This document shows positions 1 to 64,000 of a DNA stretch of 64,000 nucleotides, one piece after another (within the stretch, counting starts at the first letter, position 1; each line of letters starts with the position of its first letter). The stretch spans positions 3,162,001-3,226,000 of the forward strand of contig NZ_CP071463.1 of NCBI RefSeq assembly GCF_017352095.1, in the 5' to 3' direction. The translations under genes were made by a program, and so were the position numbers. Origin of the DNA: Natrinema longum (GTDB lineage: Archaea > Halobacteriota > Halobacteria > Halobacteriales > Natrialbaceae). The notes under the pieces are model-generated. The model did no database searches. It had not been told where the DNA came from and was given only the letters and a program-made list of their open reading frames with translations.

Positions 1-48
1 ATCCACATATAGGGAAGCTTTACCATCGGCGATTCCGCTCGAGTAGGT

Positions 49-330
49 ATGAGCATGAGTACAGCTGAGGATCGTGCCGCTGCCGCCGAAGATACCCTTT
101 CGAAGGACGAATACCGCGACCGTCTCCGTGAGCTGCCACCGAGTGCGAAGCTCGTCGCGAAAGTGCTCGAGACCGACTCGCCGCTCTCGCAGGGCCAACT
201 CGCCGAGGAATCGCTCCTCCCCGACCGGACCGTTCGCTACGCGCTCAACCGCCTCGAGGACGTCGGCCTCGTCGGCTCTCGATACAGTTTCCGGGACGCG
301 CGCAAGCAGGTGTACTTCCTGAAACACTGA
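49..330 (+). CDS. Winged-helix (MarR-like) DNA-binding protein
   Basis: A 93-residue acidic protein that is almost entirely one winged-helix domain. After a charged N-terminus, residues about 28-93 carry the pattern PSAKLVAKVLE, then SQGQLAEESLLPDRTVRYAL as the helix-turn-helix, then a short wing ending in RKQVYFLKH. Small stand-alone proteins of this kind are common in haloarchaea and are annotated as MarR-like regulators; a DNA-binding role is inferred from the fold. ATG codons at 49 and 55 are both possible starts. No partner gene is coupled to it, and its target is unknown. Confidence 0.8.
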   Translation: MSMSTAEDRAAAAEDTLSKDEYRDRLRELPPSAKLVAKVLETDSPLSQGQLAEESLLPDRTVRYALNRLEDVGLVGSRYSFRDARKQVYFLKH

Positions 331-431
331 GTCGAGAGCGAATCGAGTCCGTCGGGTACGCGACGCGGGCAGGTCACACCGGTCGCTGACGCGTCCGATT
401 CGATCACGGGGCATCCACCGGCTGCCGACAT

Positions 432-441
432 ACACTTTTTC
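432..441 (+). promoter_or_regulatory. TATA-like element of the MBL hydrolase gene
   Basis: An ACTTTTTCC-type T-rich box lies about 21-30 nt before the ATG at 462. That spacing fits leaderless transcription and argues for 462 rather than an in-frame GTG at 447. Confidence 0.4.
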
Positions 442-461
442 CCTCGGTGTCACGTCGAGGT

Positions 462-1259
462 ATGGACGTCGTTTCCCGCTCCGTCCCAGTTGCGACACGC
501 GCCCCCAGTGGCGAAACGAACGCCTATCTACTCGGGGCGAATCCCGCGATCCTCGTCGATCCGGCGGCCCGAACCGACGCGCTCGACCGACTGGTTGCCG
601 AGCGCAACGTCGAGCACGTCCTCCTCACGCACACGCACCCGGATCACGTCGGCGGCGTCGAGTCCTACGCCGCGGAGACCGGTGCGACCGTCTGGGCCCG
701 GTACGGTCGAAGCGACCGATTTCACGACGCGACGGGGTGTGAGCCCGATCGGACGTTCGCGCCGGGGACGGCGATCCGACTCGGCGACGAGCGCGTTCGA
801 ATCCTCGACGCGCCCGGCCACGCGCCCGATCACGTCGCGCTCGAGGCCGGCCTCGACGGCCCGATCCTCTGTGGTGACTGTGCCGTCCGCGAGGGCAGCG
901 TCGTCGTCGGCGCACCCGAGGGCGACATGCGCGCGTACGTGACGACGTTGCGCCGCCTCTGGGCGATCGATCCGCCGGCGCTCTATCCGGGCCACGGGCC
1001 CGACATCGACGCTCCGCGAGCGACCCTCGAGCGACTCCTCTCCCACCGGGCCGAGCGCGAACGACGAGTCAACGAGGCAGTCACTGCGGGTGCAGAGACG
1101 CTCGAGGAGATCGTCGACGCGGCCTACGAGAAGGATCTGTCGGGCGTTCGTGACCTCGCGACGGCGACGGTGGTCGCCCATCTCGAGAAACTCGCCGTCG
1201 AGGGAGCGCTGGCGTGGGACGGTGACCGCGCGACGGCGACCGCGGGCGAGGGCGACTGA
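462..1259 (+). CDS. MBL-fold metallohydrolase (LACTB2/glyoxalase II-like)
   Basis: A 265-residue metallo-beta-lactamase-fold hydrolase. The metal motif H57-x-H59-x-D61-H62 (THTHPDH) is intact. Downstream metal ligands are visible in APGHAPDH, in the GDCAV segment and in YPGHGP. A C-terminal helical winged-helix-like segment (RRVNEAVTAGAETLEEIVDA onward) is the hallmark of the LACTB2/RNase Z-related subgroup, as opposed to true glyoxalase II. The substrate cannot be read from the sequence: a thioester or an RNA are both possible. The start at 462 is preferred over a GTG at 447 because of the promoter spacing. The gene precedes the YkgJ-type gene by 29 nt on the same strand. Confidence 0.85.
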   Translation: MDVVSRSVPVATRAPSGETNAYLLGANPAILVDPAARTDALDRLVAERNVEHVLLTHTHPDHVGGVESYAAETGATVWARYGRSDRFHDATGCEPDRTFAPGTAIRLGDERVRILDAPGHAPDHVALEAGLDGPILCGDCAVREGSVVVGAPEGDMRAYVTTLRRLWAIDPPALYPGHGPDIDAPRATLERLLSHRAERERRVNEAVTAGAETLEEIVDAAYEKDLSGVRDLATATVVAHLEKLAVEGALAWDGDRATATAGEGD

Positions 1260-1288
1260 CTTTTCCGCGTCGCCGCGTAGGTTGTGGT

Positions 1289-2005
1289 GTGCAATCGCTC
1301 GAAGCCGACCTCGAAGAGGCACGCCAGCTCGCCGTCGACGACCTCGCGGACGTGATCGAGTCGATCGGCTTCGAGTGTACCCGCTGTGGGGCCTGCTGTC
1401 GGGGCCACGGTGAGGAGGACCACACCGCGACGGTGTTTCCGGACGAAGTCCGCGCTCTCGAGGAGGGCGAGAGCTATGACGGCGACTACGACTGGCGCGA
1501 CGTCGCTCGACCCATGCCGTACGGGCTCTCGGAGGGTGACGACGGGCTCGAGGGCGAGACCTTCGAGTGGGCGCTCCAGACCGACGGCTGTGGCGACTGT
1601 ACCTTTTACGAGGAGGACGAGTCGGGGACGGGAGCCTGTACCGCCCACGAGGACCGCCCACTGATCTGTCGGACCTACCCCTTTAGCATCGCGCTCGCCG
1701 GTACCAGCCAGCCGATGGGTGAGGCTGTCGACAGCGTTGCGCTGGAAGCGCAACGGGAAGCCGGCGAAGCCGGCGACGAGGCGGGGATCGTCCGCGCCCA
1801 CGAGTGCGAGGGACTCGGTCGGGACATCTCCCGTGCGGACGCCCGGGAACTGGCGCGAGCGCTGAAGGAACGCGCCGTTCGGGAACTCGAGGAAGCCATC
1901 GCGGTTCGAGACGAGTACGAACCCGCCGACCCCGACCCCGGCGAGGTGGTCGTCCACGACTCCGAGGGTGCGAAACGGATCGATGGGACGCCCCGCGAGG
2001 AGTGA
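1289..2005 (+). CDS. YkgJ-type cysteine-cluster protein
   Basis: A 238-residue protein starting with GTG. It carries the zinc/Fe-S type signature C30-x2-C33-x2-CC (CTRCGACC), then a second set of Cys in DGCGDC, GACTAHEDRP and LICRTYPF. This is the pattern of the YkgJ/UPF0153 CxxCxxCC family, whose members bind metal but have no settled function. The tail is acidic with a long helix (residues about 185-215). The 29-nt gap to the MBL hydrolase upstream suggests co-transcription, but the functional link is unknown. Confidence 0.85.
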   Translation: MQSLEADLEEARQLAVDDLADVIESIGFECTRCGACCRGHGEEDHTATVFPDEVRALEEGESYDGDYDWRDVARPMPYGLSEGDDGLEGETFEWALQTDGCGDCTFYEEDESGTGACTAHEDRPLICRTYPFSIALAGTSQPMGEAVDSVALEAQREAGEAGDEAGIVRAHECEGLGRDISRADARELARALKERAVRELEEAIAVRDEYEPADPDPGEVVVHDSEGAKRIDGTPREE

Positions 2006-2070
2006 CGGGACGACAACCGATCGCGGGTGCGGTACACAAAAGCCGATCCGGAGCGTCCACTCGAGTAGCC

Positions 2071-2736
2071 ATGTCCGTCGACTACGAGGGAATCACGTTC
2101 GAACGACTCGGCCACGCAAGCATTCGTCTCGAGACCGACGACGGCCTCGTCATCTACGTCGACCCGTGGGGTGAGGTACTCGCGGACGACCCGAGCGACG
2201 GCGACGTCGTGTTCGTCACGCACGACGATATGGACCACTACGATCCGGACGCGATCGAGGCCGTCGCGGGGCCGGACGCGACCGTCGCCGTCTACGAGGC
2301 GGTCGACACCGGTGACCTCGCGTTCGACGTGATCGACCTGCCCCACGAGGGCGAGGCGACCGTTGCGGGGCTCGACGTCCGGACGGTGCCTGCATACAAC
2401 GACCCTGACGGCGACCACCTCGACGAGGACGGAGCGCCGTTCCACGCCGAGGGCGAGGTGATCGGACTGGTGGTGACTCTCGAGGGGACGACCGTGTTCG
2501 TCCCGTCGGATACCGACTTCCTCCCCCACCACGCGTCGATCTCGGCGGACGTGTTCGTCCCACCCATCGGCGGCCACTTTACGATGGACCGTCACGAGGC
2601 GGCCGACTTCGCGCGGAGCGTCGAGCCCGATCTGGTCCTCCCCGAGCACTACGATACGTTCGAGCCCATCGAGACCGACGCCGAGGCGTTCGCCGACGAC
2701 CTCGCAGACGACGGGATCCGCGTCGAACTGTTCTGA
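2071..2736 (+). CDS. MBL-fold metallohydrolase (UlaG/UPF0173-like)
   Basis: A 221-residue metal-dependent hydrolase related to UlaG and the UPF0173 group. It has the family opening ERLGHASIRLE with the ligand-bearing loop DPWG, and ends with GGHFTMDRHEAADF and LPEHYDTFEP, typical of this family. The HxHxDH metal motif reads H51-D-D-M-D-H56, so the usual second His is Asp. The remaining ligands look intact, so activity is not excluded. The ATG at 2071 opens the conserved core directly. Substrate unknown. Confidence 0.8.
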   Translation: MSVDYEGITFERLGHASIRLETDDGLVIYVDPWGEVLADDPSDGDVVFVTHDDMDHYDPDAIEAVAGPDATVAVYEAVDTGDLAFDVIDLPHEGEATVAGLDVRTVPAYNDPDGDHLDEDGAPFHAEGEVIGLVVTLEGTTVFVPSDTDFLPHHASISADVFVPPIGGHFTMDRHEAADFARSVEPDLVLPEHYDTFEPIETDAEAFADDLADDGIRVELF

Positions 2737-2944
2737 GAAGCGGGCTCGAGGGCCGGCGTGACGCCGGACTCCTCGCTCACCGTTCGCGTAGCGATTCGGT
2801 TCGCGGTGGCGTTTCTATCGACCGCTCACTTCCCTCGGCTCTCGACTCGCTCGTATCGGGTCTCGTGACGACCGCGGAGTCGGTCCCGAGAGACGACGAT
2901 TGCGGTCCGAACGGGACTCTCCGAGTCGTACCGCTCGGTGCATC

Positions 2945-3385
2945 TCAGTCGGTCGTTGCGTCCATTTCGTCGGTCGTTTCCACAAGCGTCTCGTCGCCGG
3001 CCATCGCGTGGAGGTGTTCGAGCAGGAGTCCGAACCCCTCCGGCTTGACCCAGGTCGTGACCGCGCCTTCGTCTTCGACCTCCTCGAGGACCTGTTCCTC
3101 GTCCCGGACCGGGACGGAGAACTCGACCGGCTGGTCGAAGCGATCCTCGTTTTCGGCGATCAGGTGCTGTACTTCCTCGAGTTCGCGACGGACGTATTCG
3201 AACGAATCCATCGACTCGGTGTCGTCGCCGATGACGAACCGACGGGTTTGCCCGTCGTCCAGGTCGAGTCTCACGACGCCGCCCTCGATGCGGTCGTCCT
3301 CGAGATACTCGGTCAGGACGTCGTCGAAGAAGTCAGTCGTCATCCGGTCGCCTCGCGGTTTCGACTCCGTACTGTCTGGCGTCAT
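2945..3385 (-). CDS. Unrecognised haloarchaeal acidic protein
   Basis: A 146-residue, highly acidic soluble protein with no signal peptide or membrane segment. It has a beta-rich middle (VVRLDLDDGQTRRFVIGDD) and a helical segment with many Glu. I do not recognise the family. The gene is real by codon usage and because a TATA box sits about 19-28 nt before its ATG. It is transcribed away from the heme d1 operon, and the 255-bp space between the two carries both promoters. Confidence 0.6.
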   Translation of the reverse strand: MTPDSTESKPRGDRMTTDFFDDVLTEYLEDDRIEGGVVRLDLDDGQTRRFVIGDDTESMDSFEYVRRELEEVQHLIAENEDRFDQPVEFSVPVRDEEQVLEEVEDEGAVTTWVKPEGFGLLLEHLHAMAGDETLVETTDEMDATTD

Positions 3386-3403
3386 GTGTATATGTATCGA
3401 TTC

Positions 3404-3413
3404 ATTTATAAAT
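3404..3413 (-). promoter_or_regulatory. TATA box for the 2945-3385 gene
   Basis: The palindromic ATTTATAAAT lies 19-28 nt before the ATG at 3385 on the minus strand, as expected for a leaderless haloarchaeal mRNA. Confidence 0.6.
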
Positions 3414-3596
3414 GTTTGTACCGCCGAATCCTACGCGGTGGGAACTGTTGCCGATCGGGTTCGGCGGCAAAAATCGGTGTAGCGCTCGTTAGGGTGCGGT
3501 ATTTCGCAGCCACGGATATCGTGTCGGACCGACGGAAAAAACCCCCGACGAACATCTTCCCGTGACCTCTCACGAACTCGAAACGTTGCTGCCCGG

Positions 3597-3634
3597 TTAT
3601 ACGTGTATGGTCCAGAGCCTCATCCGTAGAGGTG
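3597..3634 (+). promoter_or_regulatory. Promoter and ribosome-binding site of the heme d1 operon
   Basis: TTATACG at 3597-3603 is a TATA box placing transcription start near 3625. GAGGTG at 3629-3634 is a Shine-Dalgarno sequence 6 nt before the ATG at 3641. The Shine-Dalgarno site selects this ATG over the in-frame GTG at 3632, which lies inside it. Confidence 0.5.
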
Positions 3635-3640
3635 CCCGAA

Positions 3641-5482
3641 ATGTCACAATCCGAGTCAGCGGCCCAGTCGATGGCGGACCACGAGGAACGGATCAAGCGC
3701 CACTTGAGCGCTTCGAGAGAGATCGCGAAGAACCTGGAGTTCGACGACGAGCTCCACTTCGAGATGGGGCTCCCGAGTCCGGGTCGTCGGACGTTCCTGA
3801 AGACGAGCGGCATCGTGGCGGCGTCGGCAGCACTCGCGGGCTGTGCCAGTAACGAAGACGACGATTCGCCGGGGCCGACGGACGACGACGAGGATGGGGA
3901 CTCGTCGAACGAAGGGACATCGGACGCACAGCAAAGCGAGACCGTTCAGTTGTCGGCACATCAATACGAGTTCCAACCCCAGGAGATCCGAGTGGCTCCG
4001 AACACGGAACTCACCATCGAGTTCACGGAGTCGACCTTCGAGCAGAACTCGGACTTCAAATTCCACACGTTCTATCTCGAGGAGCCATACGACGTCGGGC
4101 CGGTCAATCTGCCCGAGAACACGGACGACGAGGTGATCGATTCGGTCACGTTCGTCACCGACGAAGAGGGGACCTTCGACTTCGAGTGTAACATTTACTG
4201 TGGGGACGGACACGCCCAGATGAACGGCCAACTGTACGTCGTTCCCGAGGGCGAGTCCGTCGACAAGGTCGACTTCACCGACATGGAGACGCTGAAAGAG
4301 CGTCACGAGGTCCTCAAAGAAGAGAGCGAACTGGCCCAGGAGCCCCAACACGACCTCGATCTGCGGGACATCATGGTCGTCACCGAGCGCAACAACGCCT
4401 CGGTCGCGATGATCGATACGGTCAACGACGAGCTCATGGAGCGGGTCGAGAACGTGGGGAAGGCGATCCACGTTCACGACTTCCATCCCGAACTGCCCGA
4501 GCAGACACGCGAGGGTGCGTACGTGTATACGCAATCGCGCCAGGGGGAGATGTACAAGATCGATCTGTTCGACTTCGAACGGGTCGCGGTCGCCGACGCC
4601 GGGACGGACGCCCGGGACATCGCCGTCTCCAGAGACGGCAACTACGTGATCGGCGGGTTCTACAACCCGAACCACCTCGTCATCTGCGACGCAGACACGA
4701 TGGAGCCGATCAAGCGGATCCCGACCCACACCGTCAACCCCGACGGCGAGAGCCTCGGGAGCCGGGTCTGCTCGCTGTACGACGTTCCCCACGAAGGGCT
4801 GTTCCTCGCGGGACTCAAGGAGGGCGGCGAAGTGTGGCTCATCGACTACACGCAGGAGGAGTTCCCGGTCGTGGCGACCATCGAATGCGGTCGAACCCTC
4901 CACGACGGGTTCTTCACGGACGACGGTCGCTACTTCATGATCGCCTCGCAGACGGACAACCAGATGGACATCATCGACACGCAAGAACGGAGCCACGTCG
5001 CCGCGATTCCGATGGACGGGGTGCCACACCCCGGTCCCGGCGCGCTCTACCCCGACGAGGACCTCGCCTTTACCACCCACGCGGGCGCGCCGAGCGTCGG
5101 CGTCTGGAACACGGAGACCTGGGAGGCCGAGCAGATGATCGACGTCAGGGGCTCGGGACTGTTCATCCGGAAACACGAGAACAGCGACTACGTCTGGGCC
5201 GACGTCATCCTCACCGACAGCGAGGACGACGCCTACGTCTACACGATCGATCCCGAGACCCTCGAGGTCGACCAGGAGATCGACTGCAGCCAGTGGGGTG
5301 CCGCCGCCGCGATCCACCCCGAGTTCAGCCGCGACGGCGAGAAAGTGTACATCAGCGTCTGGATGGGCGAGAACGAATCGATCCTCGTGTTCGATCCGAA
5401 CACGGGCGAACTGCTGACCCAGATCGAGGATCTGCTGGCACCGACCGGGAAGTTCCTCGGCGTCCGCGCTGAGGGGCACTGA
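3641..5482 (+). CDS. CuA cupredoxin-cytochrome d1 fusion (NirS-like), Tat lipoprotein
   Basis: A 613-residue exported protein. After a 47-residue cytoplasmic extension come a Tat motif (R49-R50-T-F-L-K) and a lipobox Cys68, so it should be anchored outside the membrane. Residues about 85-205 form a cupredoxin with a complete CuA site: H142 (FKFHTF) and C183-x3-C187-x3-H191-x2-M194. Residues about 246-613 match the eight-bladed d1 propeller of cytochrome cd1 nitrite reductase: proximal His candidate H277 (KAIHVH), active-site His in LHDG (H421) and PHPG (H463), then LFIRKHENSDY, ISVWMGENES and APTGKF. No heme c motif CxxCH is present; CuA appears to replace the cytochrome c domain. A d1-heme nitrite (NO-forming) reductase or related oxidoreductase is inferred. 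It is the first gene of an operon with NirF-like, NirJ-like and HemA genes. Confidence 0.85.
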   Translation: MSQSESAAQSMADHEERIKRHLSASREIAKNLEFDDELHFEMGLPSPGRRTFLKTSGIVAASAALAGCASNEDDDSPGPTDDDEDGDSSNEGTSDAQQSETVQLSAHQYEFQPQEIRVAPNTELTIEFTESTFEQNSDFKFHTFYLEEPYDVGPVNLPENTDDEVIDSVTFVTDEEGTFDFECNIYCGDGHAQMNGQLYVVPEGESVDKVDFTDMETLKERHEVLKEESELAQEPQHDLDLRDIMVVTERNNASVAMIDTVNDELMERVENVGKAIHVHDFHPELPEQTREGAYVYTQSRQGEMYKIDLFDFERVAVADAGTDARDIAVSRDGNYVIGGFYNPNHLVICDADTMEPIKRIPTHTVNPDGESLGSRVCSLYDVPHEGLFLAGLKEGGEVWLIDYTQEEFPVVATIECGRTLHDGFFTDDGRYFMIASQTDNQMDIIDTQERSHVAAIPMDGVPHPGPGALYPDEDLAFTTHAGAPSVGVWNTETWEAEQMIDVRGSGLFIRKHENSDYVWADVILTDSEDDAYVYTIDPETLEVDQEIDCSQWGAAAAIHPEFSRDGEKVYISVWMGENESILVFDPNTGELLTQIEDLLAPTGKFLGVRAEGH

Positions 5483-5508
5483 TCGTACCCGACCGTTCCC
5501 ACAGGCAC

Positions 5509-6654
5509 ATGTCCGACACCCACACCGAAACGACGGCAACGACCCGGCACGCACGGGGGCCGCTCGCGCTCGTCAAGCACCTCCGCGGAGCGGGGTTTAC
5601 CGTGATCGATGCGGATAGCCACGAGCCGATCGGCCGAGTCGGCGAGGGACGCCAGCCTCACGCGCTCGCAGCCCACCCGGGCGGACGCTGGGCGTACGTC
5701 CCCTACATGGCGTCGAACGCGCTCGAGGTCGTCGATCTCCGGACGCTCTCCGTCGCGGACCGCGTCGAGACGGTCGGCACTGCGCCGGTGGGAGCGGTCC
5801 TGACCCGGACCGGACGGTACCTGTTCGTCAGCACCTACGGAGGGCTTCCCGGGGACGATCGGCCCGGACTCGCCGTCTTCCGTACGGACGGCGAACAGGT
5901 CGAACTGGTCGCGGAACTCCCGACGGGGAAGGCCGCCGGGCTGACGGTCGACGTCCGGAACGACGTCTGGGTCGCGCTGAAAGACGCCGACGAGGTCGTC
6001 CGCATCTCGGGGACGCCGCCGTTCGCGGAGCGCGACCGGTTCGCGGTCGCCGGTGGTCCCCAGGACCTGGCGTACGACCCGGCGTACGGACTGCTGGGCG
6101 TGAACGACGTCGACGCTGGAAGCGTCACGTTCGTGGACGCACTCGAGGCATCGGTGCTCGGCTCGGTTCCGGTTCCGAACCCGCGAGGGGGGACGGCCGT
6201 TCCGGCCAGCGATCGGTGGTTCGCCGGGAACACCGACGGAGACGGCGTCACGGTAGTCGACGTGAACGCGGTTCGACGCGACGACACCGATTCGACGGCC
6301 GTCGAACACGTCCCGCTGGGAACGGCCACCGCCTTTACCGACGCGACCCCCGACGGGGCGCTGGTCGCCGTCGACGCGTACGACGACGACCGCGTCACGT
6401 TCCTCGAGCCGGCGACCCTCGAGATCGTCGCGCGGGTCGAAACTGGCCCGACGCCCCGTCATCCGCAGTTCAGCGCGGACGGGCGGGTCTGTTACGTTCC
6501 GAGCGTCGACGGCGACGCGGTGACCGTCATCGATGTCGACGCGATCCGCTCGACGGGTGATTCCCCCCACGATCCGATCGTGACGAAGATAGATTTGCCC
6601 GACGGGGCCGGGCCTGCGGGCTGTTTCCGTACCGACAGAGGGAGATATCCATGA
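5509..6654 (+). CDS. NirF-like beta-propeller protein 1
   Basis: A 381-residue YVTN/NirF-type propeller with repeated blades such as GRWAYVPYMASNALEVVDL and GRYLFVSTYGG. It has no signal peptide, so it should be cytoplasmic. H51 in GEGRQPHALAAHPG sits where NirS and NirF carry their blade-1 His. NirF acts late in heme d1 synthesis in denitrifying bacteria (dihydro-heme d1 dehydrogenase). Here the role is inferred from fold, this His and position between the d1 protein and the NirJ-like gene. The gene starts 26 nt after the CuA-d1 stop and overlaps the next gene by ATGA. A heme chaperone role is an alternative. Confidence 0.7.
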   Translation: MSDTHTETTATTRHARGPLALVKHLRGAGFTVIDADSHEPIGRVGEGRQPHALAAHPGGRWAYVPYMASNALEVVDLRTLSVADRVETVGTAPVGAVLTRTGRYLFVSTYGGLPGDDRPGLAVFRTDGEQVELVAELPTGKAAGLTVDVRNDVWVALKDADEVVRISGTPPFAERDRFAVAGGPQDLAYDPAYGLLGVNDVDAGSVTFVDALEASVLGSVPVPNPRGGTAVPASDRWFAGNTDGDGVTVVDVNAVRRDDTDSTAVEHVPLGTATAFTDATPDGALVAVDAYDDDRVTFLEPATLEIVARVETGPTPRHPQFSADGRVCYVPSVDGDAVTVIDVDAIRSTGDSPHDPIVTKIDLPDGAGPAGCFRTDRGRYP

Positions 6655-7793
6655 CTTTCGATACCGATAGCGCAGCCGTCGCGACCGAAGGATCGTCCCG
6701 CACGCCGACGATCGTCAAGAACGCCGCGAGCAGCCACTTCAGCGCGGTCGCCCTCTCCGAGGGTGAGGTCCTCGCAGCGGTCGGCGAGGGACGGTACCCG
6801 CACACGGCGCTGTTCCATCCGGACGCACCGGTCGCGTACCTGCTGTACATCGCCAGCGCCCATCTCGAAGTCCTCGACCTCGAGCGCCTGGAGACCGTCC
6901 AGCGCGTCGACCGGCTCGGAACGATGCCCGTCGGGAGCGCGCTGGGCCCCGGCGGCGACTCGCTGTTCGTCGGGACTGCGGTCGACCTGCCGACGGCGTC
7001 CGATCCGGGCGTTATCGCGTTCGATATCGACGAGGACGGCCGACTCGAGCCTGCGGGCACGCGGCCGCTCTCGCGGAGTTCCGGCATGCGGATCGGCCCG
7101 GACGACCGCCTCTACGTGGGCCAGAAGATCGAGGACGAAGTCGCCGTGCTCGGCGCGGACCCCCGGCTCGAGGTCGAGGCGCGGATCCCCGTCGGCGCGG
7201 AGCCACACGACCTGTACGTACTCGACGACGACGGGCTCCTGGTCGTCAACCACGCCGGCGGCTCGTCGGCCTCCTTCGTCGACGCGGCCGCCGAGCGGGT
7301 CCGCTGTACCGCCGAGACGGGGACGAATCCGCACGGTTTCGCCGTCGCGGACGGGCCCGAGTATCGGTACGGGCTGTTCCCGGCCCGCGAGGACGACCGC
7401 GTCGCCGTCGTCGATCTCGAGGCGGCCGCGGCGGGCGAGGCGTCGTCGACCGAAACGCTGCTCGACGTCGAAACGACGACCGGTTTCGCCGGCGTGAGGC
7501 CGGACGGCCGCTACGCCATCGTCGACTCCTACGACGAGCAGTTCGTGACGATCCTGAACCTGACCGACCTGTCCGTCGCCGGTCGCGTCGAGATCGGCGG
7601 GGAACCGCTCCACGTCGTCTTCGGCCCCGACGGCGAGGAGTGTTACGTCGGGAACATGGAGCGGACCGACCTCGCGGTGCTCGACACGCGACCGCTTGCC
7701 GACGATCGTCCGGCGGACGTCGCAGTCGGCCGCCGAATCGACGGGTTCGGGGAGAAACCGAGCGGCATCTTCCGCCCGGAGGTGGACCAATGA
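6651..7793 (+). CDS. NirF-like beta-propeller protein 2
   Basis: A 380-residue paralog of the preceding propeller, also without a signal peptide. Its His is at the same residue number, H51, in GEGRYPHTALFHP. Blades such as VAYLLYIASAHLEVLDL, PHDLYVLDDDGLLVVNHAGG and EPLHVVFGPDGEECYVGN are readable. ATGA overlaps at both ends show translational coupling with its neighbours. Two adjacent copies suggest a heterodimer or a split of NirF-type and NirN-type tasks. Inferred to act in heme d1 maturation or handover. Confidence 0.7.
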   Translation: MTFDTDSAAVATEGSSRTPTIVKNAASSHFSAVALSEGEVLAAVGEGRYPHTALFHPDAPVAYLLYIASAHLEVLDLERLETVQRVDRLGTMPVGSALGPGGDSLFVGTAVDLPTASDPGVIAFDIDEDGRLEPAGTRPLSRSSGMRIGPDDRLYVGQKIEDEVAVLGADPRLEVEARIPVGAEPHDLYVLDDDGLLVVNHAGGSSASFVDAAAERVRCTAETGTNPHGFAVADGPEYRYGLFPAREDDRVAVVDLEAAAAGEASSTETLLDVETTTGFAGVRPDGRYAIVDSYDEQFVTILNLTDLSVAGRVEIGGEPLHVVFGPDGEECYVGNMERTDLAVLDTRPLADDRPADVAVGRRIDGFGEKPSGIFRPEVDQ

Positions 7794-9010
7794 TCGATCT
7801 CACACGACTCATCAGAGGACTCGACAACCGACCGGAACAGATCCGTTACGAGAAGCGCCGCGCGAGCGACGCCCTCGTCCCGCTGGTCGTCTGGAATACG
7901 ACCCCCGCGTGCAACCTGCGGTGCAAGCACTGCTACTTCGGGGCCTGCGACGAGCGCGACAGCGAGGAGCTGTCGACCGCCGAGGCCAAGGCCTTCATCG
8001 ACTCGCTGGCCGCGGTGAACGTGCCGGTACTCGTCTTTAGCGGCGGGGAACCGTTCTTCCGCGACGACATCGCCGAACTCACCCGGTACGCCTCGGAACG
8101 GGGATTGCGTCCGATCGCCTCGAGCAACGGGACCTTCCTCACCGAGGAACGCGCCCGAGACGTGGCCGACGCGGGGATGCAGTACGTCGGCGTCTCCCTG
8201 GACGGCGTCGGGGCGACGAACGACGAGTTCCGCGGCGTCGACGGGGCCTTCGAGCGAGCCCGCAACGGACTCCGCAACGCCCGTGACGCCGGGATGGGGA
8301 CGGGGATCCGGTGTACGATGACCCAGGGAACCGTCGACGACGTCCCCGCGGTGATCGATCTCGCCGTCGAGGAGGGGATCGACCGCGTCAACCTCTTTCA
8401 CCTCATCTACTCCGGACGCGGCGGCGACATCACCGACGCCGACCTATCGTTCGAGCGCACGCGTGAAATCGTGGACTACCTCTACGAGCGAACCAAAACG
8501 CTCGCCGAGACCCACCCCGACATGCAGATCCTGACTGCCGGCAACTACGCCGACGCGGTCTACCTCTACCACCGGATTCGAGAGGACATGCCGGCCCACG
8601 CCGAACGGGCTCGGGAACTCCTGTTCGACGACGGCCCCGGTCGAGTGGTCAAGAACGGCGACGCCGGCCCGAAGGTCGTCAACGTCGACCACCGCGGCGA
8701 CGTCCACCCGAGCATGTTCCTCTCGCAGTACACGCTCGGGAACGTCCGCGAACAGTGCCTCGACGAGATCCTCGCCGAAAGCGATCTCTGGTCCGAGCTG
8801 GCCGAGCCGACCGACCACCTGAACGGGAAATGCGGCCGCTGTCCGTGGAAGGAGGTCTGTGGCGGCAACTCCCGTGCCCGCGCCGCCGCGGTCTACGACG
8901 ACCTCTGGGCCGAGGATCCGCGGTGTTATCTCACCGACGCCGAGTACAGGACGGCGGAACTCCCGCCCGAACACACGCCTCGGGTCGACGCGCCCGTAGT
9001 ACTTGAGTAG
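7790..9010 (+). CDS. nirJ: Radical SAM heme d1 synthesis protein, NirJ-like
   Basis: A 406-residue radical SAM enzyme. C41-x3-C45-x2-C48 (CNLRCKHC) binds the SAM cluster, and FSGGEPF is the SAM-binding GGE motif. The C-terminal auxiliary cluster set is C348-x2-C351-x5-C357-x21-C379, with the sequence VCGGNSRARA. In my recollection CGGN/CNGNTRVRA is typical of NirJ, while AhbC and AhbD have CGGCRARA. Further NirJ-like landmarks are YSGRG, AGNYADA and LGNVRE with a VHP segment. NirJ removes two propionates from didecarboxysiroheme. AhbC of the alternative heme b pathway is the main competitor; the d1 operon context favours NirJ. The gene overlaps its upstream neighbour (ATGA) and is 4 nt from hemA. 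Confidence 0.8.
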   Translation: MIDLTRLIRGLDNRPEQIRYEKRRASDALVPLVVWNTTPACNLRCKHCYFGACDERDSEELSTAEAKAFIDSLAAVNVPVLVFSGGEPFFRDDIAELTRYASERGLRPIASSNGTFLTEERARDVADAGMQYVGVSLDGVGATNDEFRGVDGAFERARNGLRNARDAGMGTGIRCTMTQGTVDDVPAVIDLAVEEGIDRVNLFHLIYSGRGGDITDADLSFERTREIVDYLYERTKTLAETHPDMQILTAGNYADAVYLYHRIREDMPAHAERARELLFDDGPGRVVKNGDAGPKVVNVDHRGDVHPSMFLSQYTLGNVREQCLDEILAESDLWSELAEPTDHLNGKCGRCPWKEVCGGNSRARAAAVYDDLWAEDPRCYLTDAEYRTAELPPEHTPRVDAPVVLE

Positions 9011-9014
9011 ACAG

Positions 9015-10313
9015 ATGCACGCACCCGACTTGGCACCCACCGACGCGAGAACCGACCTCGACTCGGCGACGGTCGCGACGATGCCAAAGAGCGTCCGCCG
9101 GCTCGCGTGTTGCCGGGTCAGTTGCGCCACGCACTCGACGGACGAGTTGGGAGCGATCCGGCCGGCCGAACCGCTCGAGGTTGCCCGTCGGATCGCAGGA
9201 CACGACCGCGTCACTGAGGCGGTCGTCCTCTCGACGTGCAACCGGGTGGAGGCGTACTGCAGCACTCGGACGCCGGCGGATCGGGACGAGGGGCTTCGCG
9301 TCGCACGCGAGGCGCTCGGCGATCCCGACGGCGCGCGGACGGAGACGGGGCTCGACGTCGTCGACCACCTGTTCCGCGTCGCCTGCGGACTCGAGAGCAC
9401 CGTCGTCGGCGAGGCTCACGTCCTCGGACAGCTCCGTCGAACGTTCGAAACGGCACTCGAGGCGGGGCTCGCCGGCGGCGTGGTGACGCGGACGGCGGAC
9501 GCAGCCGTCTCGGTGGGACGGCGCTGCCGCGACGAGACCGACATCAACGAGGGGACGGTCAGCTACGGGAGTGCGACCTGTGAGCGACTCGAGGCTCGCG
9601 GCCGAGTGCCGGACCGCCTCGTCGTCGTCGGCGCGGGTGAGATGGCGACCTCGGTCGCGAAGGCAGCCACGCATCGATGGGAGAGTCGCGTCGACGTCGT
9701 CAACCGCTCGAGCGCGCCGGAGATAGTCACGGCGGACGGGAAATACTGGCCGCTCGAGTCGCTGGGAGCGGCGATAGCCGACGCGGACGCCGTCGTGACG
9801 GCGACGGGCGCGGCGGACCCAGTGGTGACCGCCGAAACGATGCGGGAACTCGAACGCGAGACGGTCGTCGTCGACCTGGCGAACCCGCCGGACGTCGCCG
9901 AGGCGGTTCGACACTCCGCCGTTCCGGTCATGGATCTCGACGAAATCCAGGCCGGGATCGAGGCGGCCGTCTCGGGTCGGCGGGACGCGATCCCGGCAGT
10001 CGAAGCTGCGGTGACCGACGCGGTCGCGTCGTTCGTCGATCGGGAACGCGAGAACCGCGCCGAGGACACGCTCCGGGGCCTCCACCGCACTGCGGCGACG
10101 ATTCGTGAGCGCGAACTCGAGCAGGCGCGGACCCGCCTCGAGAACGGGGACGACCCCGAGGCCGTCTTGGACGACTTCGCCAGCGCGCTGACCGGGTCGC
10201 TCCTCGGGACGCCGACCGAACGCCTTCGGACGGCTGCACGCGACGGCGACGATGCGATCATCGAGGCCACACACCGACTCTTCGATCTCGACGCCGACCT
10301 CGAGGAGTCGTGA
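9015..10313 (+). CDS. hemA: Glutamyl-tRNA reductase
   Basis: A 432-residue glutamyl-tRNA reductase, the NADPH enzyme making glutamate-1-semialdehyde for tetrapyrroles. The nucleophile Cys75 is in LSTCNRVEAY, the HVLGQLRRTFE and GSATCERLE segments follow, the Rossmann motif is VVVGAGEMA, and a C-terminal dimerisation domain ends the protein. The N-terminus (ACCRVSCATHSTDELGA) looks unlike the usual haloarchaeal HemA start. This, with its place as last gene of the heme d1 operon, suggests a second, pathway-dedicated copy. ATG 9015 is preferred to the in-frame TTG at 9003. Confidence 0.9.
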   Translation: MHAPDLAPTDARTDLDSATVATMPKSVRRLACCRVSCATHSTDELGAIRPAEPLEVARRIAGHDRVTEAVVLSTCNRVEAYCSTRTPADRDEGLRVAREALGDPDGARTETGLDVVDHLFRVACGLESTVVGEAHVLGQLRRTFETALEAGLAGGVVTRTADAAVSVGRRCRDETDINEGTVSYGSATCERLEARGRVPDRLVVVGAGEMATSVAKAATHRWESRVDVVNRSSAPEIVTADGKYWPLESLGAAIADADAVVTATGAADPVVTAETMRELERETVVVDLANPPDVAEAVRHSAVPVMDLDEIQAGIEAAVSGRRDAIPAVEAAVTDAVASFVDRERENRAEDTLRGLHRTAATIRERELEQARTRLENGDDPEAVLDDFASALTGSLLGTPTERLRTAARDGDDAIIEATHRLFDLDADLEES

Positions 10314-10462
10314 GCCGGCGACCGCGTCTCCGGGACCGTCGTCGGCTGCAGCGACGAATCGACCGAGGAAGTCGCTTCGACGGCCACGACGGGCTATGGT
10401 CGAGCGACCGTCGGCTGTCGTAAGTCGACTATTGAAACTACTTCTGGTTTACTCCCCACAAT

Positions 10463-10490
10463 ACTGGAACCAATACCAGTTATATTTATA
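10463..10490 (+). promoter_or_regulatory. Promoter with adjoining inverted repeat, wtpA-like gene
   Basis: A TATA element TTATATTTATA at 10480-10490 lies 22-32 nt before the ATG at 10512. ACTGG (10463-10467) and CCAGT (10476-10480) form an inverted repeat directly abutting it, a position suited to a repressor or activator. A molybdate/tungstate regulator is the obvious guess but is not shown. Confidence 0.45.
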
Positions 10491-10511
10491 CCAGGAATAG
10501 AAAGGGATGGT

Positions 10512-11465
10512 ATGGATACCCACGACGGTCGCGGTCGGAGTCCCTCGAGGAGCCGTCGGGAGTTACTCGCTGGTGCGGGCGGCCTCACCGCGGGACTCGT
10601 CGGGACTGCGGGTTGTCTCGGCAGCACCGACGGGGTTCGGGTGCTCGCTGCGGGCAGCCTTGCTATCGCCCTCGAAGAGCGGATCGGCCCGGCGTTCGAA
10701 GCCGAGTCCGACGTCCACTACGAGGGCGAATATCACGGGACCAACGCGGTGTTGCGGCTGGTCGAGGACGGAACGAAGTATCCGGACGTCGTGATCGGAG
10801 CCGACATCGAACTCCTGCGGGATCGACTCTACCCCGACCACGCCGACTGGGACGCCTCGTTCGCGGCCAACGAGGTCGTGATCGCCTACGAACCGGAGAC
10901 CGAGCTGGGGGCGTGTCTCGAGACCGATCGCCCGTGGTACGAGTGTTTCGGCGACGCCGACGAGGGGGCGATCGCGATCAGTGATCCGGATCTCGACCCG
11001 CTTGGCTATCGGGCGCTCCTCCTCTTCGAACTCGCCGAACGGGAACACGGGCTCGACGGGTTTCGCGACGCGATGGCCGACACAGTCGCTTACGTTCCCG
11101 ACGAGACGCAACTGCTCGCCGATGTCGAGAGCGGGAATCGCGCCTGTGCGGTCGCCTACAGCAATATGGCGGCCGAGCGTGAGGTCGCCGTCCGCCGGCT
11201 CTCCGACGCGTACAACTTCGGTGCGCCCGCCGCCGCCGACCGGTACGCGCAGGCGAGTTACACGACCGCTGATGGCCACACTGTCGAGGGATCGCCCGTC
11301 GTCTACAACGCGACGGTCCGTACCGACGCGGACGATCCCGTGGCAGGACGGGAGTTCGTCGCGTTCCTCCTCGAGAACGACGACCTGCTCACCGAGTCCG
11401 GACTGCGCGTCGACGACTCGTTGCCGCGATTTCACGGCGATCCGCCGGAGGCGATCAAGCCGTGA
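10512..11465 (+). CDS. wtpA: Tungstate/molybdate-type ABC binding lipoprotein
   Basis: A 317-residue exported substrate-binding protein with an N-terminal twin Arg (SRRELLAGAGG) and lipobox AGC, so Tat-exported and lipid-anchored. The mature part opens VRVLAAGSLAIALEERIGPAFE, the pattern of the WtpA/ModA family (AGSL at the oxyanion site). It continues with GTNAVLRLVEDGTKYPDVVIGAD, DPDLDPLGYRALL and the late AVAYSNMAAE segment. Tungstate versus molybdate cannot be told by reading. GTGA overlap with the permease gene shows one operon. Molybdopterin enzymes such as nitrate reductase would need this substrate, which fits the neighbouring d1 operon. Confidence 0.8.
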   Translation: MDTHDGRGRSPSRSRRELLAGAGGLTAGLVGTAGCLGSTDGVRVLAAGSLAIALEERIGPAFEAESDVHYEGEYHGTNAVLRLVEDGTKYPDVVIGADIELLRDRLYPDHADWDASFAANEVVIAYEPETELGACLETDRPWYECFGDADEGAIAISDPDLDPLGYRALLLFELAEREHGLDGFRDAMADTVAYVPDETQLLADVESGNRACAVAYSNMAAEREVAVRRLSDAYNFGAPAAADRYAQASYTTADGHTVEGSPVVYNATVRTDADDPVAGREFVAFLLENDDLLTESGLRVDDSLPRFHGDPPEAIKP

Positions 11466-12301
11466 GCAGCTCCAGTCCTGAGGGCCCTGATGACCATCGT
11501 CCCCGTTTTACTGCTAGCTTCGAGTGGCTCCCGACGGGGCTGGCCGTCCCGGCGCTACTCGGCGCAGTATTGCTCGCGTACTTCGTCGTCCCCGTCGCCG
11601 TCTTTCTGCTTCGAATGCGGGCGGTCGATCTCGTCGCCGGGCTCACGGATCCGACGATTCGGGACGCGATCAGAACCTCGCTGGTGACGGCCCCGGTTTC
11701 GACGACCATCGCGACCGTCTTCGGCGTCCCGCTGGCGTACGTCCTCTCGCGGGGCTCGTTTCGCGGCAAGCGGCTGGTCGAAGCGCTCGTCTTGCTCCCG
11801 CTCGTCGTCCCGCCGATCGTCGGCGGCGTGATGTTGCTGACCATCGTCGGTCGATACACGCCGATCGGCGCGGCCGCCGTGGCGCTCGGGATGCCGTTGA
11901 CGGGAAGCCACGCCGGCGTCGTCCTCGCCCAGACGTTCGTCGCCGCGCCGTTTCTCGTCGTTACCGCCCGCGCGGGCTTCGACGGCGTCGATCCCCGCCT
12001 CGAGGAAGCCGCGCGGACGATGGGGTACGGGCCACTGCGAACGATACGACTGGTGTCGCTGCCGCTCGCGCGCAACGCCATCGCCGCCGGGATCGTACTG
12101 ACGTTCGTCCGGGCGATCGGCGAGTTCGGCGCGACGATGATGGTCGCGTATTCACCGCGGACCATGCCCGTTCAGATCCGCGTCTCGTTTATCGCTCGTG
12201 GGATCGACGCCATCGTCCCCATCGCGCTCGCCTTGCTCGCGATCGCCGTGATCGTCGTCGTCGCCGTCCAGTTGCTGGTCGGAACGCCCAAGCAACACTG
12301 A
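11462..12301 (+). CDS. wtpB: Tungstate/molybdate-type ABC permease
   Basis: A 279-residue BPD-type permease with about six membrane segments. The coupling-helix region EEAARTMGYGPLRTIRLVSLPLARNAI and the GEFGATMMVA segment are characteristic of ModB/WtpB/CysW permeases. GTG start overlaps the stop of the binding protein (GTGA). No ATPase gene follows; an ATPase encoded elsewhere is needed. The first 25 residues are a polar cytoplasmic tail. Confidence 0.85.
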   Translation: MSSSSPEGPDDHRPRFTASFEWLPTGLAVPALLGAVLLAYFVVPVAVFLLRMRAVDLVAGLTDPTIRDAIRTSLVTAPVSTTIATVFGVPLAYVLSRGSFRGKRLVEALVLLPLVVPPIVGGVMLLTIVGRYTPIGAAAVALGMPLTGSHAGVVLAQTFVAAPFLVVTARAGFDGVDPRLEEAARTMGYGPLRTIRLVSLPLARNAIAAGIVLTFVRAIGEFGATMMVAYSPRTMPVQIRVSFIARGIDAIVPIALALLAIAVIVVVAVQLLVGTPKQH

Positions 12302-12445
12302 GACGGACCGCATGATACGTCGTCGTGTGGCGCTTGTCGTCTCCTCCCTCGAACCCATCAAAACGCGTGTAATTCGCTCTGAGCGGTTCTAAGTGCTTTG
12401 GAAGTGGGGTTATGGAGTTCGTCGTCATATCCATGGGTGAGACTC

Positions 12446-13114
12446 ATGACATCCATCGCAGACATCGAGATCCCGGCTGACGGAACCGGAACGGGCGAGC
12501 TGTTCGCGGCTGTCCCCTCCCTGACGTGCGAAATGGAACGGGTAATCGCCTCGAGCGGCCACGGGCTCTGGCTGTCGGGGCCCTCGCGCTCGGAGATCGA
12601 AGCGGCCCTCGACGAGGCCGCCGCGATCGGCACGTATTCCCGGATCAGCAGCGACGAGGACCGGTGGCTGTACGATATCGAGTTCGAACCCGACACCGTC
12701 GATCCGTTCGAGCTCACCCTCGAGGAAGGCGGGACGGTACTGAGCGCCGCCGCGTCGAACGGCACGTGGCTGCTCACCGTCCGCGTGGTCGACCGCGAGA
12801 GCGTGAGTTCGCTGTACGACCGCCTCGACGACAACGACGTCACGCCGACGATCGTCCGGCTTTTCGATCTCGCCGAGGAGAGCCACTCCCAGTGTGGGCT
12901 GACGGCCCGCCAGTACGAAACGCTGGTCGCAGCGATCGATCACGGCTACTTCGAGATCCCCCGCGAGGTCTCGATGCAGGAACTGTCCGAGGAACTGGGT
13001 ATCTCCCACCAGGCCCTCTCCGAGCGACTGCGCCGGGCCTACCGCGCACTCGTCACGTCCGAACTCAACGTGACCGAAGAAGAGACCGCCGCACCGCCGA
13101 TCCCGTCGAACTGA
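12446..13114 (+). CDS. Bat-type HTH_10 transcriptional regulator
   Basis: A 222-residue regulator. The C-terminal domain (about residues 150-207) is a clear HTH_10 domain: CGLTARQYETLVAAIDHGYF, then ELSEELGISHQALSERLRRA. The N-terminal 140 residues resemble the sensor-like domain found in many haloarchaeal bacterio-opsin activator homologs. Only two Cys are visible, so the Cys-rich sensor of the denitrification regulator NarO is absent. Target genes are unknown; the adjacent wtpAB and d1 operons are candidates by position only. Confidence 0.8.
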   Translation: MTSIADIEIPADGTGTGELFAAVPSLTCEMERVIASSGHGLWLSGPSRSEIEAALDEAAAIGTYSRISSDEDRWLYDIEFEPDTVDPFELTLEEGGTVLSAAASNGTWLLTVRVVDRESVSSLYDRLDDNDVTPTIVRLFDLAEESHSQCGLTARQYETLVAAIDHGYFEIPREVSMQELSEELGISHQALSERLRRAYRALVTSELNVTEEETAAPPIPSN

Positions 13115-13240
13115 GTGCCCTCGAGGGAACGGCGTTCGTCCGACGGTCGAAGCGATGGGTTTCGCCGGTCGGTCCGTTGATCGCCGATCGGTCGACTGAA
13201 CGAACTCGACACCGTTGTTCCAGAGGGGAAGTCTCCAACA

Positions 13241-13249
13241 GTTAATATC
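13241..13249 (+). promoter_or_regulatory. TATA box of the enoyl-CoA hydratase gene
   Basis: GTTAATATC lies 22-30 nt before the ATG at 13271. Confidence 0.5.
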
Positions 13250-13270
13250 CGGCCGACCAACACCTGCGGC

Positions 13271-14035
13271 ATGGAGATCAACAGCGACGACGGCGTGTTG
13301 CGACTGGCGTTCGACCGACCCGCTGCGCTCAACGCGCTCACGATGGAGACGGCCGACGAGCTAGCCGACGAGATCGAAGCCGCCACGCCCGAGGCGTACG
13401 ACGCGATCGTCATCACCGGCAACGGCGACGCGTTCAGCGCCGGGGGCGACCTCGAGTCGATGGCGGAAACGCCCGACTCCTCGAAGGCAGCCTACGAGCG
13501 GGTCACCGAAACCTTCGGCCGCGTCGTCGAAGCGATGCTCGAGTGTCCGGTTCCGATCGTCGCGAAGGTAAACGGCGACGCCATCGGTGCCGGACTCTCG
13601 ATCGTCGCGCTCGCGGACATCGCCTACGCCGCCGCCGACGCGACGTTTTCCTGTGCGTTCGTCAGAGTGGGCCTGATTCCCGATACCGGCGGTACCGTCA
13701 TCCTCCCGCACATCGTCGGACTGCGGGCCGCAAAGCAACTCGCGTTCACCGGCGAGTTCTTCGACGCCGAGCGTGCGGCCGACCTCGAGTTGATCAACGA
13801 GTCGGTCCCCGCCGACGAACTCGACGATCGCGTCGCCGAAACCGTCGCGGGACTTGCCAGCGGCCCGACGGCCACAATCGGCATGATGAAACAGGCCATG
13901 CACGAGAACATGGGTCGCGCCTGGGACGACGCGCTCGACTACGAGAACCTGCTGCAGGCACAGGCCCGGACGTCGGACGCCCACGAGGAAGGTGTCACTG
14001 CGTTCCTCGAGGACCGGGAGCCGGAGTTCGAGTAA
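13271..14035 (+). CDS. Enoyl-CoA hydratase/isomerase family protein
   Basis: A 254-residue crotonase-fold protein. It shows the opening FDRPAALNALTMETADEL, the oxyanion-hole segments GDAFSAGGDLESM and NGDAIGAGLSIVALADI, and the later FVRVGLIPDTGGT. The C-terminal helices are complete. Crotonase members hydrate enoyl-CoA, isomerise double bonds or do other CoA chemistry; the exact substrate cannot be chosen. The gene stands alone with its own promoter. Confidence 0.9.
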   Translation: MEINSDDGVLRLAFDRPAALNALTMETADELADEIEAATPEAYDAIVITGNGDAFSAGGDLESMAETPDSSKAAYERVTETFGRVVEAMLECPVPIVAKVNGDAIGAGLSIVALADIAYAAADATFSCAFVRVGLIPDTGGTVILPHIVGLRAAKQLAFTGEFFDAERAADLELINESVPADELDDRVAETVAGLASGPTATIGMMKQAMHENMGRAWDDALDYENLLQAQARTSDAHEEGVTAFLEDREPEFE

Positions 14036-14143
14036 TCGCCTCCTCCGACTCCGTTTCGGCACCGAGACTCGAGTCCGACCGCCCGGTCGCAAGCGCGCGC
14101 AAGCACCACGACCTTGCGCGGCTCGACCGTCGATGACACTGTA

Positions 14144-14569
14144 ATGACCCCACAATTTACCGACGACGACGTCGGCAAACGCGTCGTCAACGCCGGCGGT
14201 GACGAGGTCGGAATGGTCGCAGCCGTCGAACACGGGACGGCTCACGTCGAACCGGACCCCGGAATCACGGACTCGATCAAGGCAACGCTCGGCTGGAGCG
14301 ATAGCGGGGCCGATACCTACCCGCTTCAGGAAGAGGCGGTCAGTCGCGTCACCGACGACGAAATCCACCTCGAGGGTGACCTCTCCGGTGTCGGCGCGTC
14401 CGGCGGGACCGGCGAGATGGACACCGGGACCGGCACGGCCGGTTCCGGGACGGGACAGGATCGCGGTATCGACCGGGACGACGACGATATTAGCGGCTCG
14501 GACGACGAGGGGCTGATCCGCGACGACGATGACGACGACCTCCTCGGCGACGACGACCGAAGCCGGTAA
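14144..14569 (+). CDS. PRC-barrel-like protein with Asp-rich tail
   Basis: A 141-residue protein. The first 80 residues are a small barrel-like domain (DDVGKRVVNAGGDEVGMVAA, then HVEPDPGITDSIKATLGW) of the PRC-barrel kind widespread in haloarchaea. The rest is a low-complexity Gly/Thr/Ser linker (about 85-112) and a tail dominated by Asp. A role as an adaptor is possible but unproven. ATG 14144 opens the conserved MTPQFTDDDVG segment. Confidence 0.7.
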   Translation: MTPQFTDDDVGKRVVNAGGDEVGMVAAVEHGTAHVEPDPGITDSIKATLGWSDSGADTYPLQEEAVSRVTDDEIHLEGDLSGVGASGGTGEMDTGTGTAGSGTGQDRGIDRDDDDISGSDDEGLIRDDDDDDLLGDDDRSR

Positions 14570-14695
14570 CACCGTTTCGAACCTCTTTCGGCGACGCCGC
14601 ATCGAGTTCGAGGAGCGACGGTTCGACGGCCCGAGTCGGCATCGAGTCCCGCCTCGAGCGGCGGAACGACGCGGATCGTCGATCGGACCGGCTGA

Positions 14696-15955
14696 TCAGT
14701 CCTCCTCTTGCTCCTCGTTTTCGTCGCTGTGGTCCAGTTCGGACAGTCCGTGCGTGTCCTCGCTTTCGCCCGTCTCGTCGGCCCGATCCATCTCACCGCC
14801 ACTTCGGCCCTCGGGTAGCTCCTCGCCAGCCTCTCGAGAATCTCGGGCTTCCGACCGTGCACGCTCCTCCTGGTGACTCCGTGCAGTCGGTCGTCCTCCC
14901 TGCTCGCGGTGTTCCGTCTCGATGCGCTGTGAGTACTGGTCCGTAACCCGTCCCTGACCGGTCGTCCGTGGCTGCGATGACGCCCCCCGTTGCGGTGGCT
15001 GAGACGATTCCCGTCCCTGCATCGGTTGTCCGTACTCGCTGGCGCGTCCGCCCTGTTCACTGCCCCGAGGCTGGCCACCCTGCTGGCTCTGGGGTCCCCG
15101 TTGCCCGGACCGTGGCTGTGGTTCCTGCGAGTGACGCTGCGGCCGCCCTTCCTGGACGTATTGCCCGTGCTGTTCGAACTGGCCGGTCGTGTGTGTTCGA
15201 TCCGACTCCTGTGGCGGGCCGCCGGATCGACTCCGTTGGGACCCACCCAGCCTGTCCTGCTGGCTCCGACGCTCCTGAGGGGTGGTGTCCGACTGTCCCG
15301 AGCGTGTCTGCACTCCCGTCATCGGTCGTTGCTGGAAGCCGGCGGCGCTCGCCGATTCGCCGCCGTACTCCCGTGGTGAGACCCACTCGCCGATCCCAGC
15401 GGAACGTTGTGGCTGCGATCGCTCGCTCGAGGCACGCCCCTCGCCCGGCTGTGGCCGTGGCACGTCGCTCGGTCGCTCAGTGCTGGTCTGTTCCCCGGCA
15501 AGTTGCTGTCCGCCGGCCTGCTGACTCCGCATCTGCTGGTCGGCCATCCGACCGCCCGTCTCGTGTCGGCGTGGTTCCGCTTCGCTGGCCCGACCCTGTC
15601 CGATCGGCTGCGAGCCCATCTCCTCCATCTGGGGCTGTGTGGCCGCCTGCATGCCCTTTTCCATCGCCCGCTCCATCTCCGGCACGACGGCCTCCATCCC
15701 CTGGAGATAGCTCTGGACCATCGATTCGGTGAACTGCGAACCCGGCGCGCTCTCGAGGATCGTTTTCGTCATTTCGAGGCCCTGTCGCTGGGCAGTTTCC
15801 TGCCACTCGAGTGCACTCAGCGTCATGCGGGCCATATTGCGCTGGAGGTCGATCAGCTGTTCTATCGTCTGCTGACCCTGGTTCATCGTCGACTGTGCCA
15901 TCCGCTCCGTGTCCCTGTCCGTGTTCCGGGACTGCTGCCGTTGCTGGTCTCTCAT
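14696..15955 (-). CDS. Gln/Arg/Gly/Ser-rich disordered protein with helical head
   Basis: A 419-residue protein of unusual composition. Residues about 15-115 are a helical, Met- and Gln-rich head (TIEQLIDLQRNMARMTLSAL, later GMEAVVPEMERAMEKGMQ) reminiscent of phasin-like or stress-granule helices. From about residue 125 to 370 it is low-complexity sequence rich in Gln, Arg, Gly, Ser and Pro with near-repeats such as SQPPQRG and SQQGGQPRG. The last about 50 residues are acidic. The basic, Gln-rich middle contrasts with the acidic proteome around it. A polyhydroxyalkanoate-granule (phasin) or condensate-forming role is a guess. Start ATG 15955. Confidence 0.7.
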   Translation of the reverse strand: MRDQQRQQSRNTDRDTERMAQSTMNQGQQTIEQLIDLQRNMARMTLSALEWQETAQRQGLEMTKTILESAPGSQFTESMVQSYLQGMEAVVPEMERAMEKGMQAATQPQMEEMGSQPIGQGRASEAEPRRHETGGRMADQQMRSQQAGGQQLAGEQTSTERPSDVPRPQPGEGRASSERSQPQRSAGIGEWVSPREYGGESASAAGFQQRPMTGVQTRSGQSDTTPQERRSQQDRLGGSQRSRSGGPPQESDRTHTTGQFEQHGQYVQEGRPQRHSQEPQPRSGQRGPQSQQGGQPRGSEQGGRASEYGQPMQGRESSQPPQRGASSQPRTTGQGRVTDQYSQRIETEHREQGGRPTARSHQEERARSEARDSREAGEELPEGRSGGEMDRADETGESEDTHGLSELDHSDENEEQEED

Positions 15956-16217
15956 ACCACTCACCTGAGGATCCGTCGCCGCTGTCGATCCTCGGTTACG
16001 ACTGAGCCCAACCGAGACGCAAATAAAGGGAGTCGTCGGTTCCAGTCGGTAGTACGTCACCAATTCGCCGTAACGAGCTGTCGCTCATCAGTCAATTGGC
16101 GAGACGATACCGGCGTCCCATCCCGGAGTAATCGATGCTGTCGCGGCGTCCGACAGCGTAATTACTGCTTGGGGAGCCGGCATCGAACCGAGAACCGGAC
16201 GACGGCCGAGGCCGCGG

Positions 16218-17063
16218 TCAGCCGTCCGAGTCGGACGCCGGTTCGCCGTGTGTCACACCCTCCCGTTCGTCGGCCCGCATCCGGCGCAGCGCCGCGCGCC
16301 CGTTGCTCGCCTCGTAGCCGAAGAAGACCCCGTTGGCGTACTCCTCGGCGACTTCGGTCGCGTGGATCAGGTCGTCGACATCGACGTTTACCGCGTACAA
16401 TTCGATATTAAACGGCGTCTCGAGGGCGCTCTCGAATCCCTTTGCGATCGTCTCGAGCCAGTAGGTCGTCCCGTAGGCGGTGTCGTAGAGGGGGACGACG
16501 AACTCGTCGACGTACTCCTCGATGGCCGCGAGGTCGATGCCGGCGCGCTCGTAGAGGTGGCCGGGATACGGATCGGGATAGAGGGTCATGTAGACCGTTC
16601 CGGGGATGTGCTCGACCGCCTCCGCGACGAAGTCGGTGATGACGCTCGCACGCCATTCCATGCGGTCGTCGTATCCGCTCGCTTCGAACTCCTGCTCACA
16701 GACGCCACAGCGACAGTATTCCGCGCGCGGAAACCCGATGTCGTCGAGGCGTACGTCCTCGTTTTCTTCGACGCAGTCGTCGATGACCTCGAGCAGTCCC
16801 TCCCGGTAGTCAACTCGAGTCGGACAGATGTACGCCCAGTCGAAGTACGACCGCTCCCGATCGGCCGGTCGGCCCATGTCGTCGACGGGGACCAGCGACG
16901 GATCGGCGTCGGCCGCGGCGTTGTCGCCGAAACAGGAGATCATGTTGACCCCGTCGGCGATCGGTTCGGCGGACCGGCCGGTCACGTCTTTGACTTCGTA
17001 GAACCCGCGGTCGAACTCCGGCCACCGTACTTCTTCGGCGTTCCGAGTGACGACGCCGTACAT
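16218..17063 (-). CDS. Unrecognised protein, possible TIM-barrel hydrolase-like
   Basis: A 281-residue soluble protein. It has a Cys set C-R-C-G-V-C (YCRCGVCEQEFE, residues about 116-126), a segment FDWAYICPTRVDYREGLLEV before it, and alternating helices and strands (VYMTLYPDPYPGHLYERAGI, EFVVPLYDTAYGTTYW). The latter segments resemble barrel-type glycosidase-like proteins that read dates or places in a sugar pocket, but I cannot assign a family. Codon use is native. Confidence 0.6.
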   Translation of the reverse strand: MYGVVTRNAEEVRWPEFDRGFYEVKDVTGRSAEPIADGVNMISCFGDNAAADADPSLVPVDDMGRPADRERSYFDWAYICPTRVDYREGLLEVIDDCVEENEDVRLDDIGFPRAEYCRCGVCEQEFEASGYDDRMEWRASVITDFVAEAVEHIPGTVYMTLYPDPYPGHLYERAGIDLAAIEEYVDEFVVPLYDTAYGTTYWLETIAKGFESALETPFNIELYAVNVDVDDLIHATEVAEEYANGVFFGYEASNGRAALRRMRADEREGVTHGEPASDSDG

Positions 17064-17109
17064 AACTCAGTGTACGACGCCGGCACCGTAAGCCGTTCGG
17101 AATCGTGCG

Positions 17110-17223
17110 TTATTCTTCGGTCGGTTCGTAGTCGACTTCGACGTCCGACGAGCCGCCAACGGTGAGTTTGTAGAGGACGGCGACGACGAACAGGGCGAGT
17201 ACGATTTTGACGGTACGTGACAT
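17110..17223 (-). CDS. 37-residue single-span membrane protein
   Basis: A complete ATG-to-TAA frame encodes 37 residues: a basic start (MSRTVK), a hydrophobic span (IVLALFVVAVLY), then an acidic tail (VEVDYEPTEE). The topology would put the acidic tail outside. It lies 49 nt downstream of pyrI and 46 nt before the next gene on the same strand. It is too short to be convincing on length, but its charge distribution is typical of real haloarchaeal micro-proteins. Confidence 0.55.
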   Translation of the reverse strand: MSRTVKIVLALFVVAVLYKLTVGGSSDVEVDYEPTEE

Positions 17224-17272
17224 GTCCGTTGGAGCGTTCGGTCGGAACACACTTAGAGATTCTGGATAGTCG

Positions 17273-17794
17273 TCAGTCTCGGAAAAAAGCGCGCTCGCCG
17301 TGGCCCCACGTATCGATCAGCGACGCGATCTCCTCTCGAACGATCGTCTCACAGTACGAACAGCGAACGCCATCCTCGAGCACGGTAAAGCGGGACGTGA
17401 CCGGTTCGTCGCCGGTCGTGATACAGCCGGCGTTCGGACAGGAGAGCACGCCCTCGACGACGTCGGGTCGTTCGACGCGGTGTTTCTCGACGACGTCGTA
17501 GTCCCGAACGATGTTGATCGTCGCGTCGGGCGCGATCAGCGAGAGGACGTCGACCTCGTCCTGGCTCAGCTCGCGCCCTTCGACCTTGACGATGTCCTTG
17601 CGTGCGAGCCGATCGGAGGGGACGTTCATCCCGACGGACACCTCTTCGCCCTCGCTGCCGTCGATCCCGAGGATCGCGAGGACGTTCAGCGCCTGCCCGC
17701 CGTGGACGTGATCGATGACGGTGCCATCGCGGATCTTGCTCACCCGCAGTTCGTGGTCGTCGTTGCCGTCGTGGTGATCGTGATCGTTACTCAT
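17273..17794 (-). CDS. pyrI: Aspartate carbamoyltransferase regulatory subunit
   Basis: A 173-residue regulatory chain. The N-terminal allosteric domain reads [20 protein letters not shown]. The C-terminal zinc domain carries four Cys: SCPNAGC and CSYCE (pattern C-x4-C then C-x2-C), as in PyrI. The Asp/His-rich first 16 residues are an extension. ATG 17794 overlaps the end of pyrB by 8 nt, so the two subunits are coupled. Nucleotide control of ATCase is known for the family. Confidence 0.95.
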
Positions 17795-18731
17795 CGTTAT
17801 CACCGCCGATACGCTTGTCGTCGCTCAAGAGCAGATCCAGCAGCGCCATTCGGACCGGAACGCCGTTGTGTGCCTGTTGGAAATACGCGGCGTAGTCGGT
17901 CTCGTCGATCTCGGGCGCGATCTCGTCGACTCGTGGGAGCGGATGCATCACGGTTAACTCGTCGCTTGCGGCCTCGAGCGTGTCGGCGTCGATCTGGTAC
18001 TCGCCGGCGACCTTCTGGTACTCGTTCTCGTCGGGGAAGCGCTCGCGCTGGATCCGCGTGACGTAGAGCACGTCGAGCGAGGGCAGGACCTCCTCGAGGG
18101 AGTCGTGTTCCTGAATCCCCGTGCCGTCCTGTCGCTGGTGGAGGTCGTAGACGACCTCGCGGGGCAACTGGAGGCTTTCCGGGCTGATGAAGTGCTGGCG
18201 GGTGTCGAAGTTCGTCAGCGCGTAGGCCAGCGAGTGGACGGTCCGACCGTACTTCAGGTCGCCCATGATGCCGATCGTCAGGTCGTCCAGACCGGCGTTC
18301 TCCCGGATCGTGTAGAGGTCGAGCATCGTCTGTGTCGGGTGGTGGCCAGCGCCGTCCCCGGCGTTTACCAGCGGGACGTCGACGAACTCGCTGGCCATCG
18401 TCGCCGCTCCCTGCTTGGGATGGCGCAAGACGAGCGCGTCGGTGTAGCCTTCGATGACCCGGACCGTGTCGGCGAGCGTTTCCCCTTTCTTCACGCTCGA
18501 GGACTCGATGGATCCCATGTCGACGATGTCGCCGCCGAGCCGTTTCATCGCGGTCTCGAAGCTCATCTTCGTCCGCGTGCTCGGCTCGAAAAAGAGCAGG
18601 CCGAGCAACGTTCCCGCGTGGCGGTCGGCGACGGTCGACGGGTCGGCGTCGATCTCGGCTGCGTAGTCGAGGACGGTCTCGATGTCTCCCCGAGAGAGTT
18701 GTTTGCTCGTGATGAGGTGATCGTGGCGCAT
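17787..18731 (-). CDS. pyrB: Aspartate carbamoyltransferase catalytic subunit
   Basis: A 314-residue catalytic chain making carbamoyl-aspartate in pyrimidine synthesis. The carbamoyl-phosphate site [15 protein letters not shown], the loop SSVKKGET, the [10 protein letters not shown] aspartate-domain motif and [10 protein letters not shown] are all intact. Length is normal. An ATG 48 nt upstream would add 16 residues that do not fit the family, so ATG 18731 is chosen. It forms an operon with pyrI. Confidence 0.95.
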
Positions 18732-18854
18732 TCGTTCGTGTAGGCTGTGGCGTGCCCCTTGAATCTCTCCATTCGGCACGGCGAACTTCTCGACTTCGAA
18801 TCACCGATCGGCGGAAAATCATTGCATCCAGCTAGAGTGTATTGAAAGCAAAGA

Positions 18855-18862
18855 GTTATACA
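18855..18862 (+). promoter_or_regulatory. TATA box of the RAD55/KaiC-like gene
   Basis: GTTATACA lies 28-35 nt before the ATG at 18890. The 158-bp space to pyrB is divergent and must also carry the pyrBI promoter. Confidence 0.45.
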
Positions 18863-18889
18863 GCCGCTACAATAATAAGTCGTAATCGT

Positions 18890-19516
18890 ATGGTCGGCCG
18901 GCTAGATACGGGAATCGACGTGTTGGACCGGAAGCTCGACGGCGGGCTCCCACCGGGGTGTATCGTCGCCTACACCGCCGAGCCAGCCAGCCAGTCGGAA
19001 CTCCTCCTGTACGAACTCACGGCCGCACGCGGGACGCTCTATCTCTCGACCGAACGCTCCGACGACGCCGTCCGCCACGCCATCGACTCCTCGCCGTCGA
19101 GCGTCGGAAGCCCGACGGTCAGACACGTCACGAGCGACATGCCGCTCGAGGAGGCGACCCAGCTCATCGGTGCCTTACCCGACGGTGCCAACCTCATCAT
19201 CGACACGATGGACGTTTTAGAGCGGTGTGACACCGACGAGTACGTCCGCTTTCTCAACGACCTCAAAGACAGGATGCTCGAGACGGGAAGCATCGCCGTG
19301 TTACACTGCCTGAAAGGCGACGACGAACCCCTAAACCGGGCACGGACCTACCACGCTGCCGACGCCGTCTTCGATCTCCGGACCGAGGTCGCCGGCACCG
19401 AACTCGAGAACCACCTGACGATCCCCAAGTTCCGCGGCGGCAGCCAGCCGACCGACGCGATCAAGCTCGAACTCATCGAGGAAGTGGCGATCGACACGAG
19501 CCGCGACATCGCGTGA
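18890..19516 (+). CDS. RAD55/KaiC-like protein with degenerate P-loop (HTR-like)
   Basis: A 208-residue RecA-fold protein. The opening RLDTGIDVLDRKLDGGLPPG is that of RAD55/KaiC proteins. At the P-loop, however, it reads AEPASQSELLLYE in place of G-x4-GKT, so the Walker A Lys is absent. The strand-D of Walker B (NLIIDTMDV) is kept. Haloarchaeal members of this group have been annotated HTR-like proteins. Nucleotide hydrolysis is doubtful; a signalling or scaffold role is possible. ATG 18890 fits the promoter. Confidence 0.75.
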   Translation: MVGRLDTGIDVLDRKLDGGLPPGCIVAYTAEPASQSELLLYELTAARGTLYLSTERSDDAVRHAIDSSPSSVGSPTVRHVTSDMPLEEATQLIGALPDGANLIIDTMDVLERCDTDEYVRFLNDLKDRMLETGSIAVLHCLKGDDEPLNRARTYHAADAVFDLRTEVAGTELENHLTIPKFRGGSQPTDAIKLELIEEVAIDTSRDIA

Positions 19517-19542
19517 GGAGCGTCGCCGCTCCCCCGGTACGG

Positions 19543-19876
19543 TCACGGCCCTTGCTCGGGCGTCGTAAACGGCGTAATCGCGGCGGTCAGCTCGGTTACC
19601 GTCGCCGTTCGCAGGATGGACGCGAACAGCAACGCGAGGGGGAAGACGCCCATTGCGACGGCCGTCGGAACGAGGACCACACGGATCGCTTCTCCGGAGG
19701 GCGGACCCCCGCGCGGTCATGGCGAACAGCGCAGCGATGGCGGTGTCGACGACCGGGACGCCGCCGTAGCGGACGTATCGCGAGAGCCGGGAACGTTCGA
19801 TCCGCGGAGAGACCGGTTTGAAGTACTGGCCCGGTGCGGCCGCTACGTTCCGCGGGGGAAAAGGGAAGACGCACAC
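19543..19876 (-). pseudogene. Frameshifted small membrane protein
   Basis: Two reading frames on the minus strand join into one sensible protein if a single base is removed from the run of five C at 19706-19710 (plus strand). The first part reads PGQYFKPVSPRIERSRLSRY, then VRYGGVPVVDTAIAALFAMT. The second reads GEAIRVVLVPTAVAMG and FPLALLFASILRTATVTE, ending TTPEQGP and a TGA. Removing one base gives MTARGPPSGEAIRVV across the joint. Together they suggest a protein of about 100 residues with two spans. Start codon unclear: GTG at 19876 is the only in-frame candidate nearby. It is either a true frameshift or a homopolymer sequencing error. Confidence 0.55.
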
Positions 19877-19925
19877 GTCCGTGGTCGTCGTCAGGACGCG
19901 ACAGAACGGCCCGCGATCGCTGGGG

Positions 19926-20894
19926 TTACTCTTCCGCGCCTTCGAGCTCTTCGACGATCTCGTCGGCATCGACGTCGGCGTCCTCGAGGGCCTCCTCGAT
20001 GTCGCCGCCGCCCATACCGCCCATGCCGCCCATCATACCGCCCATGCCCATGCCACCCATGCCGTCGATGACTTCCTGGACGATGACGCGGTCGACGCCG
20101 ACCTTCTCGATGATGTCCTGACCGATCTGCTGTTTGCCCATCATCCACTGCTGGTTCATCGTCATCTGGGGCGTGGCTTCCAGATAGAGCGTCTCCTTCT
20201 CGACCGTTTCGGTCTCGAACTCGGGTTCCGCGTCCTCGTCGGCGTCTTCGTCGGGTTCGACGGGAACCTCTTCCTCGACCTCGTCCGTCTCGATCCAGAG
20301 GTCGGGCTCCATCCCGAGGTACATCTCGAAGAGGCCGGCGGCCTGCTGTTCGCGGTCGTCGACCTCGTCGGCGACCGTGTACTCGTACTCGACGTCCTCA
20401 CCAGCCAGCGGGTGGTTGAAGTCGACGCGGGCGCGGCCGCCGATGATCGTGCTGATGTAGCCCTGCTGGCCGTCGATCTGCACGTTGGCACCGGGATAGC
20501 GGTCGTCCTCGTCGATCTTCTCGGCGCTGACGGTCTGGACGTCGTCCGGGTCGTACTCGCCGAAGGCGTCCTCGGCGGGAACGGTCACGGTGCCGGAGTC
20601 GCCAGGTTCGGAGCCGATGACCGCCTGTTCGACGGCCTCGAAGATGTGGCCCTCGCCCAGAACGATCGTTCGCGGCTTGAACTCCTGGCCCTGGTCGTCG
20701 ACACCCTCTTCCTCGGCGACCTCGGGGTCGGTCGTGTCGACCAGCTGTTCGTCCTCGGTGGTGTACGCGGTGTACTCGAGTTCGACGAAGTCGCCTTCCT
20801 GCAGCCCCTCGGCTTCGTCGGCGGTTTCCTCGGCTACTTCTTCGTCGACGTCATCGGCCTGCTCCTCGAGCTCGGCCTCTTGATCCTCAGTCAT
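19926..20894 (-). CDS. FKBP-type peptidyl-prolyl isomerase (SlyD-like)
   Basis: A 322-residue prolyl isomerase and chaperone. An acidic head of about 30 residues precedes the FKBP core (GDFVELEYTAYTTEDEQLVD and LGEGHIFEAVEQAVIG). An insert-in-flap domain follows (EDAFGEYDPDDVQTV and GGRARVDFNHPLAGE), as in SlyD/archaeal FKBP. A C-terminal domain of about 120 residues has Asp/Glu-rich stretches and a Met/Gly-rich segment (GMGGMGMGGMM). The Met-rich tail could bind metal or client proteins. Cytoplasmic; divergent from the CYTH gene. Confidence 0.9.
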   Translation of the reverse strand: MTEDQEAELEEQADDVDEEVAEETADEAEGLQEGDFVELEYTAYTTEDEQLVDTTDPEVAEEEGVDDQGQEFKPRTIVLGEGHIFEAVEQAVIGSEPGDSGTVTVPAEDAFGEYDPDDVQTVSAEKIDEDDRYPGANVQIDGQQGYISTIIGGRARVDFNHPLAGEDVEYEYTVADEVDDREQQAAGLFEMYLGMEPDLWIETDEVEEEVPVEPDEDADEDAEPEFETETVEKETLYLEATPQMTMNQQWMMGKQQIGQDIIEKVGVDRVIVQEVIDGMGGMGMGGMMGGMGGMGGGDIEEALEDADVDADEIVEELEGAEE

Positions 20895-20916
20895 ACGTTG
20901 TACGTCCCGCCGTCGA

Positions 20917-20926
20917 CATTTAAGTA
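20917..20926 (-). promoter_or_regulatory. TATA box of the FKBP gene
   Basis: TACTTAAATG on the minus strand lies 23-32 nt before the ATG at 20894. Confidence 0.5.
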
Positions 20927-20953
20927 CGACGTTTTCGAGCGAGAGCGACCGAT

Positions 20954-20964
20954 ACTTATTATAG
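20954..20964 (+). promoter_or_regulatory. TATA box of the CYTH gene
   Basis: ACTTATTATAG lies 19-29 nt before the ATG at 20983. Confidence 0.55.
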
Positions 20965-20982
20965 CTCTACCTCCCCCCGAGC

Positions 20983-21540
20983 ATGTACGAGGTCGAAGTG
21001 AAGGTCCCCGCCGATCTCGAGACCGTCCGAGACCGCCTCGTGGCCCTCGAGGCGACGCCACGGGGTGCCGTCGTGCAGGTCGACACCTACTACGACGCAC
21101 CCCACCGGGAGTTCGCCGAAACCGACGAGGCACTTCGGATCCGGTCTGAGCGACCCGAGGACGGCGAGGCGGAGACCCGCGTCACCTACAAGGGACCACT
21201 GGTCGACGAGGAGTCCAAGACCCGCGAGGAAGTCGAGACCACCGTCGGGAACGGAGAAAAGACGGACGAGATCCTGACGAACCTCGGCTTCGAGCCCGCC
21301 GCGACGGTCCGCAAGGACCGCGAGCGGTTCGCGCTCGAGGAATACACCGTCACCCTCGATTCGGTCGACGACGTCGGCGAGTACGTCGAGGTCGAGACCG
21401 ACGTCGAAGCCGAGACGGATCTCGAGGCGGCCCGCGAGGGGGCCTACGAGGTTCTCGAGCGACTGGGACTCGATCCAGACGACCAGCTCCGGACCTCCTA
21501 TCTCGGCTTGCTGCTCGCCGCCGACGATAGTAGCCACTGA
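20983..21540 (+). CDS. cyaB: CYTH-domain protein (class IV adenylate cyclase-like)
   Basis: A 185-residue CYTH domain: signature ExExK at the start (MYEVEVKV), then DTYYDAP, ALRIRSE, TRVTYKGP and VRKDRERF on successive strands. A late EVETDVE strand bears metal-binding Glu. Family members bind triphosphates; some are adenylate cyclases, thiamine triphosphatases or polyphosphatases. Archaeal members are annotated CyaB, but the true substrate is open. Leaderless promoter. Confidence 0.85.
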   Translation: MYEVEVKVPADLETVRDRLVALEATPRGAVVQVDTYYDAPHREFAETDEALRIRSERPEDGEAETRVTYKGPLVDEESKTREEVETTVGNGEKTDEILTNLGFEPAATVRKDRERFALEEYTVTLDSVDDVGEYVEVETDVEAETDLEAAREGAYEVLERLGLDPDDQLRTSYLGLLLAADDSSH

Positions 21541-21552
21541 CAGTCAGTGCAG

Positions 21553-21581
21553 ACTACTCGCGCGACGGCGTTGCGAGTAGT
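21553..21581 (+). terminator. Hairpin after the CYTH gene
   Basis: A perfect 9-bp stem (ACTACTCGC with GCGAGTAGT) and an 11-nt loop begins 12 nt after the stop at 21540. No strong T-run follows directly, so termination is inferred. Confidence 0.35.
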
Positions 21582-21669
21582 GTGTCAATCGTTTCGGTGG
21601 CTACTGGAGGCTGTCCGCCGATCGCGACATAACCTGCAGGCATTTTCTGTCCCGTATCTGTTTCCGCAA

Positions 21670-21677
21670 GTTATACG
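21670..21677 (+). promoter_or_regulatory. TATA box of the MAT gene
   Basis: GTTATACG lies 24-31 nt before the ATG at 21702. Confidence 0.5.
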
Positions 21678-21701
21678 AACTCGCTCCGTCAAGTCCCGAC
21701 A

Positions 21702-22907
21702 ATGAGCGAGCGGAACATCCGGATCGAGTCCATCGACCGGCAAGCGGTCGAGGACCAGGAGGTCGAGATCGTCGAACGAAAGGGTATCGGACATCCAGAC
21801 TCCATCTGTGACGGGATCGCCGAGAGCGTCGCCGGGGCGCTCGCACGCGAGTATCTGGACCGCGTCGGCGAAGTGTTACACTTCAATACCGACGAGACCC
21901 AACTCGTCGCGGGCGAGGCCGCGCCCGCGTTCGGCGGCGGTGAAGTCGTCGATCCGATCTATCTGCTGATCGTCGGCCGCGCGACGAAACACTACGACGG
22001 CCAGACCATCCCCGCCGAGACGATCGCGCTGCGAGCGGCACGGGAGTACCTCGAGTCCGAGATACCCCAACTGACCGTCGGCGAGGACATCGTCGTCGAC
22101 GTCAAACTCGGCGAGGGCAGCGGCGACCTCCAGGAGGTCTTCGGCGAAGACGAAGTCAGCGTCCCGATGGCAAACGACACGAGCTTCGGCGTCGGTCACG
22201 CGCCACTGACCGAGACCGAGCAGATCGTCCTCGAGGCCGAACGGCGGCTGAACGGGGAGTACGCCGACGAAAACCCCGAACTCGGACCGGACGTGAAAAT
22301 CATGGGCAAGCGCGAGGGCGACGAGATCGACGTCACCGTCGCGGCGGCGATGGTCGACGAGCACGTCGCGGATCTCGACGAGTACGTCGAGGCCGTCGAG
22401 TCCGTCCGGGAGTTCGTCGACGGCGTCGCACGCGAGTACACTGACCGCGCGGTCGAGGTCCACGTCAACACGGCCGACGACTACGACGAGGGTTCGATCT
22501 ATCTCACGGTGACCGGAACCTCCGCCGAACAGGGCGACGACGGCTCCGTGGGGCGCGGTAACCGCGCGAACGGCCTCATCACACCCAACCGGTCGATGTC
22601 GATGGAGGCGACCAGCGGGAAGAACCCGGTCAATCACATCGGAAAGATCTACAACCTGCTCTCGACGGAGATCGCGGAGAGCGTCGTCGACGAGGTCGAC
22701 GGCATCCGCGACCTTCGCGTGCGCCTCCTCTCCCAGATCGGTCGCCCGATCGATCAGCCCCACGTCGCCGACGTCCACGTCGTCACCGACGACGGGGTCG
22801 CGGTCTCGGACGTCGAGGCCGACGTCGAGGCGATCGTCGACCGGGAACTCGCGGACGTGACCGGGATCACCCGCAGCGTGATCGAGGGCGAACTCTCGAC
22901 GTTCTGA
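21702..22907 (+). CDS. mat: Methionine adenosyltransferase, archaeal type
   Basis: A 401-residue S-adenosylmethionine synthetase of the archaeal (MetE-unrelated) family. The diagnostic opening is [18 protein letters not shown], followed by [40 protein letters not shown] and [20 protein letters not shown]. It supplies SAM for methylation and for radical SAM enzymes such as the NirJ-like protein in this window. Stand-alone gene with its own promoter. Confidence 0.95.
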
Positions 22908-22981
22908 ACGAACACGCCGCGTTTTCTTCGACTAGCGTCGCGATGGACGCCAGTGGGAATCGAACCAGCGAGTGACTGCAC

Positions 22982-24241
22982 GTGCCCGACTCGAGTTCCG
23001 AATCGACTGCCAGATCCGTCGTCTACGCCGTCGTCGCGAGTACCTTCTTCGTCGGCTTCGGCGGCGGCGTCGTCTTCCCGATTCTCCCGAACCTCGGCGA
23101 AGTACTGGGGATTTCGGCGTTCATGGTCGGCGTCATCCTCTCGGCGAATCGCTGGACGCGACTGGTGGCCAACGGGCCGGCGGGCGTGCTCGTCGACCGG
23201 ATCGGGACCCGGAAACCGTTCGTCGTCGGCCTGGCGATCGAGGGACTCGCGACCGTCGGCTACGTGGTCGCCATCCGGTCTTCGATGCCCGAACTCTGGT
23301 TCGTTCTCGCGCGAATCACGTGGGGCATCGGCAGCGCGCTCGTGTTCGCGACGGCGTACACGATCACCGCCGACGTCAGCGAGGCCAGCTCGCGTGGGAC
23401 GAGCATGGGCATCGTCCGAGCCGGGATCACGTTCGGGTTCCCCGCGGGCATGGTGCTCGGCGGCATCGTCAGCGAGGTGTACAACAACGCCACGGCGTTC
23501 GCCATCGCGGCCTCCTTCGCCGGTCTGGCGAGCGTCATCGCCTACTTCATCGTCCCCGAAACCCACGTCGAGTCGACCGACTCGTCGATCAACCCGCTGG
23601 ACTTCGAGACGACCCTCCCCGCACTGACCGTCGGCCTCGTCAACTTCGGGCTCTACTTCGCGTACATCGGCGTCCTCTTTTCGACGCTCGTGTTGTACCT
23701 CGAGGCCGAGTCACTGACGCTCTCCGTCGCGTTCGCGGGGTACGGTATCGACTACGGCGAACAGGGGACGTCCGGACTGCTGATGGCGGTGTCCGCCCTC
23801 TCGGGAGCGGTCTTTACGATTTCGGGCGGGAAGATCAGCGATTCGGTCGGCGCTCGCATGCCGGTCTTGCTGGCCTTCCTCGCGACCAGCTGTGCCGGGT
23901 TCGTCGTGCTCACGCTCGCACCCTCCTTCGGTGCCGTCGTCGTCGCGTGTGTCCTCATCGGTGCGGGGCAAGGTGGCGTCGGCGGTCCGCTGACGGCCCT
24001 GCTCGCGGATCTCACTCCCGAAGAGCGGATGGGGAGAGCGATGGGAACCAACAACATATTCGGCGACGTCGGCGGCGGCCTCGGCCCCCTCGTCTCGCTG
24101 CCCGTGGCCAGCGCGGTCGGCTTCGACCTGTTGTACGCGCTCAGCGCGATCGTTCCCCTGGTCGCCGGTACCGTGCTCGTCGTCGGTATCTACTCCTACA
24201 CGGGCAGTCTGAGCCCGACGGTCGAGGAATCGTTCGTTTGA
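22982..24241 (+). CDS. MFS transporter
   Basis: A 419-residue major facilitator with 12 predicted spans, GTG start. The loop 2-3 motif is DRIGTRKPFVVG; the first half is GVVFPILPNLGEVLGI, and the second half begins after a charged central loop (ETHVESTDSSINPLD). No substrate can be assigned; drug/proton antiport is common for this subgroup. Confidence 0.85.
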   Translation: MPDSSSESTARSVVYAVVASTFFVGFGGGVVFPILPNLGEVLGISAFMVGVILSANRWTRLVANGPAGVLVDRIGTRKPFVVGLAIEGLATVGYVVAIRSSMPELWFVLARITWGIGSALVFATAYTITADVSEASSRGTSMGIVRAGITFGFPAGMVLGGIVSEVYNNATAFAIAASFAGLASVIAYFIVPETHVESTDSSINPLDFETTLPALTVGLVNFGLYFAYIGVLFSTLVLYLEAESLTLSVAFAGYGIDYGEQGTSGLLMAVSALSGAVFTISGGKISDSVGARMPVLLAFLATSCAGFVVLTLAPSFGAVVVACVLIGAGQGGVGGPLTALLADLTPEERMGRAMGTNNIFGDVGGGLGPLVSLPVASAVGFDLLYALSAIVPLVAGTVLVVGIYSYTGSLSPTVEESFV

Positions 24242-24284
24242 CCGTTCGCCGTGGCTCCGCGAGCTCGATGGACCTCGTAACCCC

Positions 24285-24291
24285 CTTATAG
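24285..24291 (+). promoter_or_regulatory. TATA box of thiI
   Basis: CTTATAG lies 23-29 nt before the ATG at 24314. Confidence 0.5.
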
Positions 24292-24313
24292 CCGCGGCCA
24301 TCTATCACAGCCC

Positions 24314-25492
24314 ATGCACCCTCCGGGAGCCGACACCGTCCTCGTCCGCCACGGGGACCTCAACACCAAGAGCAACACCGTCAAGCGGTATATGGAGGGG
24401 CTTCTCGCGGAGAACCTCGAGGCCATGCTGGCCGACCGCTCGATTCCCGGCACGATCGAGCGCCGGTGGAACCGACCGCTGATACACACGAACGAGGCAG
24501 CCGTCGCGGCCGCGACCGCGGCCGCGACGAACACCTTCGGGGTCGTCTCCGCGAGCCCGGTTCTGACCGTCAGCACCGAGAAAGCACGGATCCTCGAGGC
24601 GCTGGCGGCGACCGCCCGCGAGCACTACGACGGCGGGACGTTCGCGGTCGACGCCCGCCGGGCCGACAAGACCCTCCCCTACGATAGCGAGGATCTCGCC
24701 CGCGAGGCCGGGACCGTAATCTGGGAGGCTGTCGAGGACGAGTTCGAACCCGAAGTCGACCTCGACGAGCCCGACCTCACCTTCGGCGTCGAAGTCCGCG
24801 AGGACGTGGCGTTCGTCTACCTCGAGACGGTCGACGGACCGGGCGGGCTCCCGCTTGGCTCCCAGGAGGCGGTGGTCGCGCTGGTCAGCGGCGGCATCGA
24901 CTCGCCGGTCGCGGCCTACGAGATGATGAAACGCGGTAGCCCGATCGTCCCGGCGTACGTCGACCTCGGCGACTACGGCGGGATCGATCACGAGGCACGC
25001 GCGATGGAGACGGTTCGGCTCCTCTCGGCGTACGCACCCAACTTCGACATGCAGGTCTACCGGGTGCCTGGCGGCGAGACGGTCGACCTGCTGGTCCGGG
25101 AAATGGAACAGGGACGAATGCTCTCCCTGCGGCGGTTCTTCTATCGCGCCGCCGAGACGCTCGCCGAACGCGTCAACGCGGACGGCATCGTCACCGGCGA
25201 AGCCGCCGGCCAGAAGTCCAGCCAGACGATCCGGAACCTCGGCGTCACGAGCCGCGCAGCCACGCTGCCGATCCACCGGCCGCTGTTGAGCCGGGACAAA
25301 CAGTACATCGTCGCACAGGCCCGCGAGATCGGCACCTTCACCGACTCGACCATCGACGCCGGCTGCAACCGCGTCACCCCCGACCAGGTCGAGACCAACG
25401 CCCGCCTCGAGCCGCTGCTGGCGGCCGAACCGGACGACCTGCTCGAGCGCGCCGAGGCGGCTGCCAGGGACGCCGAACTGGTCGATCCCTGA
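24314..25492 (+). CDS. thiI: tRNA 4-thiouridine synthetase
   Basis: A 392-residue ThiI. Residues about 60-165 are the THUMP RNA-binding domain (VSTEKARILEALAATAREHY and TFGVEVREDVAFVYLE). The PP-loop pyrophosphatase domain begins with VALVSGGIDSPVAAYEM. The C-terminal rhodanese domain of E. coli ThiI is absent, as usual in archaea, so the sulfur donor differs. The HRPLLSRDKQYIVAQAREIGT segment is conserved in the family. Confidence 0.93.
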   Translation: MHPPGADTVLVRHGDLNTKSNTVKRYMEGLLAENLEAMLADRSIPGTIERRWNRPLIHTNEAAVAAATAAATNTFGVVSASPVLTVSTEKARILEALAATAREHYDGGTFAVDARRADKTLPYDSEDLAREAGTVIWEAVEDEFEPEVDLDEPDLTFGVEVREDVAFVYLETVDGPGGLPLGSQEAVVALVSGGIDSPVAAYEMMKRGSPIVPAYVDLGDYGGIDHEARAMETVRLLSAYAPNFDMQVYRVPGGETVDLLVREMEQGRMLSLRRFFYRAAETLAERVNADGIVTGEAAGQKSSQTIRNLGVTSRAATLPIHRPLLSRDKQYIVAQAREIGTFTDSTIDAGCNRVTPDQVETNARLEPLLAAEPDDLLERAEAAARDAELVDP

Positions 25493-25620
25493 CTCCGATC
25501 GCTCCGTGGATTCTCCGTGCTACCGATCGGTTGTGACTCGCGGAAGCTATCGATTTTCGTCGTTTCGAACCTCCTACTCGTAATCGAACTGCCTAGATAG
25601 TATAGAGTGCGAGCGCCCCG

Positions 25621-26049
25621 TCATCGGACCACCGTTACCGGCACCGATGCCCGCTTGACCACCGTTTCGGCAACGTTTCCGACGAGGAACTGGCGTGCCG
25701 TGCGATGCCAGTCCTCGCCGTGACTCCCGAGTACGACCGTGTCGTAGTCGTCAGCACGATCGATGATCGTCCGGGCGGGATGGCCGACCCCCACCTCCGT
25801 GTTGATATCCCGGTCCCGTTCGGCTGCGACTGCGCGTGCGCGTTCGAAGACAGGTTCAGCACGTTCGGCAGTTGCCTCCTCAAAATCGTCCTCTAGGCTC
25901 AGACCCACCGCACTTCCCATCATCATGGAAGGGACGCCGACGATGTGTAGAACGGTGATGTCGGCGTCGGGATGATTATCGAGCGCGTAGGCGAGCGCAC
26001 GTTCGGCCGGCTCAGAGTCGTCCATCGGAACGAGAATCCGAGAGAGCAT
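25621..26049 (-). CDS. Universal stress protein (single UspA domain)
   Basis: A 142-residue UspA domain: SRILVPMDDSEPAERALAYA at the start and the ATP-binding-type motif G-x2-G-x9-G in VLGSHGEDWHRTARQFLVGN, ending VPVTVVR. The start at 26049 is supported by a TATA element about 27 nt upstream on the minus strand. It is downstream of another Usp gene and a small membrane ORF on the same strand. Confidence 0.88.
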   Translation of the reverse strand: MLSRILVPMDDSEPAERALAYALDNHPDADITVLHIVGVPSMMMGSAVGLSLEDDFEEATAERAEPVFERARAVAAERDRDINTEVGVGHPARTIIDRADDYDTVVLGSHGEDWHRTARQFLVGNVAETVVKRASVPVTVVR

Positions 26050-26068
26050 AGGTACCGTTTCATCGTCC

Positions 26069-26090
26069 GCGCACATAAGGCCGTGTGCGC
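26069..26090 (-). promoter_or_regulatory. Inverted repeat spanning the Usp promoter
   Basis: GCGCACA (26069-26075) and TGTGCGC (26084-26090) form a perfect inverted repeat that encloses the TATA-like CCTTATG of the 25621-26049 gene. A protein bound here would block TBP, so this is a candidate repressor site. Confidence 0.4.
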
Positions 26091-26176
26091 TCGGAGACGA
26101 TCAACAACTCGCGAAACGAACGGAAGAGACGGGCGAGCTCTGCGTCAGATCGAGACAACCAGTGCGCCCGTTTCGT

Positions 26177-26386
26177 TCACGTACCGTCGGGGATCGCCGC
26201 GAAGAACACCGACGTCAAAATGGTGGCCAACGTCGGCCCGATACGCCACATCGAGACAGACGGTATACGGCCCGCGGGTTGAAGAGACCCCTCCTGAAGC
26301 ACTTCCGTGGACTCTTCTTCGCCGATCAGCGGTGCTTTTTCACCCTCCTCTCGGGCAACTGTTCGTTCTGAGGGGGCAGTAGTCAC
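26177..26386 (-). CDS. Small membrane protein between two Usp genes
   Basis: A 69-residue frame starting with GTG, 24 nt after the larger Usp gene (an in-frame GTG at 26419 would overlap it). The head is acidic (SERTVAREEGEKAPLIGEEE) and the tail has one hydrophobic span (IGPTLATILTSVFFAAIPDG). I do not recognise it. The position, same strand as both Usp genes, supports a real coupled gene, but codon use is weaker than in neighbours. Confidence 0.4.
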   Translation of the reverse strand: MTTAPSERTVAREEGEKAPLIGEEESTEVLQEGSLQPAGRIPSVSMWRIGPTLATILTSVFFAAIPDGT

Positions 26387-26409
26387 GAACGGGTGTCGGT
26401 CACGAAAGG

Positions 26410-27294
26410 TCAGACCCACGGCAAGCGTCTTTTGAGCGGGCTATCAACGACATCACCAGCGCGAGCGAGAATGACTGTTCGGTCACTCCGATGGACGACC
26501 GTCCGCGGAACCGAACCGACGAGACGACGGTGTAAGACCCCTTGGCGTGTTGCTCCGAAAACGATCACGTCGTGGTCGATCGCGACCTCTACAATCGCCT
26601 CGGCTATCTCGTCACCGTCGTCGATCGCCGATTCCACCTGTATGTGGGGACCAGGCGCTTCTTCGAGACTCAGTTCTGCACGTGCGATGTACTCGCGTGC
26701 TGTCTCGGGATCCGTCTGGGAAGCGTCGACTGCAAAGACGTGTACGGTGGCGTCGTTGCGAGCGGCAATCGCTTTCGCGACGGACGCTGCCGGACGGACG
26801 TGCGGGCCGCCAGCCACGGGCAAGAGGATGGAATCGACAGTGTTTGCCTCTTGACCGATTCGTTCGACGTAGAGGTCACACGGTGCTCGCTGGATAAGTC
26901 GATCGACTGTCGTACCGAGGACAGCGTCCGTTCGGCGTTTCCGCTCTTGCCACCCCACTACGAGTGCGCGCGCATTGGTCTGTCCGACCGCTGTGAGCAC
27001 ACCGTCGGCGATCGATCGCCCGACGATCGGCTCACTCGTTACCGTGACATCGTCAGGGGCGACTCTCGTTGCTTTGTCGAGTATTTTCCGGCTGGTTCCC
27101 GCATACTCCTCGAGGATCGTCTCATCAGTGTACAGGGAAAACGGTGAGTTGTGGGGCTTGGAAACAACGGAAACGATCTGTATGCGGCCGTCGGTCACCC
27201 GGGCGAGGTCGCCAGCTGTCCGGACCAACTGCTCGACGTGGTCGGGGTTCCCAACTGCGACCAATATCGGTCGAGAGTCCGGGTCGTCTCCCAT
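26410..27294 (-). CDS. Tandem-domain universal stress protein
   Basis: A 294-residue protein with two UspA domains. The first runs from PILVAVGNPDHVEQLVRTAG to about residue 148 (TTVDRLIQRAPCDLYVERI). The second runs from SILLPVAGGPHVRPAASVAK to VVHRSDRTVILARAG. The G-x2-G-x9-G motif of the second domain is altered (GATRQGVLHRRLVGS), so ATP binding is uncertain. Such two-domain Usp proteins are often next to transporters, though none lies here. Confidence 0.85.
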   Translation of the reverse strand: MGDDPDSRPILVAVGNPDHVEQLVRTAGDLARVTDGRIQIVSVVSKPHNSPFSLYTDETILEEYAGTSRKILDKATRVAPDDVTVTSEPIVGRSIADGVLTAVGQTNARALVVGWQERKRRTDAVLGTTVDRLIQRAPCDLYVERIGQEANTVDSILLPVAGGPHVRPAASVAKAIAARNDATVHVFAVDASQTDPETAREYIARAELSLEEAPGPHIQVESAIDDGDEIAEAIVEVAIDHDVIVFGATRQGVLHRRLVGSVPRTVVHRSDRTVILARAGDVVDSPLKRRLPWV

Positions 27295-27367
27295 ACGTGT
27301 TACGACGTGGCACAGTGGTGAATACCCTTGGGTCGACGTACGACCTCGAAACCCCCGTTTCGATAGT

Positions 27368-27439
27368 AGCAACTGAAACGAGTTACACACTGATCACAAC
27401 GCTGTCGTGCGATCAGGTGTGCAATGACTTTCAGTTGCT
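27368..27439. repeat. Nested inverted repeat (72 nt)
   Basis: Outer arms are a perfect 11-bp inverted repeat: AGCAACTGAAA (27368-27378) and TTTCAGTTGCT (27429-27439). An inner imperfect pair, CACACTGATC (27386-27395) and GATCAGGTGTG (27411-27421), is nested inside. It could be a structured RNA, a terminator or a remnant of a mobile element. Confidence 0.55.
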
Positions 27440-27738
27440 TATAGTCGATCGTGGGAACGAGACGTTGCACACGAGAGAGTTGAGCGTGTCGTAGACCAGT
27501 GAATATCGCATCTGGGTACGGAAAGCCTCGCTGTCTACGGCGAAGTGGATGTCACGAACGTGTGGCGTATACGCCTGTTCTCATCGGATCCCGATCCAGG
27601 ATGAGAACTCATGACGATATGCTGACGTCCGAGAGTTGGTTCGATACGACGGGTTCGCTCGTGTCATCGTTGCGCCGACGAACCACCCGTGACACGGATC
27701 TGCGCAGTGAGCAGTGGTTGCAGCCGAAAGCGGGAGCA

Positions 27739-27748
27739 AGTATATACG
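27739..27748 (+). promoter_or_regulatory. TATA box of the 27771 membrane protein gene
   Basis: AGTATATACG lies 23-32 nt before the ATG at 27771, consistent with a leaderless transcript. Confidence 0.5.
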
Positions 27749-27770
27749 GTATTGTTCCTGTTGAACGACT

Positions 27771-28208
27771 ATGGGGTCCGACAGTCTTCCCGCCGAACTC
27801 CTCACCATGGGGGAGAAGCCGAGTACGATTCCGGTACTCGTCGGTGTTGGTCTCGGTATCGGAAGTGCCGTCCTCTATATCCTCCTCAAAGTAGGATACG
27901 GTAGTGGGTCTCTTGACGTGGCGGCATACGATTTTTGGGCGGGAGTCCATATCTGGGGCAGCATAGCCGCTGGTATCGGCTTGTCCACGGCTATGGGGTA
28001 CGCTGGCGCGAGTGTCGTTCGAAGCGTCTCGCTTGGAATTATCCCAGTAGTCGGGCTTATCACCGGTTCGGCAATAACTGTCGTCGGTGGATTGGGGCGC
28101 TACGATTCGTCCCCCGTCGTCCTCGGTATCGGCCTCCTGCTGGGCTCCGGAGTGCTCTGTGGGGCCGGGTGGCTCATCGGCTACGCTGTTCGCTGGCAAC
28201 TCCACTGA
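27771..28208 (+). CDS. Four-span membrane protein, unknown
   Basis: A 145-residue membrane protein with about four hydrophobic spans (IPVLVGVGLGIGSAVLYILL, then HIWGSIAAGIGLSTAMGYAG, SLGIIPVVGLITGSAITVVG and VVLGIGLLLGSGVLCGAGWL). Gly-rich spans and few charges. No family recognised. Own promoter. Confidence 0.65.
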   Translation: MGSDSLPAELLTMGEKPSTIPVLVGVGLGIGSAVLYILLKVGYGSGSLDVAAYDFWAGVHIWGSIAAGIGLSTAMGYAGASVVRSVSLGIIPVVGLITGSAITVVGGLGRYDSSPVVLGIGLLLGSGVLCGAGWLIGYAVRWQLH

Positions 28209-28328
28209 CGGCTCACGAATCCGCTCGCCTCCGCCCAGAACTGCTCGCTTCGCTGCGCCTTTCTGGTCTAGTTCAAATCGCTTCAGTTCCGTTACTGGTG
28301 ACTCACGGAATTGTTCGTCGTCAGAAAG

Positions 28329-28402
28329 CGGGCCGGGCGCGATTTGAACACGCGACCGTCTGATTAAGAGTCAGACGCTCTGCCGGACTGAGCTACCGGC
28401 CC
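28329..28402 (-). tRNA. tRNA-Lys (CUU)
   Basis: The minus strand folds into a full cloverleaf of 74 nt without encoded CCA. The acceptor GGGCCGG pairs with CCGGCCC; the D arm is GCTC/GAGC; the anticodon arm TCTGA-CTCTTAA-TCAGA gives anticodon CTT; the T arm is GCGTG-TTCAAAT-CGCGC. No intron. Confidence 0.95.
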
Positions 28403-28565
28403 TGTGCTACCGACTTTCCCTCGGTCGTTCAAATACGTTTCCCTTGGCGGGCTCCGTGACAGCGATCCACGCGCGAATCGCTCCCCTCGAGGCGCTCGAT
28501 TCGACCCATCAGTCTGTACCACTCTCCGGGAGCGTTAAGTACGGTCGGTCCGACCACTCGGGCAT

Positions 28566-30020
28566 ATGAGTACGGGGGTTACGATTTCGTCGATCTCTGA
28601 CTACGCTATCTTGGGCTGTGGGAGCGTGGGGTACGCCGTCGCGGAGGAACTCGTCGAACAGGGCAAGGACGTCTTCATCGTCGATCAGGACGACAGCCGG
28701 GTCGAATCGCTCCGCGATCAGGATCTGGACGCCCGACGAGCGGACATTCGGGAACCCGAAATCACCGAACTGGTTGCCGACCGGGACGTCGTCCTCATCC
28801 TCGCGTCGGACGTCGAATCGAACAAACGCGCCGTCGAACACATCCGCAACGGCGACGACGATCAGTTCATCGTCGCCCGCGCGAGCGATCCCGTCTCCGG
28901 CGACGAACTCTCCGAACTCGGGGCCGACATCGTCATCAATCCGTCTTCTGTCATCGCCGAATCCGCCTTGCGAGCGCTCGAGTCGGGCGAACTCGAGTAC
29001 AACGCGGGTAAACTCGCCGACCTGGTCGAGGAGACGTCGACGCGGCTCGCGATCATCACCCAGGACAGCCCTGATCCGGACTCGATCGCCAGCGCGGCGG
29101 CCTTACAGGCGATCGCGGACCACCTCGGGGTCGAATCCGACATCATCTATCTGGGCGACGTCGGCCACCAGGAGAACCGCGCGTTCGTCAACCTGCTCGG
29201 CATCGACCTCGTCCAGTGGGACGAGATCGAGGATCACTCGGTCTACGATACCGTCGCCCTCGTCGATCACGGCACCGCGGGCGAGATGGAACTGCCGGTC
29301 GATATCGTCATCGACCACAACGAGTCCGAATCCGAGTCCGAGCCCGAGTTCGTCGACATCCGGCCCAACATGTCCTCGACGTCGACGATCATGACGAAGT
29401 ACATTCAGGAGTTCGATATGAACGTCTCCGAGGAGGTCGCCACGGCCCTCCTCTATGGCATCCGTGCGGAGACCCTGGATTTCAAACGCGATACGACTCC
29501 CGCCGACCTGACCGCCGCCGCCTACCTCTATCCCTTCGCCAATCACGATACCTTAGAGCAAGTGGAGTCGCCGTCGATGTCCCCCGAGACCCTGGACGTG
29601 CTCGCGGAGGCGATTACGAACCGCGACGTCCAAGGCAGTCACCTCGTCTCCAACGCCGGCTTCGTCCGCGACCGCGAAGCCCTCACGCAGGCGGCCAGTC
29701 ACCTGCTGAACCTCGAGGGGGTCACCACGACCGCGGTCTTCGGGATCGCCGACGAGACGATCTTCCTCGCGGGCCGCTCGAAGGACATCCGTATCAACAT
29801 CGGGAAAGTGCTCGCGGACGCCTACGGCGAGATCGGCGAGACGGCCGGCCACTCCACGCAGGCCAGCGCGGAGATCCCGCTGGGGATTTTCACCGGGATC
29901 GAAATCTCGGAGGACACGCGGGACACGTTGCTCGACTTGACCGAAGAGGCGGTCAAACGGACGCTGTTCGACGCGATGGGCGTCGAGGGAACCAGCAATG
30001 AAGGGTCCAACGGCGGCTAA
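28566..30020 (+). CDS. RCK_N-DHH-DHHA1 phosphoesterase
   Basis: A 484-residue protein with three domains. Residues about 13-125 are a TrkA-N/RCK Rossmann domain (YAILGCGSVGYAVAEELVEQ), which senses NAD or other nucleotides. Residues about 150-310 are a DHH phosphoesterase domain with metal motifs DSPDPDSIASA and VDHGTAGE (DHG for the usual DHH/DHN). A C-terminal DHHA1 domain carries AGRSKDIRINIGKVLADAYG. DHH proteins of this type cleave nanoRNA or cyclic dinucleotides; the fusion with a regulatory Rossmann domain is common in archaea. Substrate inferred only as phosphodiester. Confidence 0.88.
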   Translation: MSTGVTISSISDYAILGCGSVGYAVAEELVEQGKDVFIVDQDDSRVESLRDQDLDARRADIREPEITELVADRDVVLILASDVESNKRAVEHIRNGDDDQFIVARASDPVSGDELSELGADIVINPSSVIAESALRALESGELEYNAGKLADLVEETSTRLAIITQDSPDPDSIASAAALQAIADHLGVESDIIYLGDVGHQENRAFVNLLGIDLVQWDEIEDHSVYDTVALVDHGTAGEMELPVDIVIDHNESESESEPEFVDIRPNMSSTSTIMTKYIQEFDMNVSEEVATALLYGIRAETLDFKRDTTPADLTAAAYLYPFANHDTLEQVESPSMSPETLDVLAEAITNRDVQGSHLVSNAGFVRDREALTQAASHLLNLEGVTTTAVFGIADETIFLAGRSKDIRINIGKVLADAYGEIGETAGHSTQASAEIPLGIFTGIEISEDTRDTLLDLTEEAVKRTLFDAMGVEGTSNEGSNGG

Positions 30021-30021
30021 C

Positions 30022-30315
30022 TCAGGCCAGTAGCTCGTCCTGTTCCTCGTCCGGTTCGCGAACGCGTTCGACGACATCGTTGATGAGGATCACGTCACCG
30101 ACGGCACGGACCCAGCGGTAGGGAACGATGATCCCCTGGCCGCTGCGGGCTTCGTCCGCGAACAGTTCGCCGTTCAGGTTCGCCAGCGCCAACCCGGTGA
30201 CTGCTTCGCCATCGATGTTCAATCGGAGGTCTTCGACTTCGCCGACGAAGACGCCGTTGTTCGAGTACACCTCGCGGCCGACGAGAGACGTGATCTCCTG
30301 GGGAATGTCGTCCAT
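30022..30315 (-). CDS. PRC-barrel domain protein
   Basis: A 97-residue PRC-barrel protein: ITSLVGREVYSNNGVFVGEV, then LRLNIDGEAVTGLALANLNG and a basic-to-acidic tail. A small beta-barrel for protein or RNA binding, widespread in haloarchaea. ATG at 30315 has a TATA-like AAGATTAAAG about 27 nt upstream; the ATG at 30327 is too close to it. It converges on the DHH gene with a 1-nt gap. Confidence 0.8.
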   Translation of the reverse strand: MDDIPQEITSLVGREVYSNNGVFVGEVEDLRLNIDGEAVTGLALANLNGELFADEARSGQGIIVPYRWVRAVGDVILINDVVERVREPDEEQDELLA

Positions 30316-30438
30316 AACTGGCTTCATGCGTGGCGGACTCTTTAATCTTAGTCAGACGTGACAGTCGTCGAGAGCGGCCTGCTCAGTCGACCGTCGGCGG
30401 ACACGTCCTCGAGCGACGCCGACGAGTTCGATCGCCGC

Positions 30439-31575
30439 CTACCCCAGAATCGAGTCGACGGCCGCGTGATCGGACAACAGCTGTTCCAACCGATCGACGG
30501 TCTCGACGTCTCGAGTCCGCCCGCTGTGGACGATATCCTCCGCGCGCTCGACGGTGGTGAGCGTGTCCGTCTGAACCGAGAGGATTGGGACCCCTTTCTC
30601 GCTGGCCTGCCCGAGGATCGCTCCCGATGGTCGGTGGCCGCCGGTGAGGATGAGACAGCGGATGCCGGGGGCCTCGAGGGCGGCGGTATGGATCTCGGCA
30701 CGATCGCCGCCGGTGATGACGGCGGCGTCTTTCGTCCGCCGGAAGTGTCGGAGGGCGCTGTCGGGCCCCATCGCACCGACCGTAAAGCGCTCGACGTAGG
30801 CGTCCTGGCCCTCCTCGACGAGCATCGACGCACCGAGTTCGGCCGCGAGGTCGGCGACGGTCACGCCCGCGAGGTCGCGTTCGCTCGGGAGGACTCCGTG
30901 AACCGGAACGTCCCGCCCCTCGAGGAACGGGATCACGTCCGTCTCGAGGCCGTCGTATGCCGCGTCGGAGACGTCGTTGAAGACGACGCCGGCGAGGCGA
31001 TCCCCGAACGTCTCGGCTGCGGCGAGCAGGTCGTCGATATCCGCCGGGATCTCGTATGGTGCGACCAGCAGGACGCGCGCATCGAGCAACTCGGCGATAT
31101 CGGCGTCCGTGAGTTCGACGATCCCGCCGATGTCGTACCGGCCGCCGCCCTCGACGAACATCCGATCGTGAGCCCCCGCGAGCGTCGCGAACGCTTCCCG
31201 GACGCGCTCGCGGAGCGCTGCGGGGTCCTCGCGGCCGCGGATCGCCTGTTCGATGAACGTCGGCGAGTAGACCACCGGCTCGAGGTCGTGTATCTCCGCG
31301 TCCAACTCGAGCAGGTCGCGGGCGAGCAGCGGATCCTCGTCGAGGGTCTTCCCGACGTTGCTCTGGAGCCGGGTGCCCTTCGGTTTCATGTAGCCGACGC
31401 TGTCCCCGTCGGCGGCCGCGAGCCGGGCGAGCGCCAGCGTGATCGCCGTCTTGCCGGTGCTCTCCTCGAGCGAGCTGACGAGCAGCGTCTCGGTTCCGCC
31501 GTCGGTGGTGTGGGTGCTTGGCTCTTCGTCGGTGTCGGTGGTCGTGGAGTCGGGTGCTGAATCGGTGTCGGTCAT
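30439..31575 (-). CDS. P-loop/DRTGG protein (phosphotransacetylase N-terminal-like)
   Basis: A 378-residue protein. After a Thr/Asp-rich head of about 28 residues comes an AAA_26/BioD-like NTPase domain with Walker A ESTGKTAITLALA and a VEGGGRYDIGGI segment. Residues about 240-350 are a DRTGG domain (ERFTVGAMGPDSALRHFR, AVITGGDRAEI, ILTGGHRPSGAIL). This is the N-terminal regulatory part of phosphotransacetylases without the catalytic domain. ATGA overlap with acd shows coupling; a role as nucleotide-sensing partner of acetyl-CoA synthetase is inferred. Confidence 0.85.
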   Translation of the reverse strand: MTDTDSAPDSTTTDTDEEPSTHTTDGGTETLLVSSLEESTGKTAITLALARLAAADGDSVGYMKPKGTRLQSNVGKTLDEDPLLARDLLELDAEIHDLEPVVYSPTFIEQAIRGREDPAALRERVREAFATLAGAHDRMFVEGGGRYDIGGIVELTDADIAELLDARVLLVAPYEIPADIDDLLAAAETFGDRLAGVVFNDVSDAAYDGLETDVIPFLEGRDVPVHGVLPSERDLAGVTVADLAAELGASMLVEEGQDAYVERFTVGAMGPDSALRHFRRTKDAAVITGGDRAEIHTAALEAPGIRCLILTGGHRPSGAILGQASEKGVPILSVQTDTLTTVERAEDIVHSGRTRDVETVDRLEQLLSDHAAVDSILG

Positions 31576-33683
31576 GGTTCCTCCGTGTCGAGTTCGTTCG
31601 GATCGACGGTGAGTCGCAGATCGATCGCCTGTACGCCGTCGGGGCCCGCCACGAGCGGGTTGACGTCGAGTTCGAGGATCGACGGGAAGTCCGTCACCAG
31701 CTGCGAGAGTCGCTGGATCGTCTCGACGACGCGCCCGACGTCCGCCGGTTCGCGGCCGCGAGCGCCCCGCAACAGCGGCGCGGCCTTGATTTCGTCGACC
31801 ATCTCTCGGGCCTCGCCCTCCCCGATCGGGGCCACGCGGACGGCCGTGTCCTCGAGGATCTCGACGAAGATGCCGCCGAGTCCGAACAGCAACAGCGGGC
31901 CGAACTGCGGATCGCGGTTCATCCCGACGATGGTCTCGGTCGCGGTCTCGAGGTCGAGCATCTCCTGGACCTGTACGCCGAGTATCGTCGCGTCGGGCTG
32001 GTAGTTTCGCGCTCTCGCGACGACGTCCTCGTAGGCGTCGTAGACGTCTTCGTCGGCGACGCCGACCGTGACGCCGCCGATGTCGGACTTGTGGGAGATA
32101 TCGGGGCTGACGATCTTCATGACGACGTCGCCCTCGATTCCTGTGGCGACCTCGCGAGCGCGGTCGGGGTCGTCGACGATCTCTCCCTGGGGGGTCGGAA
32201 TCCCGTAGGCCTCGAGGAGGTCCATCGACTCGACGCCGAGCCGGTTGTCGTCGCGTCGCGTGGCACGCGCCAGGATGTCGCGAGCACGCTCGCGGTCGAC
32301 GTCGAAGCGCTCCGGCTCGTCGGTCCGCAGCTCGCGGATGTCCCGGAAGCGAGCGAGCGCGTCGAGTCCCGAGACCGCCCGCGAGGGATCGAAGTAGTTC
32401 GGAATCCCCGACTCGCGCAGCGTCGCCTCGGCCTCGCGGGCTCGTTTGCCGCCCATCAGGCACGTGACGACCGGGGTCTCGTGTTCCTCGAGCTTCTCGA
32501 TGACCGTCTCGGCGAGGTCGTCGTAGGAGAGGACTGCCGTCGGCGCGGCGACGACCACTGCGCTGCCCACGTTCGGGTCCGCGAGTGCGATTTCGAGGGC
32601 CTCGCCGAATCGCTCGACGTCGGCGTCGCCGATCGCGTCGATCGGGTTGTAGACGTTGGCTTCCTCGGGCATCGCCTCGGCGAGCGTCTCGATCGTCTCG
32701 TCGGCGAACGAGGCCATCTCGAGCCTCGAGTCGCCGACGGCGTCGGTCGTGAGCACGCCGGGACCGCCCGCGTTCGTGACGACGGCGACCCCGTCGGACT
32801 CGGGTTGGGGCAAGCCCGCAAGCGCCCGCGCGTAATCGAACAGTTCCTGGACCGAGCGGGCGCGGAGTACGCCGGCCTGGTCGAGGCCGGCCTCGTAGGC
32901 CCGTTCGCTGCCGGCGATCGCGCCGGTGTGAGAGGAGGCCGCCTGCGCGCCGGCGTCCGTTCGGCCGGATTTGACGAGGACGATCGGGGTATCGGCAGTG
33001 ACCTCGCGAGCGGCCTCGATGAACCCCTGCCCGTCGTCGATGTCCTCGAGATAGCCGATGATGACGTCGGTATCGGGATCCCCACCCCACTCGCGGACGA
33101 AATCCGTCTCGTCGAGCACCGTCTTGTTGCCCAGCGAAACGACGTCCTGAAAGCCGATCCCCTGTTCGTTGGCCCAGTCGAGCACGGCGGTGATGAACGC
33201 CCCCGACTGGCTCATGAAGGAGATCGATCCCTCGAGTGCGTCCTCGGGGCCGAAGGTGGCGTTCATGCCGTTGGGCGTGGCCATGATGCCGAGGCTGTTC
33301 GGCCCGACGACGTTGAGGTCGTGCTCGTCGGCGAGTTCGCGGAGCTGCCGTTCGCGTTCGGCCCCCTCGCTCCCGGTCTCGGCAAACCCAGCCGTAATCA
33401 CGACCACGTTCTCGGTGCCCGCGCCCGCGAGATCTCGAATCGACTCGATGACGATATCGGGCGGTACGACGACCACCGCCAGATCGATCGGCGGTGCGCT
33501 CTTCGCGTTCTCGTAACACTCGAGCCCGAGTACCTCCTCGCGCGAGGGGTTGATCGGGACGACCTCGCCGGCGAACCCGTCTCGCAGGTTCTCGAGGATC
33601 GCCCGGCCGACTGCGCCCTCGCGGTCGGTCGCGCCGACCACGGCGACGGTCTCGGGGTCGAAGAGTGCGGATAACCGTCCCAT
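31572..33683 (-). CDS. acd: Acetate-CoA ligase (ADP-forming)
   Basis: A 703-residue single-chain ACD: CoA-binding Rossmann domain (LFDPETVAVVGATDREGAVG), succinyl-CoA ligase-like domains with the phospho-His in SSHTGAIAGSERAYEAG, and a C-terminal ATP-grasp domain (DVVMKIVSPDISHKSDIGGV). It converts acyl-CoA, ADP and Pi to acid, CoA and ATP, the main route of acetate formation in haloarchaea. Alpha and beta parts are fused, as usual here. It is the first gene of a pair with the DRTGG protein. Confidence 0.93.
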   Translation of the reverse strand: MGRLSALFDPETVAVVGATDREGAVGRAILENLRDGFAGEVVPINPSREEVLGLECYENAKSAPPIDLAVVVVPPDIVIESIRDLAGAGTENVVVITAGFAETGSEGAERERQLRELADEHDLNVVGPNSLGIMATPNGMNATFGPEDALEGSISFMSQSGAFITAVLDWANEQGIGFQDVVSLGNKTVLDETDFVREWGGDPDTDVIIGYLEDIDDGQGFIEAAREVTADTPIVLVKSGRTDAGAQAASSHTGAIAGSERAYEAGLDQAGVLRARSVQELFDYARALAGLPQPESDGVAVVTNAGGPGVLTTDAVGDSRLEMASFADETIETLAEAMPEEANVYNPIDAIGDADVERFGEALEIALADPNVGSAVVVAAPTAVLSYDDLAETVIEKLEEHETPVVTCLMGGKRAREAEATLRESGIPNYFDPSRAVSGLDALARFRDIRELRTDEPERFDVDRERARDILARATRRDDNRLGVESMDLLEAYGIPTPQGEIVDDPDRAREVATGIEGDVVMKIVSPDISHKSDIGGVTVGVADEDVYDAYEDVVARARNYQPDATILGVQVQEMLDLETATETIVGMNRDPQFGPLLLFGLGGIFVEILEDTAVRVAPIGEGEAREMVDEIKAAPLLRGARGREPADVGRVVETIQRLSQLVTDFPSILELDVNPLVAGPDGVQAIDLRLTVDPNELDTEEP

Positions 33684-33783
33684 CGGTCGATCGTTACTCG
33701 GGAAGCGAGTTAAGCGTAGGGCGTGTTCCCGCCGTCCGACATCGTGGACGGTGACACACCCATTTAGCTGCTGGAGACGGCCC

Positions 33784-34182
33784 TCACTCGGTGGACGGAC
33801 GTTCCGACCGGGGAGTACGGTCACCGGATCCTCGTCGCCGGAACGCACCGATCGCCACACCGAGAGTGAAACAGACCAATAGCGCGCCGTACAGGAGGAA
33901 GTGGACCGGACTGTCCGTCGTGAGGACGGACTCGATGAGCGCCATTCCGGCCGCGTAGGCGATCACCCCGCCCGCGACGAACTCCGCGATCGAGAACTCG
34001 AGAAGGGTACCAGCCACGAGACCGACGCTCACGGCTAGCAGTCCGACGAGCGCGAGGGTAAGCGGTTCGCCGATGACGCGTGCGACCCCCTCCCAGTAGA
34101 CGTGTCCGGGCGGCCAGAGGGCGTATCCGACGACGAACGCGAGGAGACCGCACACGAGGATGCCAGTCGATCGTCGACTCAT
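33784..34182 (-). CDS. Small membrane protein, unknown
   Basis: A 132-residue protein with about four hydrophobic spans (GILVCGLLAFVVGYALW, PLTLALVGLLAVSVGLVAG, FVAGGVIAYAAGMALIES, FLLYGALLVCFTLGVAIG) and an Arg-rich C-terminal tail. Family not recognised. Stand-alone. Confidence 0.65.
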   Translation of the reverse strand: MSRRSTGILVCGLLAFVVGYALWPPGHVYWEGVARVIGEPLTLALVGLLAVSVGLVAGTLLEFSIAEFVAGGVIAYAAGMALIESVLTTDSPVHFLLYGALLVCFTLGVAIGAFRRRGSGDRTPRSERPSTE

Positions 34183-34338
34183 ACCGGGGGTGTTGACTCC
34201 CGGACACGTAAGCGGCAGTGATCGTAGTCGAAGATGGAATCGAGAGACGACGCTTTCGGCTGAGGAAGGGACCGAGAGACGACCCCGTCCGGGTGCGTGT
34301 CGCGGTCGAATCGGGCGTCTGACTCCCGCCTCGAGCGG

Positions 34339-35355
34339 TCAGCGGGTCGAAATAGCGGCCGTGGAGCGACTCGAGGCGAGGATCGCGAGCAGGTAACAGG
34401 CGATGGCGACGACGACGATCGAGCCGCCGGTGGGAAGGCTCTGAGAGATCGAGACGACGAAGCCGCCGATAACCGCGACCTGTCCGAAGAGAATCGAGAG
34501 GAACAGCGTCTCTCGGAAGCTGTGGGCGATCTGGGTGGCGGCCGCGACGGGAACGACGAGCATCGCGGCGACGAGGATCACGCCCAGGATCTGGAGCGCG
34601 CCGACGACGACGACGGCCGTCATCACGATCAGTAGGGTGTTGTACCAGGTGACGTTGAGGCGGGCGACCCGGGCAGCCTGCTCGTCGAACGTGATGAACA
34701 GCAGTTGCTTGTAGGTCGCGACGACGACGAGGACGACGAGGACGCTGAGGACGGCCATCAGTCGCGCCCCGGAGGGGGTGACGACGGAGATATTGCCGAA
34801 GAGGTAGTCTCTCACGTTGATCCCGCTCGTTCGGTCTAAACTGATGATGAGCGTCCCGACGGCGAAACTGCCGGTTAGCATGATCGCGATCGGCACGTCG
34901 CCGTAGGTGTCGGTCCGTTCGATCAGCCACTGAACGCCGAGGGCACCGAGGACTCCCACGACCAACGCGACGACCATCAGCGGGCCATCCCAGCCGGTCA
35001 TCGCGTTTACGAGGAGACCGATTGCGACCCCGGCGAAGGCGGTATGGGCCAACGTCTCGCCGATCAGTGCCATCTCTCGGTGGACGAGATAGGTACCGAC
35101 CAGCGGTGCGACGATGCCGATCAGGATTCCCGTCGCGATCGACCGCCACATGAACGGATGAGCAAAGACGTTCGTTCCGAGCGCGTGGTCCAGCAACTGG
35201 CCCGCGAGTCGCGCCTGATCGTACACTCCGCCTGCGACGGGGACCGACCGCAGTGCGTCGACGGCGAGCAAGCCGACCATCGCGACCGCGAGGGCCGCGG
35301 TCAGACCGATCCCGACGTGCTCGAGCCGTCGACGGAGGGAGGTGCCGTGACGCAT
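34339..35355 (-). CDS. znuB: Metal ABC transporter permease (ZnuB/TroC family)
   Basis: A 338-residue ABC-3 family permease with about nine spans. LVHREMALIGETLAHTAFAG is the strongly conserved segment of this family, followed by SFAVGTLIISLDR, the cytoplasmic loop FDEQAARVARLNVTWYN and a GVILVAAMLVVPVAAATQ span. It imports Zn, Mn or Fe with the ATPase and binding protein upstream. The ATPase gene ends 5 nt before this start. Confidence 0.9.
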   Translation of the reverse strand: MRHGTSLRRRLEHVGIGLTAALAVAMVGLLAVDALRSVPVAGGVYDQARLAGQLLDHALGTNVFAHPFMWRSIATGILIGIVAPLVGTYLVHREMALIGETLAHTAFAGVAIGLLVNAMTGWDGPLMVVALVVGVLGALGVQWLIERTDTYGDVPIAIMLTGSFAVGTLIISLDRTSGINVRDYLFGNISVVTPSGARLMAVLSVLVVLVVVATYKQLLFITFDEQAARVARLNVTWYNTLLIVMTAVVVVGALQILGVILVAAMLVVPVAAATQIAHSFRETLFLSILFGQVAVIGGFVVSISQSLPTGGSIVVVAIACYLLAILASSRSTAAISTR

Positions 35356-35360
35356 CGGTT

Positions 35361-36098
35361 TCAGTGGTGGTGATGGACGACCTGGCCCGTCGCGCCGTAG
35401 GCCTCGGTCAACGCGTCGCTTTCGACGAACGATTCCGTGTCACCGTGGTGGTACAGCTCCGTATTGATGCAGGCGATCCGGCTCGCGCGATCCGTGACGA
35501 CGCCGATATCGTGTTCGATCAGGATGATCGTGATTCCCGACGCGTTGAGCGACTCGAGCAGTTGATAGAACGCGTCGCGGGACTCGGCGTCGACCCCGAC
35601 GGTCGGCTCGTCGAGCGCCAGGAGGTCGGCCTCGGAGGCCAGCGCCCGGGCGATGTAGGCCCGCTGGCGTTGGCCGCCCGAGAGCTGGTTGACCTGCCGG
35701 TCGGCCAGTTCGGTGATACCGACCGTCTCGAGGGCCTCGTCGACGGTCACGCGGTCCTCGTCGGTCAGTCGCCCGTGACCCGCGTGGGCGAACCGACCCA
35801 TGGTGACGGCCTCGCGGACGGTGACCGGCATCGAACCGCCGGCGCTGGTCGCCTGCTGGGAGACGTAGCCGATCCGTTCGCCGTCGTCGAACTCGGAGAC
35901 GGGGGCACCGAATAGCTCGATCGAGCCGCGATCCGGACTGCGCAATCCGAGCATGAGATGCAAGAGGGTCGTCTTGCCCGAGCCGTTGGGGCCGATCAGT
36001 CCCAAAAAGTCGCCCTCCTCGACAGTCAGCGAGACCTCCTTGACCGCCGGCTGCTCGCCGTAGGCGAACGTCACGTTTTCGAGATCGACGACGGTCAC
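35361..36098 (-). CDS. znuC: Metal ABC transporter ATPase
   Basis: A 245-residue ATPase: Walker A GPNGSGKTT, Q-loop YVSQQA, signature LSGGQRQRAYIARAL, Walker B LLALDEPT and switch His EHDIG. The C-terminus is a natural His run (VVHHHH) that could bind the metal. GTG start at 36098 overlaps the stop of the binding-protein gene (GTGA). Confidence 0.92.
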   Translation of the reverse strand: MTVVDLENVTFAYGEQPAVKEVSLTVEEGDFLGLIGPNGSGKTTLLHLMLGLRSPDRGSIELFGAPVSEFDDGERIGYVSQQATSAGGSMPVTVREAVTMGRFAHAGHGRLTDEDRVTVDEALETVGITELADRQVNQLSGGQRQRAYIARALASEADLLALDEPTVGVDAESRDAFYQLLESLNASGITIILIEHDIGVVTDRASRIACINTELYHHGDTESFVESDALTEAYGATGQVVHHHH

Positions 36099-37165
36099 TG
36101 TGCGTCTAGTACCTCTCTGAACGCGGGCAGGTTTATTTCTTCCATTTGCTCCCGGTAGCCCAATCCCTCCTCGTGCCACTTCGCGAGGGTCCCGGACAAG
36201 TGCGTAATCGGCATCGCGTCAGTGGCATTGCTCCCCTCGAGGATGTTCTCTACCATCTGATACGACCCGTCGGTCGCTTTGAACGGGTTGTAGAGGATGG
36301 TCTCGATCCCCTCCTCGTCGACGAGGTCGATCGTCGCTGCCATCGCGTCGGTGGTAACCTGCGCCTGCGCGGAGACGCCAACTGGCGTGTGGATTTCGAA
36401 CCCGTATCGCTCCTGGAGGTACGTAAACGAGTCGTGGCCGGCGAAGACGGCGACGCGCCGATTCGCCGCGTCGATCAACTCCTCGAACTGCTGGTCGAGG
36501 GACTCGAGGTCGGCGGCGTACTCGGCGGCGTTTTCTTCGTAGGTCTCGGCGTTGTCCGGGTCGGCGTCGGCGAGCCCGTCGGCGATGGCCGTAACCATCT
36601 CCCCCGCGAGCACGGGATCGAGCCAGGCGTGTGGATCGACCGACGACGGGTCGTGATCGTGCCCGTCGTGCGCGCTTTCGTGTTCATCGTCGTGTCCGTC
36701 ACCGTCATGGTCGTCGTGTCCATCGGTCTCGTGGCCGTCGTCGTCGTGTTCGTGACCGCCGGTCTCCACCTCGTGATCCCAGCCGAGTAACTGATCGTCG
36801 AGTCCCTCGAAGCCGTCGATCACGGCGACGGTGTCGTAATCGCTCTCGAGGGTCGCTGCGATGTCCTGTGCCCACGAGAATTCGGCGGTATCTAGATAGA
36901 CGAAGGCACCGGAGTCGGCGATGTCCCGGGTGAGATCGCCACTCGGCGACCAGCCGTGGCCGGCCTCGCCCGTGCCGACCGGGTTTTCGAACTCCATGGC
37001 GTCGCCGCTGATCTGCTCGGCCCAGTCCCAGAGGGTAAAGAAGGCGGCGTAGCCCGAATCCATCGTCGCGGTTGCGCTGCCGATGTCGTCGAGGCAGCCC
37101 GCAACAGCGCCGGTCGCGAGCGCGCCGGCCCCCGTTTTCACCAGCGTGCGCCGTGTCAGGTTCAT
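36095..37165 (-). CDS. znuA: Zinc/manganese-type binding lipoprotein with His-rich loop
   Basis: A 356-residue cluster A-I binding protein exported as a Tat lipoprotein (TRRTLVKTG, lipobox AGC). A long His/Asp-rich loop (about residues 138-175) precedes the conserved DPHAWLDP metal site; a later HDSFTYLQERYG and the end LYNPFKATDG follow. His-rich loops are known from zinc-specific ZnuA proteins and argue for zinc. First gene of the znuABC-like operon. Confidence 0.9.
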   Translation of the reverse strand: MNLTRRTLVKTGAGALATGAVAGCLDDIGSATATMDSGYAAFFTLWDWAEQISGDAMEFENPVGTGEAGHGWSPSGDLTRDIADSGAFVYLDTAEFSWAQDIAATLESDYDTVAVIDGFEGLDDQLLGWDHEVETGGHEHDDDGHETDGHDDHDGDGHDDEHESAHDGHDHDPSSVDPHAWLDPVLAGEMVTAIADGLADADPDNAETYEENAAEYAADLESLDQQFEELIDAANRRVAVFAGHDSFTYLQERYGFEIHTPVGVSAQAQVTTDAMAATIDLVDEEGIETILYNPFKATDGSYQMVENILEGSNATDAMPITHLSGTLAKWHEEGLGYREQMEEINLPAFREVLDAQ

Positions 37166-37225
37166 ATCTGTGACTAGTCCCTCCCGTGTATAAGAGTTAT
37201 TATCTGGATAGCGTATTTTATTAAA

Positions 37226-37241
37226 ATATCGTCCACGATAT
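37226..37241 (-). promoter_or_regulatory. Perfect inverted repeat upstream of the metal ABC operon
   Basis: ATATCGT-CC-ACGATAT is a perfect 16-bp palindrome 61 nt before the ATG at 37165. It sits just upstream of A/T-rich promoter elements (ATTTTATTAAAAT at 37214-37226 and CTTATA near 37186). It is a candidate site for a metal-responsive regulator of the operon. Confidence 0.5.
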
Positions 37242-37352
37242 CTTCGCTGTTAACAAGAACTGACGGTATAGCGCGCCGAATTATTATCGGTCGCTGGGCC
37301 GGGGGGCGCGCTCCGGCGGAAATCTCGGACGCGCGCTGGTTCGAACAGAACG

Positions 37353-37775
37353 CTATTCGAGTGCGATCTCGAGTCGGGTCCCCTCGAGGCGACGGTAGGT
37401 CGGTGGCAGTTCGGGATCGTCGTCGCGAACGACCTCGAACACGTCGAACCGAATCACGAGGCGGCCGGGATCGATCGTCGCCCGGAGAACGGGGCCGCGG
37501 CTGGTCACGACGACGTAGGGCGGTCCCGCAACGGGACGGGCCTGGAGGTCGTATCCCGTCGCGTCGACCACGTCGGCGAGCACGCCCGGGAGCACCTCGC
37601 GTAGCCCGGTCTCCGTGAGGGATCGTTGCAGGCCGTCGACGACCGCGTCGCGGTCGGTCGTTCGGGCGGTATCCCAGGGCTCGGCGATCGCGTCGGCACA
37701 GGCGTCGATCCCCTCGATGACCGACGCGTGGTTGGTCCGTATTCGACGCCGAGCGGCCCGGACTGGATGGGACAC
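37353..37775 (-). CDS. Conserved haloarchaeal protein, unknown
   Basis: A 140-residue soluble protein: helical, basic first half (RAARRRIRTNHASVIEGIDA, later DAVVDGLQRSLTETGL) and a beta-rich second half (PPYVVVTSRGPVLRATIDPG, RLVIRFDVFEV). No signal peptide or metal motif. Codon use is native. Function not recognised. Confidence 0.65.
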   Translation of the reverse strand: MSHPVRAARRRIRTNHASVIEGIDACADAIAEPWDTARTTDRDAVVDGLQRSLTETGLREVLPGVLADVVDATGYDLQARPVAGPPYVVVTSRGPVLRATIDPGRLVIRFDVFEVVRDDDPELPPTYRRLEGTRLEIALE

Positions 37776-37850
37776 GGTCGTCGGTGGGACGGGGGCGCAC
37801 TAAGAAGTCTCGACTCGGATCGTGACACGCCGTCACCGAGTTGCCCTGTC

Positions 37851-38996
37851 CTACTCGTTGCGATTCTCGACGACACCGACGTTCAGCGTCCGCACCCGCC
37901 TCAACACGCCGCGTAGCCGCCGTCGCCACGACGACCCCTGCCGAGCCGCGAGTTCGTTGCGGAGCCGTTCGTTCTCCGCCTCGAGCCCGTCGATCCGCGC
38001 CTCGAGTTCGTCGACGCGGTCCTCGAGCCGGTACCGGCGGGTTCGCTGGGCTCGACGATCGTGTTGTAACTGGTCGCGCTCCCGCCGGAGTGCCGTGAGT
38101 CGACGCTCGAGACGCTCGCGTTCGCGCTGGCCGGTCTCGACGACGGGACTCCGATCCGAGCCCTCGGGGATTCCCGCGATCGATCCCGACGCCGTCTCCT
38201 CGCGGGCGACGTCGATGTGCCCCGAGTGGGTGGCGTTGACGACGGCACCGACGAGCAACACGAGCCCGCCGAAGTACAGCCAGGTCAACAGGAGGAGGAT
38301 CGCGCCGATCGGTCCCGCCGACTCGGAACTGCTCGAGACGGCGACGTAGACCTGAAACAGCGACTGGAGGAGCGCCCAGCCGACGGCGGCGACGACGACC
38401 CCGGGAACGACCTCGCGGACGGAGACGTCGACGTCGGGGAAGAAGTAGTACATCGGGAGGAAGGCGAGTGTCAGGCCGACCACGAGCAACAGCGGGTTCA
38501 CCAGGCCGATGAAGAGACTGTCGGGGAAGAACGCGAAGACGATGCTGGTCGCTCCCGCTGCCACGAGCGCGACCCCGATGGCCCCGAAGACGACGATCCC
38601 GTCGCGCAACTGGTCGACCAGCGAGTTGTCCTCGGTCGACGCGTAGATCTCCGAGAACGCGGTGTCGAGTCCACGAAAGATCTTCAACGACCCCCACAGG
38701 AGGACGAGCAGGCCGATGATCGACGTTCCCGCGCTCCCGGTCGTCCCCTCGATCCCGTCCTCGAGCACGACCCGTCCGCTCTCGGGGAGGAACCCTTCGG
38801 TCGCCGACGAGACCTGCGTGGCGAGTCCCTCGTCGCCGACGAACGAGACGAGAAAGAAGACCAACACGAGGAGCGGAATCAACGAAATGAACGCCTGGTA
38901 GGCGATACTGGCGGCCATGAACGTCACGTTCTTCTCCTGGATCCCCGTGGCGACGGACTTCGCGAAGGGAATCGTTCCACGAACCGGAAACCCCAT
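37851..38996 (-). CDS. YihY/BrkB-family membrane protein with coiled-coil tail
   Basis: A 381-residue protein. Residues about 1-265 are a YihY/BrkB domain: SIAYQAFISLIPLLVLVFFL, WGSLKIFRGLDTAFSEIY, MYYFFPDVDVSVREVVPG and SAGPIGAILLLLTWLYFGG, with about six spans. The last 100 residues are a charged, Arg/Glu-rich coiled coil (RERERLERRLTALRRERDQL, then VDELEARIDGLEAENERL) facing the cytoplasm. BrkB proteins have no firm biochemical role; the tail suggests oligomerisation. ATG 38996 opens the conserved region. Confidence 0.85.
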   Translation of the reverse strand: MGFPVRGTIPFAKSVATGIQEKNVTFMAASIAYQAFISLIPLLVLVFFLVSFVGDEGLATQVSSATEGFLPESGRVVLEDGIEGTTGSAGTSIIGLLVLLWGSLKIFRGLDTAFSEIYASTEDNSLVDQLRDGIVVFGAIGVALVAAGATSIVFAFFPDSLFIGLVNPLLLVVGLTLAFLPMYYFFPDVDVSVREVVPGVVVAAVGWALLQSLFQVYVAVSSSSESAGPIGAILLLLTWLYFGGLVLLVGAVVNATHSGHIDVAREETASGSIAGIPEGSDRSPVVETGQRERERLERRLTALRRERDQLQHDRRAQRTRRYRLEDRVDELEARIDGLEAENERLRNELAARQGSSWRRRLRGVLRRVRTLNVGVVENRNE

Positions 38997-39099
38997 ACGG
39001 GTTCGTTCGCGAGGGGACCGGATAGCGCCCCGGCTTGCACCTCCGTAGCGGTCCCTCGGCGATTCGCTCGCTCGATTCGGTCGGGGTCGGTTCGACCCC

Positions 39100-40056
39100 T
39101 CACCCCTCGAGCAACGGAGCCACCGCGTCGCGAGTCGGCAGCGCCGACATCGCCCCGGAGTCGGTCGTCGCCGTCGCCGCGACCGCGTTCGCGAACGCGA
39201 CCGTCTCCGCGAGGGACTGCCCCTCCCGGAGCGCGGCGATCGCTCCGGCGACGAAGGCGTCACCGGCACCCGTCGTATCCACGGTCTCGACCTCGTAGCC
39301 AGCGTGTTCGACGCGCTCTCCGGGCCAGGGCGCGTCGTCGCCAGCGACGGCGACGGCACCCTCCTCACCCCGCGTCAGGAAGACGGTATCGACCGTTCCC
39401 CGGTCGACCGCCGCGCTCGCGAGTTCCGTCGGCGTCCCGCCGCTGAACCCGAGGGCCTCGAGTTCCGCGGCCGTCGCAAAGCAGACGTCGACGTGGGCAA
39501 GCCCATCGCGGACGACGCTCGCGAACGTTTCCGCGTCGGGCCAGAGTTCGGGTCGCAGGTTCGGATCGAACGAGACCGAACAGCCCGCCGCTGCCGCGCG
39601 CTCGAGCAGGTCCATCGTCGCCTCGCGGGACGAGCCACTCGAGAGGGTGACGCCGCCGGCGTGGACCCACTCGCAGTCCGACAGCGTCCTATCGGGGATT
39701 CGGCCGGGCTCGAGGCGGGTGTCGGCCGTTCCGTCCCGGTAGAAGGTAAACTCGCGTTCGCCACCCTCGTCGTGGGTGACGAACGCGAGCGTGGTCTTTG
39801 CAGCACCGTCGCGTTCGACGAATCGGTCGGGAAGGCCGTACTCGGCGAGCACCCCCTCGAGGTACCGGCCGAACGGGTCCGCGCCGACACGGGTCCAGAA
39901 CAGCGGCGGCACTGTGAGTCGCGCGAGCGCGACTGCGACGTTCGCCGGCGCGCCGCCGGGCCGGCGTTCGAACCCCGCGACGTCCGCGAGGGGGCCGGGT
40001 CGCTCGGGAATGCAGTCGATCAGCGTTTCACCCGCGACGAGCACGTCCTGGGACAT
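39100..40056 (-). CDS. PfkB-family sugar kinase (fructokinase-like)
   Basis: A 318-residue ribokinase/PfkB enzyme: VLVAGETLIDCIPERPG, substrate site RRPGGAPANVAVALARL, and the ATP/anion-hole motif ETVDTTGAGDAFVAGA. Length and GGAPANVA favour a fructokinase-like member, but ketodeoxygluconate or nucleoside kinases cannot be excluded. ATG 40056 starts the domain exactly. Confidence 0.88.
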   Translation of the reverse strand: MSQDVLVAGETLIDCIPERPGPLADVAGFERRPGGAPANVAVALARLTVPPLFWTRVGADPFGRYLEGVLAEYGLPDRFVERDGAAKTTLAFVTHDEGGEREFTFYRDGTADTRLEPGRIPDRTLSDCEWVHAGGVTLSSGSSREATMDLLERAAAAGCSVSFDPNLRPELWPDAETFASVVRDGLAHVDVCFATAAELEALGFSGGTPTELASAAVDRGTVDTVFLTRGEEGAVAVAGDDAPWPGERVEHAGYEVETVDTTGAGDAFVAGAIAALREGQSLAETVAFANAVAATATTDSGAMSALPTRDAVAPLLEG

Positions 40057-40179
40057 ACGCGAGACTCTCTCGTCGACGGCGGTAGTTCTGTCGTCGACGT
40101 GGTCTGACACTCGCGTTCGGCGCGAGTCGCCGAGACGAGAATTCATAAATGGCCTCGGTTACGACTCAGTAATATTCGT

Positions 40180-41349
40180 ATGGAACACATTTCACGCCGC
40201 AGACTACTCGCGATCGCAGGGGCCGGGACGGGTTTTACCGCGCTCGGCGCGGGGTGTCTCGACCAGTCCGCCGAGACGGATACGGACGAGCCCAACGATA
40301 CCACCGAACCCGACGGGGCGGACGAACCGGACGATACCAGTGCGAGCGATCGTCCGCCACTCGAGCGATGGGTTCCCGCGTCGGGGAGTGCCGAACTCGG
40401 GTTTCGGTATCGGGACCTCACGACAGTCCGTGCGTACGAGGAACACCTCCAGTCGGACGTGGTCGAGTCTATCCCGTCGCTCCCCCGGGGAGAGCACGCC
40501 GAGATCGTCGAACGGTTGGCGGACGGCGAGTCGGCGATCGACTCCGTCCTTCGGTTCGGGTCCGCGGACGCCGTCGGAAACGTGGTCGTCTCCGGCTCGT
40601 TCGATTCCGATCCGGTCGACGCTGACCTCGAGTCGGCAGCGGGCGAGTTCGCGGTCTTCGAGCGCGATGGCACCTCGGTTGCCGTCTCCGAGGAGACGGT
40701 CGTCGTGAGCGACGCCGACGGTGCGGACATCGACGCGATCCTCGCGGCGGGCGTCGAGGGAACCGACCGCCGGGTCGACGCGGACGTGACGTTCGCCACG
40801 ACGGCCGAACAGGTCGCCCAAGCCACGTTCGTCCGGGGAGAACACGACCGGCGTGACGAGACCGACGCGAGCTGGGTTGGGATCGCGAACGCGTGGTCGC
40901 TTGGCTCCGAAACGACAACGCACTCGATAGGTGCCGTGTACGACGACGCCGATACTGCGTCCGAATTCGAGACGCAGATCCCGGCGGCGTTCGACGACGA
41001 GGCGATAGAACTCGACGGTACCGTCGGCGTGGCGACGAGAACCGTTCCGACCGAAGACTACGAGTATCGGAATCGGTTCGCCGAACGCGGGACCCAGCCG
41101 GCCCCACCGCAGGCGGGCGTGACGATCGAATCCGACGCGTCAAACCGGACGGTTACCGTGACCTACGTCTCGAGGAGCAGGACGGATCGGCTCGAGATAC
41201 GCGACGAGAGCGGGAACAGCGACGAAATGACCGAGGTCGGGGAAACGACGACGTTCGAGTACGAAGCGGGGGCGTCGGGAGAGATCACCGTCGTCGGCGT
41301 CAGGGGCGAGACGAAGGCAGTCGTCGCCGCGCACTCGTATTCGTTCTGA
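40180..41349 (+). CDS. Tat lipoprotein, unknown
   Basis: A 389-residue secreted protein: SRRRLLAIAGAG twin-Arg signal, lipobox GAGC, then an Asp/Thr/Glu-rich linker (residues about 30-60). The mature part is beta-rich and contains no enzyme motif I recognise; the last 80 residues look like an Ig-like domain (NRTVTVTYVSRSRTDRLEIR). Start ATG 40180 is the only sensible start for the signal peptide. Confidence 0.75.
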   Translation: MEHISRRRLLAIAGAGTGFTALGAGCLDQSAETDTDEPNDTTEPDGADEPDDTSASDRPPLERWVPASGSAELGFRYRDLTTVRAYEEHLQSDVVESIPSLPRGEHAEIVERLADGESAIDSVLRFGSADAVGNVVVSGSFDSDPVDADLESAAGEFAVFERDGTSVAVSEETVVVSDADGADIDAILAAGVEGTDRRVDADVTFATTAEQVAQATFVRGEHDRRDETDASWVGIANAWSLGSETTTHSIGAVYDDADTASEFETQIPAAFDDEAIELDGTVGVATRTVPTEDYEYRNRFAERGTQPAPPQAGVTIESDASNRTVTVTYVSRSRTDRLEIRDESGNSDEMTEVGETTTFEYEAGASGEITVVGVRGETKAVVAAHSYSF

Positions 41350-41402
41350 GTGCGGGCGGGGACTCGAGTGAATTCGCTCCGGGGCCGACGGTGACCGTCG
41401 AC

Positions 41403-42872
41403 TTAGAGGACGATACTCTTCTTGCGCATCATCTCGTGGATCGAGGCGTCGAGTCCCTCGCGACCGATACCGGAGTCTTTGTTGCCGCCGAAGGGAACGT
41501 CGCCCAGGCCGTGACTCGGCGCGCCGTTGATCCGGACCGCGCCGGCATCGATGCGCTCGGCCATCCGCATCGCACGCTTGTAGTCGTTCGTGAAGACGGC
41601 CGCGTCGAGCGCGAGGTCGGAGCCGTTCGCGATTTCGAGGGCCTCGGCCTCGTCTTCGAACGTGGTGATGGCAGCGATGGGGCCGAACTGCTCTTCGTCG
41701 ACGATGCGGGCGTCCTGGGGGACGTTCGCGAGTAGCGTCGGTTCGAAGAACTGGTCGGCGAGTTCGTCGGGGACGCCCTCGGGGGCACGTCGCTCCCCGC
41801 CGCGGACGATCTCCGCGCCCTTCTCGACGGCGTCCTCGACGAGCGTTTCGACCCAGTCGGCCTGATCCTCGCTGATGAGCGGGCCGAAGGCGGTGTCTTC
41901 CTCGAAGAGATCGCCGGCCTGCCAGGCGTCCATCTGTCCGTCGATCAGGTCGACGAGGTCGTCGTGGACCGACTCGTGGGCGAGGACGCGCGAAATCGCC
42001 GAACAGCGCTGGCCGGCGTACTTGAACGATCCCTTGGCGCAGTTGCCCGCGACGTCGGTGAGGTCGGCGTCGTCGAAGACGATCGCCGGGGCGTTGCCGC
42101 CGAGTTCCATGTGCAGGTTGACCATCCCGCTCTCGCGGGCGACGTGTTTACCCGCGCCCGAGGAGCCGGTCATCGCGATCGCGTTGACGCGGTCGTCGCC
42201 CGCGAGGACGTCGCCGATCTCGCTGGCTTCGCCGGGGACGAAGTTGAACGCGCCGTCGGGAATCCCGTCGACGTCGGCGATGACGTCGGCGAGGATCGCA
42301 GCCGAGATGGGCGTCTTGCTGGCGGGCTTGAGCAGTACGCTGTTGCCGGCCGCAAGCGCGGGCGCGACCTGCAGTGCCGTCGTCGCGAGCGGGTAGTTGT
42401 ACGGCGTGATACAGAGGACGGCACCGATCGGTTCGTGCTTGACGATCGCCTGCCACCCCTCGTGACCCTCGGTCGACCCCTCGCGGTACTCGCCCTTGCT
42501 GACGATGTTGCGCGCTTCCTCGGCTGCGCGGTCGAAACGCTCGGCGGCCTGCTCGACTTCTCCGCGGGCCGACGAGATCGGTTTGCCGGCCTCGCGAACG
42601 ATGACCTCGGCGAGTTCCTCCTCGCGCTCGCGCAGTCCCTCGGCGATCGTCTCACACCACGTCGCGCGTTCGACGACCGTCGTCTCCCGGAGGTCCGGTT
42701 TTATTTCGTGGGCCGCGCCAAGCGCAGTTCGAGCCTCCTCTGGCCCTGCAGCGGCGACCTGTGCGAAGGTCCCGCCCTCTGCGAGATCGGACACTGATAG
42801 TACGGTCTCGGTCTCGAGCCATTCGCCGTCGACGTAAATCCGCTCTCGACGCTGTGCGACTCTGGTTGCCAT
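41403..42872 (-). CDS. Aldehyde dehydrogenase (GapN-like)
   Basis: A 489-residue NAD(P)-dependent aldehyde dehydrogenase. CITPYNYPLATTALQVAPAL is the cofactor-site segment, MELGGNAPAIVFDDADL carries the general base Glu, and FKYAGQRCSAISRVL the nucleophile Cys. The AGQRC(S/T)AI-RV form is typical of non-phosphorylating glyceraldehyde-3-phosphate or lactaldehyde dehydrogenases rather than betaine aldehyde enzymes. Substrate unproven. Complete length; ATG at 42872. Confidence 0.9.
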   Translation of the reverse strand: MATRVAQRRERIYVDGEWLETETVLSVSDLAEGGTFAQVAAAGPEEARTALGAAHEIKPDLRETTVVERATWCETIAEGLREREEELAEVIVREAGKPISSARGEVEQAAERFDRAAEEARNIVSKGEYREGSTEGHEGWQAIVKHEPIGAVLCITPYNYPLATTALQVAPALAAGNSVLLKPASKTPISAAILADVIADVDGIPDGAFNFVPGEASEIGDVLAGDDRVNAIAMTGSSGAGKHVARESGMVNLHMELGGNAPAIVFDDADLTDVAGNCAKGSFKYAGQRCSAISRVLAHESVHDDLVDLIDGQMDAWQAGDLFEEDTAFGPLISEDQADWVETLVEDAVEKGAEIVRGGERRAPEGVPDELADQFFEPTLLANVPQDARIVDEEQFGPIAAITTFEDEAEALEIANGSDLALDAAVFTNDYKRAMRMAERIDAGAVRINGAPSHGLGDVPFGGNKDSGIGREGLDASIHEMMRKKSIVL

Positions 42873-43043
42873 ATTCCCTTCTTGGAACCGCGCACTGAAA
42901 ATGTTTACTCAGCCTCGAAAAAACGAAGAACAGAGTGACGGTGTCGTTTGGTAACACGAATAGACACCCGATACACAAATAAACCGCTTGAATACGAAAG
43001 AAGTCTTTCCCATTCTGGAAGATATATTTATTACTGGGAAATC

Positions 43044-43050
43044 TTTAAGT
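43044..43050 (+). promoter_or_regulatory. TATA box of dpsA
   Basis: TTTAAGT lies 28-34 nt before the ATG at 43078. Confidence 0.5.
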
Positions 43051-43077
43051 GCTAAGCGAGCGTACGTCCGTCGTACG

Positions 43078-43623
43078 ATGAGCACTCAGAAAACCGTCCG
43101 TCAATCGGCTGATACCGTCGAGGGGAACGAGCTTCGCCTCGAGCAAGAGAAGGCCGAACAGATCGTCGACGCGCTGAACACGGAGCTGGCCAACTCGTAC
43201 GTGCTCTACCACCAGTTGAAGAAACACCACTGGGTGGTCGAGGGTGCCGAGTTCCTGCCGCTCCACGAGTTCCTCGAGGAAGCCTACACGCACGTCGAGG
43301 ACGGAGCGGACGTGATCGCCGAACGCGCCCAGGCGCTCGGTGGCGTCCCCGTCTCGGGGCCATCGAACCAGGAAGATCGTGCCACCGTCGAGTTCGAGGG
43401 CGAAGACGTCTACGACGTCCGGACGATGTTCGAAAACGACCTCGAAATCTACGGCGACATCATCGAATCGATGCGCGACAGCATCGAACTCGCCGAGAAC
43501 CTCGGCGACCACGCCACCGCCCAGATCCTGCGGGAGATCCTCGTGACGCTCGAGGAGGACGGGCACCACTTCGAGCACTACCTCGAGGACGAGACGCTGG
43601 TGCTCGAGGAAGCGACCCACTAG
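43078..43623 (+). CDS. dpsA: DNA-protecting ferritin-like protein DpsA
   Basis: A 181-residue Dps dodecamer subunit. Ferroxidase-type ligands of Dps are visible: H in HQLKKHHWVVEG, then LHEFLEEAYTHVEDGADVIA with D and E residues, and a C-terminal HHFEHYLED with several His. Close in length to the iron-storage DpsA of Halobacterium. It stores iron and protects DNA from peroxide. Iron or oxidative control is likely. The in-frame upstream codons are not used because of the promoter. Confidence 0.93.
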   Translation: MSTQKTVRQSADTVEGNELRLEQEKAEQIVDALNTELANSYVLYHQLKKHHWVVEGAEFLPLHEFLEEAYTHVEDGADVIAERAQALGGVPVSGPSNQEDRATVEFEGEDVYDVRTMFENDLEIYGDIIESMRDSIELAENLGDHATAQILREILVTLEEDGHHFEHYLEDETLVLEEATH

Positions 43624-43880
43624 TCCCGTTCCACCCGTCGACTGCAGGGTCGAATCCGGCGGTCTGATCCCCGCCGACTCTGCAGTGCAGGCCTGGACCG
43701 CCACCAGACGCTACCCGCCTCGATACCGTGGGCATCGAGTCCGAGGAGAACAGCCCCCGAAATCGCGTCGACGACAGAAAAACGGCACCGACGGCGAAGA
43801 CCGCTTTTTATCGAGGAGTCAAGAGAGGTAGTTCAGGGTCGATACTGGCCACGTAACCGATCCGGTGCCCTCGCGATACG

Positions 43881-44048
43881 TCAGGGCTCGAGGTCGACGG
43901 CGAGATCCGTTGCGATCCAGCCGTCGGTGTTGTCTCGTTCGGTAAAGACGATCTTGCCGGGGCGGGTTTCGTGACTCGTCACGACCGCCGCCGGCTCCTC
44001 GCGTTCGGCGTCGGTGTCGGGATCCTGCCTGCGGGCGGGTACGTCCAT
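43881..44048 (-). CDS. 55-residue micro-protein with iron-box promoter
   Basis: A complete ATG-to-TGA frame: MDVPARRQDPDTDAEREEPA, then VVTSHETRPGKIVFTERDNT and DGWIATDLAVDLEP. The second half (KIVFTERDNTDGWIATDLAV) resembles a family of tiny haloarchaeal proteins ending in a WxxxDxAV strand motif. Two tandem TTAGG/CCTAA-type boxes lie 10-49 nt upstream, so it should respond to a DtxR-like regulator. Function unknown. Confidence 0.65.
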   Translation of the reverse strand: MDVPARRQDPDTDAEREEPAAVVTSHETRPGKIVFTERDNTDGWIATDLAVDLEP

Positions 44049-44057
44049 CAGGTTGAG

Positions 44058-44097
44058 TTAGGTGAGCCTAAATCTAAAAAGGTTTTGGTCAGCCTAA
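44058..44097 (-). promoter_or_regulatory. Two DtxR/IdeR-like operator boxes around a TATA element
   Basis: Box 1 is a perfect palindrome TTAGG-TGAG-CCTAA at 44058-44071. Box 2, TTTGG-TCAG-CCTAA at 44084-44097, has one mismatch. Their centres are 26 bp apart, and a T-rich TATA-like stretch (minus strand CTTTTTAGA) lies between them. They read toward the 55-residue gene at 44048. Half-sites match the known iron-repressor (DtxR/IdeR) box. Confidence 0.65.
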
Positions 44098-44249
44098 GAT
44101 TTCGAGACTGACACGTTCGCCGGGATCATCTCGGTTCGACCGGCGTCCTCTCGCGTCCCCGACGGCGATCCCGGGGTCGACACGATCCTGGGAGAGAAGA
44201 CTAGACGAATATAGCATCATTTTTCGGGATTCAGTGAAACAGTCATCAC

Positions 44250-44573
44250 ATGAGTTCACACGAGAGTCGATCACAGGGGACAACCGGTCGGCGCGGCCGA
44301 ACCCTGATCGCGGACCTCTTCGACATCGATATCGAACGCGTGGAGTCACTGAGTTGGGCGCTCGGTAACCACGTTACAGTCGAAGCGGACGCGGACCGCC
44401 GCTTTCGGTTCGCCCATCGGCAGTCCACTCGAGCAGTAACTGCGTTCGAGGTGACCGACACGACCTGTGTCCTCCGGCTCCGGACGCCCGTCGGCCGGGA
44501 GAAGTTTTTCGGGGTCGCAACCGCCGACCTCACGCCCCAACCGGTTCGGAACGGCTGGATTCGAACCGACTGA
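44250..44573 (+). CDS. Unknown 107-residue haloarchaeal protein
   Basis: A soluble protein with a basic head (SHESRSQGTTGRRGRTLI) and a beta-rich body (VLRLRTPVGREKFFGVATAD). No family recognised. Codon use supports it as a real gene. Confidence 0.6.
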   Translation: MSSHESRSQGTTGRRGRTLIADLFDIDIERVESLSWALGNHVTVEADADRRFRFAHRQSTRAVTAFEVTDTTCVLRLRTPVGREKFFGVATADLTPQPVRNGWIRTD

Positions 44574-44642
44574 GCGTCGCCCGCGCGGGACCGTTCGATG
44601 ACCACGATCAGTTTCATTGGGTTCGATCGGGTATCCGTCCGT

Positions 44643-45158
44643 ATGGAGTACGACGTCGTTCAGGGAGACATCGCTGCACAGTCCGCCGACGCGCTCGTCA
44701 ACGCCGCCGGGACGAGCCTCGAGATGGGGTCGGGCGTCGCCGGGGCGCTCCGTCGGGGTGCAGGCGAGGCGATCAACGAGGAAGCCACGGAGACGGGACC
44801 CGTCGACCTCGGCGAGGTCGCCGTCACCGACGCCTACGACCTGAACGCCGAGTACGTGATTCACGCCGCCGCCATGCCCCACTACGGGAACGGCCAGGCG
44901 ACGGCGGAAAGTATTCGCGAGGCCACGCGAAACGCCCTGGAGAAAGCCGACGACCTCGGCTGTCGCTCGCTCGTCGTTCCGGCGCTGGGCTGTGGTGTGG
45001 CCGGCTTCGAGACTGCCGAGGGTGCCGAACTCATCGTCGAGGAACTCGACCGCTACGAGCCCGACACGCTCGAGGACGTGCGGTTCATCGCCTACAGCGA
45101 CGAAGAGTACGAGACGATTCGTGCGGTGACGGCCGAGGGTAGCGACGTGGATCGGTGA
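44643..45158 (+). CDS. Macro-domain protein
   Basis: A 171-residue macro domain: DVVQGDIAAQSADALVNAAG is the ADP-ribose loop signature, GSGVAGALRRGAGEAI binds phosphates, and SLVVPALGCGVAGF is the second phosphate loop. Family members bind or hydrolyse ADP-ribose, including ADP-ribosylated proteins and nucleic acids. Length shows a lone domain. ATG 44643 starts the motif exactly. Confidence 0.92.
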   Translation: MEYDVVQGDIAAQSADALVNAAGTSLEMGSGVAGALRRGAGEAINEEATETGPVDLGEVAVTDAYDLNAEYVIHAAAMPHYGNGQATAESIREATRNALEKADDLGCRSLVVPALGCGVAGFETAEGAELIVEELDRYEPDTLEDVRFIAYSDEEYETIRAVTAEGSDVDR

Positions 45159-45320
45159 CGGACACGATCGACCGGTCGAGGAGGCCGAGCGTCCGTGGAG
45201 TACCGCTCGGGCGGGTTGCCACGCAGTGAGCGACGACCGTCGGGGGATGGTTTCTACGCACTGAGAACGGTTGCTAGTTTTACCACCACCGCCGTCGAAC
45301 CATCACACGGGTGATAACTG

Positions 45321-45743
45321 ATGTACGACACGATCCTCATCCCGACCGACGGAAGCGAACAGGCGGATCGCGGGGTCGAGCAGGGGTTGAGTCTCGCCGC
45401 CAACTACGACGCGGAGGTCGTGCTTCTCTACGTCGTCGACGAACGCAGACACGGACGGACGCCGGCGCTGGGCAGTACCGCGGTCGAACACGCGAAAATA
45501 GAGGACGAAGCCATCGAAATGCTCGAGGAGATCGCGGACCGGGCCAGCGATCGGGGCCTCGACGTCGACTGCGCGTGTCACCGGGGACTCCCCTGGGAGG
45601 AGATCACGTCCCTCGCGGAACAGCGGGACACCGACCTGATCGTGATGGGACGACGAGGGGCGACTGACGACCGACGAACGGCACTCGGGAGCGTCGCCGA
45701 CCGGGTGATGAGACACACTGACATTCCCGTTCAGGCCGTCTGA
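45321..45743 (+). CDS. Universal stress protein
   Basis: A 140-residue UspA domain: YDTILIPTDGSEQADRGVEQ start, LIVMGRRGATDDRRTALGSV at the nucleotide loop (G-x2-G-x9-G-x(S)) and end VMRHTDIPVQAV. ATP-binding form by motif. Confidence 0.9.
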   Translation: MYDTILIPTDGSEQADRGVEQGLSLAANYDAEVVLLYVVDERRHGRTPALGSTAVEHAKIEDEAIEMLEEIADRASDRGLDVDCACHRGLPWEEITSLAEQRDTDLIVMGRRGATDDRRTALGSVADRVMRHTDIPVQAV

Positions 45744-45844
45744 CCGTCCAGTTCACCCCGTCGGCCCCCCGATTTCGTGTCGTCCGAGCCGCGTCCGTCC
45801 GCCGGGAGACTCCGCCCCGTTTTTCGAACGGTCCGCTCCGGATT

Positions 45845-46840
45845 TCAGGACAGCGAAAGCCCGCGAATCTCGACCGAATCCCCTTCCTCGACGTGCCCGA
45901 TACTCTGCCCATCAGTCTCGGCGACCAGTTCGTCAGCCTGGTCCTCTGGAACCGCGACGACGAAGCCGGTGCCCATGTTGAACGTGCGGTGCATCTCCGC
46001 GTCGGTCACGTTCCCCTCCTCCTGAACGAACTCGAAGATCGGTTGGGCCGGCAGCGGGTCGTCGATGACGTACTCGTGTTCGCCCATCCGCAGCAGGTTC
46101 GTCCAGCCGCCGCCCGTAATGTGGGCCGCCGCACGGACCTCGTGGTCGCGCATCGGCTCGAGCAGGGCCGTGTAGATCCGGGTCGGCTCCAGCAGTTCCT
46201 CGCCGATCGTCCGTTCCGGGTCCAGTGGGAACGGCTCCGTGTAGTCGTGCTCGCGGGTCACCGCTTCGCGGGCGAGCGTCAGCCCGTTCGAGTGAATCCC
46301 GTTCGAGGGGAAGCCCACGAGGACGTCGCCAACCTGGGCCTCCCCCTCGAGGATGTCGTCTTTCCCGGCGAGACCCACACAGGTCCCCGCCAGATCGAAC
46401 CCCTTCACGACCTCGGGCATGACCGCCGTCTCGCCGCCCAGCATCGTCAGATCGGCCTCCTCGAGCCCCACCGCGAGGCCCTCGCCGATCTGATTGGTCA
46501 GCGCCTCGTCGGGCTCGTCGATCGCGAGGTAGTCGACGAACGCGACCGGTTCGACGCCGGCCGCGACGAGGTCGTTGACGTTCATCGCGATACAGTCGAT
46601 CCCGATCGTCGAGAAGTCCTCGATCGCTTCGGCGACGAGCAGTTTGGTCCCGACGCCGTCGGTCGCCAGCGCGAGATACCTGTCGCCGATGTCGAGCAGA
46701 CCTGCGTATTCGGTTCGCAGATCGCTGCCGAAGGCCTCGAGGAGCGCCGCCGTCGCGTCCTCGCTGGCATCGATGTCGACGCCAGTGTCGGCGTAGGTGA
46801 GTCGGTCCGTCTGGCTCTCGTCGTCCGCTGGTCCGGTCAT
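45845..46840 (-). CDS. purM: Phosphoribosylformylglycinamidine cyclo-ligase
   Basis: A 331-residue AIR synthetase of purine synthesis. LTYADTGVDIDASEDA opens the protein; ATDGVGTKLLVAEA and DCIAMNVNDLVAAGVEPVAF are the ATP-binding and dimer segments; LGGETAVMPEV and HITGGGWTNLLRM follow. ATG 46840 is chosen because the family begins just before LTYADTG. Confidence 0.95.
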   Translation of the reverse strand: MTGPADDESQTDRLTYADTGVDIDASEDATAALLEAFGSDLRTEYAGLLDIGDRYLALATDGVGTKLLVAEAIEDFSTIGIDCIAMNVNDLVAAGVEPVAFVDYLAIDEPDEALTNQIGEGLAVGLEEADLTMLGGETAVMPEVVKGFDLAGTCVGLAGKDDILEGEAQVGDVLVGFPSNGIHSNGLTLAREAVTREHDYTEPFPLDPERTIGEELLEPTRIYTALLEPMRDHEVRAAAHITGGGWTNLLRMGEHEYVIDDPLPAQPIFEFVQEEGNVTDAEMHRTFNMGTGFVVAVPEDQADELVAETDGQSIGHVEEGDSVEIRGLSLS

Positions 46841-47018
46841 GTGCGAACGACTGCGTGGCGCGAGCAAAAGGTCACCGGTCCTCCAGAGAGTTCCCTGTGG
46901 GCCGCGAATGCCGACTGTCGACGATCCGATGCGATCTCGAGGTGACGGCTTCGAAACCCAGAACGGCGGTGCGAACGACTCGTACCGACGCGGTTACGGA
47001 TCCGGCCGAACCGACACG

Positions 47019-47453
47019 CTACCGTTCGAATGCCGGTTCCCGCTCGGATTCGCCGTCGACTCCCCCCGCGTTCGGTTCGTCGTCACTCTTCGGGTCGTCG
47101 GAAAACACGTCCGCGAACGAGTCCTCGACACCGACGAGTCGCTCGAGTCGGTGTTCGAACTCCGCGTCGTCGATCTCCCCCTCGGCGTAGCGGCGTTTGA
47201 GTTCGGCAACCGCGTCGTCTCCGGTGGCGTGTTCGGCCGGCGTCGTCTCGTTCCGTCCCGCAACCAGCAGTGCAGCGATTTCCTCCCCCCAGAACAGGAA
47301 TATCGGGACCAGTAGGAACCATCCCACGATCGCAATCGCGCTGGTGAGTTCTTCAGCGCCGACCAGACCAGTGAGGCTGATGAGGACGAACGTCACGAGT
47401 CCGATCAGGAGCCAGAGATCGTCGGCCACGAACTCCTCGACGTCGATCGCCAT
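47019..47453 (-). CDS. SHOCT-domain membrane protein
   Basis: A 144-residue protein with two spans (LWLLIGLVTFVLISLTGLVG and AIAIVGWFLLVPIFLFWG) and a cytoplasmic SHOCT domain (DAVAELKRRYAEGEIDDAEF, EHRLERLVG), then an acidic tail. SHOCT is a short oligomerisation domain. Function unknown. Confidence 0.82.
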   Translation of the reverse strand: MAIDVEEFVADDLWLLIGLVTFVLISLTGLVGAEELTSAIAIVGWFLLVPIFLFWGEEIAALLVAGRNETTPAEHATGDDAVAELKRRYAEGEIDDAEFEHRLERLVGVEDSFADVFSDDPKSDDEPNAGGVDGESEREPAFER

Positions 47454-47591
47454 ATGGATCCGTCGACCGAATCACACAAAATACCTCTGGTGGAGACGAT
47501 CGCTAGCCCGGCCACGGCGGGGCCGCGTCGTCCCGTCGGCTTCGGACCCACTGTCGCTCGGGGCTGAAAAACGGCGACCAGCGCGACGTTC

Positions 47592-48239
47592 TCAGAACAG
47601 CCCGAAAACGACGAACGCCGCGAGCAGAACGCTCGGGACGAAGACGATCGCGAAGACCCCCTTGTGCCACTCGAGGACGGACTTGCCGTCGAGCGGGCCG
47701 AAGGGGATCATGTTGAACGCGGCCAGGAAGAGGTTGATCCAGATCCCCATCTGGCCGATCGTTGCGAGCATTCCGGGAAGGAAGCCGGGCGTTGCAGCGA
47801 ACATCAGCAACGGCGCAAAGAGCACGGCGAGCAGGAGGTTCGTCACTGGGCCCGCCAGTGCGATCAGTCCGTTCTCCCGTTGGGTGGTCCGTCCCCGGTG
47901 GTAGACCGCGCCGGGCGCGGCGAAGAGAAAGCCGACGAGCCCGCCCATAATCGCCAGGAAGAGCATCTGGTAGTCCGCCCTGAACTCCGCAACCTGGCCG
48001 AACTCGACCGCGACGACTTTGTGTGCGAGTTCGTGGAGGAGGAAGCCGACGCCGACGGTCACGAAACTCAGGCCGACTCGCGTCACGAAGTAGCCGAGAC
48101 TCGCCTCGCCCAGATGCACCGGCGCGAGTAGCAACGCGAACGCGACACTCAGTACGGTCCACGCCACCGCGAGGTCCCGTAGCTCCGTGTTGCTGAAGGT
48201 CAGTTCGCGATCGGGACGGCGCTTCGTGGGATAGCCCAT
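47592..48239 (-). CDS. Site-2 protease-like M50 metalloprotease
   Basis: A 215-residue membrane protease of the SpoIVFB/S2P kind. The zinc motif HELAHK (HExxH) sits in GVGFLLHELAHKVVAVEFG, and the third ligand Asp is in NMIPFGPLDGKSV. About six spans. ATG overlaps the stop of the TraB gene by one base, so the two are made together. A role in intramembrane cleavage is inferred from family. Confidence 0.88.
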   Translation of the reverse strand: MGYPTKRRPDRELTFSNTELRDLAVAWTVLSVAFALLLAPVHLGEASLGYFVTRVGLSFVTVGVGFLLHELAHKVVAVEFGQVAEFRADYQMLFLAIMGGLVGFLFAAPGAVYHRGRTTQRENGLIALAGPVTNLLLAVLFAPLLMFAATPGFLPGMLATIGQMGIWINLFLAAFNMIPFGPLDGKSVLEWHKGVFAIVFVPSVLLAAFVVFGLF

Positions 48240-49996
48240 TATAGGAACCCTCGTAGTAGCTCGAGACTGTCTCGCGCACCTTCGATCAACAGTCCCATCA
48301 GGGCGTCGACGCCGCCGATTTCGGGTGCCAGCCACGGGAGCACCACGAACGGAAAGAGCCCCGTCGCGATGATGCTGCCGATGTTCGTCAGCGCGACGAT
48401 CATGATCAGCCGGAACAGCGGCACGTTGAACATCGCCTCGATCGCCTCGCCGATCGGCCGCTCCGTATCGTCGACGATTTCGTTGAGCGTCTGGATGTCC
48501 CGGACGTTGACCGGGCGGTGCTTGAGTTCGACGTAGCCGGCGAACCAGCCGGGTGCGAGCAACGGGTTGATGCTCGTCAGCCAGGCGACCGCGCCGCCGA
48601 CGCCCGCACTGGTCCAGCGCGCGCCGGCCAGCCGCGCCAGCGTGAACGCGAATATTCCGTTGAACAGGAACCACGCCGCGAACACCTTCAGCAGGAACAC
48701 GTTCTCGACGCCCGCCATAAGCAGGAGGAAGAAGAAGGCGAAGAAGCCGAGCATGACGAGGTAGCCAACGATCTTCAGCGGCGAGAACCGGCGACTCGAG
48801 GCGGTTCCCGACAGCGACTCGAGCGAGGGAATGTCCTCGGGGTTCCGGAGGTGACGTTCGATGCCGGCTTTGTGGCCGGCACCGACGACGGCGAGGACGT
48901 CGTACCCCTGTTCGCGGAGGTCGTGGAGGTTGTGTGCGATGTAGGCGTCGCGTTCGTCGATCAGGGCGTTCGCGCCACGGGGACTGAACCGGCGGAACTC
49001 CTCCATCATGGCGGCGACGACGTCGCCGTCGGTCATCTCCTCGATGTCGACCTCGTCGATATCCTCGACGTCCGCGCCGACCGCGTCGAGGACGAGTCCG
49101 AGGACGGCACCGATCGTGACGCCGACGCCGAGTCCGGCGAGCATCCCGGCCGTCCCACGAACGGCGTAGATACCGGTCCCTTCGACCGTCGAGGCCGAGA
49201 ACGGGCCGACGAACGTCCCGGTCGCGACCAGTGCGAGACAGCCCGCAACGCCGAGGACCAGTCCCCCGGCCACTCGCATCGAGAGTCCCGAAAGGGAGCC
49301 GCCGGCGGCGTCGACCGGTGGCAAAAAGAGGAGGCCCACGAACGCCCCGACGAACGCGCCGATCGCGCCGCCGCCGACGTACTGTAGCGTCGTGGTATCG
49401 GTGATGCCGACCAGAAGGAGATCGCCGAGTCCGAGCAGTGGAGCGAGAAACGCCGCGAAAACGAACCCGAGAACCGCACCGCCGACGGCACCGAAGGTGA
49501 GCCCGATCGTTCGAGGATCGGTGATCCCGAGCGCGAGCCCGCCGACCATTTTCAACTTCTCGGTTACGGAGAGTCGGCTCCAGAACCGCTGGATCGTGAC
49601 CTGAATGTCCCGATCGACCAGGGCGACGCCGCTCCCGTTGGCTTCGGCGGCCTCGATGCCGGCCCGCATGTCGGCACCGGGCTCGATGTCGAACTGGTCG
49701 CCCAGCCGCGACTGGACGTACGACAGCATCCAGTAGGCCAGGAACTGGAAGACGGTGTTGCCCGAAAGGAGGTCGCCGGCTTCGATGTCGTCGGGCGTCC
49801 CGCCTTGCATCTGGCGATACCGCCCTTCGTCGAGTTCGACGGCGACGACGTCGGGGTCCTCCCGGTCGATCGTTTCCCGAACCTCGTCGACACTCGCTTG
49901 CGAGACGTGTGCCGTCCCGAGGACCTCGACGGAGCCTCGCTCCCGGTCTGGTGGCGCTGGGGGCTCCGGCACGTCGGCCTCGCCTGCATCGCTCAT
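48239..49996 (-). CDS. TraB/PrgY family membrane protein
   Basis: A 585-residue protein. The N-terminal TraB domain (about residues 15-220) reads VEVLGTAHVSQASVDEVRET and DPDVVAVELDEGRYRQMQGG. A membrane region of about 6 spans (GLTFGAVGGAVLGFVFAAFL, GGGAIGAFVGAFVGLLFL) splits it from the second TraB half (DVLAVVGAGHKAGIERHL), followed by more spans. TraB/PrgY relatives are thought to be proteases that inactivate peptide signals. Its 1-nt coupling to an M50 protease is notable. Confidence 0.88.
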   Translation of the reverse strand: MSDAGEADVPEPPAPPDRERGSVEVLGTAHVSQASVDEVRETIDREDPDVVAVELDEGRYRQMQGGTPDDIEAGDLLSGNTVFQFLAYWMLSYVQSRLGDQFDIEPGADMRAGIEAAEANGSGVALVDRDIQVTIQRFWSRLSVTEKLKMVGGLALGITDPRTIGLTFGAVGGAVLGFVFAAFLAPLLGLGDLLLVGITDTTTLQYVGGGAIGAFVGAFVGLLFLPPVDAAGGSLSGLSMRVAGGLVLGVAGCLALVATGTFVGPFSASTVEGTGIYAVRGTAGMLAGLGVGVTIGAVLGLVLDAVGADVEDIDEVDIEEMTDGDVVAAMMEEFRRFSPRGANALIDERDAYIAHNLHDLREQGYDVLAVVGAGHKAGIERHLRNPEDIPSLESLSGTASSRRFSPLKIVGYLVMLGFFAFFFLLLMAGVENVFLLKVFAAWFLFNGIFAFTLARLAGARWTSAGVGGAVAWLTSINPLLAPGWFAGYVELKHRPVNVRDIQTLNEIVDDTERPIGEAIEAMFNVPLFRLIMIVALTNIGSIIATGLFPFVVLPWLAPEIGGVDALMGLLIEGARDSLELLRGFL

Positions 49997-50159
49997 TACT
50001 GGCCCCAACTGGGCGGCGACTTTTACCAGTATCGGACCGCGAAGGGGACCGATCCCGATACGTTCGCCCCCTCGATCTCCCGACGCTGTCAGTCGGGGGA
50101 CTCGAGTCCGATGGGACGTGATCACAAGACTGAGTACCGACGTGGAAAAACCTCGCCTA

Positions 50160-50597
50160 ATGACTGACCTCATGGAAACGGTCGTCGAGAACCGGGAGAT
50201 GGTACAGCCAAACCACGCCAACACGCTCGACGTCGCTCACGGCGGCAACGTCATGAAGTGGATGGACGAAGTCGGCGCGATGAGCGCGATGCGGTTTTCC
50301 GGTGAGATGTGTGTCACCGCACGGGTCGATCAGATGAACTTCGAACGCCCCATTCCAGTCGGCGATACGGCCTATATTACCGCTTACGTCTACGATGCCG
50401 GCACCTCGAGCGTAAAGGTCCGCTTGCTCACCGAGCGCGAGGACCTCCGGACCCGCGAGCGCGAACGGACCACCGAATCACACTTCGTCTACGTCGCGAT
50501 CGACGAGGACAATACGCCGACGACGGTTCCGGAACTAACGGTCAGCACCGAGGACGGTGAGCGCCTCCGACAGACCGCACTCGAGGACGAACTCTGA
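50160..50597 (+). CDS. Hotdog-fold acyl-CoA thioesterase
   Basis: A 145-residue 4HBT-type thioesterase: VQPNHANTLDVAHGGNVMKW with the N-x2-G helix and catalytic Asp in WMDEVGAMSAMRF, then FERPIPVGDTAYITAYVYDA. This matches YciA/acyl-CoA thioesterase proteins. Cytoplasmic. ATG 50160 chosen at the first Met before the domain. Confidence 0.88.
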   Translation: MTDLMETVVENREMVQPNHANTLDVAHGGNVMKWMDEVGAMSAMRFSGEMCVTARVDQMNFERPIPVGDTAYITAYVYDAGTSSVKVRLLTEREDLRTRERERTTESHFVYVAIDEDNTPTTVPELTVSTEDGERLRQTALEDEL

Positions 50598-50767
50598 GAC
50601 GGTCCGTCTGAGGAGGGCGAGTGATCGCGACCAGGAACGTCGCTCCCCGAGCGCGTCCGGATCGAAAAATCGAATCGACGGTCCGATCGGACCAGTCCGG
50701 CCCACCCGATCGGGGACGGACCACGACCGTTCGTGCGGTGACCGCGGGCGCGGGATGGCGCTGACGC

Positions 50768-50995
50768 TTACTCGGCGTCGAGTTCGTCCGATCGGGGGTC
50801 GCGCTCTCTGATGTCCTCGAGGAGGGTATCGACGGTCCCGCGCGTATCGGCGACGGTCGCGCCGACGAGGCCACCGATCGCACCGCCGGTGCTCGCGGCG
50901 TTACGGCTGAACAGTCCACCGACGGCCGCACCGACGGCAGCGCCGATCGCTGCATACCGGGCACGCAACAACACGGCAGTTATACGTTCTCTCAT
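50768..50995 (-). CDS. Small glycine-zipper membrane protein
   Basis: A 75-residue protein: basic head MRERITAVLLRARY, Gly/Ala-zipper span AAIGAAVGAAVGGLF, second span GGAIGGLVGATVA and an acidic tail. The zipper suggests oligomers in the membrane. Function unknown. Confidence 0.65.
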   Translation of the reverse strand: MRERITAVLLRARYAAIGAAVGAAVGGLFSRNAASTGGAIGGLVGATVADTRGTVDTLLEDIRERDPRSDELDAE

Positions 50996-51098
50996 ATCTC
51001 GTCCTTGGTGACTGGTACGGATAAATATACCTCTCGAGCGTTGTGCGTCGCCTCCGACTCGTCGAGTCGACGTGGCGGAATCGGTGGTGAGACCTCGC

Positions 51099-51878
51099 TC
51101 AAAGAACCGTCTCGACCGCGGCGAGGGAGTCGAGGACGTAGTCGGGTTCGACCTCGGCCGCTGCGAGATCCGTCCGATCGGTGACTCCGGTGAGAACGAG
51201 TGCCGTATCCATGCCAGCGTTGCTCCCGAGTGCGATGTCGGTATTGAGACGATCACCGACGACCAGCGTGTTCGAGGGGTCGGCATCGAGCCGATCCATC
51301 GCCGCTGTCGCTGCGATCGCGGACGGTTTTCCGAGGATCGCGTCCGCCTCGCGGCCGGCGACGGCCTCCATTGCCGCGAGGATCGCACCCGATCCCGGAA
51401 TCTCTCCGCCGTCGACCGGGATCGTCACGTCCGGGTCGGTTCCATAGAAGGCCACGTCGTCCTCGAGTGCCCGCAGGGACTCCCAGAGCGTGCCAAACGA
51501 GAAATCGCTGTCGAACGACCCGAGGACGACCTCGGCCGCGTCCGGCTCCGCCGTCACCTCGACGGCAGCGTCGTCGAGGATCGTCTCGAGTCGCTCCTCG
51601 CCGACGAGGTAAACCGCCTCGCCGGGATGGGTCGTCGCGAGGTACGCCGCCGAAACGGTTGCGGACGTGAGGACGGCGTCCGGGTCGATGTCGATTCCGT
51701 GGGGTGCGAGCTTCGTCCCGTAGTGGTCGGCCCCCCGCGTCGGGTTGTTCGAAAAGAGCAGCCGGGAACAGCCCGCCGTCTCGAGTGCGCGCAAGCCGTC
51801 GGTCGCACCGGGCAGCAACTCCTCGCCGCGGACGATCGTCCCGTCGACATCGAGAATCACCGCCTCGTAGTCCGTCAT
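51099..51878 (-). CDS. HAD-IIA phosphatase (NagD-like)
   Basis: A 259-residue HAD hydrolase: motif I AVILDVDGTIVRGEELLPGA (nucleophile Asp), motif II LLFSNNPTRG, Lys motif ILGKPS, and motif IV TLVVGDRLNTDIALGSNAGM. The C2-type cap between is that of NagD/phosphoglycolate or 4-nitrophenylphosphatase-like enzymes. Substrate unknown. Confidence 0.92.
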   Translation of the reverse strand: MTDYEAVILDVDGTIVRGEELLPGATDGLRALETAGCSRLLFSNNPTRGADHYGTKLAPHGIDIDPDAVLTSATVSAAYLATTHPGEAVYLVGEERLETILDDAAVEVTAEPDAAEVVLGSFDSDFSFGTLWESLRALEDDVAFYGTDPDVTIPVDGGEIPGSGAILAAMEAVAGREADAILGKPSAIAATAAMDRLDADPSNTLVVGDRLNTDIALGSNAGMDTALVLTGVTDRTDLAAAEVEPDYVLDSLAAVETVL

Positions 51879-52098
51879 CGTTCGTCGCTAGGGACGGCCG
51901 GCGATTGAGTGTTTGGATGCCGGTCGCCGACGACGAGCGTGAACTGGACTCGAGGGGAACGCCGGCGGACTGTGGCGATCACCGCTCCCGTTCCAGAGAC
52001 GGCTCGTCGGTCTCGAGACCTGCCGAATCGGTCCAGTTCGATCGCTGACTTGCTGACCGACGGGAAAACCCCATACGGCTGCCAGCCGAAGCGGGTAT

Positions 52099-52566
52099 AT
52101 GGCACTCGACGTCGAGATACCCGAGCCGCCGACCCTCAGCGGCCCACAGGATCCGGGCGACTACGACGCCGTCGTCGAACCCGACGAGCGGACGGGTGAC
52201 ACTGCTCGCCGCGAAGACCTGGCCGACTTTCTGGAGGCGGGCGCTTGGGAAGACGCGTTCGACGAATGGGCCAGGGATACCTATCTGACCGAAACGGAGT
52301 TCCGGGCCGTCCTCGAGTTCGGGTTGATCGACGAGTTCGGGTTGATCGACGAGTTCGACTTTTACTGGAATCAGTCCGCAGAGGACGTCGGCTACCGTGC
52401 GCCGGCGGTGACGGAAGCGTCGGTAGCCGGTCACGACGAACTCGACGAAGCCGATATCGAAGACATCGAGGAGGAACTCGACACGCTCGGCCTGACGGTA
52501 AGCGAAGTGCTGGAAACCGACTACATCCACCGCGACGGGGAGGAGTTCGGCTACTCCTGGGAGTAG
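52099..52566 (+). CDS. Acidic tandem-paralog protein A
   Basis: A 155-residue very acidic protein. MALDVEIPEPP opens it as in its neighbour at 52715. The shared core is FLEAGAWEDAFDEWARDTYL. Between them a perfect 18-nt tandem repeat (52315-52350) gives FGLIDEFGLIDEF. The end EETD-like segment EVLETDYIHRDG also aligns with the neighbour. No known family recognised. It is followed by the paralog on the same strand, 148 nt on. Confidence 0.6.
   Translation: MALDVEIPEPPTLSGPQDPGDYDAVVEPDERTGDTARREDLADFLEAGAWEDAFDEWARDTYLTETEFRAVLEFGLIDEFGLIDEFDFYWNQSAEDVGYRAPAVTEASVAGHDELDEADIEDIEEELDTLGLTVSEVLETDYIHRDGEEFGYSWE
52315..52350 (+). repeat. 18-nt tandem repeat inside a gene
   Basis: Two perfect copies of GAGTTCGGGTTGATCGAC, adding six residues (EFGLID) in frame. 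It is a recent slippage or duplication. Confidence 0.85.
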
Positions 52567-52714
52567 CGGGGGCGTGGACGTCGACTCGTCTCCATCCGAT
52601 TCCGCGTCCACTCGTCCTCAACCGATCCTGTGCCCACTCCGTCGGTGATCGACCCCCCCCCTGTTCGATCCAGCGGTGGGAATTCTTATGCCGGAACCAG
52701 ACCTACGACCGGCT

Positions 52715-53185
52715 ATGACACTCGAGGTCGAGCCCCCCGAGCCCCCGGAACTGGAGTTCGTCGATCCAAACGAGTACGAGGACGCGACCATCAGCGCCGA
52801 CGGTACCGAGGATATCGACTACCGGCGCGAGGAGCTCCAGGGGTTCCTCGAGGAGGGTGCCTGGACGGAGGCGTTCGACGAGTGGCGCGAAGGGACGGAC
52901 CTCGAGGAGCGCGAGTACGGTATCGCTCGTGATCTGGATCTCTTCGCGGGGTTCGATTTCTTCTGGGACGATTTCGCCGACCGCGTGGGGTACCACGCGC
53001 CCGGAATCCCCGAGGATTGGCAGGCCCGGGAGTACCACCCCGAACTCGATACCTGGGGGACGGTGTCCTCGATCAACGCCGAACTCACTGAGTTCGGGCA
53101 GATCGTCTCGGTCACCCTCAAAGCGGAGTACGTCGACTGGGAAGCCGAGTACGAACCGCCCGAAGACCTGCCGGACTTCGACTGA
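52715..53185 (+). CDS. Acidic tandem-paralog protein B
   Basis: A 156-residue acidic paralog of the preceding gene: MTLEVEPPEPP start, core FLEEGAWTEAFDEWREGTDL and VGYHAPGIPEDWQ aligning with VGYRAPAVTE. It lacks the 18-nt repeat. ATG 52715 is chosen because it aligns with the start of protein A and has a TATA-like element about 25 nt upstream. Function unknown. Confidence 0.6.
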   Translation: MTLEVEPPEPPELEFVDPNEYEDATISADGTEDIDYRREELQGFLEEGAWTEAFDEWREGTDLEEREYGIARDLDLFAGFDFFWDDFADRVGYHAPGIPEDWQAREYHPELDTWGTVSSINAELTEFGQIVSVTLKAEYVDWEAEYEPPEDLPDFD

Positions 53186-53248
53186 TCGCGAGTTCCGGCA
53201 CCTCGAGACGAGGGCGATCGGGACAGCCGTGCCGTCGTATCGTGTGAG

Positions 53249-53389
53249 TCAGTCGCGTGGAACCGCGAGGTTTTGGGTTCGGCCGCCACATTCCGGGCAG
53301 GCCCCCAGGGAATCGGTCGCTTCTCGGTAGCCACAGTCCCGGCATTCGTAGTACGATCGCTCCGGCGTGTACGGGTCCGTGTAGACCAT
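53249..53389 (-). CDS. Rubrerythrin-like zinc-ribbon micro-protein 1
   Basis: A 46-residue protein: YECRDCGYREATDSLGACPE with C-x2-C and C-x2-C (CPECGG) pairs, a rubredoxin/rubrerythrin-type metal knuckle. Related to the 54197-54328 protein. Likely binds Zn or Fe. Confidence 0.8.
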   Translation of the reverse strand: MVYTDPYTPERSYYECRDCGYREATDSLGACPECGGRTQNLAVPRD

Positions 53390-53794
53390 GGTCGATGACA
53401 CAGAGTAACACGAAAAAGTGTTGTGTTGAAGCAGTAACACACGAATGTATACAATCAAGCGACACTATATGCGATTTATTATTGGACATATGTTTACAAC
53501 GAGGGCCCGATTCCGCGTTGAGACGATTGCAAACGTCTGTACTCGAAGAGAGCGCGGAGACACACCGAGGGCTGCGATCGACCCCGGATCGCCTCGAGCG
53601 ACTACCGGCCCGTCACACTGCCGTTCCCGTGGTTCGGCAGACGGGGTACTGACCGAGGGTCCTATTGCAGCAAAACTGGACTACTGGAACGGAGACACGG
53701 ACGTGTGACTGATCGTGGAATACTTCGTGGTCGGTACCGTCTCACTCACTCCCGGGAATCGCTGGCTCTCGAGCGCCAAAACACTCCAGCAGTC
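53390..53794. other. 405-bp stretch without a convincing gene
   Basis: No frame has native codon use. The region has an A/T-rich start near 53440-53510 and contains the promoter with the inverted repeat 53407-53422. I see nothing else. Confidence 0.5.
53407..53422 (-). promoter_or_regulatory. Inverted repeat across the zinc-ribbon promoter
   Basis: AACAC and GTGTT flank a T/A-rich core that is the TATA-like element of the 53389 gene, 18-33 nt upstream of its ATG. Candidate repressor site. Confidence 0.4.
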
Positions 53795-53977
53795 CTACCC
53801 CGACCACTCGCCGGCGAGATCACCGGCGATGTTCTCTCGCCACTGGTCGAAGCCGTCCTCACAGGCGGCGTTGTCGTCGATGTGATCGACGAATCCAGCA
53901 CCAGGCGACGCGAGTTCGTCTCCACAGAACGGACATGTGACCGGGTCGGTCCAGTCGGTCGTCGTATTTGTTGCCAT
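53795..53977 (-). CDS. 60-residue zinc-finger protein
   Basis: Pattern CPFCGDELASPGAGFVDHID with C-x2-C, then H and C (DHIDDNAACEDGF), so a C2HC-type finger. Ends GDLAGEWSG. Such tiny fingers are plentiful in haloarchaea. TATA element TATCATATAAGTC about 27 nt upstream. Confidence 0.7.
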   Translation of the reverse strand: MATNTTTDWTDPVTCPFCGDELASPGAGFVDHIDDNAACEDGFDQWRENIAGDLAGEWSG

Positions 53978-54000
53978 TCGTACCGCAATCTATCAGGAAC

Positions 54001-54013
54001 TATCATATAAGTC
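54001..54013 (-). promoter_or_regulatory. TATA box of the 53977 zinc-finger gene
   Basis: On the minus strand GACTTATATGATA lies 24-36 nt before the ATG at 53977. Confidence 0.5.
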
Positions 54014-54196
54014 TCGTCCGTTAGGATTCATTATGATTGGAATGGCATATAATGTCATTAATTTCGACGGCGGCGATTCCCGGGTTGGCGGACGGTCCGC
54101 CAGCGACGGCGCACACGGCATTTCGGTCACTGGTTGGCTCGAGACGGGGGAACCACTATGTAAAGAGTTAACATGGTTCGAAGCATACATCACAAC

Positions 54197-54328
54197 ATGA
54201 CACTCGAGGAACAACGTGAGTACGAGTGTCTCCAGTGTGGCCGACGGGAGACGGTCGGCGACGCGCTCGTAAGCACCTGCCCACAGTGTGGGGGCGAAAT
54301 GCGAAACGTCGAGTTGATCCACGACTGA
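54197..54328 (+). CDS. Rubrerythrin-like zinc-ribbon micro-protein 2
   Basis: A 43-residue frame, ATG to TGA: YECLQCGRRETVGDALVSTC with two C-x2-C pairs (second CPQCGG). It is a paralog of the 53249-53389 protein. It is too short for standard gene finding but complete and motif-supported. A hairpin follows the stop. Confidence 0.8.
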   Translation: MTLEEQREYECLQCGRRETVGDALVSTCPQCGGEMRNVELIHD

Positions 54329-54350
54329 GACGGTCCCCTGTTACCGGGTC

Positions 54351-54384
54351 CCGGCGCACCCACAGGGGGTCGCGGGTGCGCCGG
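54351..54384 (+). terminator. GC-rich hairpin after micro-protein gene
   Basis: A perfect 11-bp stem (CCGGCGCACCC with GGGTGCGCCGG) with a 12-nt loop begins 23 nt after the stop at 54328. Confidence 0.45.
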
Positions 54385-54673
54385 CACTGACAGTCATACG
54401 GCTGATCGGCCCTAGCCGTCGGTCGTTCCCGCTGCTCGCCGCAGCCAACTGTCGAACGAATGCGGTCGAATCAGTGCGAACTAGTTCCCAACGCCGCTTC
54501 GCGTGTTCTCGTGAGCAGTACTCCCTCTCACTCGAGAAGACGCGGCCATCGTGCGACGTACACATCCGCTTCGCAGCGTAAGAAGCTCCTACGCACCGCC
54601 ATCCCAGCGGTACGAACTACCATACGCCGCCGCGTCGTTGGATAGGGTCTGACACACGACGCGACCAATCCTT

Positions 54674-54685
54674 CATATTTATACG
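54674..54685 (+). promoter_or_regulatory. TATA box of pckA
   Basis: CATATTTATACG lies 25-36 nt before the ATG at 54710. Confidence 0.5.
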
Positions 54686-54709
54686 AGGTGGTAGTAGTAG
54701 CGTACGTAT

Positions 54710-56218
54710 ATGTCCGAAACCGGGGCGGAGTCCCGTCCACTGGCCCGACGACTTCCCGATCCGACCACAGCGTCGAACGTCCGGTACGATCCGTCACTCG
54801 CAGAATTGCGCGAACTCGCCGCGCCCGAGGAGACGACGACCGAGTTCGGGTCTGCTTCCTACGTCAGCGAGGTTCGCTCGCGGAGCGCCGACCGGACGAA
54901 AAACGCCGTCGACGACGAGTTCGACGACCACGATCACGAGTTGATCGACGTCGCAGTCGACAGCACGGACGACACGGAGTTGCTCTGCGTCGACCGGCAG
55001 ATGGGGCGACATCCGGAGGCGAGTTTCTGCTGTCGGCTCTTCGTTCCCGTCGAACACGCCCGAATCGCCTACGCGTGGGCGACGCTCTTCGAGCCGGCAG
55101 ACGGACAGGACCCCGATCTCTACACCGTCCAGCTGCCGGACCACGACGAGACCGCGATCCGCGTCCTCCCCGACGACGGGTTCACCGCCGTGCTGGGCAG
55201 CGACTACATCGGCGAGGCCAAGAAGTCGTTCCTGCGGCTGTTCATGTATCGCATCAAGCAACAGGGCGGGCTCGGACTTCACGCGGGTAGCAAACGGGTT
55301 CGGGTCCGCGACGACGACGGCGAACTCCGGACCGTCGGCCAGGTGTTCATGGGCCTCTCCGCGACCGGCAAATCCACGCTGACGTCCCACGGCTGCTGGC
55401 TCGAGGAGCCCGAAGACGCCACCATGGTACAGGACGACGTTTGCGGTCTTCTCCCGGACGGCTCCGTCGCCGGCAGCGAGGGCGGGGGGCTGTTCATCAA
55501 GACGATCGGTCTCGACGACGAGCAACCCGAACTCTACGAGGCCGCGACCGACGAGTCCGCGATCCTCGAGAACGTCGCCGTCGACGACGACGGCACCGTC
55601 CACTTCGACGAGGACCGCTATACCTCGAACTCGCGGGCGATCATCCGACGCGACGACCTCGAGAGCGCGGCGGCGGAGATCGATCTCGACCGACTGGATC
55701 AGGTGTTTTTCATCACTCGAAACCCACTGATGCCGCCGATCGCCAAACTCGACCCAGCCCAAGCCGCCGTCGCGTTCATGCTCGGCGAGTCGATCGAGAC
55801 CAGCGCGGGCGACCCGTCGCGAGCCGGCGAGTCGATTCGTGTCGTCGGGACGAACCCGTTCATCATCGGCTCCGAGGGCGAGGAAGGGAACGCGTTTCAC
55901 GACCTCGTCGACGCCCTCGAGGTCGACTGTTACGTCATCAATACCGGGTATCTCGGCGAGGAATCGAAAGACATCGGCGTCGCCGAGTCCGTCACGGTTC
56001 TCACCGAGGTCGCTCGAGGGACCGTCGAGTGGACCGACGACGAGCGAACGGGACTGACGATCCCCCGATCGATCCCGGGACTCGACATCGACGACTACTA
56101 CGTGCCCGACCACGTCGACGACTACGACGCCGCGCTCGCGGAACTGCGCGCCGATCGTCGTGACTACCTCGAGCGATTCGACGACCTCCGAGAGGAACTC
56201 ACGGACGCCGTCTATTAA
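54710..56218 (+). CDS. pckA: Phosphoenolpyruvate carboxykinase (ATP)
   Basis: A 502-residue PEPCK of the ATP type. The P-loop MGLSATGKSTLTSHGCWLEE is the kinase-1 motif, followed by ATMVQDDVCGLLPDG with metal-binding Asp; FFITRNPLMPPIAKL and the late arginine loop are kept. The enzyme converts oxaloacetate plus ATP to PEP, CO2 and ADP in gluconeogenesis. Length is close to the family. Confidence 0.93.
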   Translation: MSETGAESRPLARRLPDPTTASNVRYDPSLAELRELAAPEETTTEFGSASYVSEVRSRSADRTKNAVDDEFDDHDHELIDVAVDSTDDTELLCVDRQMGRHPEASFCCRLFVPVEHARIAYAWATLFEPADGQDPDLYTVQLPDHDETAIRVLPDDGFTAVLGSDYIGEAKKSFLRLFMYRIKQQGGLGLHAGSKRVRVRDDDGELRTVGQVFMGLSATGKSTLTSHGCWLEEPEDATMVQDDVCGLLPDGSVAGSEGGGLFIKTIGLDDEQPELYEAATDESAILENVAVDDDGTVHFDEDRYTSNSRAIIRRDDLESAAAEIDLDRLDQVFFITRNPLMPPIAKLDPAQAAVAFMLGESIETSAGDPSRAGESIRVVGTNPFIIGSEGEEGNAFHDLVDALEVDCYVINTGYLGEESKDIGVAESVTVLTEVARGTVEWTDDERTGLTIPRSIPGLDIDDYYVPDHVDDYDAALAELRADRRDYLERFDDLREELTDAVY

Positions 56219-56319
56219 TCGCTCGGCGTTCGGTGGTCGCCGTCGGTCGCGGGCGATCCGAGTCCGGATCGACCCACGGTACCCGATTGAGAGGCAGTAG
56301 TTGCCGCACACGGATACCG

Positions 56320-56327
56320 TTATATGT
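56320..56327 (+). promoter_or_regulatory. TATA box of the HEWD gene
   Basis: TTATATGT lies 23-30 nt before the ATG at 56350. Confidence 0.5.
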
Positions 56328-56349
56328 GTCGAGTTCGCACGGTTCGATA

Positions 56350-56541
56350 ATGAGCGCACAGGTACGAAAACCGACCGCGAGAATCTGCGAAGCGTGCGGT
56401 CGCGGCGAACAGTGGGACGAAGAGCTCGAGGCCTGGCAGATCGCCCGCGAGGACGGCGAAAAACAGGTCGGCAATCCACACTGCATCCACGAGTGGGACA
56501 TCACCGGCACGTTCACACCGGTCGGCGCGAGCGATAGCTAA
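56350..56541 (+). CDS. HEWD-family zinc micro-protein
   Basis: A 63-residue protein: ICEACGRGEQWDEELEAWQI, then HCIHEWDITGTFTPVG with the diagnostic HEWD motif and C-x2-C plus C/H ligands. Family of unknown function known from haloarchaea. Leaderless start at 56350. Confidence 0.82.
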   Translation: MSAQVRKPTARICEACGRGEQWDEELEAWQIAREDGEKQVGNPHCIHEWDITGTFTPVGASDS

Positions 56542-56613
56542 CGGGTCTTCCTGTAGGGGCCGATCCGGGACCGCGACAGTGCTCTTTTCCCCGCCTCGAG
56601 CGTAGCCACGATC

Positions 56614-56916
56614 ATGCCGACGGTATACATCACGGCCCCGCCGGATGCGGCCGACGAACTCGCGGCGACGCTGGTCGAGGAGCGACTCGCCGCCTGCGTC
56701 AATCGACTCTCGACGACCTCGACCTACCGCTGGGACGGCGACGTTCACCACGACGAGGAGGCGGTGTTGCTCGCGAAGACGACCGACGACGCCTACGACG
56801 ACCTCGTCGAACGCGTCCGGGAGTCCCATCCCTATGACGTCCCCTGTCTCGAGCGATTCGACGAGAGCGACGTCCTCGAACCGTTCGCCGCGTGGAGAGC
56901 GGACGTCGTCGAGTAG
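56614..56916 (+). CDS. cutA: Divalent-cation tolerance protein CutA
   Basis: A 100-residue CutA1: PTVYITAPPDAADELAATLV, LAACVNRLSTTSTYRWDGDV and LLAKTTDDAYDDLVERVRES are the conserved segments; HPYDVPCLERFD is the C-terminal motif. Forms a trimeric PII-like fold. Exact role is unknown. Confidence 0.93.
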   Translation: MPTVYITAPPDAADELAATLVEERLAACVNRLSTTSTYRWDGDVHHDEEAVLLAKTTDDAYDDLVERVRESHPYDVPCLERFDESDVLEPFAAWRADVVE

Positions 56917-56979
56917 CGGCGTGGGAGACGGAAGCGTGCGTCAACCCCTCACAGACAATGACTGCCCGAATTAGCAACC

Positions 56980-56987
56980 CTTAAAAC
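56980..56987 (+). promoter_or_regulatory. TATA box of rpl11
   Basis: CTTAAAAC lies 23-30 nt before the ATG at 57010. Confidence 0.5.
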
Positions 56988-57009
56988 TCGCGCACGGGTT
57001 GTGACGGGT

Positions 57010-57498
57010 ATGGCTGGAACCATCGAAGTGCTCGTTCCGGGTGGCCAGGCCAACCCTGGCCCACCGCTCGGTCCCGAGCTCGGACCGACCCCCGTCGACG
57101 TGCAGGCTGTCGTACAGGAGATCAACGATCAAACCGAAGCGTTCGACGGCACCGAAGTCCCCGTCACCGTCGACTACGAGGAGGACGGCTCCTTCGAGAT
57201 CGACGTCGGTGTCCCGCCGACGGCGGCACTGGTCAAAGACGAGGCCGGTTTCGAAACCGGCAGCGGCGAGCCCCAGAAGGATTTCGTCGCGGACCTCTCC
57301 GTCGATCAGGTCAAGACGATCGCGGAGCAGAAACATCCGGATCTGCTCGCCTACGACACGATCAACGCCGCGAAGGAAGTCGTGGGTACCTGCGCCTCGA
57401 TGGGCGTTACCATCGAAGGCAACGACGCCCGCGAGTTCAAGCAACGCGTCGACGACGGCGAGTACGACGACGTGCTCGCTGGCGAGGCGGACGCGTAG
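57010..57498 (+). CDS. rpl11: 50S ribosomal protein L11
   Basis: A 162-residue L11: GTIEVLVPGGQANPGPPLGP with the conserved Pro-Gly-Pro N-terminal domain, then VTIEGNDAREFKQRVDDGEY as the rRNA-binding domain. In many haloarchaea this gene sits just before L1; here an opposite-strand gene intervenes. Confidence 0.95.
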   Translation: MAGTIEVLVPGGQANPGPPLGPELGPTPVDVQAVVQEINDQTEAFDGTEVPVTVDYEEDGSFEIDVGVPPTAALVKDEAGFETGSGEPQKDFVADLSVDQVKTIAEQKHPDLLAYDTINAAKEVVGTCASMGVTIEGNDAREFKQRVDDGEYDDVLAGEADA

Positions 57499-57629
57499 AT
57501 CGCCGGTCTCGACCACGAGCGCACGGAGCGTTTCGCTGTTTTCCACGTGTCTCGATCCGTGATCGACGGCATCCGTCCCTGAACTCGAGTCGGAACCGTC
57601 CCAGTGCCACAGACGACCGAGCACGCAGC

Positions 57630-58214
57630 TCAGATCTTGTTTGCGGGCGGGACGGTCCGATCGTCCGGGCGAGCCGCCCCGGACGCACCGAAGAGGACGC
57701 GGATGCTCGCACCGACGCCGAGCGCAGCCGCGAGTCCAGCGAGAGCCAGCGTCGCCGGAAGCGACCAACCGGCGATCCCGGTGAGCAGTGCCCCCACGAG
57801 GACGCCGGTCCAGGGCCGATCGTCGGCGACTTTCGAGACGAGCGTGCGCCCGATCGCGACGAGACCGATCGCCGTTGCAGTCGGAAGCACCGCCGCGCCG
57901 ACGATCACCAGCGGGATGCCGAAGAACGTCCCGATCCCCGTGTCGACGATGAGATACCCTGTACTGGCCAGGCCGCCGATCACGAGTAGGCCCGGCAGCC
58001 CGATACAAAGCGAGATGATCGGACTGTGGCGTGATTTCGTCACTGCCCGTGTGCCGTAGTTCTGAAGCAATCCGAGCACGATCATCGCGACGAGGAGGGA
58101 CCCCGCAAACTGGACACCCATCCGCACGAACGGCTCGAGGGACCGATAGGCCTCGAGTTCGCCGCCGGGTGCTGCCAGCGTTCCGATCGGATCGACGACC
58201 GACGACCCAATCAT
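57630..58214 (-). CDS. Membrane protein inserted between rpl11 and rpl1
   Basis: A 194-residue protein with about five spans (FAGSLLVAMIVLGLLQNY, SLCIGLPGLLVIGGLAST, GIPLVIVGAAVLPTATAIGL, VLVGALLTGIAGWSLPATLA, LGVGASIRVLF). Family not recognised. It faces rpl11 and splits the ribosomal cluster. The start is uncertain: ATG 58214 overlaps a TATA-like TTATATAC, so a GTG/ATG at 58259 is an alternative. Confidence 0.6.
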   Translation of the reverse strand: MIGSSVVDPIGTLAAPGGELEAYRSLEPFVRMGVQFAGSLLVAMIVLGLLQNYGTRAVTKSRHSPIISLCIGLPGLLVIGGLASTGYLIVDTGIGTFFGIPLVIVGAAVLPTATAIGLVAIGRTLVSKVADDRPWTGVLVGALLTGIAGWSLPATLALAGLAAALGVGASIRVLFGASGAARPDDRTVPPANKI

Positions 58215-58489
58215 AGTATATAAGTCTAATGGCCACATAGATACACGATACATCACCACGGATAATAGAGTTTTTGGTTAGTATACTAGTATCTATCCGT
58301 GACTAACACGAAAGATAGACAATTCAATAGTTTTGACCGATTGCCAACGGCATCCGGCGACGGGCCCGCCTGGACGATCGTCGGAGGACCCTATCGACGG
58401 CGTACTCACGGCACGATCGGTTCCCGACAGCGTCGTGGTCAGCCAGGCGGAGCGGACGCCGGGAGACGAGCGTGCTGGCAGTTCGACGG

Positions 58490-58497
58490 GTTTAAGT
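58490..58497 (+). promoter_or_regulatory. TATA box of the L1-L10-L12 operon
   Basis: GTTTAAGT lies about 90 nt before the ATG at 58584, implying a leader of roughly 65 nt, unlike the leaderless genes around it. Confidence 0.5.
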
Positions 58498-58518
58498 TCG
58501 GCATGGCACTTGGTTCAA

Positions 58519-58549
58519 GGGAGACAGGCATCGCCTGTTTCACTGACCC
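58519..58549 (+). promoter_or_regulatory. Candidate L1 autoregulatory hairpin
   Basis: The leader folds as GGGAGACAGGC-ATC-GCCTGTTTCACTGACCC: an inner stem ACAGGC/GCCTGT, then an asymmetric internal loop and GGG/CCC closure. This has the form of the rRNA-like L1 binding site known in archaeal L1 operon leaders. L1 would bind and shut off translation. A Shine-Dalgarno GGAGGTGA follows just before the ATG. Confidence 0.6.
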
Positions 58550-58583
58550 GTAGGAGCAGTCCTGCGCACTACGGAGGTGAACA

Positions 58584-59216
58584 ATGGCAGATTCGGATAT
58601 TGAAACAGCAGTAGCCCGCGCACTCGAGGATTCGCCGGACCGGAACTTTACCGAGACGGTAGACCTCGCGATTAATCTGCGCGACTTAGACCTGAACGAA
58701 CCGTCGAACCGCGTTGACGAGTCGATCGTCCTGCCGTCCGGAACCGGCCAGGAGACCCGTATCGTCGTCATCGCCGAAGGAGAGACCGCAGTCCGCGCCG
58801 AAGAGGCGGCGGACGAGGTCCTTTCGGTGGACGACGTGGCCGACCTGGACGACGACGACGCCAAGGACATGGCCGACGAGACGGACTTCTTCATCGCCGA
58901 AGAGGCGATGATGCAAGACATCGCCCGGCACCTGGGTACCATTCTCGGTCCCCGAGGGAAGATGCCGGACCCGCTCGCGCCCGACGACGACGTCGTCGAA
59001 ACCGTCAACCGGCTCAAGAACACCGTCCAGCTTCGCTCCGGCGACCGACGAACCTTTCATACGCTCGTCGGTGCCGAGGACATGGACGCCGAGGAGATCG
59101 GCGACAACATCGACGTTATCCTGCGTCGACTCCACGCCGACCTCGAGAAAGGCCCCCAGAACATCGATACCGTCTACGTGAAGACGACGATGGGGCCGTC
59201 CGTGGAGGTGGCCTAA
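58584..59216 (+). CDS. rpl1: 50S ribosomal protein L1
   Basis: A 210-residue L1: [20 protein letters not shown], the [12 protein letters not shown] segment that contacts RNA and [20 protein letters not shown] at the end. Preceded by a strong Shine-Dalgarno (GGAGGTGA). First gene of L1-L10-L12. Confidence 0.95.
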
Positions 59217-59217
59217 G

Positions 59218-60261
59218 ATGAGCGCACAGGCCGAACGCAAAACCGAGAACCTTCCCCAGTGGAAGAAAGAGGAAGTCGACGACCTCGCACAGATCATCGA
59301 CGAGTACGAGAGCGTCGGCGTCGTCGGCATCGCCGGCATTCCCTCGAAGCAGCTCCAGGATATGCGTCGTGACCTCCACGGCACCGCCGTGTTACGCGTC
59401 AGCCGCAACACCTTGCAGACGCGTGCGCTCGAGGACGCCGGACTCGGCGACCTCGTCGAGCACATCGGCGGGCAGGTCGGCGTCATCGCGACCGACGAGA
59501 ACCCGTTCTCGCTGTACAAGGAACTCGAGGCGTCGAAGACGCCCGCGCCGATCAACGAGGGCGAAGTCGCTCCGAACGACATCGTCATCCCCGAAGGGGA
59601 CACCGGTGTCGATCCGGGGCCGTTCGTCGGTGAGCTCCAGGGAATCGGTGCGAACGCACGCATCGAAGAGGGTTCGATCCAGGTCATGGAAGATTCGACG
59701 GTCCTCGAGGCCGGCGAGGAAGTCTCCGCCGATCTGGCGAACGTCCTCAACGAACTCGGCATCGAGCCAAAGGAGGTCGGTCTCGACCTCCGAGCCGTCA
59801 TCGCCGACGGCGTGCTCTTCGACCCCGAGGACCTCGACATCGACGTCGAGGCCTACGAAAGCGACGTGTCGACGGCTGCCGCCCGCGCTCGGAACCTCGC
59901 TCTCAACGCGAGCTTCCCAACCGCGTCGACGGCCCCGACGCTCATCGCCAAGGCCACGGGCGAGGCGAAGAGCCTCGGCCTGCAGGCCGCGATCGAGGAC
60001 GAAGACCTGATGCCCGACCTCGTCAGCAAGGCCGACGCACAGCTGCGTGCGCTCGCCGGCCAGATCGACGACGAGGAGGCGCTTCCTGACGAGCTTCAGG
60101 ACGTCGAGGCCCCCGCCGAACCGGCGGCGGCCGACGACGAAGACGAATCGGCAGACGACCAGACTGACGACCAGACCGAGACCGAAGACGCCGATACCGA
60201 CGACGATGACGACGAAGACGACGGCGACGGCGCGGCCGGTCTCGGCGAGATGTTCGGTTAA
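59218..60261 (+). CDS. rpl10: 50S ribosomal protein L10 (P0)
   Basis: A 347-residue acidic P0/L10: [20 protein letters not shown] start, [14 protein letters not shown] rRNA-binding segment, and a C-terminal Asp/Glu-rich tail of about 60 residues ending AAGLGEMFG, the same ending type as L12. It anchors the L12 stalk. One base after the L1 stop. Confidence 0.95.
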
Positions 60262-60276
60262 TTGGAGGATCCAACA

Positions 60277-60627
60277 ATGGAATACGTATACGCTGCACTC
60301 ATCCTGAACGAATCGGGCGAAGAGATCAACGAAGACAACCTGACGAACGTCCTCGACGCTGCCGGCGTCGACGTCGAAGAGTCCCGAGTCAAGGCGCTCG
60401 TCGCCGCACTCGAGGACGTCGACATCGACGAGGCAGTCTCCGAGGCCGCTGCCGTCCCCGCTGGCGGAGCCGCCGCAGGCGGTGCCGCAGGTGGCGAGGC
60501 AGCTGCCGACGAGGCCGACGAGGCCGACGAAGCCGAAGAGACCAGCGACGTGCCGGACACGACGGACGAGGACGACGACGAGGACGACGAGGCCGACGGC
60601 GAGGGTCTCGGCGAACTCTTCGGATAA
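60277..60627 (+). CDS. rpl12: 50S ribosomal protein L12
   Basis: A 116-residue archaeal L12 (P1-like): [21 protein letters not shown]-terminal dimer domain, Ala/Gly hinge, Asp/Glu run and ending GLGELFG. A Shine-Dalgarno GGAGG lies 8 nt before ATG 60277. Confidence 0.95.
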
Positions 60628-60662
60628 CGGTCCCGTCGATCCGGTTCCGACGAGTTGCAATC

Positions 60663-60672
60663 CCGACTTTTT
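60663..60672 (+). terminator. T-rich terminator after rpl12
   Basis: A run of five T (GACTTTTTAT) lies about 40 nt after the rpl12 stop, typical of archaeal T-tract terminators. Confidence 0.4.
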
Positions 60673-60818
60673 ATCGACGCTCGAGGGCGAGTGGCGACGC
60701 CGTCGTCCCGGAGTCGACGGCAGGTCGCCCCCACGAGAGCCGGGCACGGATTCCCGCGCTCGCCGGCCGGGATCGGCGATCCGAGACCATATAAACGAGG
60801 GGGCGGCCAGAGTCGGCG

Positions 60819-62057
60819 ATGGCCGCCCCAGTCGAGATCGGATTCCAGCCGGCCCTGACGGGACAGCTCCTCGCGTGGGTGATCGCCGGTTCGCTGCTGG
60901 GGTGCTGTAGCGGACTCGTGCCGGGGCTGCACGCCAACAACTTCGCGTTCCTTCTGGCGGGGATCGCGCCGTCGGTTCCCGGCCCACCGCTGTTCGTCGG
61001 CTGTGCGATGCTGGCAGCCGGTGTCGTCCACACGTTTCTGAACGCCGTCCCCGCGATGGCGCTTGGCGTCCCCGACGCGGAGATGGCCGTTACTGCCCTC
61101 CCCGGACATCGGATGGTTCTCGAGGGGCGGGGGTACGAGGCGATCCGACTCTCCGCAATCGGGAGTATCCTCGCCGTGCTCGCGGCGGTCCCACTTGCCG
61201 TCCCCGTGACCTGGGCTGTGATGGCCGTCTACCCGACGGTTCGGGCACACCTCTCGCTCGTCCTGGCGATGGTCGTCGTCGCGCTGATCGCGTCGGAGCA
61301 CACGTGGCGGGGCCGGTTCGGTGGCCTCCTGTCGTTTTGTCTGGCCGCTGGTCTCGGCGCACTGACGCTAGATCTCTCCGCGGACGCTCCCCTCGAGGCG
61401 GGTGGGACGCTCGCGCCACTCTTCGCCGGACTGTTCGGTGCGCCGGTGTTGATCGATGCGATTCGGGGCAGTGGCATTCCGCGACAGGACGGCGAGGAAA
61501 TAACGATGTCTCGCCGGTTCGTCGGGACGACCGCCGTTGCGGGCGCGCTCGCCGGTGCCGTCGTCGGGTACATCCCCGGCATCTCGGCGGCTATCGCCGC
61601 CGTCGCGGTGTTGGCCGCCGTGCCAAACGGGGCAAGCGATCGCGGTTACATCGTCGCGACCAGCGGCGTCGATACGGCGAATACCATATTCGCGCTCTTC
61701 GCGCTGGTCGCCATCGGCCAGCCCCGAACCGGCGTGCTGGTCGCCTTCGACGGGACAGCCGCACCGCTCGAACTCCCGATACTGCTCGCGGGGGTCGTCA
61801 TCGCCGGCCTGATCGGCTTCGTGCTGGTGATCGTCGCCGGAGATGCCTACCTCGAGTTGATCGGCCGACTGACCTACTGGAAGCTTTCGGCTGCAGTTCT
61901 CGCGTTGTTGTGCGTGCTTTCGTTCCTGTTTACCGGCCCGCTGGGTATCGGGATCTTCGCCATCGCGGCCGCGATCGGACTGGTTCCGGTTCGCTTGCGG
62001 TGCCGCCGCGTCCACCTGATGGGGGTCCTGATCGGGCCGCTCATGCTGGGCCTCTGA
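60819..62057 (+). CDS. TctA-like tricarboxylate transporter permease
   Basis: A 412-residue membrane protein with about 10 spans, DUF112/TctA family: LLGCCSGLVPGLHANNFAFL contains the conserved GL-PG-H segment, and AVVGYIPGISAAIAAVAVLA the second PG motif. Tripartite partners TctB and TctC are absent nearby, so it probably works alone, as in archaea. Confidence 0.85.
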   Translation: MAAPVEIGFQPALTGQLLAWVIAGSLLGCCSGLVPGLHANNFAFLLAGIAPSVPGPPLFVGCAMLAAGVVHTFLNAVPAMALGVPDAEMAVTALPGHRMVLEGRGYEAIRLSAIGSILAVLAAVPLAVPVTWAVMAVYPTVRAHLSLVLAMVVVALIASEHTWRGRFGGLLSFCLAAGLGALTLDLSADAPLEAGGTLAPLFAGLFGAPVLIDAIRGSGIPRQDGEEITMSRRFVGTTAVAGALAGAVVGYIPGISAAIAAVAVLAAVPNGASDRGYIVATSGVDTANTIFALFALVAIGQPRTGVLVAFDGTAAPLELPILLAGVVIAGLIGFVLVIVAGDAYLELIGRLTYWKLSAAVLALLCVLSFLFTGPLGIGIFAIAAAIGLVPVRLRCRRVHLMGVLIGPLMLGL

Positions 62058-62071
62058 GTCGGGTGGAGCCG

Positions 62072-62911
62072 CTACTCGTCCGACCGCCACTCTCGAGCAG
62101 CCCCGACGAGGTCCGCGACGCGCTCGTCCGAAACGGGAGCGGTCGTCTCACACCCCCGCTTCAGCGCGGTGCCGACGATGACGCCGTCCGCACCAGCCTC
62201 GAGGCAGTCGCCGACCGTCTCGGCGGTCACCCCGCTGCCGACGAACACCGGCGTCTCCTCGCTGCCCCGTTCGTCGAGCGCGTCGACGACCCGTTCGACG
62301 TCCTCGAGAGCGGTGTCGGCACCCGTTCCGGGACCGGAGACGATGACGCCGTCGGTCTTGCCGCGCTCGACGGTTTCGATCGCTGCGCGTTCGATATCGT
62401 CGTCGCCGACCGGCGTCGCGTGTTTGACGTGGACGTCGGCGAGAATCGAGACGTCGGCCTCGAGTCGGTCGCGAAGCCGGAGCGTCTCGTGAGCCCGACC
62501 CTCGATGAGCCCCTGATCGGTGGCGGCGGTCCCAACGTGGACGTTGACGCGAACGAATTCGGTGCCGGTGGCTGCAGCGATCGACACCGCCGCCGTGGCG
62601 TCGTTGCGAAGTACGTTGATCCCGACCGGGAGATCGACGGCGTCGGTCAGGGCCGTCGCGATCGCGGTCAGCTCCGCGACGACGTGGTCGGGGACGTTGT
62701 CCGGGTAGAACGGTGAATCGCCGAAGTTCTCGAGGACGATCCCGTCGACTCCGCCCGCCTCGAGCCGGCGTGCGTCCTCGAGTGCGCGGGCGCGGAGCGC
62801 CTGGCGGTCGCCCTCGAACGCCGGTGCGCCGGGGAGGGGCGGGAGGTGAACCATCCCGATGACGGGACGATCGCTGTCGAAACGTTCGAGAACGGCTCGG
62901 TCCGCGGTCAT
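62072..62911 (-). CDS. btpA: BtpA/SgcQ family TIM-barrel protein
   Basis: A 279-residue protein: RPVIGMVHLPPLPGAPAFEG start, GVDGIVLENFGDSPFYPDNV, LPVGINVLRNDATAAVSIAA and ADGVIVGTALKRG at the end. The family includes BtpA (photosystem I stability in cyanobacteria) and SgcQ (nucleoside/sugar-linked); the archaeal role is unknown. Converges on the TctA-like gene. Confidence 0.9.
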   Translation of the reverse strand: MTADRAVLERFDSDRPVIGMVHLPPLPGAPAFEGDRQALRARALEDARRLEAGGVDGIVLENFGDSPFYPDNVPDHVVAELTAIATALTDAVDLPVGINVLRNDATAAVSIAAATGTEFVRVNVHVGTAATDQGLIEGRAHETLRLRDRLEADVSILADVHVKHATPVGDDDIERAAIETVERGKTDGVIVSGPGTGADTALEDVERVVDALDERGSEETPVFVGSGVTAETVGDCLEAGADGVIVGTALKRGCETTAPVSDERVADLVGAAREWRSDE

Positions 62912-63047
62912 ATCGGCGCTGGGGCCGGACGGGAGATAAGTGGTCGTGGTACGCTTTGGCGGCGCGACGAGAGGGCAGGTCCGTACGAGGCGGCAAGCCC
63001 CGCTCCCTCCAAGGGTGTTTTGCCCGCGCCGTCGTTACGTCCGCTCG

Positions 63048-64000
63048 ATGACTGATCTGCTTTCTTCGGTATCGTTGCGGGACGTAGAACTCCCAAACCG
63101 AATCGTCGTTTCACCGATGTGCCAGTACTCCTGTGAACCGGACGGGACCGCGACCGAGTGGCACCGCGTCCACCTCGGGAGTCGGGCCGTCGGCGGTGCC
63201 GGAGTGGTGATGACCGAAGCGACCGCCGTCGACCCGGTCGGCCGGATCACGCCCCACGACCTCGGGATCTGGAGCGACGAGCACGCAACCGCGCTCGAGC
63301 CGATCACCGAGTTCGTCCGCGATCAGGGCGGGGTACCGGGAATTCAACTCGCCCACGCGGGCCACAAGGCGAGCAAGGAACGGCCCTGGGAGGGCCACGT
63401 CCCGATTCAACCCGACGGGACCGGTCCCAGCGGGGCATCGGGGTGGGAAGTCCTCACGCCGTCGCCCGAGGCCTATCCGCCGTTCGACGGCGAGCGCCCG
63501 GCGATGAAGAAGGCCGATCAGGACGACATCGAGGGCGTCATCGACGCCTACCGCGGGGCGGCCGAGCGCTCGCTCGAGGCCGGATTCGAAATCGCGGAGA
63601 TCCACGCGGCCCACGGCTACTTGCTCCACGAGTTCCTCTCGCCGGTCACGAACCACCGCGAGGACGACTACGGCGGGAGCTTCGAGAACCGGACGCGGCT
63701 GGTCCGCGAGATCGCCAGCGCCGTTCGCGAAGTCTGGCCCGACGACAAGCCGCTTTTCGTCCGCCTCTCGGGCACGGATTGGCTCGACGACCGCGAATCG
63801 TGGGATATCGACCAGACGGTCCGGCTGGCCGACGACCTCGCGGCACTGGGCGTCGACCTGGTCGACGTCAGCTCGGGCGGGCTCCACCCCGAGCAGGCCG
63901 TCCCCGGCGGGCCGAACTTCCAGGTGCCCTTGGCCGAGCGAGTTCGGGAAGGAGCCGACGTGGCGGTCGGGACCGTCGGGGGCGTCACCGAGCCCGAACA
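63048..64000 (+). CDS. Old Yellow Enzyme-like oxidoreductase (cut by window end)
   Basis: A partial gene of at least 317 codons. LRDVELPNRIVVSPMCQYSC is the YqjM-type FMN-binding opening; VMTEATAVDPVGRITPHDLG, QLAHAGHKA and EIHAAHGYLLHEFLSPVTN carry the active-site His/Asn pair and lid; DDYGGSFENRTRLVREI follows. Likely an NAD(P)H-dependent ene-reductase. The C-terminal quarter lies beyond base 64000. Confidence 0.92.
   Translation, partial: MTDLLSSVSLRDVELPNRIVVSPMCQYSCEPDGTATEWHRVHLGSRAVGGAGVVMTEATAVDPVGRITPHDLGIWSDEHATALEPITEFVRDQGGVPGIQLAHAGHKASKERPWEGHVPIQPDGTGPSGASGWEVLTPSPEAYPPFDGERPAMKKADQDDIEGVIDAYRGAAERSLEAGFEIAEIHAAHGYLLHEFLSPVTNHREDDYGGSFENRTRLVREIASAVREVWPDDKPLFVRLSGTDWLDDRESWDIDQTVRLADDLAALGVDLVDVSSGGLHPEQAVPGGPNFQVPLAERVREGADVAVGTVGGVTEPE

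Follow-up and report, generated by a model that had tools for sequence, protein, structure and literature searches.

A CuA cupredoxin fused to a cytochrome d1 propeller in haloarchaea, probably a nitrite reductase wired without heme c

The protein encoded by the first gene of a five-gene operon in Natrinema longum, here termed CuA-d1, combines an export signal, a CuA cupredoxin and a cytochrome d1 propeller within a single chain; judging from its sequence and modelled structure, it is probably a heme d1 nitrite reductase that would receive electrons by way of CuA, with no heme c. Textbooks know the established enzyme as cytochrome cd1, a name built on heme c; a conserved lineage with CuA in that place shows the d1 catalyst to be open to rewiring. 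A preliminary description of the window (the whole 64-kb stretch of DNA that was analysed) had proposed a CuA-wired d1 enzyme, a reading that the present comparisons support and to which they add conserved neighbours resembling d1-synthesis genes and an association with eNOR and NirK. The protein and its parts are laid out as follows:

3641 to 5482, forward strand: CuA-d1 protein, 613 residues, with Tat lipoprotein signal, CuA cupredoxin and cytochrome d1 propeller
3641 to 3844, forward strand: residues 1-68, conserved N-terminal extension, twin-arginine motif RRTFLKTSG and lipobox up to C68 (TIGR01409)
3923 to 4261, forward strand: CuA cupredoxin domain, residues 95-207, ligands H142, C183, C187, H191 and M194, recognised by profile and fold
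4358 to 5461, forward strand: cytochrome d1 propeller, residues 240-607, pocket histidines H277 (axial), H421 and H463 (Pfam Cytochrom_D1)

The reading frame and every ligand position given in the preliminary description were recovered as listed, although an in-frame GTG three codons upstream of 3641 is a possible alternative start. The product had also been described as an exported lipoprotein, and this prediction is backed by the Tat signal model TIGR01409 (17.6 bits, cut-off 16.7) and by an AGC lipobox that follows the twin-arginine signal; R49, R50, A66, G67 and C68 are invariant in the homolog alignment. An acidic linker connects the lipobox to the cupredoxin. The stretch preceding the twin arginines (3641-3784, about 48 residues) is conserved and unusually long for such a signal. 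The 613 residues contain no CxxCH heme c motif, in agreement with the earlier claim, and CuA stands where NirS has heme c, in the N-terminal electron-transfer domain. The pattern C-x3-C-x3-H-x2-M occurs once across the six frames of the window. Chance, frameshift and misassembly are ruled out as sources of the fusion, because both the CuA and the pocket ligands are invariant in 15 genomes.

Taken alone, the cupredoxin matches COX2/CuA models weakly (CoxB, E=1.9e-5; 2cua, E=0.08 by phmmer). A profile built from 11 homologs, however, found its best PDB matches in the CuA domains of NosZ and Thermus/Cox2 (E ~2e-5), with both cysteines, both histidines and the methionine aligned to the CuA ligands of these proteins; the comparison with Cox2 and NosZ that had been called for thus came out in favour of CuA, by profile and by fold (Z ~12). 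In particular, the domain as modelled with AlphaFold2 (pLDDT 88) is closest to the CuA domain of NosZ (Z 12.7, 2.2 Å over 98 residues), followed by Thermus CuA (Z 12.1-12.4, 1.8 Å over 93 residues), and other cupredoxins come close behind. It is the invariant ligand pattern, rather than the fold score, that marks the domain as a predicted CuA site: the five ligands (His, C-x3-C, His, Met) are conserved in 15/15 fusion genomes, down to about 50% identity. The CuA domains of NosZ and cytochrome oxidase subunit II have the same fold and the same arrangement, an upstream histidine and then C-x3-C-x3-H-x2-M, to which CuA-d1 adds a d1 propeller.

The propeller belongs to the cytochrome d1 family by profile (Pfam PF02239 Cytochrom_D1 on residues 240-607, E=9.4e-76, 255 bits, cut-off 25.5) and by fold; a placement outside the family, one of two results that the preliminary description had set as counting against it, did not appear, and nor did the other, a failure of the ligand residues to converge on metal or heme sites. 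The solved folds nearest to the model of residues 85-613 (pLDDT 85, pTM 0.84) are those of NirS, at Z ~51 (1hzv, Z 51.6, 2.0 Å over 403 residues), followed by NirN (Z 47), NirF (Z 40) and then others at 34. Alignment to annotated NirS, NirN and NirF sequences places H277 at the axial d1 histidine of Pseudomonas NirS, H182, and H421 and H463 at H327 and H369, so that the histidines proposed for the d1 site were borne out; the roles of the three Pseudomonas residues are given in PMC8756737. All three are invariant in 15/15 fusion genomes. The position of H421 (LHDG) is histidine in NirS, aspartate in all NirN compared and tyrosine in NirF, and this match with NirS at all three positions points to a pocket of the nitrite reductase kind.

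The d1-domain tree unites CuA-d1 with a haloarchaeal cytosolic paralog in one clade (support 93/98), apart from NirN, from NirF and from a separate NirS clade (100/100). CuA-d1 is therefore outside NirS proper, in a haloarchaeal d1 clade of its own, and is not named NirS because it has neither the heme c of that enzyme nor a place in its clade; it nonetheless appears to hold what NirS needs to work. With NirS (1nir, 1aof) it shares the d1 propeller fold, the three pocket histidines, an N-terminal electron-transfer domain and export, but NirS has heme c, whereas CuA-d1 has CuA, a Tat lipoprotein signal, a separate position in the tree and other cofactor genes. NirN and NirF are likewise d1-binding propellers, but lack an equivalent of H421, and NirN has a heme c that is absent from CuA-d1.

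The fusion was found in 15 of 391 haloarchaeal genomes in a class-wide sample. The named relatives are Natrinema ejinorense, N. pallidum, N. altunense, N. thermotolerans, N. gari, Halorubrum salipaludis, Halorubrum amylolyticum, Natronomonas sp. LN261, Halobiforma haloterrestris and Halobiforma nitratireducens. Outside the haloarchaea, a sample of the phylum gave a single match, a d1 domain without CuA (genome G682, 30% identity over residues 232-605). The scan of genome contigs for relatives used two short d1 patterns, which distant CuA-d1 fusions may escape. Viral contigs yielded no relative, and no PLSDB plasmid record covered the CuA part, the matches there being d1 domains and one copy of the cytosolic paralog. 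That paralog (L018-L025, for example L018:1450-2706, forward strand) is 45-48% identical to the CuA-d1 propeller and keeps the three pocket histidines without CuA or a signal; it occurs in 8/15 CuA-d1 genomes and 0/376 of the other genomes searched, and is possibly a d1 carrier, an enzyme or a sensor.

The nearest bacterial d1 proteins are 34-38% identical and all have heme c motifs; no CuA was found beside a d1 domain in the bacterial relatives examined (L056-L072), where the proteins around d1 all carry CxxCH. The Chloroflexi C1-C2-NirS chimeras (PMC8756737) also place unusual electron-transfer modules before the NirS domain, some with N-terminal cupredoxins, but they keep heme c domains, and the one compared here has a type 1-like cupredoxin with CxxCH and not CuA alone. 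In this Anaerolineae protein (L058:1079-2926), the type 1-like cupredoxin and the heme c motif share a single chain with a d1 propeller.

The preliminary description knew of no such enzyme. In the literature searched (subscription papers and preprints lay outside its scope) no CuA- or cupredoxin-d1 architecture, operon or CuA swap is described, and to that extent the claim stands; the annotation of haloarchaeal 'nirS', however, is already in print, as PMC11052009 (2024) reports nirK together with nirS, by KEGG annotation, in 21 haloarchaeal genomes of seven genera, among them genera that carry CuA-d1. In the passages covered here, that paper does not discuss the domain make-up of the 'nirS' protein. 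An earlier account (PMC8400030, 2021) gave NirK as the only respiratory nitrite reductase of haloarchaea, a view that CuA-d1 challenges.

Downstream of CuA-d1, the operon continues with four genes:

5509 to 6654, forward strand: propeller protein 1, no signal peptide seen (Cytochrom_D1, E=9.3e-10; NirF 6tv2, E=8e-7)
6651 to 7793, forward strand: propeller protein 2, no signal peptide seen, conserved in the operon (Cytochrom_D1, E=7e-4)
7790 to 9010, forward strand: NirJ/AhbC-like radical SAM SPASM protein, the genome's third paralog
9078 to 10313, forward strand: second glutamyl-tRNA reductase, HemA (TIGR01035, 240.8 bits, cut-off 209.6, scanned from 9003)

ATGA-type overlaps of 4 bases occur at the propeller genes. 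The gene order is kept at all CuA-d1 loci, with 43-97% identity (43-69% in Halobiforma), except that the glutamyl-tRNA reductase was not found at one locus (L038, genome G223). Propeller 1 is a weak d1-family relative for which a late cofactor step is proposed, and propeller 2 is proposed to perform a cofactor step or to act as a chaperone; neither is called NirF or NirN, because phmmer gave no match between them and the CuA-d1 propeller.

The radical SAM gene tracks the fusion closely, with an ortholog more than 70% identical in 15/15 CuA-d1 genomes versus 0/20 related genomes without it, whereas two housekeeping paralogs (45% and 38% identity) are present in most genomes of both sets. All five operon radical SAM proteins tested carry CxxxCxxC and the auxiliary motif CX2CX5CX20-21C, which is taken for NirJ from PMC12505453 and is common to AhbC and NirJ. 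The protein scores below the NirJ cut-offs (NirJ1, 365 vs 650 bits; NirJ, 336.7 vs 515.45 bits) and lies outside the bacterial NirJ clade in the tree, and it is therefore called NirJ/AhbC-like. The operon copy of glutamyl-tRNA reductase makes a second one in 14/15 CuA-d1 genomes versus 0/20 others, all of which have one. Bacterial d1 clusters show the same tendency, with hemA in Aliiroseovarius and a GluTR-like ORF beside a planctomycete d1 gene. Siroheme decarboxylases are present in CuA-d1 genomes; a link between the fusion and a second decarboxylase of the AhbAB type was rejected, as that gene occurs in nearly all genomes compared.

Several observations concern the surroundings of these genes. 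A divergent ORF of 146 residues (2945-3385, reverse strand) adjoins the operon and is conserved in Natrinema and Halorubrum, with no Pfam match. After the operon come a WtpA/ModA-like binding protein and a ModB-like permease (10512-12301, forward strand), and the gene listed next is a Bat-type regulator, not an ATPase. Further, one housekeeping AhbC/NirJ-type protein (L088:3785-5002, reverse strand) falls in the TIGR04347 'pseudo-SAM' family yet has an intact CxxxCxxC, so that the family name looks misleading.

eNOR was found in 14/15 CuA-d1 genomes versus 6/20 others, and NirK above its cut-off in 14/15 versus 8/20; Fisher tests give nominal p values of 3e-4 and 1.5e-3, respectively, which overstate the association because the genomes are related and the 20 comparison genomes were simply taken in listed order from the same genus and family. 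The one carrier without a full NirK (G091) is a fragmented assembly in which pieces of NirK are present. The fusion as a replacement for NirK was accordingly rejected, and CuA-d1 is not the sole nitrite reductase of these genomes, since NirK accompanies it in nearly all of them.

Copper genes lie next to the fusion in some hosts. For example, a divergent cluster adjoining CuA-d1 in Halobiforma encodes SCO1/SenC, a redoxin, a copper ATPase, a CuA subunit II and a COX1-like subunit; a membrane protein encoded there looks CcdA-like by eye and has no Pfam match. SCO1/SenC is an assembly factor for CuA. The COX1-like subunit carries GHGTQQ, with Gln four residues after the CuB histidine, at three loci (L054, L055, L029) and in the window's genome, and the CuA subunit II adjoins this eNOR subunit at the same three loci; Gln at this position is the eNOR signature (PMC8756737). 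In another genome (G143), CuA-d1 has this eNOR set as its neighbour together with a copper ATPase, near a NirK gene. eNOR has CuA as its point of electron entry, as is proposed for CuA-d1, and the two share genomes and, in part, a locus; eNOR differs in acting on NO and in being a membrane enzyme of the heme-copper type.

Of the 15 CuA-d1 genomes, 12 lack the heme c assembly family PF01578, that of Natrinema longum among them; most of these cells would thus be unable to mature a heme c NirS, a likely reason for the swap to CuA. The only three carriers with heme c assembly are Halobiforma genomes, and their genes weigh against this reason.

In the proposed mechanism, a donor on the outer side of the membrane, which may be halocyanin, would hand electrons to CuA, and from there they would pass to heme d1 bound by H277; nitrite would be reduced to NO in the pocket formed by H421 and H463, and the NO would go to eNOR. 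The operon radical SAM protein and the cytosolic propellers would make a d1-type cofactor from didecarboxysiroheme, with the extra glutamyl-tRNA reductase raising the tetrapyrrole supply. Insertion of the cofactor would probably precede export, since the proteins that Tat carries are already folded; its completion, too, may be cytosolic, given that no signal peptide is seen on the operon propellers and that the reductase is a predicted Tat substrate. The operon suggests a route of d1 synthesis without periplasmic c-type cytochromes. In bacteria, NirC is a c-type cytochrome that acts with NirF. Bacterial NirF, NirC and NirN act in the periplasm (PMC13168839). The wider picture, a d1 system free of heme c that would complete its cofactor in the cytosol without NirC, load it before Tat export and use CuA entry for both nitrite reductase and eNOR, is offered tentatively and is open to more doubt than the assignment of the enzyme itself.

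The assignment as a CuA-wired nitrite reductase is supported by the D1 profile, the NirS fold, the kept H421, the CuA profile and fold and the operon order, together with the association of the radical SAM protein, the glutamyl-tRNA reductase, eNOR and NirK with the fusion, the Sco and copper neighbours, the absence of PF01578 and the siroheme decarboxylases. Against it weigh the radical SAM scores under the NirJ cut-offs, the weak d1 likeness of the operon propellers, the presence of NirK and the absence of an obvious NirC counterpart from the CuA-d1 system. The NirK genes, together with the separate haloarchaeal groups formed by the radical SAM protein and the two propellers and the wider use suggested by the cytosolic paralog, would suit a different d1-like tetrapyrrole acting on another substrate (NO, O2 or hydroxylamine), perhaps in detoxification; this is unlikely, as all three catalytic histidines of NirS are kept and eNOR co-occurs almost always. 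Somewhat less probable again is a NirN-like maturation enzyme that oxidises a d1 precursor and passes electrons to CuA, leaving nitrite to NirK. NirN is indeed the best single phmmer match in the PDB, the gene sits among cofactor-synthesis genes and NirK co-occurs, but H421 is as in NirS where every NirN compared has Asp, Tat export and CuA suit a terminal reductase better, and the genome has no other exported d1 acceptor, its only other D1-domain match being operon propeller 1.

A d1-based sensor or an electron shuttle without turnover is very improbable: propellers are versatile and NirK is present, but for a sensor it would be costly to keep full ligand sets in every homolog and an operon devoted to its cofactor. 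Hardly credible is a nitrous oxide reductase of the propeller-plus-CuA type, either NosZ or the lactonase-type L-NosZ, even though propeller and CuA lie in one exported protein, the closest CuA domain is that of NosZ and the L-NosZ profile gives E=1.4e-13. That profile matches only part of the propeller and scores 50 bits where its cut-off asks for 700, while D1 scores 255 bits; moreover, the domain order is reversed, CuA coming first in CuA-d1 and the propeller first in NosZ and L-NosZ, and the kept histidines are those of the d1 pocket. L-NosZ identity was rejected on score and domain order.

As a CuA-wired nitrite reductase, CuA-d1 would allow electron transfer into heme d1 to be studied in a natural protein, free of overlapping heme c spectra, and may be a further source of salt-lake NO and N2O. 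It can be tested because many of its hosts are cultured strains of Natrinema, Halobiforma, Halorubrum or Natronomonas. A bacterial parallel to the gene neighbourhood is seen in a planctomycete cluster (L057:7075-20123), which encodes a GluTR-like ORF, a d1 protein with two heme c motifs, NirJ-like, propeller, decarboxylase-like and CobA-like proteins, a CuA subunit II, an eNOR-type subunit I with GHVSQQ and a Sco-like ORF.

Follow-up and report, generated by a model that had tools for sequence, protein, structure and literature searches.

A conserved haloarchaeal gene block encoding a CuA-d1 protein and a putative heme d1 pathway

The window, a stretch of 64,000 nucleotides from the Natrinema longum contig NZ_CP071463.1, contains a block of five genes that follow one another in the same direction (Table 1). 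They encode a protein combining a CuA domain with a d1 domain (CuA-d1), two propellers (A and B), a radical SAM enzyme and a HemA. Junctions 2/3 and 3/4 are both ATGA overlaps, 26 bp separate genes 1 and 2, and the last junction is either an overlap of 8 bp or a gap of 4 bp, depending on whether hemA starts at the TTG or the ATG. While this arrangement, proposed in a first-pass annotation, was borne out by the open frames and the Pfam matches, the operon cannot be called complete, as that annotation had it, since NirE and NirDLGH/AhbAB are absent from the block. The CuA-d1 enzyme was detected in 14 of the 392 genomes of the order. A survey of gene order, as the annotation had suggested, revealed that genes 1-4 stand side by side on a single strand in all 13 other carrier genomes, with hemA downstream in 12 of these, and the block is therefore not a product of chance.

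Table 1. Features of the locus, with positions in the window
Feature	Position	Strand	Description
Candidate operator CGAACATCTTCC	3549-3560	+	-92; two mismatches vs the published haloarchaeal denitrification motif CGAAYATDKTYG
Putative heme d1 gene block	3641-10313	+	five genes overlapping or nearly touching
CuA-d1 protein gene (gene 1)	3641-5482	+	613 aa
Propeller A gene (gene 2)	5509-6654	+	381 aa
Propeller B gene (gene 3)	6651-7793	+	380 aa
Radical SAM/SPASM gene (gene 4)	7790-9010	+	406 aa
Second hemA (gene 5)	9003 (TTG) or 9015 (ATG) to 10313	+	glutamyl-tRNA reductase

The CuA-d1 protein comprises a long N-region, a Tat signal, a CuA cupredoxin domain and an eight-bladed d1 domain. The Tat signal includes a lipobox-like LAGC, and the protein is probably lipid-anchored. 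Pfam scored the protein with Cytochrom_D1 at 255 bits (cut-off 25.5), and its Cupredoxin_1 match was sub-threshold (19.1 vs a cut-off of 27). The CuA ligands are His142 and C183-X3-C187-X3-H191-X2-M194, that is, an upstream His and the CX3CX3HX2M loop of the COX2/NosZ/eNOR type, and the d1 domain contains all three key histidines of NirS, namely His277 (proximal), His421 (LHDG) and His463 (PHPG). In an alignment that took in the sequences of 11 of the 14 carriers, these ligands and histidines were invariant down to ∼50% identity. None of the 11 proteins contains the CXXCH of a cytochrome c domain, whereas CAGCH is present in 7/7 reference NirS. Judged from these residues, a full CuA site is present in place of the heme c domain in a NirS-like d1 protein, and the proposed CuA-d1 architecture was thereby confirmed. 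By phmmer, the d1 domain aligned over its full length to NirN and NirS (E ∼1e-40 to 1e-36), and a profile comparison placed NirS (E ∼1e-63) before NirN (1e-45) and NirF (1e-26). Both distal His residues of NirS are kept, the first of which is Tyr in NirF and Asp in NirN. An L-NosZ label for the protein (NF052460) was rejected at 50.2 bits vs a cut-off of 700, as were the NCBIfam labels quinohemoprotein and PQQ-propeller, likewise far below cut-off.

The Cytochrom_D1 profile (cut-off 25.5 bits) recognized propeller A at 38 bits and stayed below cut-off for propeller B (18.6 bits). No signal peptide was seen in either protein. Their AlphaFold models (pLDDT 90.7 and 92.5) were best matched in Foldseek by NirN, NirF and NirS at TM 0.73-0.82, the others among the matches listed reaching at most 0.68, and the top match of propeller B was NirF. 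Superposition on NirF (6tv2) at TM 0.75-0.76 indicates an eight-bladed d1-type fold, though a shared fold does not show function, and identity to NirF and NirN (6rtd) is only ∼20%. Like NirF and NirS, the propellers conserve the proximal His and the PxD distal motif, which, with the predicted structures, argues against the view that they are generic YVTN propellers with an unrelated role in maturation or as scaffolds. What speaks for that view is that sequence profiles placed 1l0q, a generic YVTN propeller, and hydrazine synthase beta ahead of NirF, that the NCBIfam matches were all to generic propellers and all sub-threshold, and that tblastn found no match to plasmid-borne NirF or NirN. Propeller A was, however, found in exactly the same 14 of the 392 genomes as CuA-d1, three weak matches (34.9-36.8 bits) having been excluded as generic propellers, and we regard unrelated scaffold proteins as very improbable. 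VIA-align Z scores of propeller A for NirF and NirN (36.3 and 36.0) set these only modestly apart from other eight-bladed propellers (36.1 and 34.7).

The propellers had been annotated as NirF-like. The NirS/NirF/NirN-type fold and the proximal His sustain this, but the distal pair of NirF and a grouping with NirF do not. In propeller A, His51 is kept and the distal places are occupied by Gln185 and Arg226; in propeller B, His51, His186 and His228 are all kept. The distal pair is Tyr/His in NirF and Asp/His in NirN, and the NirN shape, a first distal Asp with a fused N-terminal cytochrome part, was seen in no operon protein. In a tree from a quick search, which gave long-branch warnings, the propellers formed their own clade apart from NirF. 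The propeller alignments covered 13 and 12 of the 14 carriers, and the profile set 13 of the 14 B propellers, that of genome G140 being split in two frames and left out. A comparison of propeller A with plasmid sequences gave no match.

Gene 4 matched Radical_SAM and SPASM in Pfam. Its product contains the cluster motifs CX3CX2C and CX2CX5CX21C, which correspond to those reported for NirJ (CX3CX2C and CX2CX5CX20-21C; PMC10548856) and place it in the NirJ/AhbC superfamily, although they do not separate NirJ from AhbC. The enzyme fell below the cut-offs of NirJ (TIGR04051; 336.7 vs 515.45 bits), AhbC (TIGR04546; 360 vs 650), NirJ1 (TIGR04054; 365 vs 650) and TIGR04347 (375 vs 525), and we therefore assign it to a subfamily of its own. 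Two reference NirJ proteins reached 592 and 596 bits on TIGR04051. Its earlier description as NirJ-like thus stands at the level of the superfamily, but not of NirJ itself. In a small tree, which included 8 of the 14 operon proteins and came from a quick search with long-branch warnings, the operon clade did not join NirJ. That the operon enzyme is nearer to the TIGR04347, NirJ1 and AhbC profiles than to NirJ could mean that both it and HemA are second copies from the heme b (Ahb) pathway, serving general heme supply under anaerobic conditions, and that the d1 protein shares only their regulation. Yet the operon-type enzyme was present in 14/14 carriers vs 0/13 non-carriers tested, it is accompanied by the propellers, and a separate paralogue scoring more than 400 bits to NirJ1 was found in 21 of the 27 genomes, the one in N. 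longum exceeding the TIGR04347 cut-off. A role in heme b supply is, accordingly, most unlikely.

The product of gene 5 matched GlutR_N, Shikimate_DH and GlutR_dimer in Pfam, and TIGR01035 at 240.8 bits, above the cut-off of 209.55. The search for a second hemA that had been advised supported a dedicated HemA, as 13/14 carriers have two hemA genes, whereas all 13 non-carriers tested have one. AhbAB was found in every one of the 14 carriers. It is grouped with the main hemA and the genes for CysG-type siroheme synthesis elsewhere, outside the operon, in agreement with the suggestion that the siroheme-decarboxylase step is shared with the Ahb pathway.

A further d1-domain protein was encoded in 8/14 carriers vs 0/378 non-carriers, as would be expected if the operon module supplies the cofactor. 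The co-occurrence tests ignore shared ancestry, and most carriers belong to one genus. A scan of viral contigs revealed no relative, and a viral origin was rejected. The plasmids yielded no bacterial CuA-d1 relative, the match being to the d1 part only. A search of genome contigs with two peptide patterns, which may miss bacterial forms, gave 10 loci, all haloarchaeal. In a phylum survey for the d1 protein, 6 of 392 genomes matched, five of them known carriers; the d1 protein of genome G682 in this survey is an ordinary NirS with CAGCH, which may stem from transfer or contamination.

The block is linked to denitrification genes by co-occurrence and by position. eNOR was present in 13/14 carriers vs 4/13 non-carriers and adjoins the operon in four genomes. 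The linked eNOR has Gln for the oxidase active-site Tyr (GHGTQQ vs GHPVVY in the oxidases of relatives) and CX3CX3HX2M, indicative of CuA, in subunit II; both features form the eNOR signature in the passages of PMC8756737 dealing with this enzyme. A Sco gene adjoins the d1 gene in three genomes, and a copper P-type ATPase gene is located near the operon in three. NosZ was detected in 10/14 carriers vs 3/13 non-carriers, while qNor (PF22085) showed no association (12/14 vs 9/13). Matches to NarG at E <= 1e-30 occurred in 10 of the 27 genomes, none of them above cut-off, and carry little information. Upstream, a candidate operator with one or two mismatches lies at -89 to -92 in 9 of the 14 operons; of 202 other upstream regions, 22 reached two mismatches and none reached one, so that the match in N. 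longum, with its two mismatches, is weakly suggestive of a link to denitrification. We kept only matches to the published motif that lie at a set distance, because a less strict palindrome test failed to tell the CuA-d1 upstream regions (7-9 of 10) from the background (99/202 with 8 or more).

NirK scored above cut-off in 13 of the 14 carriers and was represented by fragments in the 14th. A d1 enzyme would therefore be an additional nitrite reductase and not an alternative one. The annotation had presented the d1 route as a second, little-described option beside NirK: the contrast with NirK-only accounts, such as a 2021 survey reporting NirK as the only Nir of haloarchaea (PMC8400030), stands, but NirK is present in the carriers and a NirS-like protein is already in print (see below). 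With NirK in every carrier, respiration may not need CuA-d1, which could instead bind a d1-type heme and mainly react with NO or oxygen in detoxification or signalling. The N. longum genome, in which no NarG was found at the threshold used (E <= 1e-30), and the lack of any electron-transfer domain in the further d1 protein of the eight carriers fit this reading. Nevertheless, CuA-d1 has every catalytic histidine of NirS together with a complete CuA site for electron entry, and it is tied to eNOR and NosZ by genomic linkage and co-occurrence, for which reasons we consider a main role outside respiration rather unlikely.

We consider it likely that the operon is a dedicated heme d1 module whose CuA-d1 protein is a nitrite reductase like bacterial cd1 NirS, receiving electrons via CuA and not via heme c. 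The extra HemA would raise the tetrapyrrole supply, from which the siroheme genes of the cell and AhbAB would form 12,18-didecarboxysiroheme. The operon radical SAM enzyme would then take off the propionates of rings A and B, as NirJ does, and the signal-less propellers would, still in the cytoplasm, complete or transport the d1 heme and deliver it to the CuA-d1 protein. Once loaded, this protein would be exported folded by Tat and probably be lipid-anchored. Outside the cell, CuA, probably helped by Sco, would draw electrons from a halocyanin-type donor and hand them to d1, which would reduce nitrite to NO; the latter would be removed by the CuA-dependent eNOR or by qNor. The enzyme would work alongside NirK. 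It is a tentative and somewhat doubtful extension of this scheme that the archaeal d1 pathway is distinct from the bacterial one, with a NirJ/AhbC-like enzyme from a separate lineage and two paralogous cytoplasmic propellers that would make the cofactor and insert it before Tat export, a cofactor that may differ from bacterial heme d1, and a copper-only respiration of nitrite to N2O from CuA-d1 Nir to CuA-type eNOR that dispenses with cytochrome c.

If CuA-d1 works as a nitrite reductase, some haloarchaea have two kinds of Nir, and nirS is undercounted in hypersaline sites. It would also mean that CuA can take the place of heme c as the point of electron entry in cd1 enzymes. Furthermore, the operon provides new homologues for two steps of d1 synthesis that PMC10548856 termed unclear: the reaction catalysed by NirJ and the part played by NirF.

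With the bacterial nir operon (nirS, E, F, DL, G, H, J, N) the haloarchaeal block shares a d1 domain in which the three key His residues are all present, and the link to propeller proteins and a NirJ-superfamily radical SAM enzyme. It differs in that its NirS-like protein has CuA instead of a heme c domain and a Tat signal with a lipobox-like motif, and in that the block contains a second hemA but neither NirE nor NirDLGH. NirF is periplasmic according to the title of Bali 2010, in contrast to the signal-less haloarchaeal propellers, which share the eight-bladed d1 fold and the proximal His with NirF and NirN. A haloarchaeal NirS-like protein lacking cytochrome c is already on record in PMC10999283, a 2024 phylogeny that, in the passage concerned, excluded this clade for want of cytochrome c. 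The clade is probably the same group as CuA-d1 or the second d1 protein, and that passage describes no CuA, operon, radical SAM enzyme, propellers or hemA. Haloarchaea with both nirK and nirS are tabulated in Table 6 of PMC11052009. As far as the listing in PMC7694296 goes, the Thermus nirSJM set is likewise small, with one radical SAM gene, annotated TIGR04053, and no propeller gene beside it; Thermus NirS has CXXCH, unlike CuA-d1. Some Chloroflexi NirS proteins carry an extra cytochrome c or an N-terminal cupredoxin, according to the section of PMC8756737 on these proteins, and thus likewise join d1 to other redox domains. There, however, the cupredoxin is added to the cytochrome c domains, whereas the haloarchaeal CuA replaces them.

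The five genes lie on the single contig (3,588,874 bases) that makes up the genome from which the window was taken (G000:C1:3162001-3226000), and they were confirmed on the plus strand at the positions where the first-pass annotation had placed a heme d1 operon. Their order, which that annotation had proposed to survey, is retained for genes 1-4, which are contiguous in all 13 other carriers, that is, genomes with the CuA-d1 gene. The operon is a real, conserved and specific module, which on sequence grounds is best read as a putative CuA-d1 nitrite reductase accompanied by a dedicated pathway for the late cofactor steps.

Genes of the operon, with positions in the window
Gene	Position	Strand
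Gene 1, CuA-d1 protein	3641-5482	+
Gene 2, propeller A	5509-6654	+
Gene 3, propeller B	6651-7793	+
Gene 4, radical SAM enzyme	7790-9010	+
Gene 5, hemA	9003 or 9015 to 10313	+

Residues 240-607 of the gene 1 product match Pfam Cytochrom_D1 with 255 bits, and the PDB matches of this protein are NirN, NirS and NirF. The d1 domain is preceded by a cupredoxin stretch in which C183-X3-C187-X3-H191-X2-M194 and H142 form the residue set of a predicted CuA site. The Tat motif RRTFLK at position 49, together with LAGC at 65, suggests that the protein is a Tat-exported lipoprotein. Across the CuA-d1 alignment, R49, R50, A66, G67 and C68 do not vary, and strict patterns applied to 11 CuA-d1 sequences missed the Tat motif in one and the lipobox in three. 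Within the d1 domain, three histidines are invariant, one proximal (His277) and two distal (His421 and His463), whereas the first distal position is occupied by Tyr in NirF and by Asp in NirN. This argues for a d1 domain of the catalytic NirS kind.

Gene 2 scores above the Cytochrom_D1 cut-off and gene 3 below it, and in profiles of the two propellers NirF ranks below hydrazine synthase beta and a generic YVTN propeller; by itself, the sequence evidence for a d1-type identity is therefore weak. AlphaFold models, built from 13 (A) and 12 (B) sequences, were confident (pLDDT 90.7 and 92.5), and Foldseek placed NirN, NirF and NirS at the top for both (TM by query length 0.73-0.82), the highest value among the remaining listed proteins being 0.63 (A) and 0.68 (B). 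In VIA-align, propeller A matched NirS with Z ∼40, NirF with 36.3 (rmsd 2.5, 341 aligned) and NirN with 36.0 (2.6, 340); a designed eight-bladed propeller likewise reached 36.1 (2.1, 311). For propeller B the values were 39.7 for NirS (2.3, 343), 35.4 for NirN (2.6, 342), 34.9 for NirF (2.6, 338) and 32.9 for the designed propeller (2.4, 312). Both retain the proximal His; at the two distal positions A has Gln/Arg and B has His/His. The two are 33% identical, fall into one clade of the tree and display no signal peptide features in their sequences. In genome G140, propeller B (L036:11127-12211) is split across two frames, which may reflect a genuine frameshift or an error in the sequence.

The gene 4 product has CX3CX2C and CX2CX5CX21C, which part of a published account (PMC10548856) describes as NirJ motifs. 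Its scores to TIGR04347 (375), NirJ1 (365), AhbC (360) and NirJ (337) are all below cut-off; set against two reference NirJ, with 592 and 596 to the NirJ profile, and a paralogue in the same genome with 740 to TIGR04347, they point to a subfamily of its own between AhbC and NirJ. From the genomic context we infer that gene 4 performs the NirJ step. NCBIfam labels the TIGR04347 family 'pseudo-SAM', yet a member of it (L093:1459-2670, minus strand) has an intact CX3CX2C motif and may be the haloarchaeal AhbC. On a Halarchaeum plasmid (locus L124), a TIGR04347 gene has a small RiPP candidate in front of it.

Gene 5 encodes a glutamyl-tRNA reductase above the TIGR01035 cut-off. A search of 27 genomes for hemA found two copies in 13 of the 14 carriers and one in each of the 13 non-carriers, the exception being G273, whose operon lacks hemA. 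G273 also has six AhbAB-type domains rather than four. In the window's genome, the hemA outside the operon adjoins genes for a CysG N-terminal protein and for a protein with two domains, AhbA/AhbB. Because AhbAB domains occur in 14/14 carriers and 12/13 non-carriers, siroheme decarboxylation is probably common to the d1 module and heme b synthesis, as the first-pass annotation had guessed.

The CuA-d1 gene was found in 14 of the 392 genomes of the order (5 of 95 genera, three families; named genera are Natrinema, Halobiforma, Halorubrum and Natronomonas), and propeller A in the same 14. Three further propeller A matches, at 35-37 bits, were set aside as generic propellers. CuA-d1 identity is 85% to G328, from another family, and 72% to G067, from a third, but only 50-55% to other genera of the host's own family. 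Since these cross-family values exceed those within the family and the gene trees agree on the main split, the data would fit en bloc transfer of the operon.

A second d1-domain protein of ∼420 aa, which would need d1, occurs only where the module is present (8/14 carriers, 0/378 other genomes; loci L017-L024, for example L017:1450-2706). Both catalytic His are present, and CuA, CXXCH and signal features are all absent from its sequences. A Natrinema thermotolerans plasmid (L108) has no listed gene at the position of this protein.

Several flanking genes were also recorded. Upstream of the CuA-d1 gene, a divergent gene (2945-3385, minus strand) encodes a 146-aa protein without Pfam or NCBIfam matches that is kept in 8 of 13 other genomes. 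Behind the operon, positions 10512-13111 encode a WtpA-like tungstate/molybdate ABC binding protein, a permease and a Bat-type HTH_10 regulator, and G154 (L027) has similar genes at the same place. In five Natrinema genomes (L025, L028-L031), the genes directly 3′ of hemA are an alpha, beta and chaperone set of the type II DMSO-reductase family.

The genome search for nirK showed that NirK is present alongside the operon, above cut-off in 13/14 carriers (fragments in the 14th) versus 6/13 non-carriers. With p values that ignore the common descent of the genomes, eNOR (>900 bits) was associated with the operon (13/14 versus 4/13, Fisher p 0.001), as was NosZ (10/14 versus 3/13, p 0.02; all scoring 513-546 bits, below the family cut-off of 625), and no association was detected for qNor (12/14 versus 9/13, p 0.38). 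In G211, G347, G140 and G380, eNOR genes lie within ∼6 kb of the CuA-d1 gene, and their subunit I has GHGTQQ in place of the GHPVVY of relatives' oxidases, the Tyr-to-Gln change described for eNOR in part of PMC8756737. G347, G140 and G380 each have a Sco gene adjoining the CuA-d1 gene, and in G211, G347 and G140 a copper P-type ATPase is close to it, these assignments being based on one scanned member per family and clustering for the rest. The window's genome has its eNOR genes at ∼78.5-85 kb on the same contig, grouped with those for NirK, Sco and a plastocyanin-type protein.

According to passages of PMC10062603, Haloferax mediterranei denitrification promoters carry the motif CGAAYATDKTYG, mutation of which lowered nos and nor promoter activity. 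CGAACAT-N-TTC[CA] was found at -89 to -92 of the CuA-d1 operon in 9/14 genomes of three families with 1-2 mismatches; among 202 other upstream regions, 22 matched at 2 mismatches and none at 1. As the window's own site has 2 mismatches, we regard this candidate promoter motif as supporting, not decisive. In the window's genome, the Sco gene adjoining NirK carries the motif without any mismatch.

Passages of a 2021 survey report NirK alone in haloarchaea (PMC8400030), a 2024 paper in part mentions and then excludes a Halobacteriota NirS-like protein without c domain (PMC10999283), and Table 6 of PMC11052009 lists 21 archaeal genomes with nirK and nirS, including the same genera as our carriers. 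Searches of open PMC papers turned up no account of the operon, its CuA domain or its propellers. Elsewhere in the phylum, G682 (L143) has an ordinary cytochrome cd1 NirS with CAGCH, for which transfer and contamination are both possible sources. The CuA-d1 protein differs from such enzymes: CXXCH occurs in none of 11 CuA-d1 homologues, whereas CAGCH is present in all seven reference NirS.

Follow-up and report, generated by a model that had tools for sequence, protein, structure and literature searches.

Heme d1 branches from the siroheme-based heme route at didecarboxysiroheme, and the question raised by this locus is whether a haloarchaeon could complete this cofactor in its cytoplasm with a pair of soluble proteins. 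In bacteria, the keto groups of heme d1 are introduced by periplasmic NirF together with the cytochrome NirC, an assignment made only in 2026 that does not explain the passage of the intermediate through the membrane (PMC13168839), and the acrylate is formed by NirN (PMC7242693). An earlier note on the DNA analyzed here (the window, a 64,000-nucleotide piece of the 3.59 Mb chromosome of Natrinema longum) proposed that two adjacent NirF-like paralogs complete heme d1 inside the cell, and that the cofactor is inserted into an enzyme that is then exported, already folded, by the Tat system.

The two genes, designated F1 (5509–6654, plus strand, 381 residues, ATG start) and F2 (6651–7793, plus strand, 380 residues, ATG start), were found as claimed. 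They are joined on the same strand by a 4-bp ATGA overlap and are translationally coupled, and the end of F2 overlaps in the same fashion with the next gene, which codes for a NirJ/AhbC-like radical SAM-SPASM enzyme (J; 7790–9010, plus strand). Along their entire length the two proteins share 33% identity, and their families are sister clades in the tree; thus, the pair arose by duplication. Each is composed of a propeller only, with 2–4 Cys and no heme c domain. The GEGRxPH segment with His at residue 51 was likewise present in both proteins, as GEGRQPH in F1 (His51 codon at 5659–5661, plus strand) and GEGRYPH in F2 (6801–6803, plus strand), and this His is invariant in both families (12/12 F1 and 11/11 F2 sequences).

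No N-terminal hydrophobic stretch or signal peptide was detected when the first 70 residues of the 23 F1 and F2 sequences were scanned by the Kyte-Doolittle scale, in agreement with what the earlier note had reported for the two window proteins. The best 15-residue means in these families (0.7–1.4) come from propeller strands. A hydrophobic stretch at residues 1–19 (mean 1.7–2.8) is present in four of five bacterial NirF references, and the fifth, from Roseibium, has none in its annotated frame. All five bacterial reference clusters contain one NirF and one NirN, as had been expected. At the level of sequence, a cytoplasmic location of F1 and F2 is well supported, as is the logic of the gene cassette described below.

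Structural models, which the earlier note had put forward as a check on both propellers, gave the d1 family as the best matches. The AlphaFold models of F1 (pLDDT 88.7) and F2 (pLDDT 90.2) have eight four-stranded blades by strand count, not the seven of YncE/YVTN proteins, and for both of them the first 21 rows of the structural comparison were NirS, NirN and NirF (Z 35–40 over 337–349 residues). The match to NirF (6tv2) had a Z of 36.0 over 340 residues for F1 and 35.1 over 337 residues for F2. Unrelated eight-bladed propellers ranked behind (Z up to 35.1 for F1 and 32.8 for F2); in the case of F1, NirF leads the next designed propeller by less than 1 Z unit and its rank is therefore a tie, the margin of NirS being larger. 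TM scores were 0.75–0.81 to NirN, NirF and NirS versus 0.53–0.63 to the seven-bladed YncE, 1l0q and hydrazine synthase beta, with YncE covering about 280 of the 381 residues of F1 (TM 0.55). Profile alignment with NirF was colinear, in one register and full length (E values of 4e-14 and 8e-12), and the generic haloarchaeal YVTN family outscored NirF in pairwise profile comparisons (1e-17 to 1e-18), over fewer columns. With the Cytochrom_D1 profile (PF02239, gathering cut-off 25.5), F1 scored above the cut-off (38.0) and F2 below it (18.6), some F2 orthologs exceeding it with neighboring hits. Two generic profiles, PF21783 and TIGR03866, also score well on F1 and F2.

The likeness to NirF does not extend to orthology. 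In an unrooted tree, which has long branches and samples few generic propeller families, NirF clusters with NirN, NirS, the upstream CuA-d1 enzyme (see below) and D1b, and F1 and F2 are placed separately, between this d1 clade and generic propellers. AU tests rejected a forced clade of NirF with F1 and F2 (p 0.01), of F1 and F2 with NirN (p 0.00025), and of F1 and F2 with the generic haloarchaeal YVTN family alone (p 0.004). The claim that the propellers are NirF thus had to be abandoned, also in view of Arg226 of F1 in a position where NirF, NirN and NirS have His, and F1 and F2 are ruled out as true orthologs of either NirF or NirN. A placement with generic YncE propellers unrelated to NirF, one of the outcomes by which the note would have been refuted, was not seen in this tree, as F1 and F2 are not nested inside the generic propellers sampled. 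The term NirF-like therefore stands for fold, pocket and context and not for orthology, because the AU tests reject the NirF clade and the profile scores of the generic family exceed those of NirF. Clade III lactonase-type NosZ, hydrazine synthase beta and PQQ-linked propellers were also considered as identities of F1 and F2 and were discarded, all being far under the curated cut-offs.

F1 and F2 share with P. aeruginosa NirF (6TV2/6TV9) the single-domain eight-bladed propeller, His in the H51 and H318/H321 columns, a PSGIF-type C-terminus (in F2) and a gene position beside a d1 enzyme and a NirJ-like gene. However, the bacterial protein resides in the periplasm or is lipid-anchored and has the cytochrome NirC as a partner, whereas F1 and F2 are predicted to be cytoplasmic, are paired and fall outside the NirF clade, and the His of the second pocket column is replaced in F1 by Arg226. 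With NirN (dihydro-heme d1 dehydrogenase, 6RTD/6RTE) they have in common the d1-type propeller, the H228 and H321 columns (in F2) and, probably, a late step in the pathway, but F1 and F2 lack both the signal peptide and the N-terminal heme c domain of NirN. Generic YVTN/YncE propellers share the blade repeats and the GxxPH motif in the same place; they differ in having seven blades, in lacking the second and third pocket His of the F1/F2 set, and in being unlinked to d1 genes.

Pocket columns were taken from the family sequence alignment, in which generic haloarchaeal YVTN propellers are represented by six rows. The H51 column has His in all d1-family groups, but also in 6/6 of these generic propellers, and His51, the residue stressed in the earlier note, was accordingly rejected as the sole support for a d1-related function. 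At the position of F2 His186, which is a distal His in NirS, F2, NirS and CuA-d1 all have His, NirF has Tyr, NirN has Asp and F1 has Gln (Q185). The F2 His228 column has His in F2 and every d1-family group (MPHLEGW in NirF) and Arg226 in F1, and that of F2 His321 has His in NirF (LHMEF), NirN, CuA-d1, F2 and F1 (H318); neither is ever His in the generic set. Each of these pocket states is invariant within F1 (12/12) and within F2 (11/11). It appears from the alignment that F1 and F2 have a common d1-like pocket which differs systematically inside, and these differences suggest a division of labor between the two proteins.

The upstream gene (3641–5482, plus strand) codes for a Tat lipoprotein with a CuA-type cupredoxin domain and a cytochrome d1 propeller (CuA-d1). 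It matches PF02239 with an E value of 9.5e-76 and NirS and NirN entries in PDB with values of 1e-37 to 1e-40, and it keeps all three His of the NirS heme d1 pocket, the proximal and the two distal ones, as the invariant H277, H421 and H463. A twin-arginine motif (RRTFLK, with RR at residue 49) is followed by a lipobox (LAGC) with its Cys (3785–3844, plus strand); the RR motif, which belongs to the Tat signal previously noticed on the enzyme, was found in 12/12 CuA-d1 proteins. The CuA ligand set (H142, C183, C187, H191 and M194, C-x3-C-x3-H-x2-M; 4064–4222, plus strand) was assigned by alignment, where the pattern is invariant in nine relatives, and by weak matches of this part to CoxB, NosZ and cupredoxin domains. 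A cytochrome c domain is absent from CuA-d1, which has the CuA-type cupredoxin instead. The protein thus resembles cytochrome cd1 NirS in its d1 domain with the NirS histidines and differs from it in the cupredoxin, in the Tat lipoprotein signal and in having no cytochrome c domain. It probably acts as a nitrite reductase. A halophile "cytochrome d protein", a NirS-like outgroup, was noted in 2024 in a paper whose main text describes only the missing cytochrome c domain (PMC10999283), and CuA-d1 evidently corresponds to this halophile clade. That main text mentions neither the CuA domain nor the paired propellers, and no published account of paired propellers or of a CuA-d1 fusion was found in the open-access literature.

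Of 292 haloarchaeal genomes, 12 have F1 and F2 next to each other; these come from no fewer than five genera and three families, and the pairing is therefore not accidental. The CuA-d1 protein is present, adjacent to the pair, in exactly the same 12 of 292 genomes. The CuA-d1 gene (cuD1), F1, F2 and J form the only block common to all 12 when the flanks of distant carriers differ; this conserved four-gene block amid differing flanks thus behaves as a transferable cassette. A glutamyl-tRNA reductase (HemA; 9015–10313, plus strand; TIGR01035, 2.1e-71), whose other copy in the host is at 1430845, accompanies the cassette in 11 of the 12 carriers. J has an intact CNLRCKHC motif and, by paralog comparisons, is a second such enzyme besides the AhbC of the host; with the TIGR04347, NirJ1, AhbC and NirJ models it scored 337–375 bits, below every cut-off. 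Carriers are patchy within Natrinema, and a scan of named genomes gave matches only in Natrinema, Natronomonas and Halorubrum. Beyond haloarchaea, a phylum sample yielded only partial generic matches, and plasmid searches only short generic or distant ones. NirK is also present in 11 of the 12 carriers; thus, the d1 enzyme adds to the copper nitrite reductase, and a role as its replacement is ruled out. In one carrier (L043, 8553–9700), F2 is broken into two frames (304 and 87 residues), with F1, the enzyme and J intact. Directly downstream of the cassette, the window contains a tungstate/molybdate-type ABC transporter (binding protein and permease, 10512–12301), which is not conserved with the cassette in distant carriers.

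Haloarchaeal heme is made via siroheme and 12,18-didecarboxysiroheme (PMC3403918, PMC8305020). The host genome encodes two fused siroheme decarboxylases, AhbC- and AhbD-type enzymes and the second HemA, and with this Ahb route present, only the finishing genes for heme d1 are missing. The extra siroheme decarboxylases were rejected as a part of the cassette, as two fused copies are general in Natrinema with or without it and belong to heme synthesis. The AhbC-type enzyme of the host (L100, 3833–4999, minus strand) is a member of TIGR04347; although this family is named "pseudo-SAM", the protein has an intact CxxxCxxC motif. No NirC-like or NirN gene was found in the conserved cassette, nor any evident electron acceptor such as a c-type cytochrome. 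Because the cassette is without NirC or NirN, and F1 and F2 are without a signal peptide, the simplest reading is that heme d1 is completed in the cytoplasm and the folded enzyme is then exported by Tat.

We therefore favor, with a probability of about 0.6, a model in which F1 and F2 are duplicated, cytoplasmic, soluble eight-bladed propellers that complete heme d1 for the CuA-d1 enzyme. The siroheme-based pathway of the host would supply 12,18-didecarboxysiroheme, the NirJ-like enzyme of the cassette would take off two propionates, F1 and F2 would bind the resulting compound and introduce both keto groups, perhaps along with the double bond of the acrylate, and the holo CuA-d1 enzyme would be exported folded by Tat. 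Heme d1 binding by F1 and F2, the sharing of steps between them, the chemistry of each and an order of insertion followed by export are what we infer within this scheme. It is favored because the pair and CuA-d1 co-occur perfectly (in the same 12 of 292 genomes), the fold and the pocket His are of the d1 type, and signal peptides are absent. Several observations point against it, namely the generic YVTN profile scores exceeding those of NirF, the position of F1 and F2 outside the NirF/NirN/NirS clade, Arg226, and the score of F2 under the PF02239 cut-off. We also count against it the presence of NirK in 11 of 12 hosts, for which the d1 enzyme is thus not the only nitrite reductase. In addition, the redox step assigned to F1 and F2 has no known partner because the cassette has no evident electron acceptor. 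Of the proposal in the earlier note, cytoplasmic completion followed by Tat export is kept, with the d1-type fold, pocket His beyond His51, the lack of signal peptides and the linkage to a Tat-exported d1 enzyme and a NirJ-like enzyme in its favor; the notion that the pair is NirF proper is not (AU p 0.01; Arg226 in F1).

The missing electron acceptor would be easier to accommodate if F1 and F2 were not enzymes but carriers or insertion chaperones, which load heme d1 or a late precursor into the CuA-d1 apoprotein prior to Tat export; the ring would then be finished by oxidation, either spontaneously or through an unlinked activity. Transient binding of both NirF and NirN to NirS in P. aeruginosa (PMC3694632) is consistent with such a role, and the NirS-like four-His set in F2 could hold the cofactor. 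However, the bacterial keto groups require an enzyme (NirF with NirC, PMC13168839) and the conserved cassette offers no other candidate; we regard a pure carrier function as unlikely. More improbable still is that F1 and F2 belong to the generic YVTN/YncE-type propellers, serve some unrelated purpose, such as scaffolding or the sensing of copper or redox state, and are in the operon by chance. The good scores from PF21783 and TIGR03866 would agree with this, as would the common occurrence of GxxPH in generic propellers, whereas the eight blades, the structural matches to the d1 family, the pocket His that generic propellers lack, the invariant linkage to the d1 enzyme and the NirJ-like gene, and the rejected clade with the generic haloarchaeal YVTN family alone (p 0.004) all argue against it.

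If F1 and F2 do complete heme d1, one of them might replace NirF and the other NirN. F1 (H51, Q185, R226 and H318) would then form the keto groups and F2 (four His: H51, H186, H228 and H321) would carry out propionate dehydrogenation, or the reverse. Two steps are left for two propellers, and the within-family invariant differences at H186/Q185 and H228/R226 are in line with such a split, but NirN depends on a c heme of its own, both propellers lack a domain for one, and a clade of F1, F2 and NirN was rejected. We offer this assignment only tentatively. It is similarly conceivable, though somewhat doubtful, that haloarchaea make heme d1 by a route that is complete within the cytoplasm and free of c-type cytochromes, in which F1 and F2 split the keto-forming and dehydrogenation steps, CuA-d1 is loaded and then exported folded by Tat, and a four- or five-gene mobile cassette builds on the siroheme-based pathway of the host. 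In any case, the NirF-like step is apparently cytoplasmic and without a cytochrome; if so, the mechanistic need for NirC would become testable, haloarchaea would make heme d1, in a class for which a 2021 survey found only NirK (PMC8400030), and a CuA center could stand in for heme c in a d1 enzyme. The paired propellers and CuA-d1 would represent a variant of the heme d1 system, the halophile d1 protein itself having already been noted in 2024.

Several other d1-related genes were observed. A second, unlinked d1-domain protein of about 380–430 residues is encoded in 7 of the 12 carriers (L093, 5122–6420, minus strand; also L094, L095 and L096). It keeps the d1 pocket histidines, has no Tat signal or cupredoxin, and is apparently cytoplasmic. 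On plasmid CP031304.1 of Natrinema thermotolerans A29 (L063, 8188–10139), this second d1 protein is broken over two frames and is not listed as a gene. A bacterial NirS encoded on an Aliiroseovarius plasmid (L064, 11536–13212) shares 39% identity with the haloarchaeal d1 domain, versus about 30% for canonical NirS, and has NapC/NirT and a copper-binding protein as neighbors.

Divergent heme-copper oxidoreductase subunits I and II (COX1/COX2 type) are encoded near the cassette in two carriers (L117, 11397–13684; L043, 1630–5044). SCO1 is also encoded near the cassette in L043, and NirK is nearby in the genome of L117. The oxidoreductase is possibly a nitric oxide reductase, and the neighborhood of the cassette in these two loci fits a denitrification island.
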